This document shows positions 1-64,000 of a stretch of DNA of 64,000 nucleotides, piece after piece. A program made the translations under genes and the position numbers. Within the stretch, counting starts at the first letter, position 1, and every line of letters starts with the position of its first letter. The stretch lies in assembly GCA_031213475.1 (NCBI GenBank), contig JARUPZ010000025.1:9069544-9133543 (forward strand), read 5' to 3'. Origin of the DNA: Nereocystis luetkeana (lineage: Eukaryota > Sar > Phaeophyceae > Laminariales > Laminariaceae). The notes beneath the pieces are model-generated. The model saw only the letters and a program-made list of their open reading frames with translations. It did not search any database and was not told the DNA's origin.

Positions 1-128
1 CTGTTAGTTTTAGTACTGGGAGCGGGCAGTCTAAGGAGTCAAACCGCGGTCTCCTAGCATATTAACATACTAGTTTTAGTGTAGGGACCGGTCAGTCAAG
101 GGATCAATCAAAGCCGTGGTCTCCCATA
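1..128 (+). repeat. D1 dimeric repeat, cluster 1
   Basis: Two ~65-bp monomers in tandem, each with the core AGTCAAACCGCGGTCTCC (diverged in the second monomer) preceded by ACTAGTTTTAGTGTAGGG-like sequence. Two further dimers lie at 2.1 and 2.9 kb. Each dimer is followed within about 100 bp by a GGT/GGC-rich simple repeat (here 150-250), so the dimer and the G-rich tract appear to travel as one unit. No coding potential seen. Confidence 0.7.
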
Positions 129-471
129 AGTGGCGCCTTTGCTCGGCGGCGGCGGCGGTGGCGGGTTTGTAGTGGAAAGAGCCATAACAAAAAATCTTGC
201 ACGGGGGTGGCGGTAGGTGGAGGTGGTGGTGTGGCGGCGGCGGTGGTAGGAAGAATGATACCTGGTACTAATGTCTGAAGTTATTGGATTCTGAGTCCTT
301 CCTTCGTGTGGATGGTATGTTATCCTTTGAACAAGCACTGCTTTAGTACGCCAAAAAACAAAATCATCCCGAGGTCACAAAAGGCTTGCGTAGAGTAACG
401 GGGAACGAACGCGGATTGCATGCCGGGTCTGCAAAACAATTGACCACACGGGTCGCCATTTCGAGGAGGGT

Positions 472-806
472 GTCGAGGTTCCAAGCTCCAGCTTAAGGAC
501 CGCCAAGAAGGAAGAAGGAACAGGGGGGGGAGGGACGACAGACCCACACCGATGGCGTGGGGATGGAGCTTGGATGCAGCTTAGGATTTAAGAATAGAAC
601 GTAATGAGAAGGAAGGAGCAAAGACAGCAAATGGAGTAGACAAGCCGAAAGTTGGCACCGAAGGGAGGTAGACTTGGTGCGTGGGTTTCCTTTTGGTTTC
701 CGAGGTTTTTTTCTTTCGGGAAAGTTATCAGTGATTAATGTTGAAGATCATGCTGCACATTGTCGGATGGCAAGAGAAATAATACTATTAATTATTATTG
801 CTGTCC
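472..806 (+). mobile_element. S1 retroposon (SINE-like), most complete copy
   Basis: Longest copy of a dispersed family that ends in GCACATTGTCGGATGGCAAG followed by an AAT-rich tail. The body contains a block near 480-570 shared with 22.2 kb and 46.1 kb, and a block near 590-700 shared (in the other orientation) with 8.5 and 8.8 kb. A microsatellite tail at a fixed 3' end with variable 5' ends is typical of non-LTR-mobilised retroposons. I see no convincing tRNA-type A/B boxes, so the promoter origin is unknown. No frame longer than about 75 codons. Confidence 0.6.
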
Positions 807-1305
807 TAACCGTAACCCTATGCGCACGCTAGCGTGGTAATTTATATTACTAGTGTAGTTTGCTCTCCGACAACGTGCCGCACAAGCTCCAGCCCGACAG
901 TAAATAATCGAGCACTAGTAGTGGTGGTATTGGTATTCGTAGCACTAGTAGTACTTGAAAAGTCTCGTCGCTTAGGGTTGTCTCCAACTTTTTATGGCGG
1001 TGGCCGTTTTTTGGTGGAAACCCTGAAAGTTTCGGTGGGTCAAGTCACCTGGTCGGCGCGTGGCACCAGGCTGCCATGTGGGCCCTACCAATTTATAGAT
1101 ATTGAGGGCAACGCCTTGTAGGGGTGGTGGCTGATTGGTTGTTTTTAGCTCCTGGCGTGAGGAGCTCGACATGTCGCCTGAAACATGACTTCCACAAGAA
1201 CGTGTGTTCGCGAAACCCGACTAATAAGGGAGGTTTCTGTCCGCTATCAATAGTCCTAAACAAAGTAACCTACTGCAGCAGTATACATTAACTGTTGTAC
1301 CATTA

Positions 1306-1414
1306 TTACGGGGGACCATAGTAAATAGGACCTACGGTAGAGACAACAAAAAAAAACTATATTTAGCTATTTTTACTAACACTATCTGGTCGTATTTACC
1401 ACGGTCTCCCATAA
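1306..1414. mobile_element. M1 MITE copy 1
   Basis: Member of the main MITE family. Canonical copies are ~105 bp with ~27-bp terminal inverted repeats starting TTACGGGGGACCATAGT, a short A/T-rich asymmetric centre, and a TA dinucleotide on each side. TA duplications plus such short inverted repeats are characteristic of non-autonomous Tc1/mariner-type elements. Here the right TA has become CA. No coding capacity. Confidence 0.9.
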
Positions 1415-2084
1415 CAATGATAGCAAGTTGCTCACTTACTTTTTTAGAGCTTACTCGGGCATAAAACATTCAGCCAACACGTGCAACCTCTCTTCCCAGG
1501 GTGTCAAGCGGAAAGAGCACGGGGTGGGGGGGTTGCGCAGAGAGTTTGATTGTATAGCAAGCACCCTGCGTTTGTGTTCAGGGATCGTCCAGAGCAAGGA
1601 GACTTCGATTGCAACGCGGATTGTTTTTCAGTTTTCTACAGTATTTCCGCGAATTTCGGTATTTTCCTGAGGAAAATACTGAAAATACTGAGAAGTACCG
1701 AGAAATACCGAAACTTCGGGAAAATACTGGGGGGAAAGCTGAAAAACAGTGCCCTAAATATCTGATTGGCTGTTCATATTCCTCCAGCCCTGATGAATGT
1801 ATTCGGAATAATATTAATAGTTAGCGTGTTTTCCTGTCGATGTTCCTTCGAATCATCATGGTTACTCGTACCATCACGCAGTCGGAAGCTGAAAAACGAT
1901 TGACTCTTCACTACCCTGGTATTGATTTTTCCTCGAGACATCATGCCGTCATGTCGTCCATCACCCCCAAATGCAATGTTCAAAGTTAGTGGGCGGCAAA
2001 TATATACTCGTACATACCTGGTACGTACCTGGTACGTAATTGTTTCTATCGTCGTACCTGGTACATAATTATAAATAGAGGAGA

Positions 2085-2258
2085 CCGGTCATTTTGGACG
2101 CGCCAATGCTCTTTGGGCCTTATTTTACCAGTTTTAGTGTTGGGGGCGGTCAGTCAAAGGATCAAACCGCGGTCTCCAAGCATCTTAGTATACTAGTTTT
2201 GGTGTACGGGGCGGTCAGTCAAGAGGTCAAACCGTGGTCTCCTGGTATGTTCATATTG
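2085..2258 (+). repeat. D1 dimeric repeat, cluster 2
   Basis: Two monomers as in the 1-128 cluster, the first beginning near a GGAGACCGGTC stretch, followed by a GGTGGTGGT tract at 2318-2355. The intergenic stretch 1430-2084 contains no supported gene; it includes a GAAATACCGAAA-rich imperfect repeat at 1650-1740 and three TACCTGGTA scars at 2015-2062. Confidence 0.65.
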
Positions 2259-2639
2259 TCCTGGTTCGCCGACGGCGGCGAGGTGGTTGTGAGAAGAAGA
2301 GTCAACCAAACAAAGAAAACGGAGGTGGTGGTGGTGGTGGCGGTGGTGGCGGGTAGAATATAGTGGTTAGAAGGCTCTACACCTGAGGCAGATCATGATC
2401 TATCTGATCTATCTACTTACAGGTCATCTATTCACAGTTCCCCGCCGATCTGCCGTTGTGAGAGGTTGTGCAGGAGCTGTACACTATTAATAGCAAAAGT
2501 ACAGGTCGGTATACCCAAGGAAACATTTGCCATTGACAGATAGATCGTGTAGAATATACGGGCTCTAAGGCGGCAACATGAGCCATAGATCATACTGTTA
2601 GATCGGGAGTACATCATCTATCTGCGTTGAAATATCAGG

Positions 2640-2812
2640 ATCATGAAGTGGGAATGATCTGTAGATGATCTATAGATAATTTGTACATGACCTGTAGATG
2701 ATATGTAGATGACCTGTAGATGATCTGTAGATGATATGTAGATGATATGTATATGACCTGTAGATGATCTGTAGATGATCTGTAGATGATCTGTAGATTA
2801 TCTGATGATCTG
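2640..2812 (-). repeat. GATGATCTGTA minisatellite inside an H1 element
   Basis: About 15 tandem 11-bp units of the type GATGATCTGTA. The array sits between GAAGTGGGAATGATCTGT on the left and GATCTGTCCGAGGCG on the right. The same two flanks are directly joined, without an array, in the right inverted arm at 47.45-47.49 kb. It is therefore a local expansion inside a dispersed element (H1). Confidence 0.7.
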
Positions 2813-2892
2813 TCCGAGGCGCGATAGGCCCCCCGGTGACCAACGAACAGCAACATGCTACCTTCATGCGGCCGGTCTTTTGAGTACGTCAA

Positions 2893-3035
2893 GGCATGTT
2901 TAGGCGTTTAGGCCTTATTATACTCGTTTTACTACGACGGTCAGTCAAGGAGTCAAACCGCGGTCTCCGAGCATATTAATATACTAGTTTTAGTGTAGGT
3001 GGGGTCAGTCAAGGAGTCAAACTGCGGAAAAGTTA
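2893..3035 (+). repeat. D1 dimeric repeat, cluster 3
   Basis: Third dimer of the same ~65-bp monomer, with the core AGTCAAACCGCGGTCTCC in the first monomer and TATTAATA between the monomers. It is followed by a GGTGGC tract (3060-3110) like the other two clusters. Confidence 0.65.
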
Positions 3036-3043
3036 CACCAAAA

Positions 3044-3248
3044 CTAGTCCGACAACGTTGGTGGTTGTGGTGGTGGTGGCGGCGGCGGCGCGGCGGCGGC
3101 GGTGGGCGTGTAGATCGCATGGTTATATTGATGATATGAGGGCGTCTTGAACAACAGTGAGGATTCCTCCACATCTGTCATCACGCTGACTGAGATTGGG
3201 CTGTTCGTTTGTAGGTATGTGGAAGCCCTTATTCCCCAAAGCATCGAG

Positions 3249-3283
<35 letters not shown>

Positions 3284-3500
3284 TCCTGCTGCTCCTGCTG
3301 CTGGCTTGATGGTTTTTGTAAGCCCTGATCCCCCTTCACCCTCTGCGACTGTGCTGTTGCCTCGAAGAATTCTGGAAACCCTTATCGGCATGTTCGTTGT
3401 TCTTGCGCATGGCGATGGGAGCGCACACAGCATTGCCTCCCTTTGCGGTGGGACTAATAAAGTCCGCACCTGCTGCGGCATGAGACAGACAAGATACGCA
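3044..3500. other. CTG-repeat region with coding-like frames on both strands
   Basis: Contains a (CTG)n tract at about 3253-3300. On the minus strand this reads as a polyglutamine run within a Gln/Glu-rich stretch; on the plus strand as polyalanine in a 118-codon frame. Two related segments flank the tract (around 3215-3250 and 3360-3400), suggesting a small tandem duplication. Composition is protein-like but the frames are short and no splice sites settle the strand. I could not identify a product; it may be an exon or only an expanded trinucleotide repeat. Confidence 0.25.
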
Positions 3501-3531
3501 TGAGGAGGCGACCAACTCTGTAACAGTCCTA

Positions 3532-3636
3532 TTACGGGGGACCATAGTTAATAGGACCTACGGTACACACAAAAACCTATATATTTACCTATTTTCACTA
3601 ACAATATTTGGTCCTATTTACTATGGCCCCCCGTAA
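3532..3636. mobile_element. M1 MITE copy 2
   Basis: Near-canonical copy with both inverted ends and intact TA on each side (3530-3531 and 3637-3638). Confidence 0.92.
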
Positions 3637-4187
3637 TACTAGCGATTCGTCTTAGAAAATACGTCGGAAGGGAATGACGAGCAGTTATAAACCAACCATT
3701 GTTTCACTGACAGCGGGGTTTTGATGAGAGATGCTTCGCGGGAAGGGTGCTTAAGGGCGGGGGGCGGGGGGGGGGGGGGGGCTCAGGAGCCGCTGTTTTT
3801 TCACGGATAATGAGATGCAGTGGGGGAGCTTGTTGGTTTATCAATAGATAGGAGGCCTGCTTTTGTGCACCAGATCGGCTTGTTGTCTTGTCGTGCGTTG
3901 TTTTTCTTCGCGTTTTTCGTTTGTACAACTAACTGTAGTAGTCCTCGTTTGTTTGTTGTCCCTTCGTCATCTGTTTTGCTATTATTGTTGGCACGCGCTC
4001 GCTCGCACGTTGTTGCCGGATGGCCTATGAACATCAAACATTGCACGAATAGTACCTTCGACTGATCACTGTACGTAAAATAGTGTGTCCTCATATATAT
4101 CGTTGACCACATCTTGGAAGATACATTATAAGTGGTCAATAAAATAGACATATAAATGGTCGTTTTTGCATTATTAATGTGAAATCG

Positions 4188-4280
4188 AAGCGGTCCTTGA
4201 GAGGACTGCAATCCCGCTTCGGGGACAAAGTACTTCGAACTAGAGACCTTCGTCCCCATCACGGGACTGGTGTCCTAAGC
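4188..4280. mobile_element. M3 MITE, diverged copy
   Basis: Old copy of the M3 family: arms with the order GGACTGCAATCCCG ... CGGGACTGGTGTCC around a centre related to GGGGACAAACTACTT. Each canonical arm carries a nested CTGCAG palindrome. Divergence here suggests an older insertion than the 57-58 kb copies. Confidence 0.55.
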
Positions 4281-4974
4281 TGTAACCAAAAAGATCAAGG
4301 ACAGACTAAATTATAGCCGCACGGCGTACCAGATACAGAATAATGAGGAGGGTAAAACCTAAGTTGGTGAATGTATTGGGGCTGATGGCGTGTGTAAGGT
4401 GTGTGCTTGTCGAATCCAGTAGGATGGCACGAGATTGCATCGTCTACTCTCCTTGCTGCGTTCCAATGGACAGCAGTCGCATCTCTTGTGTCGTAGGTTT
4501 GTTACCTCAGAACTTTTATTTCTCTGTCAACGGGATGGAGAATCGGCACACAGACACTGGTTGTGCCGGGTGTCGACGGGTAGACAGAGCGCTTTAAATG
4601 TGGAGAACACACACCGTACACAGCGTTATGCGCCAGAAGATATCAACAGTATTGTTGCATTATCTGGCGGCGGGAGCACACATAGCAATGTTACCAGCGT
4701 CGATGATTATGTGGCTTTTCATCGCTTTCACCTTTAGGAAGAAAAGGACTAACAACAACAAATTAACACCATATAACAACAATAGACACAACATCGGGCC
4801 TTCTCTGTCTCGCCGTCTGAGACCACATGTTGCTAACTTTAGTAGTATATCTCTAGGATAAGGAGCCAGGACGGACACTTGGATAGATATATATATGCTG
4901 GCGAATCTGGGTACGATAGATATGACCATTTCATGGGAAGGCAGCACACACAATCAGGTATGGGGTCCGAGTTG

Positions 4975-5690
4975 CTCGCCAAACGCAACCCTATGACCGC
5001 GCAAGAAGAGAAGTATGATTGATGTATTTTCTCGCGACGGGGCCGAACATAAAAATATCGAACGAACACTGATTATTAATAGATTTTCGTCATCCTGGCC
5101 ATTCCGGGAGAAGCTGGAAAGTTGACACAATGCACGAAGGACACAACGTAATGGGTGGAGAGTCTGAGCCGTCCGCCATACAACATGCACGACAAAGTGA
5201 GTGTTAGAGGCGCAAGCAAGAGGATAATCCTTAAGTTATTCCTCTCTCTGACCTTGTCCATTCAGACGAAGCTAAAAAGTTGACTCTTAATAAATGCACG
5301 GAGCAGACAAAAACAGCATGGGTGTGACGGGTGGAGAGTCAGAGTCATCCAGGCGCAAACAAGAAGATATTCCTGCACGTACCTTTTCCTCTCAGCATCT
5401 CGGCCATTCAAAAGATTTGTTTTTTCAAGTAGACGAAAAAATAGACTCTTTATTACGGGGGGCCATAGTTAACAGGACCTGTGGTACACATAAAAACCTA
5501 TATGTTTAACCATTTTTACTGACAATATTTGGTCCTGTTAACTATGGTTCCCCGTGATAGAAACTATAAAGGGGGGTGTAAGAACAATAATAAAGGGGAA
5601 GGGGGTGATGGATGGAGAGTCAGACTCGATCACCACAACATCATCCTGTTAGATGCAAGAAGAGAATACTTTACGTGGCGGGGCGGGGGG
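4975..5690 (+). repeat. Degenerate tandem array, unit ~165-180 bp
   Basis: Four degenerate units share the order GTGGAGAGTC, GCGCAAGCAAGAGGA-like, GGCCATTC, GACGAAGCTAAAAAGTTGAC and AATGCACGGAG-like. Units run roughly 4975-5110, 5111-5290, 5291-5450 and 5560-5690, with M1 copy 3 inserted between the last two. A TATTAATA-like scar (TTATTAATAG) lies in the first unit. No coding evidence. Confidence 0.55.
5453..5557. mobile_element. M1 MITE copy 3
   Basis: Canonical length with TA on both sides; inserted into the ~170-bp tandem array, so it is younger than that array. Confidence 0.92.
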
Positions 5691-5755
5691 GGGGGGGGGG
5701 GGGGGTGGTGGCGGGGGCGGGGGGGGGGGGGGGGGCGGCGGGGGCGGAGGCGGGC
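5676..5755 (+). repeat. Poly-G / GGC tract
   Basis: About 80 bp almost purely G with a few C, T and A interruptions. Strong G-quadruplex potential on the + strand; reads as polyglycine or polyproline in silico frames, which are not genes. Confidence 0.85.
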
Positions 5756-5801
5756 AAAGGTGAAAGGTGATCGTTGACCCTTGTTTTCCCCGCTATGTAT
5801 A

Positions 5802-5906
5802 TTACGGGGGACCATAGTTAATAGGACCTATGGTATACATAAAAAACTATATATTTAACCATTTTTACTAACAATATTTGGTCCTATTAACTATGGTCCC
5901 CCGCAA
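5802..5906. mobile_element. M1 MITE copy 4
   Basis: Near-canonical, TA on both sides. Followed by a short AAACAAAAC simple repeat. Confidence 0.92.
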
Positions 5907-6248
5907 TAGTAACAAAACAAAACAAAACACAGCACACGAAGTTTGCCGGACCACCAAACCCAAAGAAGGAAGGTTCCCTAACGCTGGAGGCTGTGGGCGG
6001 GCGCTACTGTAGCTAACAGCTTGATGTTATGGCGCGTCCGCGCGCGCGGGGGGGGGGGGGGGGGGGTATGACTTGCGTGACGATTGACATTGGCATTGGC
6101 ATTCCAGGGGCAGCAAGCCAAAAAAAAACTGGGACTGACCTACCCAATCAGGTTTCTCGACTCAGGAGAGATACTCAATCAGGCTTTCCTTGCCGATTTT
6201 TTTTTTGCAACGATAGTTTTAGACCTCGTATAGGCTCATCGGGTTAAG

Positions 6249-6353
6249 ATGAGCCTTTTAGGGCATACTGCTGTTGTCCCGTTTGGAGGAAAAACCAGTC
6301 AAATTCTGAGTGGTTTTTCCCCAAAACGAGACTGCAGCCCTAAAAGGGTTAAG
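6249..6353. mobile_element. M3 MITE
   Basis: Inverted arms around GAGTGGTTTTTCCCC; the right arm reads ACTGCAGCCCTAAAAGGG. The left arm carries an extra CATACTGCTG-like block where canonical copies have the CTGCAG palindrome. Confidence 0.7.
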
Positions 6354-6804
6354 CGAAAATATATATATATATCAAAGCCGTTGTTTGGGGTGATACTATT
6401 AATAAGTAGGTATCTAGAGCTTATAAGCCCCAACCTGGGAGTCCGGGAAAGTAATATTATCAGTAGATGCACCCCATATATATGGCGGCATTTAAAATTT
6501 TGATGAATCTGTCGTGAACGTTCGTTTGTTTGTTTGCTTGTTTGTTTGCCTCTCCCGCCAGGACAGTGTGAATTATTGTGCTTGTTTCCCGTCCGATGAT
6601 AACGGAACCTGATAAAAACATATAAGGCTCACTTGTGGGGGGCGCTCAAGAAAATTGACACACTGCTGTTGTAAGGAATATGTTGTGCGGCATGCCTTGC
6701 AGGGGCGGTGGCTTACTTTCTTATTTTCTGAGCTATCTCACTCGAAACCACGATCTCGAGAAATTTCGTCTGCGTAGCCCAATCTATATTTCTATGCGCT
6801 ATTA

Positions 6805-6988
6805 TTGCGGGGGGCCATAGTAAATAGGACCAAATATTGTTAGTAAAAATAGGATCTACGTTACACTCACAAAACCTACCTGTGCATTTACCTATTTTAC
6901 CAACAATCTACGATAAACACAAAAAACCTACCATATTTACATATTTTTACTATCAATATTTGGTCCTATTTACTATGGTCCCCCGTAA
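6805..6988. mobile_element. M1 MITE copy 5, enlarged derivative
   Basis: About 184 bp: both termini and TA flanks are M1, but the interior holds extra, partly duplicated M1 sequence (two AAAACCTACC blocks and two inverted CTATTTTACCAACAAT-like segments). It looks like a composite formed by internal duplication or by one M1 recombining with another. Confidence 0.8.
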
Positions 6989-7482
6989 TAATAGTCCCAA
7001 AACAAATATTCCGCGACCAATGTTTCTATATACATAAGCTATTATTAGTCCTAGAACAAATATTCGACATACAATACAGTAAAAGTGCTCTACTAACCAG
7101 CATTGTTGCTCCCATTCAAGAAGCTCGGCCGCTCAGAAAACGTTGACCTGTGAACCGTGGGATTACCCCCTGTAACCAATGTGTGGCAATGACCTTGAGG
7201 GTCATATTATTTGTTTGCCGTACGACAACGTACAGAGAGGAAAAAAACAAACGTAGAAGATAGTCAAATCGGTATGGGGTGCCGTACACCTGGTACCTCT
7301 CTGTCCCGAAATGTAAGAAACAATTGTATAATAATATTAAATGAAGAATGTTACTATTTCGCGGTACAGGGTGGTATGATGCCCCATCACAGGTTCGTAA
7401 TGATCTCTCGCGGTCTTCTGTGTATTTTCCTCCTTCGTCACTTTTCTCTCCTGCACTTGCAGTAAATCGTTTTGGCCGAGGG

Positions 7483-7900
7483 GATTTACGAAATTAACAG
7501 ACAAATCGGAAAAATGGGAACGAAGCCTAAAATGAGAACCAAGCCGTATCTCCAGAACCATGTGGTGTATCAGAGAACCAAAATGATCCTGCGAAACCCC
7601 TTGGCCAGCCCTGTGAGAGGAGCTCGTCAGAACGGTCATGCTCCATCTCGTGCCTTCGGGTGGGCGCAAAAAGCGATATACGCTGGTTCTATTGTGATTT
7701 CTCTAGAAGATGCTGGCTACCGCGGCGATGCCGGGGATTTCCAGCCTGAGCGACAGCTCATTCGAAGGCTGCTGTACAGCCCCACAGGACTGTCAACTTT
7801 ATTTCTTGGAGTTGTACACAGTTGGTTTGCTTTCTAAAAAAAAACGTCCGTTCTCATTTTTTGTTTCGTTCCCATTTTTCCGTTTTGTCTGTTAAATCTG
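7483..7900. mobile_element. M6 terminal-inverted-repeat element (~415 bp)
   Basis: Left end AACAGACAAATCGGAAAA followed by ATGGGAACGAAGCC is matched, inverted, at 7840-7896; the inverted repeats are about 45 bp with a few mismatches and outer GATTTA blocks. The interior (about 7540-7800) is unrelated to the other MITEs and keeps a 121-codon open frame across most of the element, so it could be captured unique sequence. No transposase motif seen. Only one copy recognised in the window. Confidence 0.65.
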
Positions 7901-8105
7901 GAATAAGAGAAACCATGTGTAGCGGCGGGTGCTACATTAAACACCGCCTGTATATTATGGGCTATTGCAAGAACGCTCAGAGAATATGTGGCACAGTAGT
8001 AGCAGTAACAGCAACAACAATAATTTGAAGTGGTAACAATAGTAAAGTCTCAACCTTGTTCATAGCGAGAGAAAACTCGTATTTTTTTTACTTTAAAAAC
8101 AACAG

Positions 8106-8190
8106 CTAGCTGTGAGATCGAGGATTTTAGGACGAAACTCTCCTGTCTCTGCAAGCTGTGTGTGATAGTTCGATCGCGCGTACTAACTAG
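8106..8190 (-). repeat. F1 dispersed ~80-bp repeat
   Basis: One of four copies (also 23.1, 35.1 and 47.0 kb) of a segment reading GCGCGATCGAA, CACACACAGCTTGCAAAG, TTTCGACGAAATCCTCGATC in order. No terminal inverted repeat and no tail; mobility mechanism unclear. Confidence 0.6.
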
Positions 8191-8361
8191 CACGGGTTTG
8201 ATATGGTCTCATGCAGGCCACAATACAGCCTGTACACATACATACTTCGAAGGACGAGGAAGACAGAACCCTGAATGAAGCCGCAGAATGCAAGGAGTGG
8301 GTGTATCTGTATACTTATAGACAGTCGGGGGATAAAAACGAACTTCGAGGGATTATTTGCA

Positions 8362-8560
8362 TTATTATTATTCCTCTTGCCATCTGACAATGTGCAGCAT
8401 GATCTTCAACATGGATCACTCATAACTTTCCCGAAAGAAGAAAAACCTCGGAAACAAAAAGAAACCCATGCACCAAGTCTACCTCCCTTCCGTGCCAACT
8501 TTCAGCTTGTCTACTCTATTTATTTGCTGTATTTGCATTATTATTGCATTATTACTACTA
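8362..8560 (-). mobile_element. S1 retroposon copy
   Basis: Reverse orientation, so it begins with an ATT-rich tail and the inverted core CCATCTGACAATGTGCAGCA. It shares the region out to the CCAAGTCTACCTCCC block and then breaks off, consistent with 5' truncation. Confidence 0.7.
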
Positions 8561-8680
8561 CTGCATTATTATTGCTGGCGGTACCTGTACTACAAATACA
8601 TACAGCAAGCGTCAGGTACCAGGTTGTACAGCTGTATAGTACGGCAATAAACAAGCCAGTAGTATTAATTATTATTATTA

Positions 8681-8886
8681 TTATTATTATTATTTCCCTT
8701 GCCATCCGACAATGTGCAGCATGATCTTCAACATTGATCACTCATAACTTTCCCGAAAGAAGAAAAACCTCGGAAACAAAAGGAAACCCATGCACCAAGT
8801 CTACCTTCCTTCTGTTCCAACGTTCGGCTTGACTACTCCATTTGCTGTCCTTGCTCCTTCCTTCTCATTACGTTCTATTAATGACC
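8681..8886 (-). mobile_element. S1 retroposon copy cut by M2
   Basis: Second S1 copy in the same orientation 300 bp downstream, with an (ATT)n tail and homology to 8362-8560 and to 590-806. It ends where the M2 element begins at 8887. Confidence 0.7.
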
Positions 8887-9129
8887 CGTTCTACGATAAT
8901 AGAGGTAGCACATTTCCGCTATTTTGTTCCTGAAAGACGGGGTTCCTAGACCCGAAATCGTCGGAATATCGATATTGACTTCGAAAAAAAACGTTTTGTA
9001 GACTTGGGCCATGGGACTATTCGCCGCGAAGAATTTTAATTTTTGTTAAGGTCAGTGTTCGGGTAGAGGTATGGAGCTCCTCAAGTGAGGAGCCTCAGAA
9101 AAATTAGGATGAACCTCTATCGTAGAACG
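8887..9129. mobile_element. M2 MITE copy 1
   Basis: About 243 bp with terminal inverted repeats CGTTCTACGATAGAGGT. Two other copies are at 58.24 and 59.76 kb. In this copy the left repeat reads CGATAATAGAGG instead of CGATAGAGG: three extra bases that duplicate TA around one A. An internal hairpin GAGCTCCTCAAGTGAGGAGC is conserved in all copies. No coding capacity. Confidence 0.85.
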
Positions 9130-9334
9130 CCTCCTTCACATACATATCAATAGCGAGAAAAGGAGGGCACATTCTTACGGGGAAAAATATCAACCTCACT
9201 GGCGGCCTCTGTGTCGTTGGATCCGATGTACCAGGTACACGTTTTCTCGAAATCGGTTTCGGTTGGAGCCCTGTATACACCATCAAAATCAATTCACGAG
9301 CCTCCGAAAACCGCAGTGCTACGTGCCATCTATA

Positions 9335-9451
9335 TTTTCGGGGGACCGTATTAAATAGGACCTCACCTGCGGTACACAAAAAAAACTGGATATTTCGCTA
9401 TTTTTACCTGCAATATTTGGTCCTATTTCCTATTAATAGGGTTCCCTGAAA
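9335..9451. mobile_element. M1 MITE copy 6
   Basis: Diverged copy. Its right inverted repeat is interrupted by TTAATA, giving CTATTAATAGGG where canonical copies read CTATGG. This is one of the cases showing that TATTAATA is an insertion at TA. Confidence 0.85.
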
Positions 9452-9579
9452 TCGTAGTCCTCTATCCACTTATTATGTGCGTGTATGCTAACATACCGGG
9501 TCAATTTATTTAGACTGTTACGTACGATAATTCTAGTGAGGGCCGTTGTTAATGACACTGTGGAAACTCGCCGAAATAG

Positions 9580-9800
9580 CAATTTTTTGGAAATTTGGGC
9601 TTTCCAAGTCTAGCTAAAAACTTGCCAAATGAAATACCAAGTCCAAAATTCCAAAAACTTGCCAACGAAGGGCTTGGGGAATACAGTATCCACAAAGAAG
9701 GCTTTGGCAAAAAACTTGCTATTGAGGCTAGGTTTTTGCCAATTTTTTAGCTAGTTTAGGCTAGGTTTTTGCCAATTTTTTAGCTATTTTTTTTTGCCAA
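9580..9800 (+). repeat. Degenerate TTGCCAA / TAGCTAGG repeats
   Basis: Imperfect short repeats of GGCTAGGTTTTTGCCAATT type, two nearly exact near 9730-9790. The sequence 9800-10480 between here and the next repeat shows no supported gene. Confidence 0.5.
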
Positions 9801-10496
9801 AAAATACGTCTCGTTAGAAACTATCAGCGGCGAGCGTTAACCTCTCTTCTGCCTGTTGTATACTTCATAGTAGTCTACCGCGTGTATGGTCAAGGTAATT
9901 CACGCATGGTGTGACCAACATAAGGTTTCCATGTTGGTCAGAGGGGGTGTTTCTTGTTTTTGCGATGAACAACATTTTCGCCTGATTGAGAGCGAAGTAT
10001 CTGATTGAGAGCGAGAGCCAAATAAATTGAAATTTCGGGTCCAGACGCCTCTTGCCATTTCTTGGTAAGTAGGGGACGGGCTATTCCAAGAAGCGGCGCA
10101 AATTGAAGGTCTCGTCAGCAGCGTCGCGAGCATGTGCATGTCATCGTCATCGGATGCTGCAGCTAGGAGCTAGACAAGTTGCTAGATTTCCCCAGATTGG
10201 CTATTCCTGCCTCAAACTGTTTCGCCTCGGGCGGTGGGCTCTACTGTAGCTTCTGCTCCCGGCTGTAGCTCCACAACGAGAGACTCCCACACGATGACCA
10301 GGGTAGCGGCTTGAAGCTACGGGCTAGCCCTTCAATTCAAGCTACACAGCAAGCTCCACCTCTCAGTGTTAGTCCGGCTACAGCGTATCGCGCAAGCTCG
10401 CTCTCAATCAGACACTACCCTCTCAATCAGGCGAATATGTTGTTGATGCCGTTCAATTAGTTCAATACGCACTATTCGTAAACTGAAGCGCATCGC

Positions 10497-10512
10497 GATC
10501 ATCATCATGATC

Positions 10513-10558
<46 letters not shown>

Positions 10559-10655
10559 CTATCACCACTAGCATCACCACCATCGTCATCATCGACAACA
10601 CTATCATCACCATCATCACCATCATCATCATCATCATCATCATACTCACACCACT
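10497..10655 (+). repeat. ATC/CATCAC trinucleotide tract
   Basis: Long (ATC)n tract with ACC and ACT interruptions. Minus-strand frames read as Asp/Gly or Met runs and are not taken as genes. Confidence 0.85.
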
Positions 10656-10684
10656 GCACGGCGTGCTGCTATAAAATGTGCACA

Positions 10685-10880
10685 CGGGGATACCAACCCC
10701 CAGATGGGTGGTGGCTCGTGCACTGAGATAAGCTCGGGGAGACTATAATATATTGAGAAGTTTCAGTGGATTCAACTCCTACACTACATGAGTCCGGTGA
10801 CTCGTGCACCGAGCCAAGCTGGGGGAGACTATTATTGAGAAGTTTTAGTGGGTTCAACTCGTACACTACATCAGTCGGGA
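10685..10880 (+). repeat. Short tandem duplication
   Basis: Two related ~90-bp units, each with GGTGACTCGTGCACYGAG-like sequence, then AAGCTSGGGGAGACTAT, TTGAGAAGTTT and GGTTCAACTC; about 10720-10790 and 10796-10862. Confidence 0.6.
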
Positions 10881-10905
10881 TAGATACTAATAATAATAGC
10901 TACTT

Positions 10906-11009
10906 TTACGGGGGCCATAGTTAACAGGACCAAATATTGTTAGTAAAAATGGTTAAACATATAGGTTTTTACGTACACCATAGGTCCTGTTAACTATGGT
11001 CCCCCGTAA
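10906..11009. mobile_element. M1 MITE copy 7
   Basis: Canonical length, right TA intact. Retroposon S2 starts within about 10 bp of its right end. Confidence 0.9.
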
Positions 11010-11017
11010 TAATAGAC

Positions 11018-11190
11018 TCAGGTGTGCCTACATCCTCGAGGTAAACCACATTTTGATGACGGTCATAGACAGACCCGACTAAGCTGGAAGAAATGAACGA
11101 ACCGAGTTCGAACCGGTACACGAGAACTGTTGACAGGGGTTTCCTCTCGCCCTCCGGGACGCTAAAAAGATAAATAAAAATGTACCGGTA
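11018..11190 (+). mobile_element. S2 retroposon (SINE-like), older copy
   Basis: Matches the 60.5-kb S2 copy over about 150 bp: GCCTACATCCTCG, GATGACGGTCA, GAGTTCGAACCGGTACACG, GGGGTTTCCTCTCGC, then an impure A-rich tail. The GTTCGAACC block resembles a pol III B box, but no A box at normal spacing is evident, so tRNA origin is unproven. Target duplications are not visible in this copy. Confidence 0.65.
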
Positions 11191-11235
11191 TAGCAAATCA
11201 AATGTGTTTCCTTTTTTGAAAGGCACCTTCGTCTA

Positions 11236-11400
11236 CTTATGACCCGGGTCGGTTCAGGAGGCCTCCAAAAACTCACGGGTCGGGTCGCGCCGGGTCAAGA
11301 AGTATTCGAAATATCACGGGTCGGGTCGGGCCGGGTCGGGCCAGGAGCTCCAATCCGACCCGACCCGCGAGTTTTGACCCGATCCTTGAACAGCCCCGCA
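11236..11400. repeat. GGGTC-rich element
   Basis: Blocks of CGGGTCGGGTC on the left and CCGACCCGACCCGCGAGTTT on the right form imperfect inverted repeats, ending near TTGAACAGCCCC. The same architecture is found inside both inverted arms at 45.6-45.9 and 47.6-47.8 kb, so this is a solo copy of that component. Confidence 0.6.
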
Positions 11401-11424
11401 CAGGCGACTCTTTCTTTTTTCCCT

Positions 11425-11530
11425 TGGCATTTTTGTGTTTCTTGCAACGTTCATGTGTGATCCACGTTGCAGCTCATGCCAAACGTTGTCGGATGGCAAA
11501 GACAATAATCATAAACACGATAATGACAAA
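11425..11530 (+). mobile_element. S1 retroposon fragment
   Basis: 3' part of S1: GATCCACGTTGCAGCTCATG followed by GTTGTCGGATGGCAAAG and an AAT/AATC-rich tail. Confidence 0.6.
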
Positions 11531-11829
11531 ATATCAATATGAACCAGGTTAAACCACTGCCTTAATTCTTTTATTGAGGCGTGTGTTCAATCGCGGGAGC
11601 AAAACTGCCTGTCCAGCCAGCCAATCAACGCGTGAGGGTTGCTATTATTGTTGCGTTTCGTCCCCGTCGTGTATCGGTTTCATTTTTCGTTCAGCCACCA
11701 CACTAGACCAAAGTCGAACAAAACGATACGACACAGAGCAAGAGGAAGAGGACACGACACCCGAGGGTAAAAACACTCTACTACTACTACTACTACCGAA
11801 ATGCTTGGCAAGAGCGTTTCGGTAGCTCG

Positions 11830-12110
11830 CGAATTAAAGCAGAAAAATATCATAAAACAAACAAGGGTTTTCAGCGCGCAAGAACGAGGTTTTTATTTCA
11901 CGAAACAAGGTCTTACAATAAAACGAAGTTTTTACCAGAAAACGAGGCTTTACCATGAAACAAGTTTTACCAGAAAACAAAGCTTTTGCAGTGAACCGAA
12001 GTTGTACCACATGAAACGCAGTGTTTGGCAGCCGGCGAATAAAACCAAATCTATACCATGATATAAACGTTTTAGGCAGCTTGCCAAATAAAACCGAAGA
12101 TATTCCATCA
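11830..12110 (+). repeat. AAACGAGGTTTTACC-type minisatellite
   Basis: Degenerate ~24-bp repeats around ACCAGAAAACGAGGC and ACCATGAAAC. Start of a domain (about 11.6-17.4 kb) in which the + strand is strongly A+C-rich. Confidence 0.55.
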
Positions 12111-12235
12111 AACAGAACGGAGTTGTAAAGGGTAGCAGCACCGTATTCTGCCGTACTGAGCTAAACATGCAGCCGTACCCACCCTCATGTCTAATTTTCT
12201 GAAGCACCGAAAATAAGGCGTAAATCACTCAAGGC

Positions 12236-12450
12236 AACCAATCAATCAATTGCTCAATCAATCGATTAGTCAACCAATCAATAAACCGGTATATCGATCA
12301 ATCAATCAATCAATCAATCGACCAATCAACCAGCCAAACAACCAATCGACCTACCAACCACTCTCTTCAATCAATGAATCAATCAAGCAACCGATCACTC
12401 CACCGATCGATCGATCAACCAATCAAGCAACCAATCACTCAATCCATCGA
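12236..12450 (+). repeat. CAAT/CAACC minisatellite
   Basis: Irregular array of CAATCAAT, ACCAATCAACCA and related tetranucleotide units. Frames reading through it are Asn/Gln/Pro-rich and are not called as genes. Confidence 0.8.
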
Positions 12451-12805
12451 CCAACACATACATCAATGTCGCCACTATCGATGAAAATCACAGCCAACTA
12501 CCAACTACCGACTACCAACTACTAGTTTACCCCAAGGGCAGTAACGCACACGGACCGATTCAGAAAGTCCCTCTCGCGCGAACGAGCCGAATCGAAAAAA
12601 CTTCTGACCGAAGAAACTACACGGATCGGAACGACAGAAACAAAGAAAAAAAAAACTAAAAAGAAGAACAAGAAGAAGAACTAGCCAAATCCCGGGGCAA
12701 ACAGGCAAAAGAGCCAAAAACAAGTTGCGTAAATACCGCCCAGCTCCTCCTGTTCCTTCCCGCTGGGACCCATCGTCGCGTGGCAGCTCCGCACACGACG
12801 AATAG

Positions 12806-13100
12806 TTATGGGACCCCCCCCCCCCCCCCCCCCCTCCTGGGTTCGGGGACCCCCCCTGGTTTCGGGGACTTCCCCCCCCCCCGTCAGGGACAAGGAGAAG
12901 GAGAGTAGGAGGGTTGAGTGCTATCGAAAGGATGAACAATCACGCAAAAATTACCACGAAACCTTGACCACCCTCCCCCCTCCCCGACCCACCCTCCCAA
13001 CATTTGTTGCGAGACGCACTTCGACACAGTCTCGACCGGGCACCCCCTCCCTTCCCCCCCAGGCACTCAAGTCAAGCACACCAGAACAGCTCGGGGGGGG
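12806..13100 (+). repeat. Poly-C tracts and GTTCGGGGACCCCC repeats
   Basis: A run of more than 20 C at about 12812-12834, then repeated TTCGGGGAC blocks with further C runs, and a G-rich tract near 13093-13112. Confidence 0.8.
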
Positions 13101-13199
13101 GTGGGGGGGGGCATTTCCTTTTTCTCCAGTTGTAAACATGAACCGGTATTACCTATCACAGGCCTCATTGAGAGTTACTTACGTGCTTGAATAAAAAAT

Positions 13200-13440
13200 T
13201 CCAGATCAGCGGCCAGCAATTTCGAAACAAGAAACTACAGCTCACCAAACAAAAATTGAAAGTGTAAGGAATCCCAGCTCAACAAGAAAGAAATTTCTAG
13301 TAAGAAATTCCACGTCGACAAACAGCAATTTCGAAAAAGAAATGCTCAACACGGGAATTTTCCGAAAGAAATTTCTAGGAAATTTCGGTTCTAGGAAATT
13401 TCGGTTCAACAGTAACGCCGCCGGTTTTTAAAGGCCAAGG
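13200..13440 (+). repeat. AAATTTCGG degenerate repeats
   Basis: Recurrent CAATTTCGAAA, AGAAATTTCTAG and GGAAATTTCGGTTC blocks; two copies of CTAGGAAATTTCGGTTC-type units lie at 13375-13410. Confidence 0.5.
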
Positions 13441-13494
13441 CGGAGTGAATAATAATTACTTATTTATGGTCCCGCCTCAAAAATTTATCACCGG

Positions 13495-13770
13495 GCGCAA
13501 GTTTTCGGTGGGCGGAATGGGACCTCCCCCCCCCCCCCTAAAAACTTTTTAGCGTTCGGAATGGGACCTTCCCCCCGCGCCACTTGTTTTAGCGGGGGGT
13601 ATGGGTCCCCCCCCTCCATTTTTTTTAGGGGGGATATGGGTCCCCCCCCCGCCGCGATATTGTTTGCGTAACAAATGCCCTCCCTCCCCCACCCCAAGCT
13701 TATGGCGGGTGGAAGGGGGCCCCCTCTCTCCCCCCCCCCCCACCCCCCCTCCCGCCCTCTCTCTCCCTCC
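13495..13770 (+). repeat. Poly-C tandem array, unit ~45-60 bp
   Basis: At least four units, each with GGAATGGGACC or GGTATGGGTCC followed by a C run and then a TTTTTAG-type spacer. Strong G4/i-motif potential. Confidence 0.7.
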
Positions 13771-14404
13771 CCCCTCCGGTTGAGATGGTTAGAGCTGTGG
13801 CCGGACAAGCCGCGTGATGGTTTTACACCGCGCACAGAAGAGAGCCAACCACACACGAACAGAGACAAATACACCAAGAGACACACCCACAAGCACACTC
13901 ACACAGACGGACGCAGAATCACACGGACAGACAGACAAGACAGACATACAGGCGGACATGCTACTCCTAACTGCTGTCATATTTTTCAGCAAAAGGCGAT
14001 CTTGTCTTCATGGTATTTTGCCTCCCTCCCCCCCCCACCCCCCCCGAAATACTTCCACCCCATCCGCCCCCACCCCATCCGCTAAACGAATCAAGCTCGG
14101 GGTGCTGCGCCGCGCTGCTTCAAGTGTCGAAACTGGCAGTCGGCAATAACCAGTGTATCCTATTTTGCTAGCGGGACTCTCTCCTGCAACCACGCAGAAC
14201 AGACAGTACATAGTACGGCCGCATAAGGACCTGGGAACCCACGAAAAGCCGCTGGGTGAGCGGGGTTGGAGATGGTTCGTCCCCGACCTAACCACCCCGG
14301 CTCCCGCAGCCCAGGCCACATAACGAGGATTCGCGATACAGGATCCACACACGGCCTCACGTACGTCCTGTTGCGACCTCCCCCGATCCGAACAGAAAAA
14401 AAAA

Positions 14405-14805
14405 TGACGACATGCAACGCCTGAAACGCCATGCTATCATGCGACGCTATGACATGTAACGCCATGAAACGCTTGTAACGCCATGCCATCATACGACGCT
14501 ACCACATGTAACGGCATGGAACACACGAAACGACATGAAACGACATAAAACGCCTGAAACGCCATGTTATCTTGCTACGACATGCAACAACACGGAACGA
14601 CATGAAACGTCTGCAACGCCATGCTATCATACGACGTTACGACATGCAACGATATGTAACCTTTGCCGTAAAACACCATGCAACGCCATGCTACCACATG
14701 CAACACCATATCACGCCATGCGATGCTGTGCTCCAACGTACAACACCGTGTATGCAACAAGCAACGCCATGTTACCTCATGCAACACTCATGTAACACTC
14801 ATATA
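14405..14805 (+). repeat. ACATGCAACGCCATG minisatellite
   Basis: About 400 bp of irregular units such as CGACATGAAACGCC, CATGCTATCATACGACG and ACATGCAACACCAT. The unit is variable, so the array is old or evolving by slippage. Confidence 0.75.
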
Positions 14806-14984
14806 ACGGAATACATTGCCCCATTCCCCTCCCACCGCGACTACAGCACAAAAAGCACGTGCGTGCCATCCGTGCCATCCCTCCCACGCTCCACGCGTCA
14901 AGAAAAAAAATACCAGGTACACAAACACACTCACATCGAGACAAGAAAATAGTACAAGACAGACCTTAAAAAGCGCGCTCTTAT

Positions 14985-15060
14985 CCCGCAATTTGTATCT
15001 GAACCTGTCCCGCAATTTTTTTATCCGAGCCTTTGCCGCAATTTTGTCCGAATCTGACGC
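14985..15060 (-). repeat. AAATTGCGGGA short tandem repeats
   Basis: On the minus strand three ~22-bp units of the type CAAATTGCGGGATAAG / AAATTGCGGGACAGG. Confidence 0.6.
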
Positions 15061-15159
15061 AAACAGATGCAGGGCGTGCTGCGTATCCAGGATAGCTAAC
15101 TCGCTCCGCTCACTCCTGTGGACACCACCGCCAACCCACCATACTTCGAACAGATCAGA

Positions 15160-15480
15160 TAGATCATCAAAAGAGGGATCATCTAGATAATCTACAGAGA
15201 GATAATCTAGATAATCTTCATCAACAGAGAGATCATCTAGATCATCTTCATCTACAGAGAGATCATCTAGATCATCTTCATCTACAGAGAGATCATCTAC
15301 ATCCGAAGCAGCCGTGATGAGATGCTGAGCAGGATCTATCTGTACAGTACAGATCCAACCCAGGAGGCATGCTCTATACCACGCACAGCTAAACGGCTGC
15401 TCCCTCACCTGCAGCATGATGAGCTACAGCTACAGATCAGGGGTCTAGCTGCTCTGAAAATATCCAGATCATGGAAGAAG
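15160..15480 (+). repeat. H1 element with GATCATCTAGATCATCTTC minisatellite
   Basis: About four 33-bp units (ATCATCTAGATCATCTTCAT then CTACAGAGAG) at 15168-15305, followed by GTACAGTACAGATCC and AGATCATGGAAGAAGTGAG, which resemble the flanks of the H1 copies at 47.3-47.45 kb. A 209-codon minus-strand frame crosses this array; its Asp/Leu repeats are the minisatellite in translation. Confidence 0.55.
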
Positions 15481-16954
15481 TGAGAAAATCGATGATCTGT
15501 CACATGCGCGCAACCAAAAAAAACTGGCCTCAGAGGTCCAATTCGTTTCGCAATCCCTCTATAGCCGAAACTCACACGCAGCAACCAGTAGGAGCTGAAC
15601 TTAGACTCCGACCCCGTGCAGGCTGTCTGTCTGCCTGGGGCAACCGTGCACCTTACGTCTCACGGCAACATCCTATACCGCCGACCTGAAGCGCAATTAG
15701 TGGCCTACCCGTTCTCACCCTAACATCCCACTCCGCAGACTTCTCGCTCACTTCGCAATCAGCCGGTTCATGCCAACATTCCACAGGCTCTCCGAAGCCT
15801 CAGGCCACACGCACGCAGCACCCAGCCAGTTCCTGCGAACATCCTATTGTCCGGAACCGGAGCTCACGCGCAGAAAGCAACCAGTCGGCCCAACCACTAG
15901 TCCGACCGACTGCAACCGCAGCAGCAGTGCTTGCCTGCCTCTTGCGGGCTGGGCTTATTTTCTGTCTGGCGTAACTCAGAAAAAAAAAAAAAAACTCAAG
16001 CAGCAGGCCCCACGCCGAATAACACCAAGAACGAGAAATCGAAGAAAAAAAAGAAGTACCAGGTATTCATAGCACAGCTGAACACAAACCACACATCACC
16101 CACACGCACACTACACGATCATTCTACTACACACCTACAGTATATTCCCCGGTGTACGGTGGAAGCCACGTCCCATCTCCCCCCCCCCCAAAAAAAGACA
16201 AAAAAACGTTTTGCTTTTCTTCCAGTTTTTATTTTCCCTCTAGTTTTAAAGCCACGCAAAAAAAAACCCAACGTTTCCCCCCCGCCCCCCCCCCGGATTT
16301 CATCTGGTAGCCAGCAAAGCGGTCAGCTCGTTGGTTGTAACTCTACCCCACCCTATCCTCCGAATGAGAGGCGAGGCAACCATTCTTCGGGGAATGACGA
16401 CGTACTCTTCATCAAAAAGCCATGGAAAAGGCGAGAAAACGAAACAACGACGAAAAGCGACGGCGGCGGCGGGGGGGGGGGGGGGGGAAGGCGAGAAAAG
16501 AGACCCAACAAGAAAAGAAAAAAAAAAAATGCGACCCCGGGGTACTTACGTAATAACAAAGCAAAGTTGAAGCGTCGAGCGTAACTCTTCCTGTTCCGTC
16601 GTGCTCGCAAACGCAGTGAATCGGTGATAATATTGTAAAAAATGATTGTGATGAGATGCTCAACACACGTAGCAACACGCCAAGTTTGGGACAGGGGCGT
16701 TGGGGGGGGACGATTCCCCCCTCCCCCCCCCCCCCTCCCAACCAACACCTAATCCTCTCCCCCTTGCTGAAACAAGCAGTGCACGGGGAAGGGCTACGAG
16801 AGGTGCTAAAAGTAAGGTGTGTGAGGACGGATCCAGCATCTAAAAACGTATCTCGCTTACTTTTTTATCTCTCTCTGTCTTCTCTGTCTCTCTTTTCTCT
16901 CCTACTCTCCCCGCACGACTATTGTAAAAAACCGCAGGAAAAAAAACCCATTAA

Positions 16955-17085
16955 ACTAAAACAAACAAACAAACAAACAAACAAACGAACGAACAGAACA
17001 GAAAAGCGAGACGAAACCGAACCGAAACGGAACCGAAACGAAACCGAACCGAAACGGAACCGAAACGAGACCGAACGAGACGGGA
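16955..17085 (+). repeat. AAAC and CCGAAACGGAA minisatellites
   Basis: (AAAC)n/(AACG)n at 16960-16995, then 11-12-bp units of ACCGAAACGGA type. The + strand contains almost no T here. Confidence 0.8.
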
Positions 17086-17269
17086 CAACACAAAAGAAAC
17101 CTATATGTTGTTTGTTGGCCAGAACAGGAAGAAAAACGAAAAAAAAAAAAAAACTTCCATATACGTATTCGAAAAAAAAAAAAAAGGAAAAAAAGGGTGG
17201 AACAACAAAAAAAAGGGAAAAAAATGATTTCATGGTCACCACCATGCCTCCCCCCTCTTCACTCCCGAG

Positions 17270-17393
17270 CCATGTCTGCCTGGTCGGTGAAAATCCGACG
17301 TGCTCCGTCTCGGCATTGTAGCTGTGCGAGGGTCTCTATGGTCATACGACTACGGCCGAGCATGATATCGAGTACACCCCCCACCCCCCCCCC
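17270..17393 (-). repeat. G1 dispersed repeat
   Basis: Reverse-oriented copy of a ~190-bp family with the landmarks GCATGGCCGTAGTCGTATGA, CATAGACCCTCGCATCCC, GGACGGAGCATGTCGGG, ACCGACCAGGCAGACATTGC. As in most copies it abuts a long G run on its 5' side (C run here at 17378-17408). Confidence 0.75.
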
Positions 17394-17421
17394 CCCCCCC
17401 CCCCCCCGGCCAACCGCCCCC

Positions 17422-18171
17422 CTACATCTCGAGCTCAAACATGAGCATCCCGGAGGAATCCAAGTCCACCGCAGAATCGTCGTCAGACGCGTCCAGATCA
17501 TCACCACCACAATAATCCCCACCACCACCACCACCACCATCATCACCATCATCATCATCATCACCGGCTACGGCCGTCACAGCAGCACCTGCTTCTTCTG
17601 GGTAGTACCGGGAGCACCCTCCAGGAGGCCGCCGCCGCGCCCCCTCCCCCTCGCCGGAAAATGTCCTCAGCCTGCTCCTCCCTGTCTCTTCAACTGGAGG
17701 CCGAGAAAGTTGTCCCCAGAATGTGAGCCGCTCATCCCTTCTCTCATCCCCACGCTTACTCCCGCCCCCACCTCCACTCCAACTCCCAACCGTGCCGACG
17801 CCTCCATCCCCACCAGTACTATTACGTCGACGGGGTTTGTAGGAGGGTCCGGAGGGGGAGGGGGGTCGGGGGTGGGGGCGGGCGGCAGATTCTGCTGCTG
17901 CTGCTGCTGCCGATGATCTGGATGCTAATGCTGCTGCTGCTGCTGATGCTGCTGATCTGGTTTTTGATGCCACAGCTGATCGGGAGGCTGACCTGGATGC
18001 CAATGCTGCTGATCTGGACGCCGGTGTCGGCGGGGAGGAGGAGGGGGTGGGGGGATCTCGGTACAGGGGGGAGTCGAGCAGCTGCATCCCCGCGCTGTTG
18101 GGAGGGCTGCAGCAGGTGAACGTTCCCGGGAAAAGCCTGTTGTACGTGCTCCATAGGGAAACCCACCCCTC
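17422..18171 (-). CDS. Putative 3'-terminal exon of an Ala/Ser/Arg-rich protein with an acidic C-terminus
   Basis: Largest plausible coding segment: an open minus-strand frame of about 250 codons, taken from a possible AG acceptor (18172-18173) to a stop at 17422. The peptide begins EGWVSLWSTYNRLFPG, has a Pro/Ser stretch, a long Ala/Ser/Arg low-complexity part built from ASRSAA-type repeats (about residues 60-110), a Gly/Arg segment, and an acidic tail with DDLDASDDDSAVDLDSSGML and MFELEM. Ser/Ala-rich plus acidic composition is common in nuclear regulators, but no domain is recognisable, so function is unknown. The repeated CTG/CAG units at 17890-18010 may be an expansion. The acceptor has a weak pyrimidine tract, and the frame continues upstream to 18198, so the exon start is uncertain. 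Poly-C directly follows the stop region. Confidence 0.4.
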   Translation of the reverse strand, partial: EGWVSLWSTYNRLFPGTFTCCSPPNSAGMQLLDSPLYRDPPTPSSSPPTPASRSAALASRSASRSAVASKTRSAASAAAAALASRSSAAAAAAESAARPHPRPPSPSGPSYKPRRRNSTGGDGGVGTVGSWSGGGGGSKRGDERRDERLTFWGQLSRPPVEETGRSRLRTFSGEGEGARRRPPGGCSRYYPEEAGAAVTAVAGDDDDDGDDGGGGGGGDYCGGDDLDASDDDSAVDLDSSGMLMFELEM

Positions 18172-18251
18172 CTGATACGATGTTGTCGTTGTAGGCACGT
18201 TTTGTTCGGGGAAAGGGGTTAGGGGACATAACCGAGACCATGGAGGAGGCC

Positions 18252-18345
18252 GACGAAAGAAAGAGCGATGGGGGGGGGAGGGAGCGGAAGGAGGGAGGGG
18301 GGGGGGGGGGAGGGAGCGGAAGGAGGGAGGGGGGGGAGAGGAGGG
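18252..18345 (+). repeat. G-rich 42-bp duplication
   Basis: GGGAGCGGAAGGAGGGAG occurs twice within G runs; slippage-type duplication. Confidence 0.75.
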
Positions 18346-19195
18346 AAGGCTGACGTTAGACGTATGCCGAAAGCAGCATCATGAGTACCGTTGGAGAAAT
18401 ATGAGCGAAAGCACACAATGCCCAGGGCTGAATTTTCCGTGCCCAAAAGACACCGAAAAACCAGAAATGAACGTCACTGTCATCCCTGGCACTGGCACCG
18501 CTGTATTACTCCAACCATTATTCTGCATTGCACTCCAACCATTACTCTGCACCTTCATCGAGCACCTGAGGTAAAATCGATTCGTTTCCTCCGCCCCGAA
18601 ACAGCGGGTGGGGGGGGGGGGACTCACCCGGGGTAAATCACCACCGCGTTAAGTGCATGCTCGGCGCGGCGACGACGAAATGCTACAGTACGAACGCAGA
18701 AACTACTCGTTTACATAGGCACACTGCCCCCAGATTTAATTACCATTTCTGTACCAATATTTGATCAAAACGACGTCAAGAACTCAACCTCGAAATCCAC
18801 GAACCATAGGCTTTTATGGACTTGCGTCGAAGAAAAATGCTCCAATAATAACGCGCTCTACACACAGCCAGCAAATTTCGGATTCGCCATTGGAACCTCG
18901 TCTGAGTACCATTTTCCCTTCTGCCCCAATTGGTTGACTCTCGATTTTTCTGTAAAAAACATTCTCCCCCTTCATCCATCATTTACTTTGAGAGGGCAAA
19001 GAAAAAAAAAAAAACGTTCAAACAGCTGTGATGATATCGATTTTTTTCCTCCAAACTCATCTTTGCAAGCGATTATTTGAATAATTTCATCAAGTAAATA
19101 TTGAATCGTGGTATTATTAATAGTCGAGGCCGCCTGCCCCAACCAGTCCCACTACCCATACTTCCCTGCTCCCCTGTAGTCTTCATCACCTACTA

Positions 19196-19302
19196 TTCGG
19201 GGGGACCACAAAGTAAACAGGACCAAATATTGCCAGTAAAACTAGTGAAATACATGGGTTTTTGTGCGTACCTTAGGTCCTATTTACTATGACCCCCCGT
19301 AA
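19196..19302. mobile_element. M1 MITE copy 8
   Basis: Both inverted ends present, TA on both sides (CTA left, TAG right). A TATTAATA scar lies 13 bp beyond its right end. The stretch 18.65-19.19 kb holds no supported gene. Confidence 0.9.
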
Positions 19303-19423
19303 TAGAATAGTAGACTATTAATAGTAATAGGATGACATACTCCAGTGTCTCGTGTTCAAAGCTACGTATTCGTACCTAAAATCTACCGCGGAGTGCACAC
19401 GGCAAAACCTTCGTAGAAAGGCC

Positions 19424-19626
19424 GTGGATATTCATGCATGGCCGTAGTCGTATGACCGTGAGACCTTCGCACCCCTACAATATCGGGAAGGGGCACGTCG
19501 AGTTGTCACCGACCGACCAGGCAGACATCGTTTGCTTGCACCAAGCGCGAAGCGTCGCGAGGTGCCCGGCGAGTCGCATGAAGTGCGAGCTGCATCCTAC
19601 TAAGAACCGCTTGTGAGGCGGACTTG
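19424..19626 (+). repeat. G1 dispersed repeat, long copy
   Basis: Carries the 5' landmarks and the 3' part ACCAAGCGCGAAGCGTCGCG, GGCGAGTCGCATGAAG, GAGCTGCATCCTACTAAGAA and CCGCTTGTGAGGCGGACTT. Directly followed by a second, shorter copy. Confidence 0.75.
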
Positions 19627-19762
19627 AAGGGGGGGGGGGTGTACTCGATATCAAGCATGGCCGTATTGGTGACTGCAGACCCTCGCATCCCTACAGTCCA
19701 GGATGGAGCACACCGGGTTTTCACCGACCAGGCAGACATTGCTTGGGGGGGGGGGGTGGGCG
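19627..19762 (+). repeat. G1 dispersed repeat, short copy
   Basis: Starts with a G run and GTGTACTCGATATCAAGCAT, and ends after CCAGGCAGACATTGCTTG at another G run. With the previous entry it forms a head-to-tail tandem. Confidence 0.75.
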
Positions 19763-20245
19763 TACTCATCTTGTCGCTTGCCTTGAACACTTTGGCATTG
19801 ACCACGCGTCCCTTTCGAGGCGAGGCAACGTTCCGTTGTGAGCTTAAGCTTTATTTTTACCAATCCGTCGGAGGATAAAAAAAAAAAAAAAAAAAAGATT
19901 CCTAGTCGAGACACACCCCTCCAACAGCAGTACTTCGGCACTCAATTACGTTGTTTCCACGTATCACATAGAAGCTTTTCGATCGTCCTACAGCAGTATC
20001 CCCTTCCTGTTTCGCTGCATGTGGCCACCATCTATCTCCCAATGATAAGATAGCGGTCGTTACTCGCTACCTGGTATATACGTGCTATCTATTAATAGTG
20101 TACCAAACTTCATCACCGCCTCCGGGAGGTAGGAGAAATCGGTGTTGACTGCCTGGTGTGATAGAATAGTCTATCGAGCACCGCGGAAAGCAAAAGCGGC
20201 AGCAGGATGCTGTTTTCTGCTCTGTTTTGCTTTTTTGTTTGTCGT

Positions 20246-20310
20246 CCCTGTACTGTTGCTGCTGTTGCTGCTGTTGCTGTTGTTGCTGCTGTTGCTGCTG
20301 CTGCGGAAGG
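20246..20310 (+). repeat. TTGCTGCTG repeat
   Basis: (TGCTGT)n/(TGCTGC)n tract. A GGTGGT tract follows at 20560-20640. Frames through both are low complexity. Confidence 0.8.
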
Positions 20311-21730
20311 GCTGATTATATACCAGCTTTTCGACCCTCCGGATGTACCGCTCGGACCCACGGCAGTGCGCAGCCAGCCATGGTTGAGGGATACTGGTGC
20401 CGGTGAGACGAATACTTGCAACTACAGTAGTACTTTTGTCACAGCCCTCGCCCTAACCAAAATCGACAATGGTTATAGGGAGATTTACCTCTTCATTCCG
20501 CGAACCGCGTGCGCCAACCATAGTGTCGGAAGTCTGGACAGCTCTAAGAACGACGCGGTGGTAGCGGCGGCGGTGGTGGTGGTGGTGGTGGTGGTGGCGG
20601 TGGTGGTGGTGGTGGTGGTAGTAGTAGTGGTGGAGGTCTGGTCTGGTCTGGTCACGATATAACACAATATAGTACTGGAATGATATATGAGTTTATATGT
20701 GAGCAAAAGCGAGCCACGCGTAATTTTCTTGGGCGACCGCGCATCAATAAAAACCGTAGCGGATAAGAACCGAAACCCTATCGTACATATTTACATTTAT
20801 TCGCAGCCATAGTATATATACCCTGGTATATATATGCGCGCAACAAAGGGTGTGCTTCTTCTGGGCGTCTCGTGGCCTGGTCTCCTGATCGTGATCTTCT
20901 GATCTGCGTCTGCTTCCTTCGGAGTTCTGATTAAATCGAAACGCTTCTTCAGAAACGAGCACGATGAAAACTCAATCTAAAGAGAAAAAACGAAAGACAG
21001 ACCCAGAAGAGCAACAAAACAGGACAAAAAAAATCAGAGAGCATGATCTCCGCGTCGCTTCTGTCTCCTGAGCTTTTGACAAAACGAATAAACCCAAAAC
21101 ACTTCTGAGACGAGTACCTCGTATGAAAACTCAGGCAAATAATAAAAAACGAAAGACCCAGAAAAGCAACAATGAACACACACATGAACGCAGAACACGG
21201 ACAGCATAATTTGCGTTCCGCGTTGCTTAGTGTCATTCTGTCTTCCAAGTCTTGATAAAATGGAAACCTTTTTTTTTCAGAGGAGTGAAAGAGTGTGAAA
21301 GCTCGAGCAGAGAAAGAAAACAAGATACCCTGAAGAAGAGCGAAAAAAAAATACACACGCGCACGAAGCACAGACAAAACACAGACTACGTACTACTCGT
21401 ATCACAGGTATATACCTGGTATTGCTTTGTTTTTATTTAATAAAAAACGCTCCAGCTCTGCGTATTCGCCTCTGGCTGGCTCGAATAGCGTTCCTTACCA
21501 TTAGTACAGGGGACTATATTGCTATCTGCGTCTGTTTTAGTTTTTTTTTTTTGTTTTTTTTTTTTTTTGTTTTTGTTTTGCTTAGCTTCATCTTCTTTTT
21601 TTAGGTTTTTGTCTGCTATTAATAGTCTCCTTTTTGCTTCCCTGGTGTCCGCAGTGGTGGAGTGCGTATGCCTGTTTTTTGTTTTTTTTTTGCCTCTGTT
21701 TTTACTTGAGGTATTTCTTCCACTCCAGAG

Positions 21731-21802
21731 TTATTGGAGCCTGTCCTGCGACCACGGACTGCATTGAATTGTGAGTTAATGTGAGAACAACAACAACAAC
21801 AA
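21731..21802 (+). mobile_element. S3 retroposon 3' end, AAC tail
   Basis: GACCACGGACTGCATTG, GAGTTAATGTGAGAACAACA with (AAC)n tail; matched in reverse at 30.9 kb. A shared 3' end with a microsatellite tail suggests a LINE or SINE 3' terminus. It directly abuts a left-truncated M1 copy. Confidence 0.55.
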
Positions 21803-21900
21803 GTGAATAGAACCAAATATTGTTAGTTAAAAATAGCGAAATATATAGATTTTTGTTTCTACTGTAGGTCCTACCAGGATTTTAATATGGTCCCCCGTAA
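21803..21900. mobile_element. M1 MITE copy 9, left end missing
   Basis: Internal and right-end sequence are present (GTCCCCCGTAA at the right, then TA), but the left ~15 bp are replaced by the AAC tail of S3, which suggests that the retroposon inserted into, or deleted, the MITE end. Confidence 0.85.
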
Positions 21901-21967
21901 TACCAGTACTCGTACCGTAGATAAGTTGTTACTATTAATATTAATACTTGTACTACTGCTGTAGTTG

Positions 21968-22195
21968 GCTTGCTTGGCGACCCAACTATCGATAGCCGTC
22001 AACGTGGAGTCTACATCGCCACCCAACTATTGATAACAACTATTCGTAGCCGACAGTGTCAAGTCAGTTGGTTGGCTTACATCGCCACCCAACTGACCGC
22101 TATGATAGCCGTCAACGTCAAGTCAGACAGTTGGCGTACTATATCACCCAACTAACAAGTAGCCGTCAACGTCAAATCCAGCTAGCCGCCACAGC
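21968..22195 (+). repeat. Hairpin tandem array R1 (GCCGTCAACGTCAAGTCAG), cluster 1
   Basis: About four ~60-bp units: TAGCCGTCAACGTCAAGTCA, AGTTGGCTTACATCGCCACC, CAACT. AGTTGG and CCAACT make each unit a potential hairpin. A longer array of the same unit is at 29.35-29.61 kb. Confidence 0.75.
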
Positions 22196-22204
22196 CATAT
22201 CATG

Positions 22205-22300
22205 AGCGGGGTCGCCAGGAAGAGTCTTCCGAGGAGCAGGGGGCACGAGTGACACCAATGACATGGGGATGGAGCTTGGATGCAGCTTGGAAGGAAAATG
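22205..22300 (+). mobile_element. S1 retroposon 5'-region fragment
   Basis: Contains GGGGATGGAGCTTGGATGCA, matching the 5' block of the 472-806 copy. The 3' part is absent. Confidence 0.5.
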
Positions 22301-22539
22301 TCATAAAAAATACGGCCTTGCTGCGGCGGTGCATAGGCCTGTCAGGAAGAACGCCTAATCTGAGCTTATTTCCACAGCAGTATCCTCGAACAGCCTTGAG
22401 CATAACCATTGCATAGCCATTTTTTTTTTTTTTTTTTTTAGCCATTGCATGCTGATTTTAGTGCAGCTCGCCTCTGAGTACGATTTCTTCATACAATTGT
22501 CTCTGCATTCTCCAAAAAAATGCGTAGCCTTTACGTACC

Positions 22540-22548
22540 AGTGTTCAT

Positions 22549-22584
<36 letters not shown>

Positions 22585-22612
22585 CCAGGTATATATATAC
22601 CAGGTATATATG
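22540..22612 (+). repeat. TA dinucleotide tract with two CCAGG scars
   Basis: (TA)n interrupted twice by CCAGG, each flanked by TA. A TA-rich target collecting TA-specific insertions is what the scar model predicts. Confidence 0.75.
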
Positions 22613-23089
22613 TTTTCATTATTGATTCGTACCTGGTAGGTGTGTTCATACTGCTGTAGATGTGAGCCTTTTTTCGTACTGTTTTTAGTGAGGCGGACAG
22701 ATATGCCCTCTACTCGGTATTGTGGTACAAGTTTCTTCTTTCGCTGAGTCAATTGTGAGTGACCAACGCCGAAGTTGATGTTGCTGCACGATGGAGGATG
22801 CATGGGATAGACAACGAACGAGGGCAACAGGACGAGACAGCAGCAGGACTGCTTATAGGCTCAAGGCAGCGGGTAGAAAAAAGTCAACCCAACCCATTGC
22901 ACTGCGGTAAGTACAAGGCAAACATGAAGTGAAAGATAGCTGATTAGCTGATCTCAGTTGAGGGGCGGACCTACCTTCGGAACAACAACAAAGCAGGACA
23001 TTGCCCGAGGGCAGCCTTCCTCGTACCTGGTATGTACGCGGACTGCACACTTCCTGCATGCGACCATGTAAGGCCAGTACCAGTACTAG

Positions 23090-23180
23090 TACTAGTCGTA
23101 GTACGCGCGATCGAAGTATCTCATCTATCACACGCAGCCTGCAAAGATGACTTTCGACAAATTCCTCCATCTCAAAGCTA
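23090..23180 (+). repeat. F1 dispersed ~80-bp repeat
   Basis: Second copy of F1, in + orientation, ending 2 bp before M1 copy 10. Confidence 0.6.
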
Positions 23181-23181
23181 C

Positions 23182-23285
23182 TTCGGGGGACCATATTAAA
23201 TAGGACCTTCCGTAACCACCAAAACCTACATATTTCGCTATTTATACTTACAATATTTGGTCCTATTTACTTTGGTCCCGCGCAA
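23182..23285. mobile_element. M1 MITE copy 10
   Basis: Both ends recognisable; the left terminus is slightly eroded (TTCGGGGGACC). This copy gives the empty-site state CCTACATATTTCGC for the scar in copy 16. Confidence 0.88.
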
Positions 23286-24061
23286 TATAGTAGCTGTGTT
23301 GGTTTTTATTAAATCAATACCACTCCGACCCCTAATATAAAAACCGTTCAAATAATAACACTATTTTTCAACCAAAAGGTGCTTTAGGGATAGAGTGGTC
23401 TGGCAACAATCAATGGAGAATGACGAGAGGCTCCACTTACTATATATACGTGTGATACGTACGTACATGATGTGTCTTACACCCACTCAGTCATGTCGTA
23501 CTGCTGTTCTAAATATCACTATTCTTAATAAGAGGTCGCTCTATTACGGCGTGTCTTCCTACAGTAGTATTAATGGTACCGTACACCCGTATGATCTATA
23601 CATATTGTTACGTATATAATAGTAGTTCATACAAGGTATAACTTTCCTCTACGAGTTATTCCCCCTCATGTCCGTGACGATCGATCAATCAATCATCACT
23701 CAAATACATCAATCAATCGCCGAAACGCGCACACATATATATGGTAGAGTAGAGGGTGGACCGATTCCAGGGGGCAGGCGTCATACTGCTCCAGCCGGTA
23801 GCCTGGGGTTTCGATTTGTTACGTGGTGGGTGAGAGTTCGGGCAAGCAAGTCACACCACCCGGAGAGGATCAATTTCAGGGTTGTTGTGCCCACCGCACC
23901 GCACCGCACCGTACCTGACCCTCCCCTGATCAGGCATCACGCCGGATCGACGCATCCAAGGTCGTAGTGGCGGGTAATACTACACTATTCTTAGCGCTGC
24001 TGTGGCCGTGTACCACCGCTGTCCGCAACCTGGCCAACGAGTCAAATTGGCACACAGCGGG

Positions 24062-24150
24062 TAGGACCCCAGTCCCGTTTTGGGGGCAAACTACTTGCGA
24101 TTTGAGTGCCTTGTCTTCGAAACGGGACTGACTGCAGTCCTAAAATAAGT
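24062..24150. mobile_element. M3 MITE
   Basis: Inverted arms CCAGTCCCGTTTTGGGG and CGAAACGGGACTG. The right arm reads GGGACTGACTGCAGTCC, with an extra ACTG. Confidence 0.7.
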
Positions 24151-24228
24151 CAACACGGAATAGAAAGGAAGGTTGATTTTACTGCTGGATTGTACATACC
24201 ATATCCTCAAGATTTAGGTCGCTGTACT

Positions 24229-24340
24229 ATTAAACCTTTCGGGGCTGCAGTTCCGTTCTGGGGACAAACTACCTATTAATAGAATCTGAGTGGATTGGCC
24301 CCACCACGGAACTGCAGTCCTAACGGCCCTCAAAGGGTGA
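24229..24340. mobile_element. M3 MITE with TATTAATA scar
   Basis: Between ACAAACTAC and TCTGAGTGG, where other copies read only TTGAAATT, this copy carries CTATTAATAGAA; the extra bases fit a TTAATA insertion. Confidence 0.7.
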
Positions 24341-24348
24341 ATTAACTA

Positions 24349-24453
24349 TTAAGGGGGGCCATAGTTAACAGGACCAAATATTATTAGTAAAAAATATTAA
24401 ACATGTAGGTTTTTATGTGTACCATAGGTCCTGTTAACTATGGTCCCCCGTGA
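24349..24453. mobile_element. M1 MITE copy 11
   Basis: Canonical length with CTA on the left and TAG on the right. It lies 9 bp after the M3 element. Confidence 0.9.
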
Positions 24454-24844
24454 TAGACGGGACAGCAAAAACGGCACCTACTTTCTACGTACGTACAGTT
24501 TGTCGCTCTGAGAGCGAACGTAGTACGAGTACCCGTTTAATGTTCACGTCGAGCCCGAACGGGCTATTATATATCAACATCAGAGTCAACTGCTTAGAGC
24601 GCGTAGCGTGGAAGGTAGGCGCAATCAGTCAATTAGACGCCAGCCGACGAGGGCATAAAAAAAAAGTAAAGTATTTTCGAGATAAAAATGAAGACACAAA
24701 CCGTGGTCGGGAGGGGGGGGGAGGAGAGAGCCTGCTACTATATGTGAGCCCGGATCGGAGTCACGACTATTAATACTGGTATTAATAGGAGGGACAGAAA
24801 AAATAAGGCCGAAGGTAATTAATGGGGAGGCGAAAAAAAAATAA

Positions 24845-25010
24845 AAGAGGGTCTAAACGGGTACTGCATTATATTCCCATCAGAGCCCAAACGGGTATTA
24901 TATGCCCATCAGAATCCAAACGGATATTATATGTCTATCAGAGTCCAAACGGGTATTATATTCACATCAGAGACCAAACGGGTATTATGCTCACATCAGA
25001 AGAGTCCGAA
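24845..25010 (+). repeat. AGTCCAAACGGGTATTATAT minisatellite
   Basis: Six ~30-bp units of the type CAGAGTCCAAACGGGTATTA followed by TATGCCCAT. Single diverged units occur at 24.55, 25.2 and 57.3-57.4 kb. The three frames that read through (Pro/Ile/Gln-rich) all translate the same repeat and are not called. Confidence 0.85.
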
Positions 25011-25678
25011 GCAAAGATGTCAAGAGTCAAGCCAAGCACGGCAAAACGTTCGCTGTCAAGGGCAGAGGGCCGAGTGTTCCACACTAAAACCTAGTAGTCT
25101 GGTTGGTGTCAGTCAAGGCGTGTCGAGGCCAAGTTGCTGGCTGTCAAGAGGTGAAAGTGCTGTCTCCTGACATCCTCGGTCCAAACAGGAATCAAGTTCC
25201 CATCCTCAGAGTCCAAACGGGTACTCGTTTCGTTATTGATATACATGTGGAAGTTTGGCCTTCAGGCCTCCCTTAGGCGTTGAGGGAAGCACTCCCGCTG
25301 AGGGCACAAATGACTTGGAATCAGAGTCGAAGTCAGATTTAGGTGCATGTGTATGTGCATGCTGTATCTGGTATGTAGTGCGGTACTAAAAGGGTTGAAG
25401 GTGTTCTACCCCATCGGTAGGAAGATTAGAAAAAAAAAAACCAACTATTAATAGCAACCAAACAGAATCAACCAACCAGTCAGTCAGTGAACCACGCAAT
25501 CGAACGCTTCAATCAGAAGCAAAAGGCAAGAGGAGGAGGAGGAGGAGGACGTGGATCATTTTTTTTTTTGCCTCCATCCCTCCATCCCATTCACAATCGT
25601 TGCCCTGTTTTTCTCTCTTCCTTCTACTATTAATGGTAGTCGTGCAGCGTGACTCAGATCCCGGGTCATAAAGCAGCC

Positions 25679-25700
25679 CCCCCCCCCCCCCCCCCCCGCC
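25679..25700 (+). repeat. Poly-C run
   Basis: About 20 C. The surrounding 25.2-25.9 kb shows no supported gene. Confidence 0.9.
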
Positions 25701-25924
25701 CCGCCACTACGGTACATGCCTCCATTTTTGGAGCGAGAAGGGCGCAGCACAATCGATCTTCCCTCGTTGGCTCGCATCGAGTTTTTGCACACACGCCAGG
25801 CGTTTCTTGCTTGCTGCAAAAGCCCGCTACTCTGGCCCCCTCACGCCAATCTAAGTACGCGACGTATATCTTGCTATATACAAGTATGTATATATAAGTC
25901 TGCCTATATAGCTAGTATATAATG

Positions 25925-26045
25925 AATGCTTGTCATCCGACAGTGTGCAGCACGAGGCTTCGGCATATATCACTCAAGACATTCCTGAAGGAAGAAAAAA
26001 CCACGGAAGCAAAGGGAACATATGCACACGTACTCCGTGTAACAA
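25925..26045 (-). mobile_element. S1 retroposon copy
   Basis: Inverted 3' end CATCCGACAGTGTGCAGCAC followed by GAAGGAAGAAAAAACCACGG; diverged, tail side lies in TA-rich DNA. Confidence 0.6.
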
Positions 26046-26344
26046 AAACGTTAAACAGGCAACTATTTATACCTGGTATAGAGTACTGCCGTAATTGGAA
26101 CCCAGAGCAAGTGCAGGAAAGTAGGAATCGGTCATAACGTGGGAACTCGATGCGATCTCGACGATGCCTCCAAGATCAATGGTGGAGTGTGTGCTCGTAC
26201 TGGTAAATCTGACTGGTTTACCTGGTACTGCTGTATTATATACCAGGTACCAGGTATCGTATACGTAAGGTGTTGCTTTTTTTTAGGTAAACAGAACAAC
26301 TATGGTACGCGGTATTTTGCCTCTTAACGAAAATCAGCGTTGTC

Positions 26345-26422
26345 GTGTCAGCAGCAGCACAGCAGCAGCACAGCAGCAGCACAGCAGCAGCACAGCAGCA
26401 GCACAGCAGCAGCAACAACCAA
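26345..26422 (+). repeat. AGCAGCAC repeat
   Basis: (CAGCAGCACAG)n tract, about seven units. Not treated as coding. Confidence 0.85.
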
Positions 26423-27060
26423 ACATACTCCGCAGCGTCACCACAGTGATCGGGTATGTGAAGACACACGTGCACGTATGTATACCATGAACCGGACACT
26501 AAAAAACAGTCGTCGTAGTTGGTGCAAATATTGATATTAATAGTAGGTACTTTCTAAGTAGTACTCGTTCCATGTATTGGAGACAGCTATTTTGAGGAAA
26601 AACGATGGCGTTTCAAGACTCCCCTCCCCACCGAAGTAATGGCTTACGCCCATGCACAACAACAAGTGCACTCCTTCCGCCCCAAAATCCCTAAGCAGCA
26701 AGAGGAGCAAACACAAGAGTCGTTCGATCTACGTCGTAGTACAGTAGATAGATACGTCGAAGATGTTCTGATATTTGTTTATTAATAGAACCTTCCTGTC
26801 TCCCCTCCCCCCGCTCCCGGCATGTGTATGCGCTGCAGTCATTGTGTCGTTAGAGCCTGTCTTGCCGGCTTCTACCGCTGTAGCCGCGGATTAGCAGGTA
26901 TAACTTTTGGCAGTGAAAGGTACATGAGAACAGCAACCATACCACAACAACAACCTGGTTGTGGATACCACCTTGTCCGAAATTATAATCAACACTTATA
27001 TGCTATGATTCAATCAACATGTACCCTATTTTAGGGACAGAGTGGTCTAAAGTGCCAATA

Positions 27061-27165
27061 TTACGGGGGGCCATATTAAATAGAACCTATGGCCCAGGCA
27101 ACAACCTATATATTTCGCTATTTTAACCAACAATATTAGGTCCTATTTACTATGGTCCCCCGTAG
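27061..27165. mobile_element. M1 MITE copy 12
   Basis: Canonical length with TA on both sides. Preceded by GGGACAGAGTGGT, a short motif also at 23.39 and 41.93 kb that may be the end of another small element. Confidence 0.88.
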
Positions 27166-27340
27166 TAGTACATACGGGCAGTAGTAGTTGCAGCAGCAGT
27201 GATATTAGTAGTAGTAGCAGTAGCAGCAGTAGCAGTAGCAGTAACCGTAACGAGGGTAGCAGAAACACATAGTTGTGCTAACTGGACGCGGCACGGACGG
27301 TGCACGTCTTTTTTTCTAGGCTATCTTCTGTCTTTTGCAG

Positions 27341-27620
27341 TGGTGGGGGTTAGTATGAATGGTAGTGGTGATATAGCTGGCGGCGCCGGCGGCGGTAGTG
27401 GTGACGAAATGGGAATGAACGCTCGTATATACGAGCGATTAATAATAGTGGACCACACCATCAATGATCAATGCTGTTCATATCCACCGCCATCACCGCC
27501 ACAAAGAAACCCCGCGGGCCAAGAAAGCGGGACGGGGCATGGGCATGGGCCGGTCACAGCAAGCAAGCAAAGTGAAATTTCTCAGTTCTCGAACTATTCT
27601 CATTCTTTCCCATGCGACAG
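27341..27620 (+). CDS. Putative internal exon, unidentified protein
   Basis: A 280-bp segment open in one frame and bounded by good splice signals: an acceptor with a pyrimidine-rich tract (CTTCTGTCTTTTGCAG ending at 27340) and a donor ACAG|GTAATAAC at 27621. The peptide has a Gly/Ser-rich start (MNGSGDIAGGAGGGSG), then MNARIYERLIIVDHTINDQC, a Pro-rich stretch, a His/Gly patch and a Ser/Gln-rich end (ASKQSEISQFSNYSHS). No domain is recognised, so function is unknown. Neighbouring exons are not identified; M1 copy 12 lies 175 bp upstream, probably in an intron or 5' flank. A TTAATAATA stretch inside the exon resembles the scar class seen elsewhere; if it is a scar, it added in-frame codons (Leu-Ile-Ile). 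Confidence 0.45.
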
Positions 27621-27732
27621 GTAATAACAGCTGCTGTAGTGAGCTTCAAGGTTGACTATAATAGCCACCTGGAAATAAACATCACCCCAAAATGAAGTAC
27701 TGCGGTAGTAACGCTGTACGAGTACGTACTAT

Positions 27733-28008
27733 TTATATTAATACTGCACTGCTGTAGTACTGTACGAACGGGAAAACCGTCGAAAAGAAAGCAACATTCT
27801 CAACATCGACCACGCTAACCAGCCCGGGCTGCCGCGGTCTGGGAGGTATATAGGGGATGTGTCCGAAGTCCGAAGCGGCTTGAAAGGGGCATGTATCAAC
27901 ACGACCCTGTAATGTATAGCAAGGCAGCATCATCACGTGTACTCGTCCTGATTCACGCTCTTCGTACTGTAGACGATTGATTTTGAAAAAAAACGCCTCC
28001 TCTCGTGG
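27733..28008 (-). CDS. Putative downstream exon of a two-exon minus-strand gene
   Basis: Open frame of 91 codons to a stop at 27733, starting after the acceptor TTTTCTACGTGCGACACAG. The peptide begins PREEAFFFKINRLQYEERES, continues GRVHVMMLPCYTLQGR, then a Pro-rich YIPPRPRQPGLVSVVDVE. It joins in phase 0 with the exon at 28062-28268 across a 53-bp intron. A possible further donor (CTG|GTTAGC, near 27815) would shorten it. No family recognised. This is host-like sequence without repeat matches elsewhere in the window. Confidence 0.4.
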   Translation of the reverse strand, partial: PREEAFFFKINRLQYEERESGRVHVMMLPCYTLQGRVDTCPFQAASDFGHIPYIPPRPRQPGLVSVVDVENVAFFSTVFPFVQYYSSAVLI

Positions 28009-28061
28009 CTGTGTCGCACGTAGAAAACGAAAAATAACACCCCCTCCTGGATTGAACTTAC

Positions 28062-28268
28062 TGAGCTGATTTTGTCCCAAATAAGGGAGGTAAAATACAG
28101 CGAAGAGGGTTTGGAAAAGTTTCGACGGGATGTCCCCATAGACTGCTGGATGTCCCCATAGACTGCTGTCTGTTGTATCGCTGCAGCAGAAGGTGTTTGT
28201 TCACTTTCCCCTTCGACGAGCAAACGGAGCTGGGGAAAATCGTTCGAGAGGTTGTATCGTCTCACCAC
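28062..28268 (-). CDS. Putative upstream exon of the same two-exon gene
   Basis: A 69-codon frame ending at the consensus donor TCA|GTAAGTTC, phase 0. The peptide reads RRYNLSNDFPQLRLLVEGES, then EQTPSAAAIQQ, a short internal duplication (two copies of CAGTCTATGGGGACATCC), and SLYFTSLIWDKISS. Its 5' limit is uncertain: a stop lies just upstream of 28268 and no ATG opens the frame before an internal Met, so either an upstream exon exists or translation starts at that internal Met. Product unknown. Confidence 0.4.
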
Positions 28269-28519
28269 TCACCACACCCAGGTGATAGTGTTACACGGTG
28301 GTACTGTTCTCGTGTGGCTCTACCTGGGCCCAAAATGGTTCAAACATTAACATTAATAGTATAATACCGTGCAATACAGCACTCTCAATAGGCTGCAAGC
28401 TGGGGGCGTCTACTATTAATACATGAGTTTATTATTGCATTATCCCTCCAAACCTACCATATTTTTTTTGCGTGCGCCTCCTTTGTTTCGGGGCACATCG
28501 GCGCGGAAAAGGTAGGAGG

Positions 28520-28765
28520 GATGTTGATTTATCCCAGGGGGTGTGCTAATTCATCCCCGGGGGTGCGCTAATTCATCCCCGGGGGTGTGTTGATTTAGCA
28601 ATTCATCCCAGGAGGGTGATAAATCATGCCAGGGTGTCTGTTGAGTGATCACAGGGTGTGTTACTAATAACATCGTAGGGGGAGTGTTCAATTCATCCTA
28701 TTAATAGGGTGTGTGAATCCATCCTATAAATAGGGAGGGGTGTTGATTCATCCGAGGGTGTTACA
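28520..28765 (+). repeat. ATTCATCCCCGGGGGTGTG tandem array
   Basis: About nine degenerate ~25-bp units. One reads ATTCATCCTATTAATAGGG, in which TATTAATA lies at the centre where other units have CCCCGGGG-like sequence. Confidence 0.8.
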
Positions 28766-29344
28766 TTGCGTGGTATACCGTATATCGCTGCGGGCGGTTT
28801 CGGCGGCGTGATACTGTTGGCTTGAGGTACTCGTAGTATCCCGTTTCGGGCCGGACTCCCGCTGCTGTGGGGACAACATACATACTCGAAACTAGAGTCA
28901 GACATGATATGTTTGTTTACAGCAGTGTACTTTCGACTAGGGAAAAGGTTAGGATAGATAGCTACCAGCTGGTAGATTGCATTGCCCACTGCAGTGCATA
29001 CTGTACACGTGGCAACGTAGTATCTCTGTGGCGTAGCTTTGTGACCACATAACTTGTTGTATCTCTTCTAGAATTGGAGAATCGGCACGGCTGACCCCGA
29101 CTAATACTGCAGTAGCAGTGCTTGCCCCCTGCGGGCTGCTTGGCGTAACTTAGCGAGCCCCGCACCGCACACTTGTCATGCGGAGGCCCCTCTACCATAA
29201 CCAGTGGGTGGTAATTAGTCTATTTAATACCAGGTACCTGGTAGGCTATTTCTTGCCCTCGGACGCGCTGGGTTTCGAATCTTGGTTGCATGGATTCCAA
29301 CACACGTGCCAGCCAATAAAACCGGCGACATGGCGGGAGTCGGC

Positions 29345-29612
29345 ACACTACTCCGCTTCGCCACCCAACTAACAATTACATGGTACACAGCAGAAGTAGC
29401 CGTCAACGCCGAGTCAGTAAGTTGGCTTACGTCGCCACCCAACGAACAACTATTAATAGCCGTCACCGTCAAGTCAGTAAGTTGGCATATCGCCACCCAA
29501 CCCACAATTAGCCGTCAACTCCAAGTCAGTTAGTTGGAATACATCGTCATCCAATTACTAGTCACAACAACTTGTAGCCGTCAACGGCAAGTCAGTTAGT
29601 TGACATTAATAT
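29345..29612 (+). repeat. Hairpin tandem array R1, cluster 2
   Basis: Five units of the R1 hairpin repeat (GCCGTCAACGTCAAGTCAGT, CATCGCCACCCAACTAACAA). One unit border carries CTATTAATAGCC and others CTATCGATAGCC or CAATTAGCC. Confidence 0.75.
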
Positions 29613-29628
29613 CATGGTACTATTAATA

Positions 29629-29754
29629 TTACGGGGGACCATAGTAAATATGATCAAATATTGTTAGTAAGTATAGGTAAATTTTATATACCAGGTAGGT
29701 TTTTGTGTGTATGATACCGTACCTGGTAGGTCCTATTTAATATGCCCCCCGTAA
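29629..29754. mobile_element. M1 MITE copy 13 with two CCWGG scars
   Basis: About 20 bp longer than canonical, mostly because of two 7-bp insertions: TACCAGGTA at 29689-29697 (canonical ATATAGGTTTTT) and TACCTGGTA at 29720-29728 (canonical CCGTAGGTCC). TA flanks are intact. Central to the scar analysis. Confidence 0.93.
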
Positions 29755-29819
29755 TATCAATAATAGACGTGAATTTCAGATAAGTCCAGTCAAGTCACAG
29801 CCCTTGCAGTAAACGAAAA

Positions 29820-29905
29820 AAAGGAACAGCCCTTTTGAGACTATAGTCCGATGTTGCCATTTTGAGGATAAATGACTTGAAATTAGGACGAGATCTATTC
29901 TGGAC
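29820..29905. mobile_element. M3 MITE, decayed fragment
   Basis: CCCTTTTGAGACTATAGTCC and TTTTGAGGATAAATGACTTG match left-arm and centre order of M3; the right arm is not clear. Confidence 0.4.
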
Positions 29906-29989
29906 AACTGCAGTGCAGCAGTAGCAGTAGAGGCCTCGGGCGGAAGAAGAATGGAAGAAAATCTAAAAACAAAATCAACTCTTTGGACT

Positions 29990-30069
29990 GCAGTCCCGTT
30001 GTTGAGGAAAAACATTCAATTTTTAAGTATTTTATCCCCAAAACGGGACTGCGGTACTAAAAGGGGTAA
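29990..30069. mobile_element. M3 MITE
   Basis: GGACTGCAGTCCCGTTGTTG ... CCCCAAAACGGGACTGCGGT, with the outer TAAAAGGGGTAAG end. The following 30.07-30.9 kb contains TACCAGGTA-rich unique DNA and no gene I can support. Confidence 0.75.
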
Positions 30070-30903
30070 GATGCGACCACCCAATCCCAGTACGCACATA
30101 TCATTATGTATGGAAATATGGAGCTGGTACGTGCGTACATGTGCGTTTAGATTTACATCTGGATAGATAGGTACTATTTACAGCAGCAACTGCAGTAGGT
30201 AGGCAATTTTAATATTTAATACTGGTATTAACAAGGGTTCACAAAGGTCTTCGCATGTTGTTATCCGACGGCGGATGGATGTCACATGTTCGTGCTGCTG
30301 TTATTATTAGTTGTTATAACCGGTATGTATGATATGTCCCAAAAAGAGGAAAAGAGTCTGATACGTACGAAATCCATATCCATATCACCAGGTACCAGCG
30401 TATACACAATACTGCTGGAAGTAATACGCATCGATGTGAAGTAATATTAATAATAGCAAGACGACGTATGGTACAATACCTGGCACATGTTATACGTACG
30501 TACCCATTTTTATTTACATTACGGTATTATATGTACGTAATCATCGTCCACGTGCCGACCAACACCAATTTCGTGGGTTCGAGTCTCTCCGAGTGCACGG
30601 CGTAGTGGCTTTAGAGAAAGCGCGGGTGGCAATATTTGATGAAGATCGACGAGCAGTGGGAATGTTGAATGAACCCTATGCGCGACAAAAAATAAAGGCA
30701 CGTACCGGGGAGGGGGAGAGACGACGCCTGTGATCACGGCTTGTCCGAAAGCTGGGAGGTAAAAGTGATGACCAAACCAACCAAGAAACAAAAATCATCC
30801 TTAAACGGATGACGTACTCGGACGAGCAAGTGAGTATGTACAATAACATGTACATGCTCTTATTGTGGAACACAGGGCAACCTCCCCTTGCTTGCGGTAC
30901 CAC

Positions 30904-30986
30904 TATTGTTGTTGTTGTTGTTGTTGTTCTCACATTAACTCTCTGACGAAGGAGTCCGTGGTCACACAAAGGTGCTGGAGCCCTAG
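30904..30986 (-). mobile_element. S3 retroposon 3' end, AAC tail
   Basis: Reverse-oriented match to 21731-21802: (GTT)n, TTCTCACATTAACTC, GTCCGTGGTCACAC. Extent on the 5' side unknown. Confidence 0.5.
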
Positions 30987-31176
30987 GAAGATCCGAAAAA
31001 CAAAAAAAAATTCGAAAATTCGGCTGCCTCAAAATACACGAGACGGAAAAAGCGCACACAAGATAAAACCAATGTGCAAAACTGAACTAACATGGCCGCG
31101 GGTATATCCTCTCAACTATAACATAGAGTACCCCCGTTCCCACCACTAACCAACTCGTGGCTGCTGACTACAGCGG

Positions 31177-31395
31177 ATGCTGTCTGAAGTGCTGCCTGCA
31201 CCGTACGAAACGCACGGTAGTCGTGAAAACGAAAGAGGAACACACCTCCTGCCTGCTATCTGGAGTGCTGTCAGAGTGAAGACTCGCGGATATGCAGTGA
31301 AAAAAGGAGCAATCGAACCTTACTACCACACGAATATCAACGATCGCCATCTCTTCCTGGACTGTCTGACACAAAAAGGTGCAGCACAGTTTTGA
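31177..31395 (+). CDS. Small unidentified ORF or terminal exon
   Basis: ATG-initiated 72-codon frame with balanced amino-acid use: MLSEVLPAPYETHGSRENER at the start, then SAVRVKTRGYAVKKGAIEPY and NINDRHLFLDCLTQKGAAQF before TGA. The ATG lies 2 bp after a possible acceptor (TGACTACAG). No repeat match in the window and no domain recognised. It could be a terminal exon or chance. Confidence 0.3.
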   Translation: MLSEVLPAPYETHGSRENERGTHLLPAIWSAVRVKTRGYAVKKGAIEPYYHTNINDRHLFLDCLTQKGAAQF

Positions 31396-31566
31396 TACCA
31401 CGTCCCTGATAATTGCGTAGGTTATTCCCCATGAAGGGTATACAACTCGTTAAACTACTAAGACCAGTGACGAGTACCGGTAGATACTATTCTGCCTCGT
31501 GAAAAACAATACCAGGGAAAAAACAAACTATGACTGCTTCTCTCGTGATGATAGTGTGCGCGCAAA

Positions 31567-31696
31567 TCATGGGTCTCCATGCACCGTCTTCCTGCCGCTC
31601 TTCATGGCCGCATCATCGCCTTGGCCCAATCCACCCGCTCCTTTGCGCGTGCACTCGTTGCCATTCCCTTCCAGTCGTTTCCCTTTCTCCGTCATC
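31567..31696 (-). CDS. Putative terminal exon, basic Gly-rich peptide
   Basis: Preceded by the acceptor CATTTTGTTTTTCAG, then MTEKGKRLEGNGNECTRKGA, GGLGQGDDAAMKSGRKTVHG and DP before TGA at 31567. Balanced codon use and a good pyrimidine tract favour coding, but the opposite strand is also open here (89 and 151 codons), so strand is not settled. Function unknown. Confidence 0.3.
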
Positions 31697-32330
31697 CTGA
31701 AAAACAAAATGCTCCTCGCACTTGCGGTTCTGATCTGGGAAATAAAAATTCTCGCGCAGGGGGAGGTCAATCCGTCTCTTCTCCGCACGTCGACGCTCAG
31801 TCTCCCTCCTCCCTCGTCGTCGAATCCAGCCTCCTACCGGCGCAATAGACTGTGCCGTAGTGTGGCCTGTGGTGGCGCCTGCCTCCGCGCATGGACACCC
31901 CGATTGAGCATTGCTGCTCTGCCGCAGCTGCCTAAAAAGACGCGCGAATCGTAGGTCTCCGTGCCTGACGCACCACTTACGACCCAACTCTACTGCCGCC
32001 TGAGCCTCGCGGCCACAGGCAGCAGCAAGACGGTATCACTCCTTGAGGGTGAGTCCGGCCTTACACCCGCCAGAAAGACCTACCCCACTCGCTATTAGCC
32101 TGATAGGGCATGCCTCGCAGCATTCCTTGCCGAGGCAGCGAGGGGAACGGAAGTACATGTACACCAACAGCAGCATGTACGCAGACAAAACTTCGTTTGG
32201 CTTTTTGTGCCGCCTTTTATTTTTCGCCATCCCATTTACCAGTACTAGTACTATTACTAACTGTTGTTGTTTCCTTTATTCGCGTGTGTTCGCCCATTTT
32301 ATCTGTCCTTTTTTCTCTTCCCTATTATTA

Positions 32331-32442
32331 TTACGGGGGACCATAGTTAATAGGACCTGTGGCATACATAAAAACGTATATATGTACCCATTTCTACAAA
32401 CAATATTTGGTCTTATTAACTACCTGGTATGGTCCCTCGTAA
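32331..32442. mobile_element. M1 MITE copy 14 with CCTGG scar
   Basis: The right inverted repeat reads TTAACTACCTGGTATGGTCC instead of TTAACTATGGTCC: a clean 7-bp insertion with TA duplicated (32421-32429). Confidence 0.93.
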
Positions 32443-32655
32443 TAGTATCTTCGCTCTTCTTTTCTCTGTCCCTCCTGTTAATATTAATAGTCATATTAAT
32501 AGTCGTAACTCAGATTCGGGGTGACATATAATAGCAGGGTCTCTTCCTCTCCCCCCACCCCCCACTGCGGTTCGTGCGTTGCATTTTTGTCGCGAGAATA
32601 TTTTACGTATTTTCTTCCCTCGTCGGCTGGCGTCTAACTGCGCCGACTCACGCTA

Positions 32656-32768
32656 TTACGGGGGACCATAGTTAATACCATGGTAGGACCTATGGTATAC
32701 ATAAAAACCTTTATGTTTAACCATTTTTACTGACAATATTTGGTCCTATTAACTATGGTCCCCCGTAA
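32656..32768. mobile_element. M1 MITE copy 15 with CCATGG scar
   Basis: The left inverted repeat reads GTTAATACCATGGTAGGACC where canonical copies read GTTAATAGGACC: an 8-bp insertion, TA-CCATGG-TA (32676-32685). TA flanks intact. Confidence 0.92.
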
Positions 32769-32952
32769 TACTATGTATCAATACGAGTAGGCGCTTTCAG
32801 CGGTTGGCTCCTCTTTTTCCTTCAGCCACTTTTGGCAAAAAAAAACACAGCCTGAACACGGCGGCGGGATTCGAACTCCAGAATCAACGCTACAGCGATA
32901 CAAGTACCTCCTATTCATATAATTAGTAAGTAGCATTGGAGGGGAACCACTT

Positions 32953-33044
32953 TTAACCCTTTTGGGACTGCAGTCCCGTTCAGGGGACAAACTACTTGAA
33001 ATTTGAGTGGATTGTCCCCTAAATCGGGACTGCAGTCTTGTGGA
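32953..33044. mobile_element. M3 MITE
   Basis: Well preserved: TTAACCCTTTTGGGACTGCA, GACAAACTACTTGAAATTTG, then CGGGACTGCAGTC. Confidence 0.82.
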
Positions 33045-33264
33045 AGGATCAAGTCAAACTTATCACCCGGGTTGTGACCCGACTGTACCGAGTCTGGGTT
33101 TACCAAAGGGAGGGAGGGAGCTGAAGAACGTCGAACGCAGACAGATACAGCAGCAGCAGCGGTGTATGTACTATTGGGACTTCAGAGAAAAAAAAACTTG
33201 ATCGTAAAAAGTGACATATTAATATTCTATTCATACAGCAGTATGAGTATATCGAAGGCCATCG

Positions 33265-33405
33265 CGGGCTTGGGGGGTGATACGATTTGATGCCCCAGCT
33301 ACAGCAATGAAAGGAGTCGTACGAGTACGAGACGGGGACAACATAATCTTCTTACCCATGCTGTTGGGCACTGACGCCGCGCTATCGCTCGCAGACGGTC
33401 GATAT
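33265..33405 (+). repeat. Dispersed repeat shared with 46.43-46.55 kb
   Basis: GCTTGGGGGGTGATAC, ACGGGGACAACATAATC and CCCATGCTGTTGGGC have counterparts in the same order at 46431-46555. Type unknown. Confidence 0.5.
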
Positions 33406-33416
33406 CACTATTAATA

Positions 33417-33528
33417 CTACGGGGGGCCACATTAAATAGGACCTAATGTAACCACAAAAACCTACCAGGTAGATATTTCGCTATTTTTACGAACAATATT
33501 TGGTCCTATTTACTATGGCCCCCAATAA
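33417..33528. mobile_element. M1 MITE copy 16 with CCAGG scar
   Basis: CCTACCAGGTAGATATTTCGC (scar at 33463-33471) compares with CCTACATATTTCGC in copy 10. A TATTAATA scar touches its left flank. The following 33.53-34.9 kb holds no supported gene, only several scars. Confidence 0.9.
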
Positions 33529-34915
33529 TATGACAAAGGTTGTAATTGTTTTGTCGCCATCCCAGGGCCCCAAAGGTTCCAAGCCCAAAAACGTACCCGA
33601 GGGAAATATCTCACAAACGTGGTCTAGGCTCTAATACCTACCGGTACGTACGAGTATGGCCTTGTCTTTTTACGACTGAAAAAAACATCCAACAGGTCAA
33701 TATCTAAACACGTAAAATATATGTTGTCTCTTGTCTTTGACTGCTGAAAACATGGTCCTCCACCACGTACGAGCACTTCCATGTGTGTAATTTTGTTATC
33801 GTGACAAGCCGGTTAACCTGGCTGGTCTCATCTCTACTTGAAAAATAGAGAGAGATACTGAAGGTTGAACGGGATGGTCTTAAAAGGGGTACACACACCC
33901 CATAGCTGTGACAAACATCGGTATACCTTGGTACCAGGTATATATCATACCAGGTAGGCTGTAGGCGGTAGGATCGGGGAGAAAAAGAAAAAAGTACGTT
34001 CGTACGACATTTCTCAAGCATGCGCGCAATGACAGATGAACCCAACAACGATAGTAGTTGCCGAGATGTAAGAATAGCGTGGTCAGATTGATATGAATAC
34101 CTGGTAGTTATTATCAGAACGGTAAAAGGACGGCACCGAACAGCAACGTCAACCATCAACACACACGAAAGGCTGCAAGCTGCTGACGCGCTCATCACTT
34201 ACTTGTATCATCAATCATCGATCATGACCATTCATCGTCGGTACGTCATGTTTAAATTCGTGCTCCAACTATTAAATACTACTGACTTGTAGGTTAATAA
34301 CCTGGCATGTGCGATCGTGAGCAAAACTCGAAACATCTACTATTAATATTAATATTACTGTGATACATTGGACCTGGTACGATATTATTGACATTGATAT
34401 CAATAGTACTATTAATAGAAGTTATATTGATATTAACCTTACTATTGATAGAAGTTGTAATATTTTATATCGTAAAAAATATGTATTTCCTATTCAATTG
34501 ATGATCACTATCAATCACGAATACAAAATGTGTCCAGGATCTGGATCCACAATAGTTGACATAGCGCAATAAAACAAGAACATGAGACCTAAAAACGCCG
34601 GAGAGGAAAGCAAGAAAGAAACGAGAAAAAAAACACGAAACCCTACAGCAGTACGTACGTCTAGTCTATGGAGGTGCTATTGTGGCCCAAGGGATGTTAC
34701 GAAAAAAGTTTAGAAAAAAAACAAAGCAGAAAGATCGAAATTTTACTGGAAACTCGTTGGTGTGATATTTCGATCGCGCGTTCTATTAATAGCTGGTTTT
34801 CAGAGTTGTCTACAAATTCAAAGGGTTTGAAAGAAACGAAACAGCTATAGATTCCAAGTACGCCATACAGGCGACTGCTGTAGTTACGGCATACTACTTA
34901 CTCCCTATTGTATTG

Positions 34916-35019
34916 TTACGGAGGAGCATGTTAAATATGACCTACGGTACAGACAAAAACCTGTATATTACGCTATTACTACTAACAATATTTGGTCCTA
35001 ATTACTACCTGGTATGTAA
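34916..35019. mobile_element. M1 MITE copy 17 with CCTGG scar, damaged right end
   Basis: ATTACTACCTGGTATGTAATA (scar 35006-35014) replaces ATTACTATGGTCCCCCGTAA: the scar is present and the GTCCCC block is missing. Confidence 0.85.
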
Positions 35020-35115
35020 TAATAGTGTCACGTATTCCGTACTTCTACAATAGCCGGTACCAGGTATTATGTAAAAAAAAAGAGTGCAGGAGTGCAGTAG
35101 TATTAATAGTATATA

Positions 35116-35367
35116 GTGGTCCCTCTAAAATGCGCGATCGATGTATCACACACAAGTTGCAAAGTTGAGTTTCGACGAAATCCTCGATCTCTAAGCTGTT
35201 GTTTTATACCCTGGTAAATATTGCCGGTATGATACGCGCCAGCCAACAATACCGGCGCTATATGTAGCGGCAACCGGCACTATTCCGCACACTATACCAC
35301 ACCGACTGGTGAATCCCGTCTGTGCCAGGCGATTTATCCGGCATTATACGATCGGGCACCGGCACTA
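35116..35367. mobile_element. M4 MITE fragment containing an F1 repeat
   Basis: Starts TATAGTGGTCCCTCTA, then switches to an F1 repeat (about 35130-35200), then resumes M4 sequence (AATATTGCCGGTATGATACG, CCAACAATACCGG, GTAGCGGCAACCGGCACTA). The right terminus is lost. Compared with the full copy at 51.4 kb this shows F1 nested in M4. Confidence 0.65.
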
Positions 35368-35634
35368 CAGAAAGACCCGTACTGGTGTACCTGGTATTGT
35401 ATAATCAGTATAATTAGTATAATTAGTATAACTAGTATAATAGTATGGTGGTGTGGCCCCAATAATGAAAGAACGTGTTGGGCGCTTGATGACAAGGAAC
35501 GGGCGTTTCGTTTGTTTCTATATACGAACAAGTGAAGGGTTTTGGGAACGGCAATGAGTGTAAATCATACGCGCGATAGACTATCATAGACGACAGCTCT
35601 CTCTCGACGTATACCGTGATAGCAGCAGTCGTCA

Positions 35635-35730
35635 ATGGGGAGAGAGGGGAGGAGAGCCTGCTATTATTTGTGACCCCGGATCTGAGATACGGCTATTAAT
35701 GTTAGTATTAATAGGAGGGACAGAGAAAGA
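35635..35730 (+). repeat. Short dispersed repeat shared with 24.71-24.80 kb
   Basis: GGGAGGAGAGCCTGCTATTA and GGTATTAATAGGAGGGACAG-like blocks occur at both places; about 85 bp, including two TATTAATA-type motifs at equivalent positions in the 24.77-kb copy. Confidence 0.6.
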
Positions 35731-35959
35731 GGAGAAGATGATAAATGACCAGAAAAAACGAGGGAAAAGAAAAGAAGTTGTCCTCCCGTCCTTCCTATCG
35801 GTCGTATCAGGACGGACACCGGATGTACTGATGACTATAATGATGGGTAGAAATAAGACAACACACAAAATGGTGACCACTTCTGAGCTGACTGCTGAGC
35901 CAGCAGTCAGTGCAAACCAAAAGTCGTTGAAGCAGCTGCTACCATTAATGATAAAATAG
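35715..35959 (+). CDS. Possible exon, Lys-rich, unidentified
   Basis: Plus-strand frame of about 80 codons ending TAG: TEKEEKMINDQKKRGKRKEV, then VLPSFLSVVSGRTPDVLMTI and SELTAEPAVSANQKSLKQLL. Composition looks protein-like, but the start overlaps a dispersed repeat and no splice site decides the limits. The opposite strand is also open. Low confidence. Confidence 0.22.
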
Positions 35960-36550
35960 CATACACTGACTGGTGTAGATGCAAGCTCAATGTTAATGGT
36001 TGGTAAAAGCTCGAAAAATAAATAATTACTTATCGCCAGGGGTAGTGGTGCTGTCTGTCTGTCATGTATGCTGGATGTCGACGGGTAGAAAGAACGGTTT
36101 TTCATGAAGCAACAGACACGCGCATGTTGCTCTTATGGTTGTCAGGGGTGGTGCTGCTGTCTGTTTGTCCTGTTTTGCTGTTGTTCTTGCTGTTGCTGTC
36201 GAGCTCTATTCGGAATCCACGTCCGGCAAAACAACACGTCTCGTGCTCGTCAGGGGACATCTTGGTTAAATCCCCTCGTTTCCTATCCAGGATGCCCCCT
36301 CATAACCACAGCCTACATGTTGCTCTCACTCCGCACGAAGTCCATTTCTCTTTTCCAAAGTCTGTAATAACAGCTCCGTTCCATAACTATAACTACTACT
36401 GCCGTACATCCGTGTACGTATGCACGTGCATTGCCCTTTCTCAATCCATCCTTTGTCTCATCACCCCTTCGACTAAGCTAGAAAAAAATAGGCGTGATCC
36501 CCACTGGGGGTGTGGGTCAGTCACCCCCCCCCCCCCCATGATCCTATGAT

Positions 36551-36672
36551 ACTGACTGGTCGGTGAAAACCCGACGTGCTCCGTCCGGGCATTGGAGGGA
36601 TGGGAGGGCCTATGCGATACGACCTCGGCCATGTATGACAATGGGTACACCCCCCTCCCCCCCCCCATTTGG
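36551..36672 (-). repeat. G1 dispersed repeat
   Basis: Reverse copy with CTGGTCGGTGAAAACCCGAC, GTGCTCCGTCCGGGCATTG and a C run on the equivalent of its 5' side. A diverged tandem (CACTCCCGGCAAAACG / CACTCCCGGCTGAACATC, each followed by GCACGGCCGG-like sequence) follows to 36.9 kb. Confidence 0.65.
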
Positions 36673-38102
36673 AGATAAACACACACTCCCGGCAAAACGT
36701 CACACAACGCACGGCCAGCCATCTATGGTTCTTCCCCCCCACCCACAATTTTTGGAGGCGTCTCTATTAGGAGTAGTGATGGTGCTCCGTCTCGAAGGGG
36801 GTGAGTGTGAGGGCAAGCAACAAATGATATCCCCCCTCCGCTATGACACACTCCCGGCTGAACATCAAACCATGCACGGCCGGTCACCTGCTGTCTGTTA
36901 TTTCGTTCTTTCTCCACACCCCGACTAAGACACACTTGTGTACGCTCGAAACTTGAAACCTAGGCAGCGTTCGGCCAGGCTCCAACCCCATGTCATGGCT
37001 GTGGCTCTGCCCCCTCCCCCCCGCCAAGTACGACAACATGAACAAGAAACACCTGATGTAATGGGAGCCTTACTACGACAATATCCTTGAACAATCTTTA
37101 CGTTAAACATATCATAGGCTACTGTATACGGTATATAGCGCCCGCCGTTGAGCACGATTTATTGGTCGAAATTTTCGTAGAGTCCCCCCCGAAAAAAAAA
37201 AAGCTTGTGCCTTGTAAAGGAGCCTCCTCCTACACTACTACTACGCTTACAGTAGTATTACACTTCCAGCAGTAGTATTAGTAGTAGTATTAGTATTACT
37301 AATAGTAGTTTTCCTGCGGTACTACTGCTGCTGCTTTATGTTTTACCTGGTATCGAGTAAAATATTTTTCACATGTATATTTATATACCTGGTATTTTTC
37401 ATGGGGGGAAAGCTGCAGCTTTGTGGTGGGCGGTGGGAATAAAGTCCAAGTCAGCTTACTATTATTAAATATACGACCCTTGCTTGTGGGGAGCGAACGA
37501 AAAAAATGGCTTCAATTTCGATGAATCGATCAACATGAAATACTCGAGAAAATCGAGAAGCAGGTTTCGTATGTATGAACAGTTTTCAACCATAGCAGTC
37601 GCTTCCGGTAGTTGTGGTGGTCTGCGCTATAAATACACCATACCTACAGCAGAAGTAGTACGCGTCACACCAGCTACGTACGGCAGCATGGTCAAGATTA
37701 GGATATATATTTCGCAGTAGATTCGGCGCGTCCTCGTTGCATCCACCATAAACCAAACACAGCAATGTTTCATTGATACGAGTGTTTAGCAGCTTGTACG
37801 AGTATGACACTTTGAGTCAAAAATAGTGCTGAAAATATGAAAATACACGTAAATAGCAGGGGTGGTGTCGGGGGTGGTGTGGGGTGGTGTGAAAAGCAGT
37901 TGGCTCAAAGTGGGGAAAGAAAGAAAGGCGAAAGAAATAAATATTTTGTTCAACTTCGAAAAGCGAAAGGTTTTCTAAATTTGTCGAAAATACGCAACAC
38001 ACAAAGCACACGCACAACGGCGGCATATTATATGTTTATTAATAGAATGAATTACATATATTGTACCATGGTAGACGGACTCGAGAAGACTACAGGCGAT
38101 AG

Positions 38103-38192
38103 ATGGAGAGCTACTTGAAGGCCAAACGCAAGCGCCGACTTGAGGCTGTCAGAGCTAAAAAGCGCACATCCCTCAACTTCTCCGTAAAGTAA
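38103..38192 (+). CDS. Possible short terminal exon, basic peptide
   Basis: ATG-headed 29-codon frame MESYLKAKRKRRLEAVRAKK followed by RTSLNFSVK and TAA, directly after a possible acceptor (GCGATAG). The strongly basic, helix-like composition is unlike the surrounding simple repeats. Too short to identify; an upstream in-frame stop means it needs either this ATG or a spliced 5' exon. Confidence 0.22.
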   Translation: MESYLKAKRKRRLEAVRAKKRTSLNFSVK

Positions 38193-39390
38193 AGCTCGGT
38201 GCAATTATGTCGCGAGCGTAACATTGTCGTTGCCGTGTTGTACTATTGATAATAATAATATTAATAAACGTATACCAGGTATGTATAACTCGTCACACTC
38301 AGCCTACAAGTCTGGTCGTAAAAAAAGTGGAAGCAAGGGGCGTTGCCACAGAATCTCGAGATTTACCACATATTTACGATGAGACAAGGGTATCACATTG
38401 TATCAACAATAATATATTACACACGGATGATACCTACCTATGGGATGCCGATGGGTATGGAAGAACACACTCACCATCAATGATGCGTGTATCCCATCAA
38501 TCTTTAGGGCCTATACACCCTACACTTCACCTACGGCTGCAGCAGTTCATTGATCCTTTGTGTGTGATCATGTCCAATTTGGAGTCACGATCACAATCAT
38601 GCCACTTACGTACGGATGAAATAGTTACCCACTATAAATATTAAATGATTGGACTACTACTATATACTGTAGCACTGCTACTGCTGCTGTGGAGTGTGAC
38701 TGCTGTCCTTATACTACTGTTGTGTGTGCGTGTACGGTCGCTTAGATAAAACCGCTGAGAAATCGAAGAGGGCCAGGGCCCTAAACTTGAATGCAACGTG
38801 ATCATATTTGACAACAAAAACAATTCGTGGTACCAATCTGGACGGAAATGTAAGCACCGTTGGACTTCAATATAAAGACCCAAACAGTTTTATATTTCCG
38901 GTAAGAGTGGAAGTGCGAACTCTACTCTCCTTATGAAAGGGGGGGGGTTAAAAAAAATGGGACATATTTCTCAGTTTCCGAGGTAACTCAATTATCAATT
39001 TCCATCAACAACCAGGATGATAAAATAATGGGGGGGGGGGATGTTTATTGTCCTCATTCCGGGAGATACTACGTACCAGGTACTAAAGACGACACAGCAG
39101 TCATGAGAAAAAAAGAAAAATGCGCTAATCGTTGCATACCTGGAATTGAACATGTATGTGTGTCTCGTGAGGCACGTTCCGATCTGTCCGGAAATTTAAG
39201 GACTGTTTTGCTGATTTTATGGAGACTTGATCGACCTTTATATTTTCGGATACTGCGGGATACTCTTACAAGGAATAACCCACTATTTACAGACATCTCA
39301 TGAGGATAGATGGTGATGATGATGACATACAATCAGCGATGACAGCAGTCGTTCGAACTACAGCAGTTTCAGCAGTACATCAGTACTAAC

Positions 39391-39513
39391 CTGCTCCTCC
39401 AGGCATGCTGCATCACGTTCTCCTTGTCCCTTCCCCGGAATGTCGATTGGTTCCGATTCGATGGATACGTTCGAGCTCGATCGTTTGGGGGGCAGCCTGG
39501 AGAAGAATCGCAC
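39391..39513 (-). CDS. Putative internal exon (41 codons, phase 0-0)
   Basis: Bounded by an acceptor ATCCAGCAG and the consensus donor GAGCAG|GTTAGT. It encodes VRFFSRLPPKRSSSNVSIES, EPIDIPGKGQGERDAACLEE and Q with no stop. It begins and ends in phase 0, and the 41.0-kb exon on the same strand also ends in phase 0, so both could belong to one multi-exon gene of about 2 kb or more. No domain recognised. Confidence 0.35.
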
Positions 39514-39848
39514 CTGCTGGATTTTTTCCGAACATGCAAGAGAAGAAGCACGAAAGGAAAAAAAAACAATACGGCGGTGATACCCATCAGTATAAAATTA
39601 GGTAGGTTACCGGGTACCAGGTATAAATACGGCAGCAGTCTAATACTCAATGAAAAAAGAAAAAGAAAATAGCGAAGAAAGAAACCACTCAAAAAAATGT
39701 TCAACATTCAGGTCGGACCTCCCAAATAATTTTGCTCTGCTGCTCTGCTACGATGCCTCCTGCTTGCTGTCTGCCGTGAGACTCACCACAGGTATGACCT
39801 ACGAGTACGGGAGGGAGGGTCTCTGGTCTACGGCTCCATCGAGCATCA

Positions 39849-40031
39849 TCACCAAGCCGGGGGTAGGCACCCAGAGGCCGGAAGCGAGCGGCCCAGCGAG
39901 CAAGCTTGCACGGAGGGTCTCGGGTGACATCCGCTGAGAGTGGCGATATCTTTTCTGTTGGTTTTGGATAGGCTCGAGCCAAGCGAACGCGAGCTCTCCG
40001 TCTCCACGCTTTCCGACAAAGGAAAAAACAT
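39849..40031 (-). CDS. Possible exon between the 39.4- and 41.0-kb exons
   Basis: Minus-strand frame containing LSESVETESSRSLGSSLSKT, protein-like and Ser-rich, in a GC-rich segment free of repeats. A good donor TGTG|GTGAGT lies further downstream at about 39788, but in a different frame, and the plus strand is also open (MTYEYGREGLWSTAPSSI...). Which frame is real cannot be decided here. Confidence 0.2.
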   Translation of the reverse strand: MFFPLSESVETESSRSLGSSLSKTNRKDIATLSGCHPRPSVQACSLGRSLPASGCLPPAW

Positions 40032-40439
40032 CCGTGCATCCCTGCGACCGAGCTACTTTTGTCTGTAAATATAAGAACCAAACAAATACTAATATATATA
40101 CAATACGGTCATTATGTTCACGTACAATTTTGTCCCAAAATATAACGATCGCTTGTATTCAATATTACTACAAAAACAGTCCTTTTATACAAGTATTTAG
40201 GGGCAGATTCACATAAAACTAAACACATGGAACAAAACTACGGTAGATCAACATACCCGTGAAAATTATTTTTTCCAGTATTTATTTTCACGAGAGAAAA
40301 AAACGGGCCGGGGCCTTGTTTTGATCTGGGTTCTCCAGCAGTGGAAGCACTAGAGACAGAGGGAGAGCCTCGAAGGCTTATATGGCTGGCAGGCAACGCG
40401 TGCGTCTCAGCGGCTAGCTGCAGTTGTTCCAGGTATAAG

Positions 40440-40575
40440 TGGAGGAAGAACATAGTTGCATGTAAAAGGCAACACAGCAGCAGCAAGAGCAGCAGCAGCA
40501 GCTGCAGCAGCAGCAGCAGCATGCAGCAGCAGCGGCAGCAATAGCACAGCAGCAGCAGCAGCAGCAGCGGTTTCC
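40440..40575 (+). repeat. CAG trinucleotide tracts in a local duplication
   Basis: (CAG)n runs at 40483-40530 and 40550-40570 and again at 40698-40716. Each major run follows or precedes a copy of AACGCGTGCGTCTCAG / AACGCGTACGCG with GGCTGGCAGG or GGCCTTCAGG, so a ~170-bp unit appears duplicated. Confidence 0.65.
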
Positions 40576-40967
40576 GGAGGTAGATAGAGCCCGGAAGTCT
40601 GGCCTTCAGGCAACGCGTACGCGTATACCTCAGAAGCGAGCAGCAACAGCTGACGCAGACATAGGCCCAGATAGAGCAGAGTCACATGAAGACAGCAACA
40701 CAGCAGCAGCAGCAGCAATGTTCATCACACAAACAGCGCGCTCTATGCTCTCGGAAACAAACAGCGAAGCCTCGGACGAACAAACAACACAAAAACCAAA
40801 ACAACAAAACACCAAGACAGCGGGATTCCCCGGGCACAAAGAGACTCCGACTCGAAACAATACAACAACAACGACAAACAACGACAACAATAATTGCCAA
40901 GCCGTCACACAAGTCAAGTCAACTCGAGCCAAGCAGGCCAGCCTCACGACCGTTCCCCCACCCTCAC

Positions 40968-41477
40968 CTGCTCTTCCTCGATATCGCCCTCCTCGTCAAA
41001 GTACAGCGCCCGACCGCTGCTGTCACCTCTTCCGCCACCAGAAGAATACGCCGGCGTGAGTTGCCTGACGGCCTCTTTGCTAGGCAACCAAGGGCTCGCC
41101 AGCGAGTAAATCGACTCGGTCCCTCGACGAGGAGGACTCGGGCTCGCGCAGCACGTGGAACCCGCACACAACATTTCCGACGTAAGATTTCTCGTCGCGT
41201 TGCTGCCTGCGTCTCCCAGACCCCCCACCGGAGTCTGCCTCGAAGGGGAGGCCTCCGCGCGCGGTCGCTTGAAGTCTTCGGCGAAGCACTCATCCTCCAT
41301 GTCTCGGTCTCGCACGCTCACTCCTCGAGAGGAAAGCTCGCCTTGCTCGGCCACCTGTGCCGGAGATTTGGGTATCGCTGAATTGACTGTTACCGATCGG
41401 CTGGTGGATGATGAGGTTGCAGTACCGCTGGGGTGATGGCCACCGAGAGACAGACGAAGGCCATAGAATCGAGGCAT
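40968..41477 (-). CDS. Putative 5' or internal exon, Ser-rich protein with acidic end
   Basis: 170-codon frame from an ATG to the excellent donor GAAGAGCAG|GTGAGG (exon end 40968, phase 0). The peptide starts MPRFYGLRLSLGGHHPSGTA, has a Ser/Thr-rich part, MEDECFAEDFKRPRAEAS, and ends GRALYFDEEGDIEEEQ. The region is GC-rich and free of simple repeats, which supports coding. The frame stays open upstream to about 41720, through a CTG tract, so the ATG chosen may not be the start. Disordered composition; no domain recognised. Opposite-strand frames of up to 231 codons exist but lack splice support. Confidence 0.42.
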
Positions 41478-42439
41478 CTGCCTCTGGGAGGTCGATGCTC
41501 TGCGAGGTGGTGTATATGTATCTCTCGTCCGTGCTGCTGCTGCTGCTGCTACTGCTGCTAGCTGTGCTGTGCTTGGAGTGTGCCCACGCCGGATGGGCTT
41601 GCTTCTTGATGTATCCGGTCGGGAGGTAGAACCGGATGTTGTGGATTTTGGCTCTTTAAAAAAACCGTATCAGGAGGAGTGAGTTCGGCGCTGGACCAGA
41701 GACAGCAACGACGTTCCCATCATGCCCAAGTCACCAAGAAAATATACTCAAAATTATGGACATATGCCTCCCCCCCCAGAAAACGGTTGAGATCTTTTCC
41801 AAGGAAAATCTCGTTCCAAAGTGAAAAAACGTAATAAAACTTGGATGTTTTGTATCGGTTGTACAAATACGTACCGAAAAAATAATGACCGTTTTCATGA
41901 AAAAAAACATTTGAAATTGTTTCTTATGTTACGGGACAGAGTGGTGTTCAAGTGCAGATATTTTTTTTTACTTGTTTTGTTGTCTATATAGTATACCCCT
42001 GGAATAAGCGGCGGCGAATAATCCAGAAGGAGATTTCCGATGTTTTCGAGTTTTTTTTTCAAGCACGTGTGTGTCTGTGCAGCTGCTGTGTGTGCGTCGT
42101 GGGTGGGTGGGGAGAAAACAAATGGTTGTTTTGTATTTGTCGTGTGCGGGTGGGCGTGATGTGATGGGCGTGTACGAAATCATATTATTACGAGTACAGG
42201 TAGGTACATAGTCCCCTGCATAATACTGTTTATTTTAATATTATAATAGGGCTCTCGGCGCAGGACAACACTCAACGTCCCGTCGAAACGAGACTCACAG
42301 TAGTCGCCTTTTTTTGTTGTGTACTTCGTGGTTGTACCAGATAGATGGTGAGTGTACTAAAAATAGCGTCCCGGTGTCATCTGTGATGGAAGAAGAGCTT
42401 TCGCATCATAAATATATAACTGGCTACACTATATATATA

Positions 42440-42656
42440 CTCGTACTGTGATGGCGTGTGGTACCTGGTATTAATAGATGATGATAATAGAATACTATAT
42501 GCGTCCTCCATTCATTTGGTTGCTGACGCAGTTTCGAGTAGAAGAAGAGGCGGACACTACGTACGACGTATACGTGGCTGTTACACAACAAAGCACTTTC
42601 TTCTGGCTGCTGCACTTGGTGACGATCGATTGATTGGATGCATGGGTGATACGTAA
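42440..42656 (+). other. Unique stretch with weak coding potential
   Basis: A 66-codon plus-strand frame (ILYASSIHLVADAVSSRRRG, KHFLLAAALGDDRLIGCMGD) is protein-like but overlaps a TACCTGGTATTAATAG double scar at its start and has no clear splice sites. Recorded as the only candidate in 41.7-43.6 kb. Confidence 0.15.
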
Positions 42657-43649
42657 AATCGGTGATCGGACCGTTTTTCTTCTGCTGCAATGCACAAACA
42701 AATAAATGATACCTGGTATGTAATACCAGGTAAAAATTAGTGCATTTAATATACCAGACGATACATTTTTTTTGCTTCTTTTGTACGTATTATATGTATA
42801 CGAGCGAATTGTACTATTAATATCAAGACGATATTATTTTTATAATAATAGACCGCACAGCACTACGCGATGCTACTGCTGCACCAGTACCTGTGTGGTA
42901 TAATATCTCAGATCTGTGTATATATTAACGCAACGAACAGGCGGGACGTTTCGCACGGACGGATGGAAGGAAGGAAGATTGATCGATGGAGTCGGGGGGG
43001 GTTTTGGTGATGTAACATTATTGTGTGGTGTTGCTCGAGTCTCGCGTCGCTCTCGTCTCAAAGAACAACCCACCAAACCAACCACGAAGCACTCACTGCG
43101 TGTGGTGCGTAGTAATAAGCCGACAGCAGTAGTAGTGCGTACCTGGTATAGTGTAACAAGAAGACACACTACACCAATACTTAATACCAGGTTGTGTTGT
43201 TGTTGTTGTCTTTATTAAATCGTCCTTTCTACCCAGCTTCATCAGTACACAGCAGTGCCATGTCCGTCCTGATTTTCCCTATATCTATCCTAGAGAGAGA
43301 TACTAATTCTGTGGTCACAGACTGTGAGACAGAGGAAGACCAAAAATAAAAACTAAATCGCGAATTCAAGTGTCAAGCAAGTGAAGTGTCACCGTATACC
43401 GCGTACGAGAACACACAACAACACAAACAAGCAAGACCGGAAAAATAGGAGCAAAAAACAATAAAACCAAAAAAAAAAAAAAAAAATGAAATGAAAAAAA
43501 GAAGAAAGAGAAAGAGAAAAAACAGGATGCAAACGACGCAAGGAAAGGCTACTAGACGGACAACATACATACGTGCTCAGGAAGGGCAGGTATCTGCTGC
43601 ACGGACGAAGCAGCACGAAAGAGAGGGAAATACGGGCAAATGTCTGTAA

Positions 43650-44530
43650 AGAGCTAGTCGAACCGATACCTAGCCACCCGGTCTATAATTTCGTTTCTGC
43701 ATTCGTCGACAGCTGTATCAGAACAGCTGCCCCTCCCCCCCTCCCCTTGTCGCCGTTCTTGGCGTCCTCTGCTGCGTGGCGCAGCCGGCTCTTCTGTGCT
43801 TCGTCCCTGTGCCACCTCGCCATGAAGCAGTCCGCCGCTTCGACGACCCCCCCGTACCACTTCCCGCTCTTCTTAGCCGCCCTCGGCCATAACAACGTCT
43901 CTACTCCGAACAGCAGGGGGGAGCTTTCCGTGGACCCCTCGGTGGCTTGAAAAACCCTGAGGTCATCTGCTAGGCATTGGGCCCAGTTCTTTTCCGGTCG
44001 ACCTCGTCCCGGGTTCTCCCCACTCCCGAACATCACCCGATGGGTCAGCCGCTCATTGGTCGTCCGCTGTACGGCCCCCGCAAAGAGGAGGCGTCGTTTG
44101 CGGATGGTCGCCTCAACGCCCTCGCATTGTGCCTTTTTGAGGGCCTTGGCGTACGACATGAGGTGGTCAGAGTGCGTTGCCGGCGCTGGAAGCCAATGAT
44201 CCGTAGGAGGAGGAGTTTGTGGTGTGCCGTTCTGAGCTCAGCGAAGTGCTCCTGACCAAGAGTCCATGTCACGCACCCGTACAGCAGGGTCTCCATCACC
44301 TCGGCCTTTAGCATGCGCACTTTTAGGGTGAGCGGGGCATCCTCCATATCGTACAGCTCCCGTTTAAACCGATTGTAGCATGCCCCTGCGAGTCGGATCC
44401 GTCGCACGATCTCTGGCATAATGTCAGCGCTTGCGACGACAAGGCCGCCCAGGTACAGAAACTGCATCGTCTGCCTATACCTCTGTCCCGCTGCTTCGAT
44501 GACGGTGTTATTTACCTGCTGCTGGTGATA
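43650..44530 (-). pseudogene. LINE fragment: C-terminal part of a non-LTR reverse transcriptase ORF
   Basis: The minus strand encodes, in order, GQRYRQTMQFLYLGG, DIMPEIVRRIRLAGACYNRF, LKAEVMETLLYGCVTWTLGQ and LRTAHHKLLLLRIIGFQRRQ, then in other frames MSYAKALKKAQCEGVEATIR, LFAGAVQRTTNERLTHRVMF, WAQCLADDLRVFQATEGSTE and finally DRVARYRFD before a stop. The YLGG ... RI ... LLYG.W order is the typical region following the catalytic core in LINE reverse transcriptases. The catalytic YxDD region and everything 5' of it are missing (5' truncation near 44530, just beside a TACCTGGTA scar), and the reading frame shifts at least twice (about 44150 and in a G/C run near 43735). It is a dead copy, but peptide quality suggests it is fairly young. 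Confidence 0.85.
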
Positions 44531-45317
44531 TATACCTGGTATAGACTACCAGTAAGCTATACAAAGCATGCGCGTACAAAATAAATATACTTGCATACCA
44601 GTACATCAAAGTATGCGTGCAACCACTCACTATCTATACGCATAATACACAACATATTGTATACCAGTATACAACAGAAAAACACTTTCGTTCACAGGAT
44701 GTCTGCACTGCTGCTTTTAAATATAATAAGATGTATTGGAAAATACAAACATGCATGTGTACGAGGGAATAGAACAACAGAGTAGTGATAGTCATCGGTC
44801 GAGTCGAAAGTCTTGAGCCTTTAATTCTCGGCGGATCGGAGCCTGTGCATGAGGATGTGGGGATAAGATAGATATGCGGTACGTATTAAATAGTGATGAG
44901 GAAAGCTTCTGCAGAGGGCGTGATCGGGACGTAACGAAGGTGGCGTAGTACTATTAATAGCACCGTAACAGGGCTGTAATACCCGTCTGGATGCATCACA
45001 ATGCCATGTATCGTATGCAGACCCACAAGCAACCAAGCGCAGGTACGCTGCGAGGGGGCAGCGCTAAGCAGGACGGGTCAGCTGCCTCTCTATCTCTAGC
45101 CCCGCAGCAGTACTGTACATCCTGCATCCGTTCGTGCCTTGTCCGGGACAAAAGTGTCATTCGACGAACGCGGCCACAACCTACCGACTTTCACAGTGGA
45201 GACCTTTGGGCGCCTCGGGGTGTAGAGAGTACAGCAGTTTCGTTGACCAAGCTGTCGATGAGCGTCACTGGGCGAGCCGGGCGGGCCGAGGGGGAGGGGC
45301 CGGAGGAGGGGTATATT

Positions 45318-45487
45318 CAAGCCATGGATGGCCGTAGTCGCATAACCAAAGACCCTAGCACCACTAGAATGCCGGGACGGAGCACGTCAGGTTTTTACCG
45401 ACCAGGCAGGCATTGCTTGCACCAAGCGCCGTGAAGTGTTGGTCGTACGGAGGGTGAGCTGCATCCTACTAAGAACGCGGGCGGAGG
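45318..45487 (+). repeat. G1 dispersed repeat
   Basis: CATGGATGGCCGTAGTCGCA to GAGCTGCATCCTACTAAGAA, directly followed by a short G run. Confidence 0.7.
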
Positions 45488-45528
45488 GGGGGGGTGCGAT
45501 GGCGAGAAAAGGGGTGGTGAAAGAACAC

Positions 45529-46082
45529 GTCACCAGCATCGTCGCCAACCCCGCCAAAACCATCATTCATGATTCCAGTCATGATTCTAACCCCGGGACG
45601 AACGACGGTGGGGAATGTTTTCATGCTTAGCAGGCTCGTTCACGGGTAAGGTTAAAACTCGCGGGTCGGGTCGGGTCGGGTCGGGTCGGGTCGGGTCGGG
45701 CCGGGTGGGATCGGGTTGGGCGGATCGGGTCACCTAACCCGACCCAGACCTGACGCGTGAGCTTTTGAAGACCTCCGGACCCTAACCCACCCGACTTGAC
45801 CTGTGAGTGGTTGAATACCTCCTGACCCGACCCGCGGGTGGGATCAGGAGCCGTGAACAGCCCCGATATTTTGGCTCCTTCGCAAGTGTCGAAAGCTGCA
45901 TTGACCAATAAGAAGGGGCGCCGGAGGTGGGCGTCCCAATCGGCACAGAGGAATACTCCCACGCCTCGGACAGATGATCGATTCCCACTTCAATCATGAT
46001 CTAGATCTTTCGGGGTAGATATATTCGTGATCTGTATGATCTGTACGACCTACCAGGTACGCAGTTCTTGCTGCCGGGTGGG
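45529..46082 (+). repeat. Left arm of a ~550-bp inverted repeat
   Basis: Reverse complement of 47371-47912 with only scattered differences. From outside in it holds CACCAGCATCGTCGCCAACC, (GGGTC)n sequence, GGATCAGGAGCCGTGAACAG, AATAAGAAGGGGCGCC and an H1 segment with GATCTGTATGATCTG, ending GCTGCCGGGTGGG. It carries TACCAGGTA at 46051-46059, which the other arm lacks. The two arms with their ~1.3-kb spacer could be one element with long terminal inverted repeats or an inverted duplication. Confidence 0.85.
46051..46059 (+). other. CCWGG scar with a perfect empty site
   Basis: GACCTACCAGGTACGCAG here versus GACCTACGCAG in the right arm (rc; TA at 47394-47395). The difference is exactly CCAGG plus one duplicated TA. 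Confidence 0.95.
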
Positions 46083-46084
46083 TG

Positions 46085-46320
46085 TTCCACACTTCAAGCT
46101 CCAGCATAGGCATCGCCAGGAAACAAGGCAGAGCAGGGGTGGGCGGGGAGGGTGCTAACCCACACACCCATGTCGTGAAGATGGAGCCTGGACGCAGCTT
46201 CGGACTTAAGAGTTGCTGGTAGATGAGCGTGTAATGAGAGAGAAGGGTGGGGGTACAGGCAGCAGCAGGTGGAGTAGATCGATGGTGAGTCGGAAGTGTT
46301 GTAGGCATAGAGTCGAGTTA
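46085..46320 (+). mobile_element. S1 retroposon 5'-region copy
   Basis: CTTCAAGCTCCAGCATAGGC, GATGGAGCCTGGACGCAGCT, GTGTAATGAGAGAGAAGG and GGTGGAGTAGATCGATGG match the 5' half of 472-806 in order. It fills the left part of the spacer between the inverted arms; a 3'-half fragment (CTGCACATTGTCAAACGGCA) follows at 46690-46725. Confidence 0.55.
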
Positions 46321-46430
46321 GACGCGTTGGCTGTACATATCTCCACAGGTGCCCCTAACCCTCGTGAGCCTTTCCGAGGGGGCAATTGATTATAACAAGT
46401 GACGGTTCCAGCTACGGTCACTGCGTGCTT

Positions 46431-46555
46431 GGGGGGCGATACTGATATTAATAAGGGTCCGAATTACAACGCAGGGAGCAGTACGACACGGGCGTGATAA
46501 GATCCTGTACCCATGCTGCTGGGCCCTCACTCTACTCGTAGACGGTGGATAACAC
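46431..46555 (+). repeat. Dispersed repeat shared with 33.27-33.40 kb
   Basis: Second copy of the GCTTGGGGGGCGATAC repeat; contains a TATTAATA scar that the 33.3-kb copy lacks at the equivalent place. Confidence 0.45.
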
Positions 46556-47044
46556 CAATGTTATGATTCTGGTCAAGCCACAATATCTTCCGATCCCCAA
46601 GGGATTGATCGGTTTCCTTGGTGCGCTCCTTGCGCGGTGGAAGTTCGTTTATGGCCTACTGATGTTGAAGCTTGTGTATGTGCCAGGTGCTTAGTATGCT
46701 GCACATTGTCAAACGGCAAACCTATCAAAGGCAAAGATGCATGCATGCGTCTTGGAAGAAGGGTTGTGCCTCCACCGCTCCCGTCAACTCGAGGAATATC
46801 TCGTGCGCCCACTGAGCGCCGTTGCCTGCTCTCCGGCATGCTTCGAGAGGCGAATTCGTATCCAGCACCCGCTCAAGGTGGCTTAAACTCCGTCTGAGGA
46901 TTCAATACGGACCAGGGCCGCCGCTTGCATGTTCGGCATGTATACATGGTACACACGGATTCCCTGAGTTCCGCAGCTTCAGACTCGGTTCCATTCCGCA
47001 AGAGGTATACTGGGTATGTCCAACATGAGGTCATATAAAACTCG

Positions 47045-47118
47045 TAGTACGCACGGTCGAAGTATTACACACAGCTTGCAAGGACAAGTTTCGACGAAAT
47101 CCTCGATCTCACTGCTGA
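47045..47118 (+). repeat. F1 dispersed ~80-bp repeat
   Basis: GTACGCACGGTCGAAGTATT to TTTCGACGAAATCCTCGATC; lies within the spacer of the inverted repeat. Confidence 0.6.
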
Positions 47119-47370
47119 CGTTTTGCATTTTATTTTGTATAAAATGCATCCGCGAGACAGCGCGGTAGAGGGTCTGCGCCCTCATCCCTCACTACCCCCA
47201 CGGCACGCTCAAGCACTCATAAGTATGAACACGTCCGACAGATCACGACGGTAGATCGTGTAGATCCTAGCCTAACGTCATGATGCGTTATGCAGTACCT
47301 GTACAGTACAGATCAGAAATGCGCTAGACAACCCAAGCAACATGTGCTAGATCATGCAGAATGTACATCT

Positions 47371-47912
47371 CCCACCCGGCAGCAAGAACTGCGTAGGTCG
47401 TACAGATCATACAGATCACGAATATATCTACCCCGAAAGATCCAGATCATGATTGAAGTGGGATTCGATTATCTGTCCGAGGCGTGGGAGTATTCCTCTG
47501 AGCCGATTGGGACGCCCACCATCGGCGCCCCTTCTTATTGGTCAGTGCAGCTGTCGACACTTGCGAAGGAGTCAAAATATCGGGGATGTTCACGGCTCCT
47601 GATCCCACCCGCGGGTCGGGTCAGGAGGTCTTCAACAACTCACAGGTCAAGTCGGGTGGGGTAGGGTCGGGAGGTCTTCAAAAGCTCACGTGTCAGGTCT
47701 GGGCCGGGTTAGATGACCCGACCCGCCCAGCCCGACCCGACCCGACCCGACCCGACCCGACCCGACCCGACCCGCGAGTTTTAACCTTACCCGTGAACGA
47801 GCCTGCTAAAGCATGAAAGCATTCCCTACCGTCGTTCGTCTCGGGGTTAGAATCATGAATGGAATCATGAATGATGGTTTTTGCGGGGTTGCCGACGATG
47901 CTGGTGTCGTCA
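47371..47912 (-). repeat. Right arm of the ~550-bp inverted repeat
   Basis: See the left arm. This arm has a longer CCCGA array (about 47726-47775) and lacks the CCAGG scar. A plus-strand frame of 124 codons crosses the arm, but the equivalent on the other arm is also only a partial frame, so no gene is called. Confidence 0.85.
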
Positions 47913-48137
47913 AGCTCGTGGCACAGGGTGTAAATACCTCTACTAGTATTCGTGTTGCCTGCCACCCCCATGAAGCCGACATATATGCCACCCATGTGAG
48001 CGAAACCTTCCGCTTGTTCTCCCTCGGACTCCTCTTGGAAACGCTTCAGCCCCGGCCGCAATGCCAGACTATAAATAAATATCGCCGGCCTCATAGGCTT
48101 CTCCATGTTGGCAGAAGGTGGCCGGAACCCTCCCCTT

Positions 48138-48224
48138 GCACCATGTGGGCGCAAAGACACATACTTGTGGAGACATTGAACTATGCAGTACACCATTGGG
48201 TTTACCTACTTTGCCCCCCCCCCC
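48138..48224 (+). mobile_element. M5 MITE, left half only
   Basis: TGCACCATGTGGGCGCAAAG and ACTTGTGGAGACATTGAACT match the left part of the complete element at 48231; it ends at a C run. Confidence 0.6.
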
Positions 48225-48230
48225 CCTCTT

Positions 48231-48384
48231 GCACAATGTGGCCGTAAACACATCCTTGTGAAAACATTGAGCAATGTGGTAATTCTCACAAGGCGCCGAT
48301 AGGCTCTCTCGTACTCCGTACGCCTAATGGTGTGCTACGTTGTCCAATGTCTCCACAAGGCTTGTTTTACGACCACACTGTGCA
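48231..48384. mobile_element. M5 MITE
   Basis: About 155 bp; left end GCACAATGTGGCCGTAAACA and ATCCTTGTG are matched in inverse at the right end (GTCTCCACAAGGCTTGTTTT, CCACACTGTGC). A poly-G run follows directly, as at 63.27 kb. Confidence 0.75.
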
Positions 48385-48599
48385 TGGGGGGGGGGGGGGG
48401 TTCCCGTCCACCGTGAAGCGATGGTTCGGGTCTCCCCGCAGTCCATCTAGAACAAATACATCTGCTAGTCCATCTAGAACAAATACGTACGTAGCACTTG
48501 GCTACCAACGGGGGCAGCGCGGGCATACGATTGGGCACCTCTCCAAGCGCCGCCATCCTATTGGCCGTGTTGAAAGCGGTAGGAAGAAGAGCCAGCGCA

Positions 48600-48740
48600 T
48601 TACCCGCCTCCGACGCGTTGTAAACCCCGAAAGGTCCACCTTGTCAGGCGTTCCTCCCACTCGGCCTCGAGGGCCGCCATGTAATACTGGGCGTTGGGGT
48701 TCAAAGCAGAGCCTCCGATTTGGTAGTCGGAGCGCGACAT
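48600..48740 (-). CDS. Short unidentified frame, protein-like
   Basis: ATG-headed 46-codon frame MSRSDYQIGGSALNPNAQYY followed by MAALEAEWEERLTRWTFRGL. Composition is clearly protein-like, with an amphipathic helix. No family is recognised; it could be a first exon, part of a decayed coding region or a piece of a mobile element. Confidence 0.25.
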   Translation of the reverse strand: MSRSDYQIGGSALNPNAQYYMAALEAEWEERLTRWTFRGLQRVGGG

Positions 48741-49669
48741 CTTGTGGTCGAATGTCGAACGCTGTGAACACGGGGCACACGGCAGCGCCCGGCGGCGCCT
48801 CTTTTTTATTGCATGAAATCCCTGTGGCGGGGAGGAAATAACGAGGGATTTAGTGGAGGTAGTACTTTCTGGTCGAAAACAGTTACGAGCGATAGTTGGA
48901 ATCCTCCTATCGGTTTACAAATTACTCGGGCACACCTTCTTCGTATACTTCGAAGTGTACTGTAGGTCATGCGATTGTTCATACTTTCTTTTCCGCTTTC
49001 GTCAGTTTTTGGGCGGCGTAGAGAGCCCATAGAGTGAGGAAAGGAGCATCATAAAAATTAAACGCTACCCCCATGAAGCAAACACTCGTCTAGTCGAGCT
49101 GATAACCATCCTCAGGCGGGCCGAGAGCATCGCCACTAACAGGGAGCAAAGCGAGACAGACGAAAAAGTTGGGTTCCTCTCCTGGGGGCGCCATCCATGA
49201 GCTCGCGCGTGCTGTGAGCGCCGGTCATCGAATAGCGGGCCGGCTCCAGTACGGCAAGGCTCCAGTCCGGAGGCACCCAGGTGAAGGAGGCTGGCGAACT
49301 GCATAGGCTAACCCTGCTGCAGCTCACCTCCCCCCCGACTCGGTCATGAGCAGCCCTCTAGCCAGCACCAACGGGTGGGGTTGACCGTTTCGGTCGAACC
49401 CGGTACGCCAGAAAACGCAGGCTGGCCCCCCCACCCCGATGCGGAGGGCGGGCGAGTGTGATGGATGTCTTCTTGTATTTCTGGAGAAGCTCCACGATCA
49501 AGCACCAGTACGCGTGCTCGGGGAGAGCTAACAACACGGCCGAGGGGGCAGAGGTCACGGTCAGATTAGGCGTGTCGCGATAGGGATATGGTAGCACCTT
49601 TTTTGGCCAAATTACTTCTGACTGAACGGGCTTCTGAACCCAAAGATCGTTGGAAACCCCCAAAACGTA

Positions 49670-49737
49670 TTACGGGGGGCCATAGTTAATAGGACCAAAT
49701 ATTGTTTGTAGAAAATATTAACTATGGTCCCCCATAA
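49670..49737. mobile_element. M1 MITE copy 18, 68-bp minimal form
   Basis: Only the two inverted repeats and a few internal bases remain (AAATATTGTTTGTAGAAAAT), with TA on both sides. An internal deletion derivative close to a pure hairpin. Confidence 0.9.
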
Positions 49738-50225
49738 TAGTGTTTTACTGCTTCCTACCACTTTTCGTGATACCCCTGCAGTACGTGGGCTTTAGGATTG
49801 GTTTTACCGGGGTTTGCACTTTTCGGCGTTTTTCAAAAGGCATTTTTTGGGTGACTTACTAATGACTTGGTAACAGAACCGGGCTCCTCAAAGTGAGGAA
49901 GGAAGCCCCACAAAAAAATAGGTTTGCTGTATGCCCCTGCCGCACCGCGCGTAGTCACTGGCCCTTTAACACCCTTAATGCCAATGAACGCCTGCAACAA
50001 CTATCACGGCGTGGCACAGCATTGGGTGGAGTCGGTGGAGGCAAGGCTGTCTAAATGGGCCCTGCCTTGGGCCAGCTTACAAGCTGTTTAGCACACAGCA
50101 GCGATGTTTTCCGGGGCTTCCTCCTCTCGGAGTCGCCGTCTCTCTTCGAGCGTCGTCGATGATGTCCCGTGATGGCGACGGTGGCGGCGGTTCGGGCAGC
50201 GTTGGGGGGGGTCGGGACTCCTCAC

Positions 50226-50431
50226 CTCCGGCGCTCCCTGCGGGCGTCGGCCGTGACAGTCTTCCCACCGGAAAACTGCGCCGGTCCCGTCGCTGACTGC
50301 GGCATGTGACGGGCATCACCGGCGGTATCATCCAGCTTGATGTACGCGAAGTGTTCTGAGTGAAGTGATTTGAAGACATCGAACAGCCGTTCTATAATAA
50401 GGAGCATATCAGCAGGCCCTCGTATTTTCAT
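50226..50431 (-). CDS. Putative 5' exon, unidentified protein
   Basis: ATG-initiated frame of 68 codons plus 2 nt ending at donor CGGAG|GTGAGG. The peptide MKIRGPADMLLIIERLFDVF, KSLHSEHFAYIKLDDTAGDA, RHMPQSATGPAQFSGGKTVT has a clear helical, aliphatic start, unlike the low-complexity frames around it. A possible acceptor (TAGCCGCAG) lies 6 bp before the ATG, so it may be an internal exon. Downstream, 50100-50190 contains a Glu/Arg-rich frame (TTLEERRRLREEEAPENIAA) that could be the next exon. No domain recognised. Confidence 0.42.
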
Positions 50432-50759
50432 GTTGAACTGCGGCTAGCTGTAAGTAGCTGTGGCATCACCCACCAATACGCAAACGCATGCTCTATGTAC
50501 TGCGCACGGCTCTTGGGTTCGTCCTTGCTGTGGCTGCTGCACACAGGGTGCCTCACCGATACCACTCTGTCTCGATATATAAGGACCGTTTGTATCCTAA
50601 TATTTAATACAAAAGGCCTTTTTTTGTGGGGATATAGTGGTAGGCAATACGTCGGTATGCCGATACGGTTGATGACTTGAGCGCAAGGACTGCCCCCGGC
50701 ACCGAAAACGGTATGCTTCGACTTGCCACAAGCTTTGGAATGCTAGAAGAGCACATCGC

Positions 50760-50945
50760 ACGCACGCAGTGTATGCGTGCCAAGGTTGCGGTGAGCGTTC
50801 TCGGATACGGCTAGGTTGCGGTGAGCGTTCTCGGATGCGGCTGTGCTACTGTACTACTACTGATTGATGCGTGCCAAGGTTGCTGTGAGCGTTCTTGGGT
50901 GCCTCTGTGCTGCTGCTGTACTACTACGGTGCTGCTACGGTGTAC
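50760..50945 (+). repeat. GGTTGCGGTGAGCGTTCTCG tandem repeat
   Basis: Three units (about 50783, 50813 and 50877) of GTTGCGGTGAGCGTTCTCGG with variable spacers containing TACTGTACTACTAC. Confidence 0.8.
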
Positions 50946-51174
50946 TCCGGACGTTCGATTCAGCCACCGGGTGCATAGACACATAAAAGCACAAGCGAGA
51001 AGAAGCCACGACTTGTGTCAACCAAAACATTCATAGATAATGCACATACAAGTACATAGAAACGAAAAGCCATGAATATACTATAATACTTACTGATAGT
51101 CGTAGTATGAACAGAGGCGTGCTATGATAGGGGTTCTGTACCTTGTACCTTTTTTAGACCCAAACGGTTGTGGC

Positions 51175-51300
51175 TGACGGGGCTCCTGAACGGTTTCCTT
51201 TTGTTTCCGAGGTTTTCTTCTCTCGGGAAAGTTATGAGTGATCCATGTTGAAGATCACGCTGCACATTGTCGGACGGCAAGAGAAATAATAATAATACAT
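51175..51300 (+). mobile_element. S1 retroposon copy
   Basis: GGTTTCCTTTTGTTTCCGAG, GAGTGATCCATGTTGAAGAT, TGCACATTGTCGGACGGCAA and a (AAT)n tail; a clean 3' end with 5' truncation. Confidence 0.75.
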
Positions 51301-51359
51301 ATCCCATTTCGGCTACAACACCGATAGTGTTTTTATATACCATTGATGGTACAGCAGTA

Positions 51360-51568
51360 GTGGTGGTCCCTCTATAGTGCCGGTTGAGTAGTGCCGACTA
51401 CCCGCTATATAGTGCCCGTGTCCTCGCTTGGCACGGCAGATGGGATTAATTAACCAGTGTGGGGCAGTTAGTAGTGTGCGGAGTAACTAGTGCCGGTTGC
51501 CGCTACATGTAGTGCGGTATTGTTGGCTTTAAGCGCATATTGTACCGGCAATATAGAGGGGCCGGCAC
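51360..51568. mobile_element. M4 MITE, complete copy
   Basis: Ends GTGGTGGTCCCTCTATAGTG and (inverse) TATAGAGGGGCCGGCAC, with TA on both sides (51358-51359 and 51569-51570). About 209 bp, no coding capacity. TA flanks again indicate a Tc1/mariner-type element. Confidence 0.8.
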
Positions 51569-51639
51569 TATTGTGCACCTACGTAGGCCACGGGACTGTG
51601 CATCGGGTTGAGTGATCATTTTATCTCTAGAGCAGTGTT

Positions 51640-51780
51640 TGGGTGAGGTCGGGTTTTTGACCGACCAGGTGAAACAGGGGTTGCTTGCACCAAGCGCGAC
51701 GCGCCGTGAGCTGCTCGGCGAGTCGCATGAAGGGTGAGTTGCACCGTTTGCTAGGAACTGCTTGTGAGGCTGACTTTCTT
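51640..51780 (+). repeat. G1 dispersed repeat, 3' part
   Basis: Starts at TTTTTGACCGACCAGGTGAA and runs to CTAGGAACTGCTTGTGAGGC; the 5' half is missing. Confidence 0.6.
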
Positions 51781-51857
51781 ACGTATGGATGACAGCGTCG
51801 AAATCATTGGCTTGTTTTGTGGTGCGGCCACTTCCAGGAGGGGGGGGGCGTAGTCGT

Positions 51858-52100
51858 GTCATGACACTACTGTGCGGTAGGGGAAAGAGACATGCCTCTA
51901 CTGCTGTGCGGTAGGGGGGGGGGTACCCATATCATGCCACTACAGTGCGGTATGGAAGAGAGGAATGCTACGGCAGGGGAGAGAGCGATGCCTCTACAGT
52001 GCGGTAGGGTAAGTACTCATGTCATACCACTACAGTGCGGTATGGAAGAGAGGAATGCCACGGTAGGGGAGAGAGCAATGCCTCTGCAGTGCGGCAGCTG
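51858..52100 (+). repeat. CTACAGTGCGGTA tandem array
   Basis: Five to six units with CCTCTACAGTGCGGTAGGG or CCACTACAGTGCGGTATGG, in a higher-order ~104-bp period; one unit contains a G run and GGTACCCATATCATG, linking it to the G1 5' end that follows. Confidence 0.8.
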
Positions 52101-52104
52101 GGGG

Positions 52105-52302
52105 GGGGAGGGGGGGGGGGGGGGGTACTCGATATCATGTATGGCCATAGGCGTAGGACTATAGACCTTCGCACCCCTACTGTGCAGTGCCGGGACGGAC
52201 CATGTCGGGTATTCATCGACCAGGCAGACATTGCTTCTTGCACAAAGCGCGAAGCGCCATGAGGTGTTCGGCGAGTCGCATGCATCTTACTAAGAACCGC
52301 TA
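52105..52302 (+). repeat. G1 dispersed repeat
   Basis: Starts in a G run at GGTACTCGATATCATG and ends at CATCTTACTAAGAACCGC. A partial third 5' end occurs at 52318-52360. Confidence 0.75.
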
Positions 52303-52427
52303 GGGGTGATGGGGAGTGCACTCATTGTCATGCTCGGCCGTGGTCGTATAACCATAGACGGGGGGGGGAGAAGTCGGAGTGGGCCGCGTTGCTGTCGCCG
52401 GAGCGGGTGAAGGAGAAGGGAGGGGGT

Positions 52428-52645
52428 GTACTCAAAGGGAGAGATGTGCTCGATTTCTTACATGGCCGTAGTCGTATGACCATAGACCCTCGCATCCCTA
52501 CAATGCCGGGACAGAGCATGTCGGGTTTTCACCGACCAGGCAGACATCGCTTGCACCAAGCGCGAAGCGCCGTGAGGTGTGTGGCGAGTCGCATGAAGGG
52601 CGAGCTGCATCCTACTAAGAACAGCTTGTGAGGCGGACTTGCATA
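52428..52645 (+). repeat. G1 dispersed repeat
   Basis: Well-preserved copy from GTACTCAAAGGGAGAGATGT to AACAGCTTGTGAGGCGGACT. The three copies within 900 bp suggest local amplification. Confidence 0.78.
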
Positions 52646-53254
52646 TGGATGGCAGCTTCAATGAGTTATTTTAATTTCCGGTGTAGCTACTTTCAGAGAC
52701 AGCAATGGGAGGACTATGTAACTGCCTCTTGGGTGCCTTACCATGAACGCTACGTGATGCGATGAATTCCCTAGTGCGGAGTCAAGGTTGTTTACCTTGC
52801 ACCGATGATCTAACTCGGCAACCTGCTGTGGGCGACCGCCAAAAAAGAAAAAAGGAAACAAAAACGGTACGCTGGTTGTCTAGCTCACGTAATGAGCGGC
52901 ATGTTTTACAGTGTCATTACCAACCGGCGCCAACCCAACCTATATATAACAGGGGGGGGGGGGGGGGGGCAAAAACGCCTACGACGTAACGGAAGCCCCA
53001 GGGGGCACCAACAGTCCACCCGCCGGGTAAAAAACGGCCGAATTAACTGAAACGTTAACCGGGGGACACAAACGGTCCATCCCTGGAGGAAGAACGCCTA
53101 TTGGAGAGAGTGCGGCAAGTGCAACATATGGCGGAAAAAAAGAGCCAAGCTGCGGTACGGGGTACGGGAGAGTACCTTCTTTTCATACTTTTTTATACCT
53201 TTTGTTGTCAGGTTACTCACGTTAAGAGCTCTGTTCCTTGTCCAAATTATAATG

Positions 53255-53545
53255 GCAGATGATCGATTCCCACTTGAAACATCTAGATATTTCAGGGCAG
53301 ATATATTCCTGATATGTATGATCTGTATGACCTGTATGATATGTATGATATATATGATATGTATGATCTGTATGATCTACATGAGCTGTATGATCTGTAT
53401 GATCTGTATGATCTGTATTATCTGTATGATATGTATGGTCTGTATGATCTAGCTCATGTTGCCGGGTGGGAGCCGTACTCGTCGTATAAACTGCATGATC
53501 TAGGACACGTTTCCTGTGTTTGATCTGTACTGTACAAATCCAGCA
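53255..53545 (+). repeat. H1 element with GTATGATCT minisatellite
   Basis: GATGATCGATTCCCACTTGA, TTTCAGGGCAGATATATTCC, then about 16 units of ATCTGTATG type (53305-53455), then ATCTAGCTCATGTTGCCGGG. In the inverted arms (46.0 and 47.4 kb) the same flanks enclose only two to three units. Confidence 0.78.
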
Positions 53546-53639
53546 CAACATATTTTAACGGCAGATAGGTATAGGACATAGATTACCTACAGCGTGAGCT
53601 GTTCTATGTGTGGAACAGACACGATAGGGAGTAAGACTT

Positions 53640-54290
53640 CGCGCATTGGCTCCCTGTTTGTTTTTATTTCCCTTTCTAACCCTACGTAGTTTTCGTCTTT
53701 CGGGGAATGGCTATGAGTGACCAACGTTGAAGCTACTGTAGTCCAACAGTCTATTGTAGCGCATTTGTCTACTGTGCAGGGCAATAGGTTTGTTTTCTGA
53801 AGTTGTTTCCCCCAAGTACTTAACATTTGATAAATGGTGAGTTCTAATCTCGGCGATCATCCCTTTTCCCACATGGAAAACAAACAAAAAAGGGGAGAAG
53901 GTGGAGTATGCCTCTGTTCTGGTCAGCAGCGCGTGGCGAGGGGTCGCCCCGGAGATCATTCTTTCAATATTTTGTTGTTTTCTTCTTTCGGGGAATGTTT
54001 ATGAGTGGTGAACGTTGAAGCTACTGTAGTCCAATAGGCTATTGTAGCCCAATAGTCTACTGCAGGCCAATAGGTTGCCTTTTGATATTGTTTCCCTTGG
54101 TTTCCTGTTCTTGGGGAATGCCTCTGAGTGGTCAACGTTGAAGCTGCTGTAGTCCAATAGGCTATTTAGTGTAGCCCTATAGTCTACTGGATAGGCCAGT
54201 AGGTTCGCTTTTTTTATATTGTCTCCCTCGGTTTCCTTCTTCTGGGGAATAGTTGTGAGTGATCAACATGAGGGTGGCAAACGCAATAAT
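53640..54290 (+). repeat. Amplified S1-derived array
   Basis: Four segments (about 53680, 53975, 54095, 54225) each with TTCTTTCGGGGAATG, GAGTGACCAACGTTGAAGCT and then CTACTGTAGTCCAATAGGCT or a variant. The first two blocks are S1 sequence; the CCAATAGTCTACTG part is extra. A local tandem amplification of part of S1. Confidence 0.65.
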
Positions 54291-54356
54291 AACCACATAG
54301 CCCTAACTACTAAGGTTCACCCCCCCCGTGTAAACTGAACGCTCTTCGCGATATTG

Positions 54357-54405
54357 GTTTCATTATTATTATTTCTTTTGCCATCCGACAATGTGCAGTA
54401 TGATC
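54357..54405 (-). mobile_element. S1 retroposon, short 3' fragment
   Basis: (ATT)n, CTTTTGCCATCCGACAATG, CAGTATGATCTTC and then a break. Confidence 0.6.
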
Positions 54406-54447
54406 TTCTGTTGTTTTTTGGTTGCTTTTGGGAGACTTACTGATATA

Positions 54448-54556
54448 TTACGGGGGACCATAGTAAATAAATAGTACCAAATATTGTTATTAAAAAAAGG
54501 AAAATATATAGTTCGTTGTGTGTGCCGTAGGCCCTATTTAATATGTTCCCCCGTGA
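54448..54556. mobile_element. M1 MITE copy 19
   Basis: TA on both sides. The left repeat reads GTAAATAAATAG where canonical copies read GTAAATAGG: the extra bases are AA plus a duplicated TA, a two-base scar. Confidence 0.9.
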
Positions 54557-54678
54557 TAGTAGTAACAATGCTTTAGTAACAGTACGAATTGCTTACTAAT
54601 GGTACTGGTGAATTACTAACAATACTTTAACTACTTTCTAATATTAATAGTACTAATGACTCAGTCATAGTACTACTA

Positions 54679-54830
54679 CTATTATTATTTCTTTTGCCGT
54701 CCGACAGTGTGCAGCATGATCTTCAACATGGATCACTCATAACTTTCCCGAAAGAAGAAAACCTCGGAAACAAAAGGAAACCCATGCTACCTCCCTTCTG
54801 TACCAACTTTCGGCTTGACTACTCCATTGG
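54679..54830 (-). mobile_element. S1 retroposon copy
   Basis: ATT-rich tail, CGTCCGACAGTGTGCAGCAT, GATCACTCATAACTTTCCCG and out to GGCTTGACTACTCCATT. Confidence 0.75.
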
Positions 54831-54840
54831 AGTAGGTTGT

Positions 54841-54876
54841 ACCCAGAACGGGACTGCGGTCCCAAAAGGGTTAAAA
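54841..54876. mobile_element. M3 MITE, right half
   Basis: ACCCAGAACGGGACTGCGGT and CCCAAAAGGGTTAA. It lies between two S1 copies in opposite orientation. Confidence 0.6.
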
Positions 54877-54884
54877 GACCTCGT

Positions 54885-55010
54885 GCATACCGTGAAGGTG
54901 ATCGGTTTCCTTTGTTTTTACGGGGATCTTCTTCCAGGAATGTTTTGAGTGATCAACGTTGAAGCTCATGCTGCACATTGTCGGATGGCAAGCGTAACAA
55001 CAATTTTTTT
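54885..55010 (+). mobile_element. S1 retroposon copy
   Basis: ATCGGTTTCCTTTGTTTTTA, GAGTGATCAACGTTGAAGCT, CATGCTGCACATTGTCGGAT, GGCAAGCGTAACAACAA. Confidence 0.7.
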
Positions 55011-55083
55011 ATTAGAACAGCACTACACATTGTCGGATTGAAAGCATACTACTACTACTATACTACTACTACTACCACTACTA

Positions 55084-55202
55084 TTACGGGGGACCATAAT
55101 AAATGCCTGGTAGGATCAAATATTGTAGGTAAAATTATCCAAATATATACCTGGTAGGTTTTTGTGTGTACCGTAGGTCCTATTTAGTATGGTCCCCCGT
55201 AA
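55084..55202. mobile_element. M1 MITE copy 20 with two CCWGG scars
   Basis: AAATGCCTGGTAGGATC (55104-55112, first TA decayed to TG; canonical AAATAGGACC) and ATATACCTGGTAGGTTTTT (55148-55156), the latter at the same internal TA as in copy 13. TA flanks intact. Confidence 0.92.
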
Positions 55203-55513
55203 TACTTCTACTACTATTAACAATCAATGAACGCTTTTACAGCAGTACCGTGCTGTTGTGCAGTAGTAGTAGTAGCCCGAAACTGATCACCAGGTATAAT
55301 AATCCAAACTGTTTCGTCCCCGGCCGCACAAAAAAAATAACGAGAGTGCCGTCCTGAAAGGGTCAAACATTCAAGATGAGCTGATGAGCTGATGAGCTGA
55401 TGAATGAAGAGTTTGATGGGTCTATCGATTTTGGTTCTTAAAACGGTGGGAGAATTGGAGTCTACTTTGATTGGTACGATAGATACTGTGGTGGAAGAAT
55501 TCTCACCTCGCTC

Positions 55514-55760
55514 GGACAGATCATCGACTCCGACTATTAATACACTTCTATTACCTGGTATTCGTCATGCTCTAGATATTTCCCGGTAAGATATTCTTCA
55601 GGCAAGATATTTTTCCGGTAAGATATATTCCGGGAAGAGATATTCCTGATCTGTATGATCTGTATGATCTGTACGATCTGTACGATCTGTATGATCTAGC
55701 TCATGCTGCCGGGTGGGAGCTGGATTTCCTGCGCGATCTACAGTAGGGCATGCTCCCTGG
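55514..55760 (+). repeat. H1 element with GTATGATCT minisatellite
   Basis: CTCGGACAGATCATCGACTC, repeated GGTAAGATATATTCC units (55583-55645), then about eight units of GATCTGTATGATCTG, then AGCTCATGCTGCCGGGTGGG. Confidence 0.72.
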
Positions 55761-55794
55761 GCTGGACCTGTCCTACCACGGGGGTTACCCGATA

Positions 55795-55988
55795 GGAGAG
55801 ATGTACTCGATCTCATGCATGGCCGTAGTCGTATGACCATAGACCCTCGCATCCCTACGAATGCCGAGACGGAGCATGTTGGGTTTGCACCTACCAGGCA
55901 GGCATTGCTTGCACCAAGCGCGAAGCGCCGTGAGGTGTGTGCCGAGTCGCACATGAAGGGTGAGCTGCATCCTACTAAGAACCGCTTA
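55795..55988 (+). repeat. G1 dispersed repeat
   Basis: From ATGTACTCGATCTCATGCAT to CATCCTACTAAGAACCGCTT, inserted directly beside an ATT tract of the next S1. Confidence 0.8.
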
Positions 55989-56165
55989 TTATTATTATCA
56001 TTTAATCATTATTATTATTATTATTATTATTTAATCATTATTATTATTAGTAGTATTTTGCCTTCCGACAGTGTGCACCATGAGCTCTCACGTTGATCAA
56101 TCAAAACATCCCTGAAAAAAGAAATCTCCGTATACGAAGGAAACCTATACACCACAAGTCTATCT
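55983..56165 (-). mobile_element. S1 retroposon copy with long ATT tail
   Basis: About 70 bp of (ATT)n/(TAA)n, then CCTTCCGACAGTGTGCACCA, TTGATCAATCAAAACATCCC and AGTCTATCTAC. Confidence 0.72.
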
Positions 56166-56514
56166 ACAGCAATACCTTGTTATTGGTGGGGTACAGTCAG
56201 TATATTGTTTGTTGATTTTTCGTTGAGAACGGTGGAAGAATTTAGACGGCACGATTGTGGGAAGGAGGAGAGCAGCCGGAAGAAGACTGCCAAATAATGA
56301 ACGCCAGAAGAGTATATATCTGTTGTTGCTGCTGTGATCTGCTATACGCAGTAGTGATAACATATCCACTGCTTGATAAAGCGGTTGGTACAGCGGCACT
56401 GTGCTGCTTGCCGTGAAGTTCATCAGCTATTATTGATGTATATGGGCTCTGAGACACTATATATAAGAACAGCAAACAAACAGGTGATAATTTAACACAC
56501 ACCCTTACGGGGGA

Positions 56515-56613
56515 CCATACATAGTAAATAGGACCACATATTGTTGGTAAAAATGGGAAAATATATAGGTTTTTGTGTGTACCGTAGGTCCCGTTTACTA
56601 CGCCCCCCCGCAG
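56515..56613. mobile_element. M1 MITE copy 21
   Basis: The left repeat reads GACCATACATAGTAAATAGG where canonical copies read GACCATAGTAAATAGG: CA plus a duplicated TA, another small TA-flanked insertion. Confidence 0.88.
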
Positions 56614-56910
56614 TAGGATAAATTTCAAAGCACAAGTTGTCGACAACGGGGATAGAGAAAACTCCAGGTCTTCCCAAGTAGGACGACATTCTCATTTTGT
56701 AACAACCCCCTGGTTTTGGAGACAATCGGCGCTGAGATTCTTCCCAGGGGGTGTGTTATATTATCACCCTAGTGTGATAGTAGCCCCCCCGCACTACGAC
56801 GGTCATTGATACCGTAAGGCAAATATAAAGATAGGAGAGCAGACCAAATCGACCTGTCTGTCCCGTTTTTTTTTTATAGTGAGTGTGGAGTCCAAGCGAT
56901 TTCTCCCACT

Positions 56911-57018
56911 TTAACCCTTTTAAGGCGAACTACAGTAGTAGCCCCATTTTGGGGGCAAACCACTCAAATAAATGAGAAGCAGGTAGAGTTCCCAAAACGG
57001 GGCTGCAGACCTGAAAAA
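56911..57018. mobile_element. M3 MITE
   Basis: TTAACCCTTTTAAGGCGAAC, GCCCCATTTTGGGGGCAAAC, CCAAAACGGGGCTGCAGACC. The left arm contains ACTACAGTAGTA in place of the canonical CTGCAG arm. Confidence 0.7.
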
Positions 57019-57038
57019 GACTAAGGCCGGTTTCGGTC

Positions 57039-57130
57039 TTAACCCTTTTAGAACCGCAGTCCGTTTTGGGGACAAACCACTCTAATTTCAAGTAGTTTGT
57101 CCCCAAAACGGGACTGCGGTTCTAAAGGGG
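57039..57130. mobile_element. M3 MITE
   Basis: Near-perfect hairpin TTAACCCTTTTAGAACCGCA ... AACGGGACTGCGGTTCTAAA, only ~20 bp from the preceding copy. Confidence 0.88.
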
Positions 57131-57423
57131 AGTTGAGGCACATGTCGCCTTCGATTAAATCGGGGATAAAAAAGGTGGAAACAAGAGTAAGGCAGGTTCG
57201 ATTGCCTCGTCCCATCCCAGGCATACTGCGGGGTACCATCTATCTGCTGCATTCGATGCACCACACCCTGGCAGGGCCGACACCCCCCCACTTGATGTTG
57301 GCATCATAGCTCAAAAGCGGGAGAAATATTCCCGTTTGGATATATATCTTCCCGTTTATATATATATATATATTCCCGTTTGGATCACAATTTGAACGGG
57401 TATTATACACCGTACTATAAGAT

Positions 57424-57718
57424 AAAGAGCGTTGGGTTGGCACAGGGGGATGGGTGCGGTCGTTTTCCTCGGCGCTCATTTCCTCCTACGTAACAACGCC
57501 TACGTAACAACGGCAATATCAAGGGCGCTGAAAAAAAAATCGAACATTACAGTTTCGCAAAGAGCTCTCGACCAGATCAGATTTCGGAAAACACCTTTGT
57601 TCGGTTGTTGTTCGGTAGTATTGGCGGCAAGCTTGTCCTCCATCCCCGCCCGCTCTGGAAATATTGTTCGCTGAAAAACAAATCGCAGCACCTCTTTTCT
57701 CTATCTCAACGCTCTTTA
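57424..57718. mobile_element. M7 MITE copy A
   Basis: Inverted ends AAAGAGCGTTGGGTTGGCAC and (inverse) ATCTCAACGCTCTTT. The interior shares GACCAGATCAGATTTCGGAA- and GTTCGGTTGTTGTTCGGTA-type blocks with copy B at 58.9 kb. About 295 bp. Confidence 0.7.
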
Positions 57719-57845
57719 CTACAACCCCCGCTTGAGGTTGGCATCATGACTCTAACGGGGGTACTTTTCCTCCTTCGGGCGAAAAAGTGGTGTACACACA
57801 TGATCAGGGGGGAGAGGGCGGGAGGGTACTCATATTGTTTCTCAT

Positions 57846-57874
57846 GTCATGCATGGCCGTGGGGGGGGGGCGGG

Positions 57875-57907
<33 letters not shown>

Positions 57908-57908
57908 A
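57846..57908 (+). repeat. Long poly-G tract
   Basis: About 50 G with a few C and A after GCATGGCCGTG, so the tract sits at a G1-like motif. Strong G4 potential and a likely assembly or sequencing weak point. Confidence 0.85.
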
Positions 57909-58074
57909 CAAAAACGCAAACAGAACGAAACAAACACGTCAAGAGGAGGATGTCAGGGTCGAAGTCTAAAAATGCCCGAACAAACCGGACGGGACAAACA
58001 ACCCGTCCTAACGTAGGTACAGTACGAGTATCAACAGCAGAGTAATTTTGTTGCGCTTCTATGGCATGGTGCCC

Positions 58075-58168
58075 TTAACCCCTTTAGGACCGCAGTCCCG
58101 TTTTGGGGACAAACTACTTGAAATTTGAGTGGTTTGTCCCCAAAACGGGACTGCGGTTCTAAAGGGGC
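58075..58168. mobile_element. M3 MITE, near-consensus copy
   Basis: TTAACCCCTTTAGGACCGCA, GTCCCGTTTTGGGGACAAAC, TACTTGAAATTTGAGTGGTT, TGTCCCCAAAACGGGACTGC. Nearly perfect inverted repeat with only ~15 bp of loop; the youngest M3 in the window. ~95 bp. Confidence 0.92.
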
Positions 58169-58236
58169 TAATTTAACCATCCCAAGAAAACGTCTAGGGA
58201 TACGGTACAGCGCGGTTCATCAGCAGCGCGGTGACG

Positions 58237-58481
58237 CGTTCTACGATAGAGGTAGCACATTTCTTCTGAGATGTTTCTGAATGACGGGGGGCTTCTTAAC
58301 TCAAAGTCGTTGGAATGCCAATCTTGTTTCGAAAAATGATGGTTTTGCATGTTTGGGTCATGGGATTATTGATCGGGGTGCAAGTTGATTTTTTGCTGAA
58401 TTCAGTTTTCGGGTGAGATATGGAGCTCCTGAGGTGAAGAGCCTCAGAAAATTTAGGGCGAACCTCTATTATCGTAGAACG
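58237..58481. mobile_element. M2 MITE copy 2
   Basis: Ends CGTTCTACGATAGAGGT and, at the right, ACCTCTATTATCGTAGAACG. The right repeat has the same 3-bp TA-flanked extra (read on the other strand as CGATAATAGAGG) that copy 1 has in its left repeat. Confidence 0.85.
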
Positions 58482-58829
58482 TCTCCGGTGCCTCAACAGA
58501 GCATTTACTGTGCAGTGCGTCTTCTCTACGGTGCGATGCATTTACGGTTTGGTGCCTTTTGATGAGGGGCATCAACTTTTATGGGCAGCGTATTGTCGTT
58601 CAATGCCTGCTCTTCACGTCTGCGGAAGAGGATGGGGAGAGGAGGACTCGGCCCTTGCGGCTGGAGGGTGGAGAGGGTGGGGTCACAGGAGGAAAAAAAA
58701 ACAGGGAGGCACATCTAGTTTTCGTAGTTTTTGGGCTAGAAGCATCGTTTCACCCTCTCTTCCTTTTCGCGGCTTGGATTATCTGTTATTTTGTCATGCG
58801 TGTGGTTGTTATTAATAGCACTCACGCCT

Positions 58830-58862
58830 CACGCTACACACACATTGTCAGATGGCAAATCA
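58830..58862 (+). mobile_element. S1 retroposon, minimal 3' fragment
   Basis: ACACACATTGTCAGATGGCA with the following AAT bases only. Confidence 0.4.
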
Positions 58863-58900
58863 ATGAATACCGCCTTATAGAGTGCCTCATAGAGCGCCTT

Positions 58901-59170
58901 AAAGAGCGTTGAGTTGGCACAGGGGTAGGTGCGACCGTTTCTCAGCGCCCGATTTTTTTCCAGACTAACAAGGGGAAGGGAGATGAAGGTTGTTGGCGAT
59001 ACCGAACAACAACCAACCATGACGTTTTCGGAGACAACATCTGATCCAGAGCCCTGCCAAAAATGTAACTTTCGACGTTTTTTAGCACCCTTATGTACCG
59101 CTTTGTCGAGAAAACGAACGCCGAGCAACGACAATCGTACCCCCGCCCCTGTATGAAGTCAACGCTCTTC
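58901..59170. mobile_element. M7 MITE copy B
   Basis: AAAGAGCGTTGAGTTGGCAC at the left and CAACGCTCTTC at the right; the interior is homologous to copy A read in the other orientation. It is preceded by a short tandem GCCTCATAGAGCGCCTTAAA. Confidence 0.7.
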
Positions 59171-59445
59171 AATCTTTACCGTGGTGACGCATTGACCCCG
59201 TGTGTCCGTGCGACGTATTTCAGCCGGAGAGATTGACACGTCCACTCACCCGCACTAATCGCGGGGTACGCGAGGAAGCGCTCACCCACCCACCCACCTT
59301 CAGGCGCGTGATTTTGCCCCGCAAGGGTAGCGACTAAACCTTCTTCGTATGCGTGTAGCACCTCACTCTAGGAGCTCCAAAACCTCTCACCCAAGGCGAC
59401 TCAATTCTGAGAAAATGTGAAGGCTCAATACGTCCGATGAGTCAC

Positions 59446-59678
59446 CCCACGGTAGGGATTGCACTTTTGGGGCCGAATGATTCTGACCAACTGAGTTCCT
59501 TAAGTGAGAAACTACCAGAAGTTAGGATGAAAATACACTCGTATATTCGTTTTAGGACTAACACATACAAGTGCCGGTCGGGTGGCACGAACGAATTTCT
59601 TCCAAGTATTGTATCCGGTGAGATATTGAGCTCCTACTGTGAGGGGCTCAGGAACTTCTGGTGCACCCCTACCGTGGG
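59446..59678. mobile_element. M8 MITE
   Basis: Terminal inverted repeats CCCACGGTAGGGATTGCAC and GTGCACCCCTACCGTGGG. The subterminal GAGCTCCTACTGTGAGGGGC resembles the internal hairpin of M2, so M2 and M8 are probably related. Single copy; about 233 bp. Confidence 0.75.
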
Positions 59679-59755
59679 ATAGCTCCAATGAACAGTTCCA
59701 TGGCCTAGGTGCTAGCGAAAACTATTGCGCAACAAAAAGGCTTGCACCTTAGACC

Positions 59756-59998
59756 CGTTCTACGATAGAGGTAGCACGTTTCCGCTATTTTGTTTCTGAA
59801 AGACGGGGTTCGTTCCTAGACCCCAAATCGTCGGAATGTCAATATTAACTTCGAAAAAAAACGTTTTGTAGACTCGGGCCATGGGACTATTCACCGCGAT
59901 GCAATTTAATTTTTGCTGGAGTCAGTTTTCGGGTGAGGTATGGAGCTCCTCAAGTGAGGAGCCTCAGAAAAAATAGGGCGAACCTCTATCGTAGAACT
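59756..59998. mobile_element. M2 MITE copy 3
   Basis: Both inverted repeats intact and without the TA-flanked extra found in copies 1 and 2. A decayed right-end fragment (CACCTATATCGTAGCACGC) follows at 60090-60112. Confidence 0.87.
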
Positions 59999-60505
59999 CC
60001 TCCTTATATAAGGCAAACGCCTTATCGGGTAGATTTTCAGTTGAGAAGCTCCGTCACGGTCAGAAAAATTGCCTTGCAAGACAAAAAGTGCCACCTATAT
60101 CGTAGCACGCGCCTTCACGTTTATGCCCCTGAACTCAGCAGGGGTCCGAGGCCAGCATCGTTGCGCACCCGGCTAGGTAGGTAGACTCGCCGAAGCACAC
60201 GCAGGTAGCAAAAGACAGAGTAGGTATCGCGCTCCCAGTAGGTATCCATGTCGCATGCATGCCTACATATCGGTCGTAAACCCGCCAAGAGAACATATTT
60301 TGAACAGCCGATATTCGTAATCGAGAGTTGCGTTTTCGATGATCATAAGAATCGCAATACGTCATGGTTATTGCGATTTTAATATGTGTACCTCTTTCAT
60401 CACTGGTCAAAATCTAGCCTAGAATACACTGGTATGCTGTACATTGGTGATAGGTATCAATTTCACTGCGAAAAATCAAAATCAACCTTGTAAGATTGTA
60501 AGACA

Positions 60506-60673
60506 TCAGGTGCCTACATCCTCGGAGTAAACCACACTCTAATGACGGTCACAGACAGCCCCGACTAAGGTGGAAGAAACGAACCGGGTTCGAACCGGTA
60601 CACGAAAATCTGAGAAATAAGTGTGGACAGGGGTTTCCTCTCGCTCTCCGGGGCAGAAAAAAAAAAAAAAAAA
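60506..60673 (+). mobile_element. S2 retroposon (SINE-like) with 9-bp target duplications
   Basis: About 150-bp body (GCCTACATCCTCGG ... GGGTTCGAACCGGTACACGA ... TCGCTCTCCGGGGCAG) followed by a pure A tail of about 18. TGTAAGACA occurs on both sides (60497-60505 and 60674-60682). The target duplication plus A tail shows insertion by target-primed reverse transcription. The element has no frame, so it depended on a LINE. A GGTTCGAACC block could be a pol III B box. Confidence 0.85.
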
Positions 60674-60822
60674 TGTAAGACAGGCCCACTCGTAAGACAG
60701 AGGAACTATACACGAAAGGCGGCATTTAGGGGTATAAGGCGCCTTCCCCATATGAATGCCGATTTTATTGAATCTTCGATATTTCGAGACTGCCAATGCT
60801 GATTTCAATTTTTACTAGAGTA

Positions 60823-60905
60823 ATGCTTGCCATCCGACAGTGTGCAGCATGAGCTTCAACATTGATCACCCAGAACATTCCTGAAAGAATAAATCTCCGG
60901 GAACA
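60823..60905 (-). mobile_element. S1 retroposon copy
   Basis: CTTGCCATCCGACAGTGTGC, GCTTCAACATTGATCACCCA, CCTGAAAGAATAAATCTCCG; no long tail. Confidence 0.65.
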
Positions 60906-60949
60906 AATCGGTGTGATCGGCAGCTGTCAGAATCGAGTATTCAGTGTAA

Positions 60950-61195
60950 GTTTTGACCGTGAGGAAACTAAACATTTCGCTCATCGTTCTCACCGGAAAT
61001 GTCAATTCTCAAGTTAGTTGGAGTATCGGATGTTCAAGGATAGCCCAGATGCCACACACAGTATCAATAGCTGGCACCACGAGTGAAGTGGCAACGTCTA
61101 TCAAAATTGTAAATAAAACGAGAACATCTGCTCGTGGACTCGAGTCGAGTCTGTGGGATAATTTCACGGGCTATACACCATTATACCGGTTTTAG
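60950..61195 (+). CDS. Possible exon, unidentified
   Basis: Frame of about 81 codons ending TAG: VRKLNISLIVLTGNVNSQVS, WSIGCSRIAQMPHTVSIAGT, TSEVATSIKIVNKTRTSARG, then SSLWDNFTGYTPLYRF. Rich in Ile/Val/Ser/Thr, with no repeat match and a natural composition. The first in-frame ATG is internal, so an upstream exon would be needed; no clear acceptor is seen. It stops 20 bp before the polypurine tract. Confidence 0.28.
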   Translation, partial: VLTVRKLNISLIVLTGNVNSQVSWSIGCSRIAQMPHTVSIAGTTSEVATSIKIVNKTRTSARGLESSLWDNFTGYTPLYRF

Positions 61196-61206
61196 TGCAA
61201 TTTGGC

Positions 61207-61642
61207 CGAGGAAGAGGAGCGGGAGGGGAGGGGGGGGGGGGGGGGGGGGGGAGAGGACGAGGAAGGAGCTGGGAGGAGGGGGGGTAGGAGGAAGAGGAGG
61301 AGGAGGAGGAGGAGGAAGAGGAGGAGGAGGAGGAGGAGGAGGAGGAGGAGGAGGAGGGGGAGGAGGGGGAGGAGTAGGAGGAGGGGGAGGAGGGGGAGGA
61401 GGAGGAGGAGGAGGAGGAGGAGGAGGAGGAGGAGGAGGAGGAGGAGGAGGAGGAGGAGGAGGAGGAGGAAGAGGAGGAGGAGGAGGAGGAGGAGGAGGAG
61501 GAGGAGGAGGAGGAGGAGGAGGAGGAGGAAGAGGAGGAAGAGGAGGAGGAAGAGGAGGAAGAGGAGGAGGAGAAGGAGGAGGAGGAGGAGGAGAAGAACG
61601 AGGAGGAGGAAGAGGAAGAGGAGGAGGACGAGGACGAGGAAG
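61207..61642 (+). repeat. Polypurine (GAG/GGA) tract, ~420 bp
   Basis: Essentially only G and A on the + strand, mostly (GGA)n with GAAGAG and GGGGGA interruptions; starts with a ~25-G run. It produces artefactual polyglycine, polyarginine, polyserine and polyleucine frames of 160-190 codons. Triplex (H-DNA) potential is high. Confidence 0.95.
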
Positions 61643-61701
61643 ATGTATGCACCATCTATACGACTATTAATAGTTCGAGCGCGCAGCGGTACGATAAAAA
61701 C

Positions 61702-61959
61702 ATGATGCGCCCGTCTCGTACGGCTCCTTACAATTCTAAATTTGACACCACAATGATACACATATATTCATGTATCCCCCCCCAAGTAAGCAGTGACTCA
61801 TTGTGTAATCTATGGTGTATGCCGGACGACCGAGTTCAACTCATCACTGCAGTGCACGATGTTCTCTACTGCGAGTATCCGTTATACCAGCAAGATCCAT
61901 ATCCACATGATGGGAAACACGGGGATATACCCAGGATGTCCGCTGACTACCACAAATAA
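61702..61959 (+). CDS. Unidentified small ORF or exon
   Basis: ATG-initiated 85-codon frame: MMRPSRTAPYNSKFDTTMIH, then CNLWCMPDDRVQLITAVHDV, LYCEYPLYQQDPYPHDGKHG, DIPRMSADYHK and TAA. Balanced composition, Cys/Tyr/Asp-containing, no repeat match. A good donor (CCCCAA|GTAAGC at 61787) inside it would make the first 28 codons an exon instead. No domain recognised. Confidence 0.3.
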   Translation: MMRPSRTAPYNSKFDTTMIHIYSCIPPQVSSDSLCNLWCMPDDRVQLITAVHDVLYCEYPLYQQDPYPHDGKHGDIPRMSADYHK

Positions 61960-62020
61960 CCCCTTTCTGTATGAGCGTACACAGTCAGGCTTGTGAGTTA
62001 AATTGTTTTGAGAATTTACA

Positions 62021-62220
62021 GCGAAGCTTTTGTGCTCAGCGAGGAACGCCGCTCTAACTCCTATATACCAGCCTTTAAGAGCCTACGCTCAACGCTGATA
62101 TCACAAGAAGCCACGAGCATTAGCCGAAATAGGAGATTCTTAAGTCCTGTCGCGTACCGTACGGGACACCGCACACTCTACTCCTCGACATATGTCCACC
62201 ACAGCCAGGGTCCACACTGA
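62021..62220 (+). CDS. Possible exon following a strong acceptor
   Basis: The acceptor TTGTTTTGAGAATTTACAG (AG ends at about 62020) precedes an open frame EAFVLSEERRSNSYIPAFKS, LRSTLISQEATSISRNRRFL, SPVAYRTGHRTLYSSTYVHH to a stop at 62220. Ser/Arg-rich. A second frame takes over at 62192-62428, so another small intron or a frame change would be needed if this is one gene. Confidence 0.28.
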
Positions 62221-62428
62221 ATCGCCTCCGCAGAGATTTACCAACCCAAAGGCTCATAGCCTGTTAAAAATTCCACCAAGAGAGCAGGTGCGCCACGCAC
62301 CAAGACGAACAGGCAAAACTTCTTCCAGTAGTAAGAATACAAAAAAGAACGTTTTGCCTCATGATGGCTACACAAATTCGTTGGAAATGCTGAAAAAACA
62401 AGTGCCTGGCATACGAAGCCGCAGATGA
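62192..62428 (+). CDS. Unidentified basic, Ser/Lys-rich ORF or terminal exon
   Basis: ATG-headed 78-codon frame MSTTARVHTESPPQRFTNPK, AHSLLKIPPREQVRHAPRRT, GKTSSSSKNTKKNVLPHDGY, TNSLEMLKKQVPGIRSRR, TGA. A CAG acceptor (CATATGTCCACCACAG) lies 13 bp inside, so it may be a terminal exon. No match to the repeats around it. Function unknown. Confidence 0.32.
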   Translation: MSTTARVHTESPPQRFTNPKAHSLLKIPPREQVRHAPRRTGKTSSSSKNTKKNVLPHDGYTNSLEMLKKQVPGIRSRR

Positions 62429-62789
62429 TACCATGCGTATCTGATCTTTGCCCGAGATGTGGTGGCTACGCAGTGATAGTGAATATTTACGGATGTTGGG
62501 TGTTTGGTGCCTAAATCCGATCCTCCAAAGCCGGACCCTAACCCGAACCCCAACCCTATACGTATCAGTTATCATTGCTTGGTTGCTGTGCTTGGTAAGA
62601 CTCTAGGTTGATTCCACCGGCTTGGATGTTGTGGTTGGGCTCTAAGTTGATACGGCTGGCTCGGGATGCCGTGGCTTGGAAATACTATAGGTTGGTTGAG
62701 CCGGTTTTAATATACTGGTATCCCTTAGCCAACCAGAGTGCGTAAACAGCTACCCTAGCAAGATCCACTGCACTGTCAATATGTAACTA

Positions 62790-63118
62790 CTACTGGCTCG
62801 CCCCGTGCTCGAGGCTCATAACCTGTTGAAGTGTGCGCGTATGCCCTGCCATGCTGCAGATATAATAAGCTAGCTGTATCATGTTCGCCCAGTACACGAG
62901 GCTGGTACCTTGTTAAAACACACCAGGTACACTTATGCCCTGCCATACGCAGTGGATAGGCAATAGATGGGTTCGCCTAAAACACGAGGCAAATAACCCG
63001 TTACAGGTGAGCACACCCCGTGATATGCGCAACAGATGCGAAAAGGGATTCGGTGTTCGCCCAGCACGCGAAGCTCATAACCTGTTACAATGCCACAGTC
63101 GGCCGAAACCCCTCGCCT
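62790..63118 (+). repeat. Degenerate ~100-bp satellite, part 1
   Basis: At least three monomers with GTTCGCCCAGYACRCGAGGC-like sequence, CTCATAACCTGTTACA, then TGCCCTGCCATACGCAG. Interrupted at 63118 by an M5 MITE and a G1 copy. Confidence 0.65.
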
Positions 63119-63270
63119 GCACAATGTGAGGGTAAAAAAAAGCCTTGTGGAGACATAGAACAACGTAGCAAAACCCACGAGGTGTCGACAACTTCTCGAT
63201 TCGGTACGGGTTATGGGTGTGCTATGTTGTTGACAGTCTCCACAAGGACCTTTTGTCACCACTATTGGGC
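63118..63270. mobile_element. M5 MITE inserted in the satellite
   Basis: TGCACAATGTGAGGGTAAAA and AGCCTTGTGGAGACATAGAA at the left; GTTGACAGTCTCCACAAGGA and CCTTTTGTCACCACTA at the right. Confidence 0.72.
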
Positions 63271-63280
63271 AGGGGGGGGG

Positions 63281-63422
63281 GGTGTACTCGATAGGAGATA
63301 TGTACTCGATCTCATGCATGGCCGTAGTCGTATGACCATAGACCCTCGCATCCCTACAATGCCGGGACGGAGCATGTCGGGTTTTCACCGACCAGGCAGA
63401 CATTGCTTGCACCAAGCAGGGG
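63281..63422 (+). repeat. G1 dispersed repeat, 5' two-thirds
   Basis: G run, GTGTACTCGATAGGAGATAT, then the canonical G1 to CATTGCTTGCACCAAGC, where it stops at a second G run. Confidence 0.78.
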
Positions 63423-63700
63423 GGGGCATGTCCTGCCATGCACAGCAGATCTTAAAATACTGGGATCATCTGACGTTCTGGCCTGGTACACGAGGCCCTC
63501 AAAACCTGGTAACACATACGCATAGTATATGCCAGGCTACCATACGCAGCAGATAGGGCGTTGGATCTGCTGTACATGTTGTTCGCTTCGTACACGGGGC
63601 CAATTACCCGCACGCCCTACATATTTCATGAGCAACATATGATAAAAAGGGTCTGATGCTCGCGCAACGCACATGGGCTCATAACCTGTTACAATGTGCA
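63423..63700 (+). repeat. Degenerate ~100-bp satellite, part 2
   Basis: Monomers resume: GTCCTGCCATGCACAGCAGA, GGTACACGAGGCCCTCAAAA, CATACGCAGCAGATAGG, ACGGGGCCAATTACCCGC, GGGCTCATAACCTGTTACAA. Confidence 0.6.
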
Positions 63701-63924
63701 TTGGCCAGTCAGACGAAGCAGACAACCCAAATCTCTGGGTCCTAAACAAATCACCCTCAAGATCTCGGCTTCAGATTTATGTAGTGCACGGTGCGGGGGC
63801 TACAGATTGTCTGAAATACAGCACTAAAGTAGCTTTACGGATCTACTGGTGGTACAAACCAGATTTCCGTGAATGTTGGTTTGAGATTGAGTGGCGGCGG
63901 AAAAACCTAAGAGTGAACTCTTAG
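63694..63924 (+). CDS. Unidentified ORF or terminal exon, Trp-rich end
   Basis: 76-codon frame ending TAG: MCIGQSDEADNPNLWVLNKS, PSRSRLQIYVVHGAGATDCL, KYSTKVALRIYWWYKPDFRE, CWFEIEWRRKNLRVNS. The distinctive aromatic/basic C-terminus is unlike a chance frame. The start overlaps the last satellite monomer, so the 5' limit is uncertain and an upstream exon is likely. No domain recognised. Confidence 0.32.
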   Translation: MCIGQSDEADNPNLWVLNKSPSRSRLQIYVVHGAGATDCLKYSTKVALRIYWWYKPDFRECWFEIEWRRKNLRVNS

Positions 63925-64000
63925 CAATAATTGATTAAGGATTCGAGGTATTGATAGTATGAATGTGTGATATTATAGTTTTTAGGAGACCAAATGATGC

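Follow-up and report, generated by a model that had tools for sequence, protein, structure and literature searches.

The window is the whole stretch of 64,000 nucleotides analysed here (C25:9069544-9133543) from the Nereocystis luetkeana assembly, which comprises 465,085,209 bases in 1,987 contigs. A long inverted repeat spans positions 45527-47910 of the window, and its arms are 92% identical over 557 aligned columns. The left arm carries the word TACCAGGTA, whereas only one TA occupies the corresponding place in the right arm. The features concerned are as follows.

45527 to about 46090, plus strand: left arm of the long inverted repeat, hosting the TACCAGGTA site
46051-46059, plus strand: filled site TACCAGGTA, a 7-bp gain in the left arm (arm alignment and paralogs)
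About 47362 to 47910, minus strand: right arm of the long inverted repeat
47394-47395, no strand assigned: empty site, a single TA in the right arm (arm alignment)

When the arms were aligned, GACCTACCAGGTACGCAG faced GACC-------TACGCAG, with one 7-base gap and identical bases adjoining it. This alignment bears out the proposal of the earlier note that the two arms form a filled and empty pair, differing by CCAGG plus one TA at a TA. Elsewhere the arms show substitutions, a gap of one base and another of ten, the last lying in the CGGGT tandem arrays that both arms contain (45662-45731 and 47715-47774).

Tandem arrays of TGATCTGTA-like units were seen elsewhere in the window (2654-2813, 53310-53450 and 55647-55697), and a TGATCTGTA-like word also adjoins the TACCAGGTA site at 46051. 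On the minus strand, a frame at 44048-44545 has 470 database relatives, and PF00078 (reverse transcriptase) is present in 3 of the 120 listed; this frame is perhaps what remains of a retroelement. Pfam queries on eight frames of the window gave nothing above the cut-off.

Frequency of the word and its filled and empty copies

TACCAGGTA is the reverse complement of TACCTGGTA, and A or T at the centre therefore reflects strand only. The treatment of the two centres as separate motifs was accordingly dropped, and the word is written TACCWGGTA or TACC(A/T)GGTA. The window contains 42 such words, against a mean of 0.42 and a maximum of 2 in 100 shuffles, in agreement with the earlier statement that the motif is frequent there. 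Across the 465-Mb assembly, 182,395 were counted, or about one per 2.5 kb, compared with 1,744 for the reversed word. When all words of the form TA-five bases-TA were ranked over 288 kb, TACCWGGTA came first with 121 and the runner-up reached 24. This ranking took in the overlapping loci L005 and L006, which were left out of the gap, aligned-copy, target-preference and decay counts given below, of the searches for words following TACC and for a second scar, and of one of two paired-end scans; the other paired-end scan kept them.

Comparison with paralogous copies over 345 kb, which the earlier note had proposed as a check, yielded ten exact sites with a clean gap, eight of them of 7 bp and two of 4 bp. 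The paralog alignments at the eight 7-bp sites showed a gap of 7 bp in 78 cases and of 8 bp in one. A view of all aligned copies covered 16 of the 115 exact sites. TA was the commonest state at six, each with several copies, and the site at 46051 showed TA with a shifted gap; at five sites the one available copy had a different string, and at four no copy passed the filter.

Larger numbers were obtained at one TA within an abundant short element, the nine bases preceding this TA and the seven following it being kept constant except at a single A/G position. Across the assembly, 3,104 copies of this fixed-flank TA were empty and 485 carried exactly TACC(A/T)GG in addition, whereas the reversed patterns gave 0 in both classes. 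The filled share of these two classes, 485 of 3,589 (13.5%), is not typical, since this TA was picked because several filled copies had already been seen there; the overall scale is given by 115 exact sites against 16,119 TAs. The gain is thus one of 7 bp that uses and duplicates a TA, and the empty state is the commoner wherever it could be counted. An insertion or excision event with duplication of a TA target, as originally suggested from the two arms, is supported by the fixed-flank counts, by the six several-copy sites at which TA prevails and by the symmetric target preference described below.

Further sites in the window, including decayed and variant forms, are listed here; they are termed scars in keeping with the interpretation developed below.

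32421-32429, plus strand: TACCTGGTA within one TTACGGGGG short-element copy; of 21 aligned copies, 16 have TA
33463-33471, plus strand: TACCAGGTA at the much-used TA (ACAAAAACC-TA) of the TTACGGGGG short-element family
55148-55156, plus strand: TACCTGGTA at the ACAAAAACC-TA of another short-element copy, opposite strand
29689-29697, plus strand: TACCAGGTA at the ACAAAAACC-TA of another short-element copy, opposite strand
32676-32685, plus strand: TACCATGGTA, a variant gain of 8 bp where 25 alignments show TA
21872-21880, plus strand: decayed scar (TACCAGG, then AT), a 7-bp gain against empty paralogs
55104-55112, minus strand: decayed scar TACCAGGCA, a 7-bp gain
26241-26256, plus strand: two scars with one common TA, TACCAGGTACCAGGTA
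29228-29243, plus strand: two scars with one common TA, TACCAGGTACCTGGTA

Related gains, target preference and apparent decay

A family of related gains was found at the fixed-flank TA. When every gain of 1-30 nt plus TA was collected there, 898 places were obtained, 485 of which held the canonical scar. Among the 100 of these 898 that were listed, 55 gains were of 7 bp, 12 of 6 bp and 7 of 8 bp, and the remainder ranged from 3 to 30 bp. Sixty-eight of the 100 could be written as one initial piece of CCAG followed by one terminal piece of CTGG, namely CCAGG (35), CCTGG (17), CCGG (5), CCAGGG (4), CTGG (3), and C, CCA, CCAG and CCCTGG (1 each). The remaining 32 comprised scar rows, TA-repeat slippage, substituted scars and non-fitting strings, the latter including CCAGGGG twice, CTTCGAAG, CGGG, CAGG and others. 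Several related forms that can be built from two ends are present at one site, with 68 of the 100 listed fitting and 32 not; the fitted pieces would be the ends of an element that is itself postulated.

Alternatively, the minor forms built from two ends might be derived from the canonical scar by loss or gain of one base. Of the same 100, 15 were one-indel forms (CCGG 5, CCAGGG 4, CTGG 3, and CCAG, CAGG and CCCTGG 1 each), as against three one-substitution forms (CCCGG, CGTGG and CCACG). Ordinary sequence decay yields mostly substitutions, and most of the 15 therefore look like other joins of the two ends. In a second listing, of 100 among 596 places at the fixed-flank TA with most canonical fills left out, CCGG occurred 10 times, CCAGGG nine times, CCAG six times, and CCCTGG, CCATGG and CCTTGG once each, beside 16 scar rows, 26 canonical scars next to a flank variant and 30 others. 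A hand count of 100 listed canonical places, read in one orientation of the host element, gave 64 CCAGG and 36 CCTGG, so that the centre base is not distributed 50:50.

Neighbouring pairs of scars at 7-bp spacing were found five times. Identical doubles of rare forms were also present (CCGG with CCGG, and CCCTGG with CCCTGG), which suggests tandem copying for some scar rows. The much-used TA also bears gains of different sequence, CTTCGAAG and a form with CTTCG (C2:7618700-7618727 and C2:4828533-4828561), which are possibly the scar of yet another element.

Filled TAs favoured A or T (W) at the seventh base to the left and A at the sixth, with the mirror image on the right, giving W-A-N5-TA-N5-T-W. 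Both sides fitted at 32 of the 115 sites, compared with 429 of the 16,119 TAs (2.7%). With sites that have a CCWGG neighbour left out, both sides still fitted at 22 of 99 (binomial p = 2e-14), and the target preference is thus symmetric. The variant scars share it: at least one side fitted in 9 of 11 cases of TACCGGTA, 18 of 30 of TACCAGTA, 6 of 11 of TACCAGGGTA and 3 of 4 of TACCATGGTA, against 26% of all TAs. The variants therefore lie at the same kind of target, although the preference cannot part other joins from decayed scars, because decayed scars keep their flanks.

With the centre base excluded, 134 exact and 126 one-mismatch words were counted, whereas about 47 one-mismatch words would be expected from 40 permuted words. 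If this excess is due to decay, the scars would average about 7% substitutions and would therefore have gathered over a long time. The variant scar TACCAGGGTA was present at eight places within C1:1304138-1308379, seven of them 528 bp apart in a host tandem repeat; it has been copied with the tandem units, and scars are therefore inherited.

Search for a putative parent element and other elements of the genome

Scans of about 300 kb for paired ends starting with TACCA gave three pairs against five in the reversed control, and no family. Paired ends starting with TACCT, likewise over about 300 kb, gave four pairs against none in the control and again no family; three of the four were made by scars, and the fourth (L016:9230-9583) was a single pair. 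No parent was found among large insertions in the paralog alignments or among the words that follow TACC at preferred targets. Apart from two suspects discarded below, among the first places listed of 13,302 and 5,124 in the assembly where TACCAGG lacks a following TA, there was no repeated end with a varying upstream flank, nor was there a repeated end with varying flank among the non-scar fills in the 100 of 596 places listed at the fixed-flank TA.

Several candidates were discarded. The long inverted repeat was set aside as it showed, by eye, no TA duplication at its flanks. Similarity among copies of TACCAGGTGTATGAT, found at three of the listed places from the 5,124-place matches, stops after 17-21 bases. 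TACCCGACCCCTGATCC, at 4 of the 100 places listed out of 596, belongs to a longer repeat, because the flank before the TA is also common to its copies. Four copies of a GC-rich repeat (L042-L045, at C1:8881401, C2:19214671, C2:19244561 and C3:1059571) were also noted, in which ACAAAAACCTACCCGACCCC is a chance of sequence and not a scar.

Profile searches of the assembly for transposases gave no match to PF13358 (DDE_3), with 30 candidates scored, and none to PF01359 (Transposase_1), for which the control was likewise silent. PF03184 (DDE_1, pogo-like) gave 28 matches. Among the 11 of these inspected, in ten stretches, one family had clear ends, which start with CAG and not CCAG. Two complete elements of this family are given here.

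L036, 936-3123: complete pogo-like element of 2,188 bp, TA-flanked, ends CAGTACCGGCC
L040, 1308-3285: complete pogo-like element of 1,978 bp, TA-flanked, ends CAGTACCGGCC, with a 542-codon frame matching DDE_1

The copy in L040 occupies the right-hand TA of a TACCAGGTA scar. Since its ends start with CAG rather than CCAG, the CAGTACCGGCC-ended family is at best a relative. By eye, two of its three insertion sites misfit W-A-N5-TA (the site in L037 being judged from one flank only). TACAGTA was considered as the scar of this CAG-ended family and set aside as unproven; it is without the preference (24 of 114 fitting on at least one side, 1 of 114 on both).

The abundant TA-TTACGGGGG...CCCCCGTAA-TA element, about 110 bp long, was considered as parent of TACCWGGTA and rejected, as its ends fit a different scar. 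This second scar, TATTAATA, is a 6-base gain at TA found in at least three places (window 29451-29458, L017:4568 and L019:7096). It is matched by the ends of the TTACGGGGG element (TT...AA) and, by eye, by its neighbours (CTA...TAG). The pair formed by this element and its scar supports a general reading of such gains as excision products and provides a model of what the missing parent may look like. TA-flanked elements with inverted ends are thus also present in this genome.

Two other stretches deserve mention. Runs of an 8-bp unit, TACCCGGG, at L030:5524-5945 look like TA-CCCGGG-TA scars or slippage. At L031:1-6500, a near-perfect inverted duplication (99.5% over 1,888 bp) surrounds two DDE_1 matches, and these 6.5 kb hold no TACCWGGTA.

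Excision as the probable origin of the sites

TACC(A/T)GGTA is best explained, at a probability of roughly two in three, as the excision scar of a TA-inserting, TA-duplicating cut-and-paste transposon of Tc1/mariner/pogo-like type with inverted ends 5'-CCAG. Because no un-excised parent was found in the samples and listings searched, the argument for a longer element draws on analogy and on the range of related scars. In the proposed mechanism, a transposon with 5'-CCAG ends would have entered a TA and later been excised. Cutting of the non-transferred strand four bases inside the element would leave each side of the break with at most four terminal bases of the element (CCAG). These single-stranded tails could then pair via CAG with a central A:A mismatch, and fill-in followed by mismatch repair to A or T would give TACC(A/T)GGTA. 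Other joins of the same tails would yield CCGG, CCAGGG, CCCTGG, CCATGG and CCAG or CTGG. A cut five bases inside ends reading CCAGG would likewise explain the main form.

Cut-and-paste transposition adds scars and not copies, and a few mobile copies, if active over a long time, could therefore account for scars in the hundreds of thousands with almost no parents remaining. A fuller version of the excision reading is offered only tentatively, with the odds somewhat against it. Here the element would live almost wholly as its own scars, 182,395 exact and others decayed, sustained by a very small number of copies that are hyper-mobile or regularly eliminated, with one dominant product of mismatch annealing and with scars outnumbering visible parents by orders of magnitude.

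The alternative that survives best, though we consider it rather unlikely, is direct insertion, in which an enzymatic activity or a repair pathway appends CCAGG and a TA at TA breaks, for instance by templated end repair after a transposase-like nick, and no longer element ever existed. This would accord with the failure to find a parent in the samples and listings searched, with the striking uniformity of the gain (485 of 898 at one TA) and with the lesser forms, if each is taken to be one inserted unit that lost or gained a base. It is harder to reconcile with the excess of indel-like over substituted forms, 15 to 3 among the 100 listed, and with the mirror-symmetric forms (CCAGGG and CCCTGG, CCAG and CTGG), which would be predicted for two retained ends but not for a single template. 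The observed symmetry at the target, moreover, resembles the preference of a transposase dimer.

Regular removal, by which parents would be eliminated in each generation or tissue so that the assembly shows scars only, appears improbable. The model for it is the internal eliminated sequences of ciliates, which are TA-bounded, very numerous per genome and precisely excised in the somatic nucleus. Very many scars with no visible parent in the samples would be expected under such a process, but here any excision would be imprecise, with scars left behind. They are also inherited, as the variant scar travelling in tandem units on C1 indicates, and seem to decay, given 126 one-mismatch words where about 47 were expected beside 134 exact ones.

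A selected functional motif, such as the site of a palindrome-reading protein, would suit a frequent near-palindrome and is nonetheless very improbable for a 7-bp gain that some repeat copies have and others lack, that occurs at 182,395 places and that apparently decays. Replication slippage or tandem duplication may add to the scar rows, with their identical units and five neighbour pairs, but is scarcely credible as the maker of the copies, as most listed gains at the tested TA are single units between fixed flanks that offer no CCAGG to duplicate.

Under the preferred reading of excision scars, one of the closest likenesses is to Sleeping Beauty, whose footprint is TAC(A/T)GTA, the central A/T arising from an A:A mismatch. 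Shared with Sleeping Beauty and Tc1 are the TA target and its duplication, a short scar of element ends and the A/T centre. The present scars differ in having five nucleotides between the TAs instead of three and predicted CCAG ends instead of CAG, the proposed rule being theirs plus one C; also, no DDE_3 match was found in this assembly. Own-genome pogo-like (DDE_1) elements are likewise TA-flanked, with paired ends and a transposase frame, but their ends are CAGTACCGGCC. As no transposase or element that matches was seen, the putative element was assigned to neither Tc1/mariner nor pogo.

Work on Sleeping Beauty and mariner excision describes 3-nt tails and footprints equal to the tails (PMC7827188). 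Known Tc1/mariner footprints are put at 2-4 bp in another account (PMC7913693), shorter than the scars here. The same account gives ATATATAT around the TA as the target preference of ZB and Sleeping Beauty (PMC7913693), in contrast to the preference 6-7 bp from the TA observed here. For the Stowaway MITEs of grasses, footprints are reported that lie between TAs and combine 2-4 bp from one end with 1-2 bp from the other; several occurred at one site, and a new insertion had taken the TA of an earlier footprint (PMC1925063). In these two-ended footprints and in the re-use of TA, Stowaway resembles the present case, and by analogy such re-use would fit the scar rows. It differs in that a few footprints are described at one gene and the elements persist in some species (PMC1925063), whereas here there are 182,395 exact scars and no parent seen in the samples.

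Excision footprints at TA are thus already known; the number and uniformity of those described here, without a visible parent, are unusual. Besides the count and the absence of a visible parent, this case stands apart in the five bases between the TAs and in a target preference that lies 6-7 bases away. A literature search for the word and related footprints found no report of a TACC(A/T)GGTA scar, which does not prove that none exists. In the published footprint work that was found, the element was known and loci or assays were studied singly. In the present genome, the scars by themselves would constitute a genome-wide record of an element's travels, of the probable cutting of its ends and of the joining of the breaks, and the predicted 5'-CCAG ends make the parent a defined search target. 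As a 7-bp gain shifts any reading frame that it enters, the scars would be a standing source of mutation, and their decay could show whether an element that does not gain copies can shape a genome.
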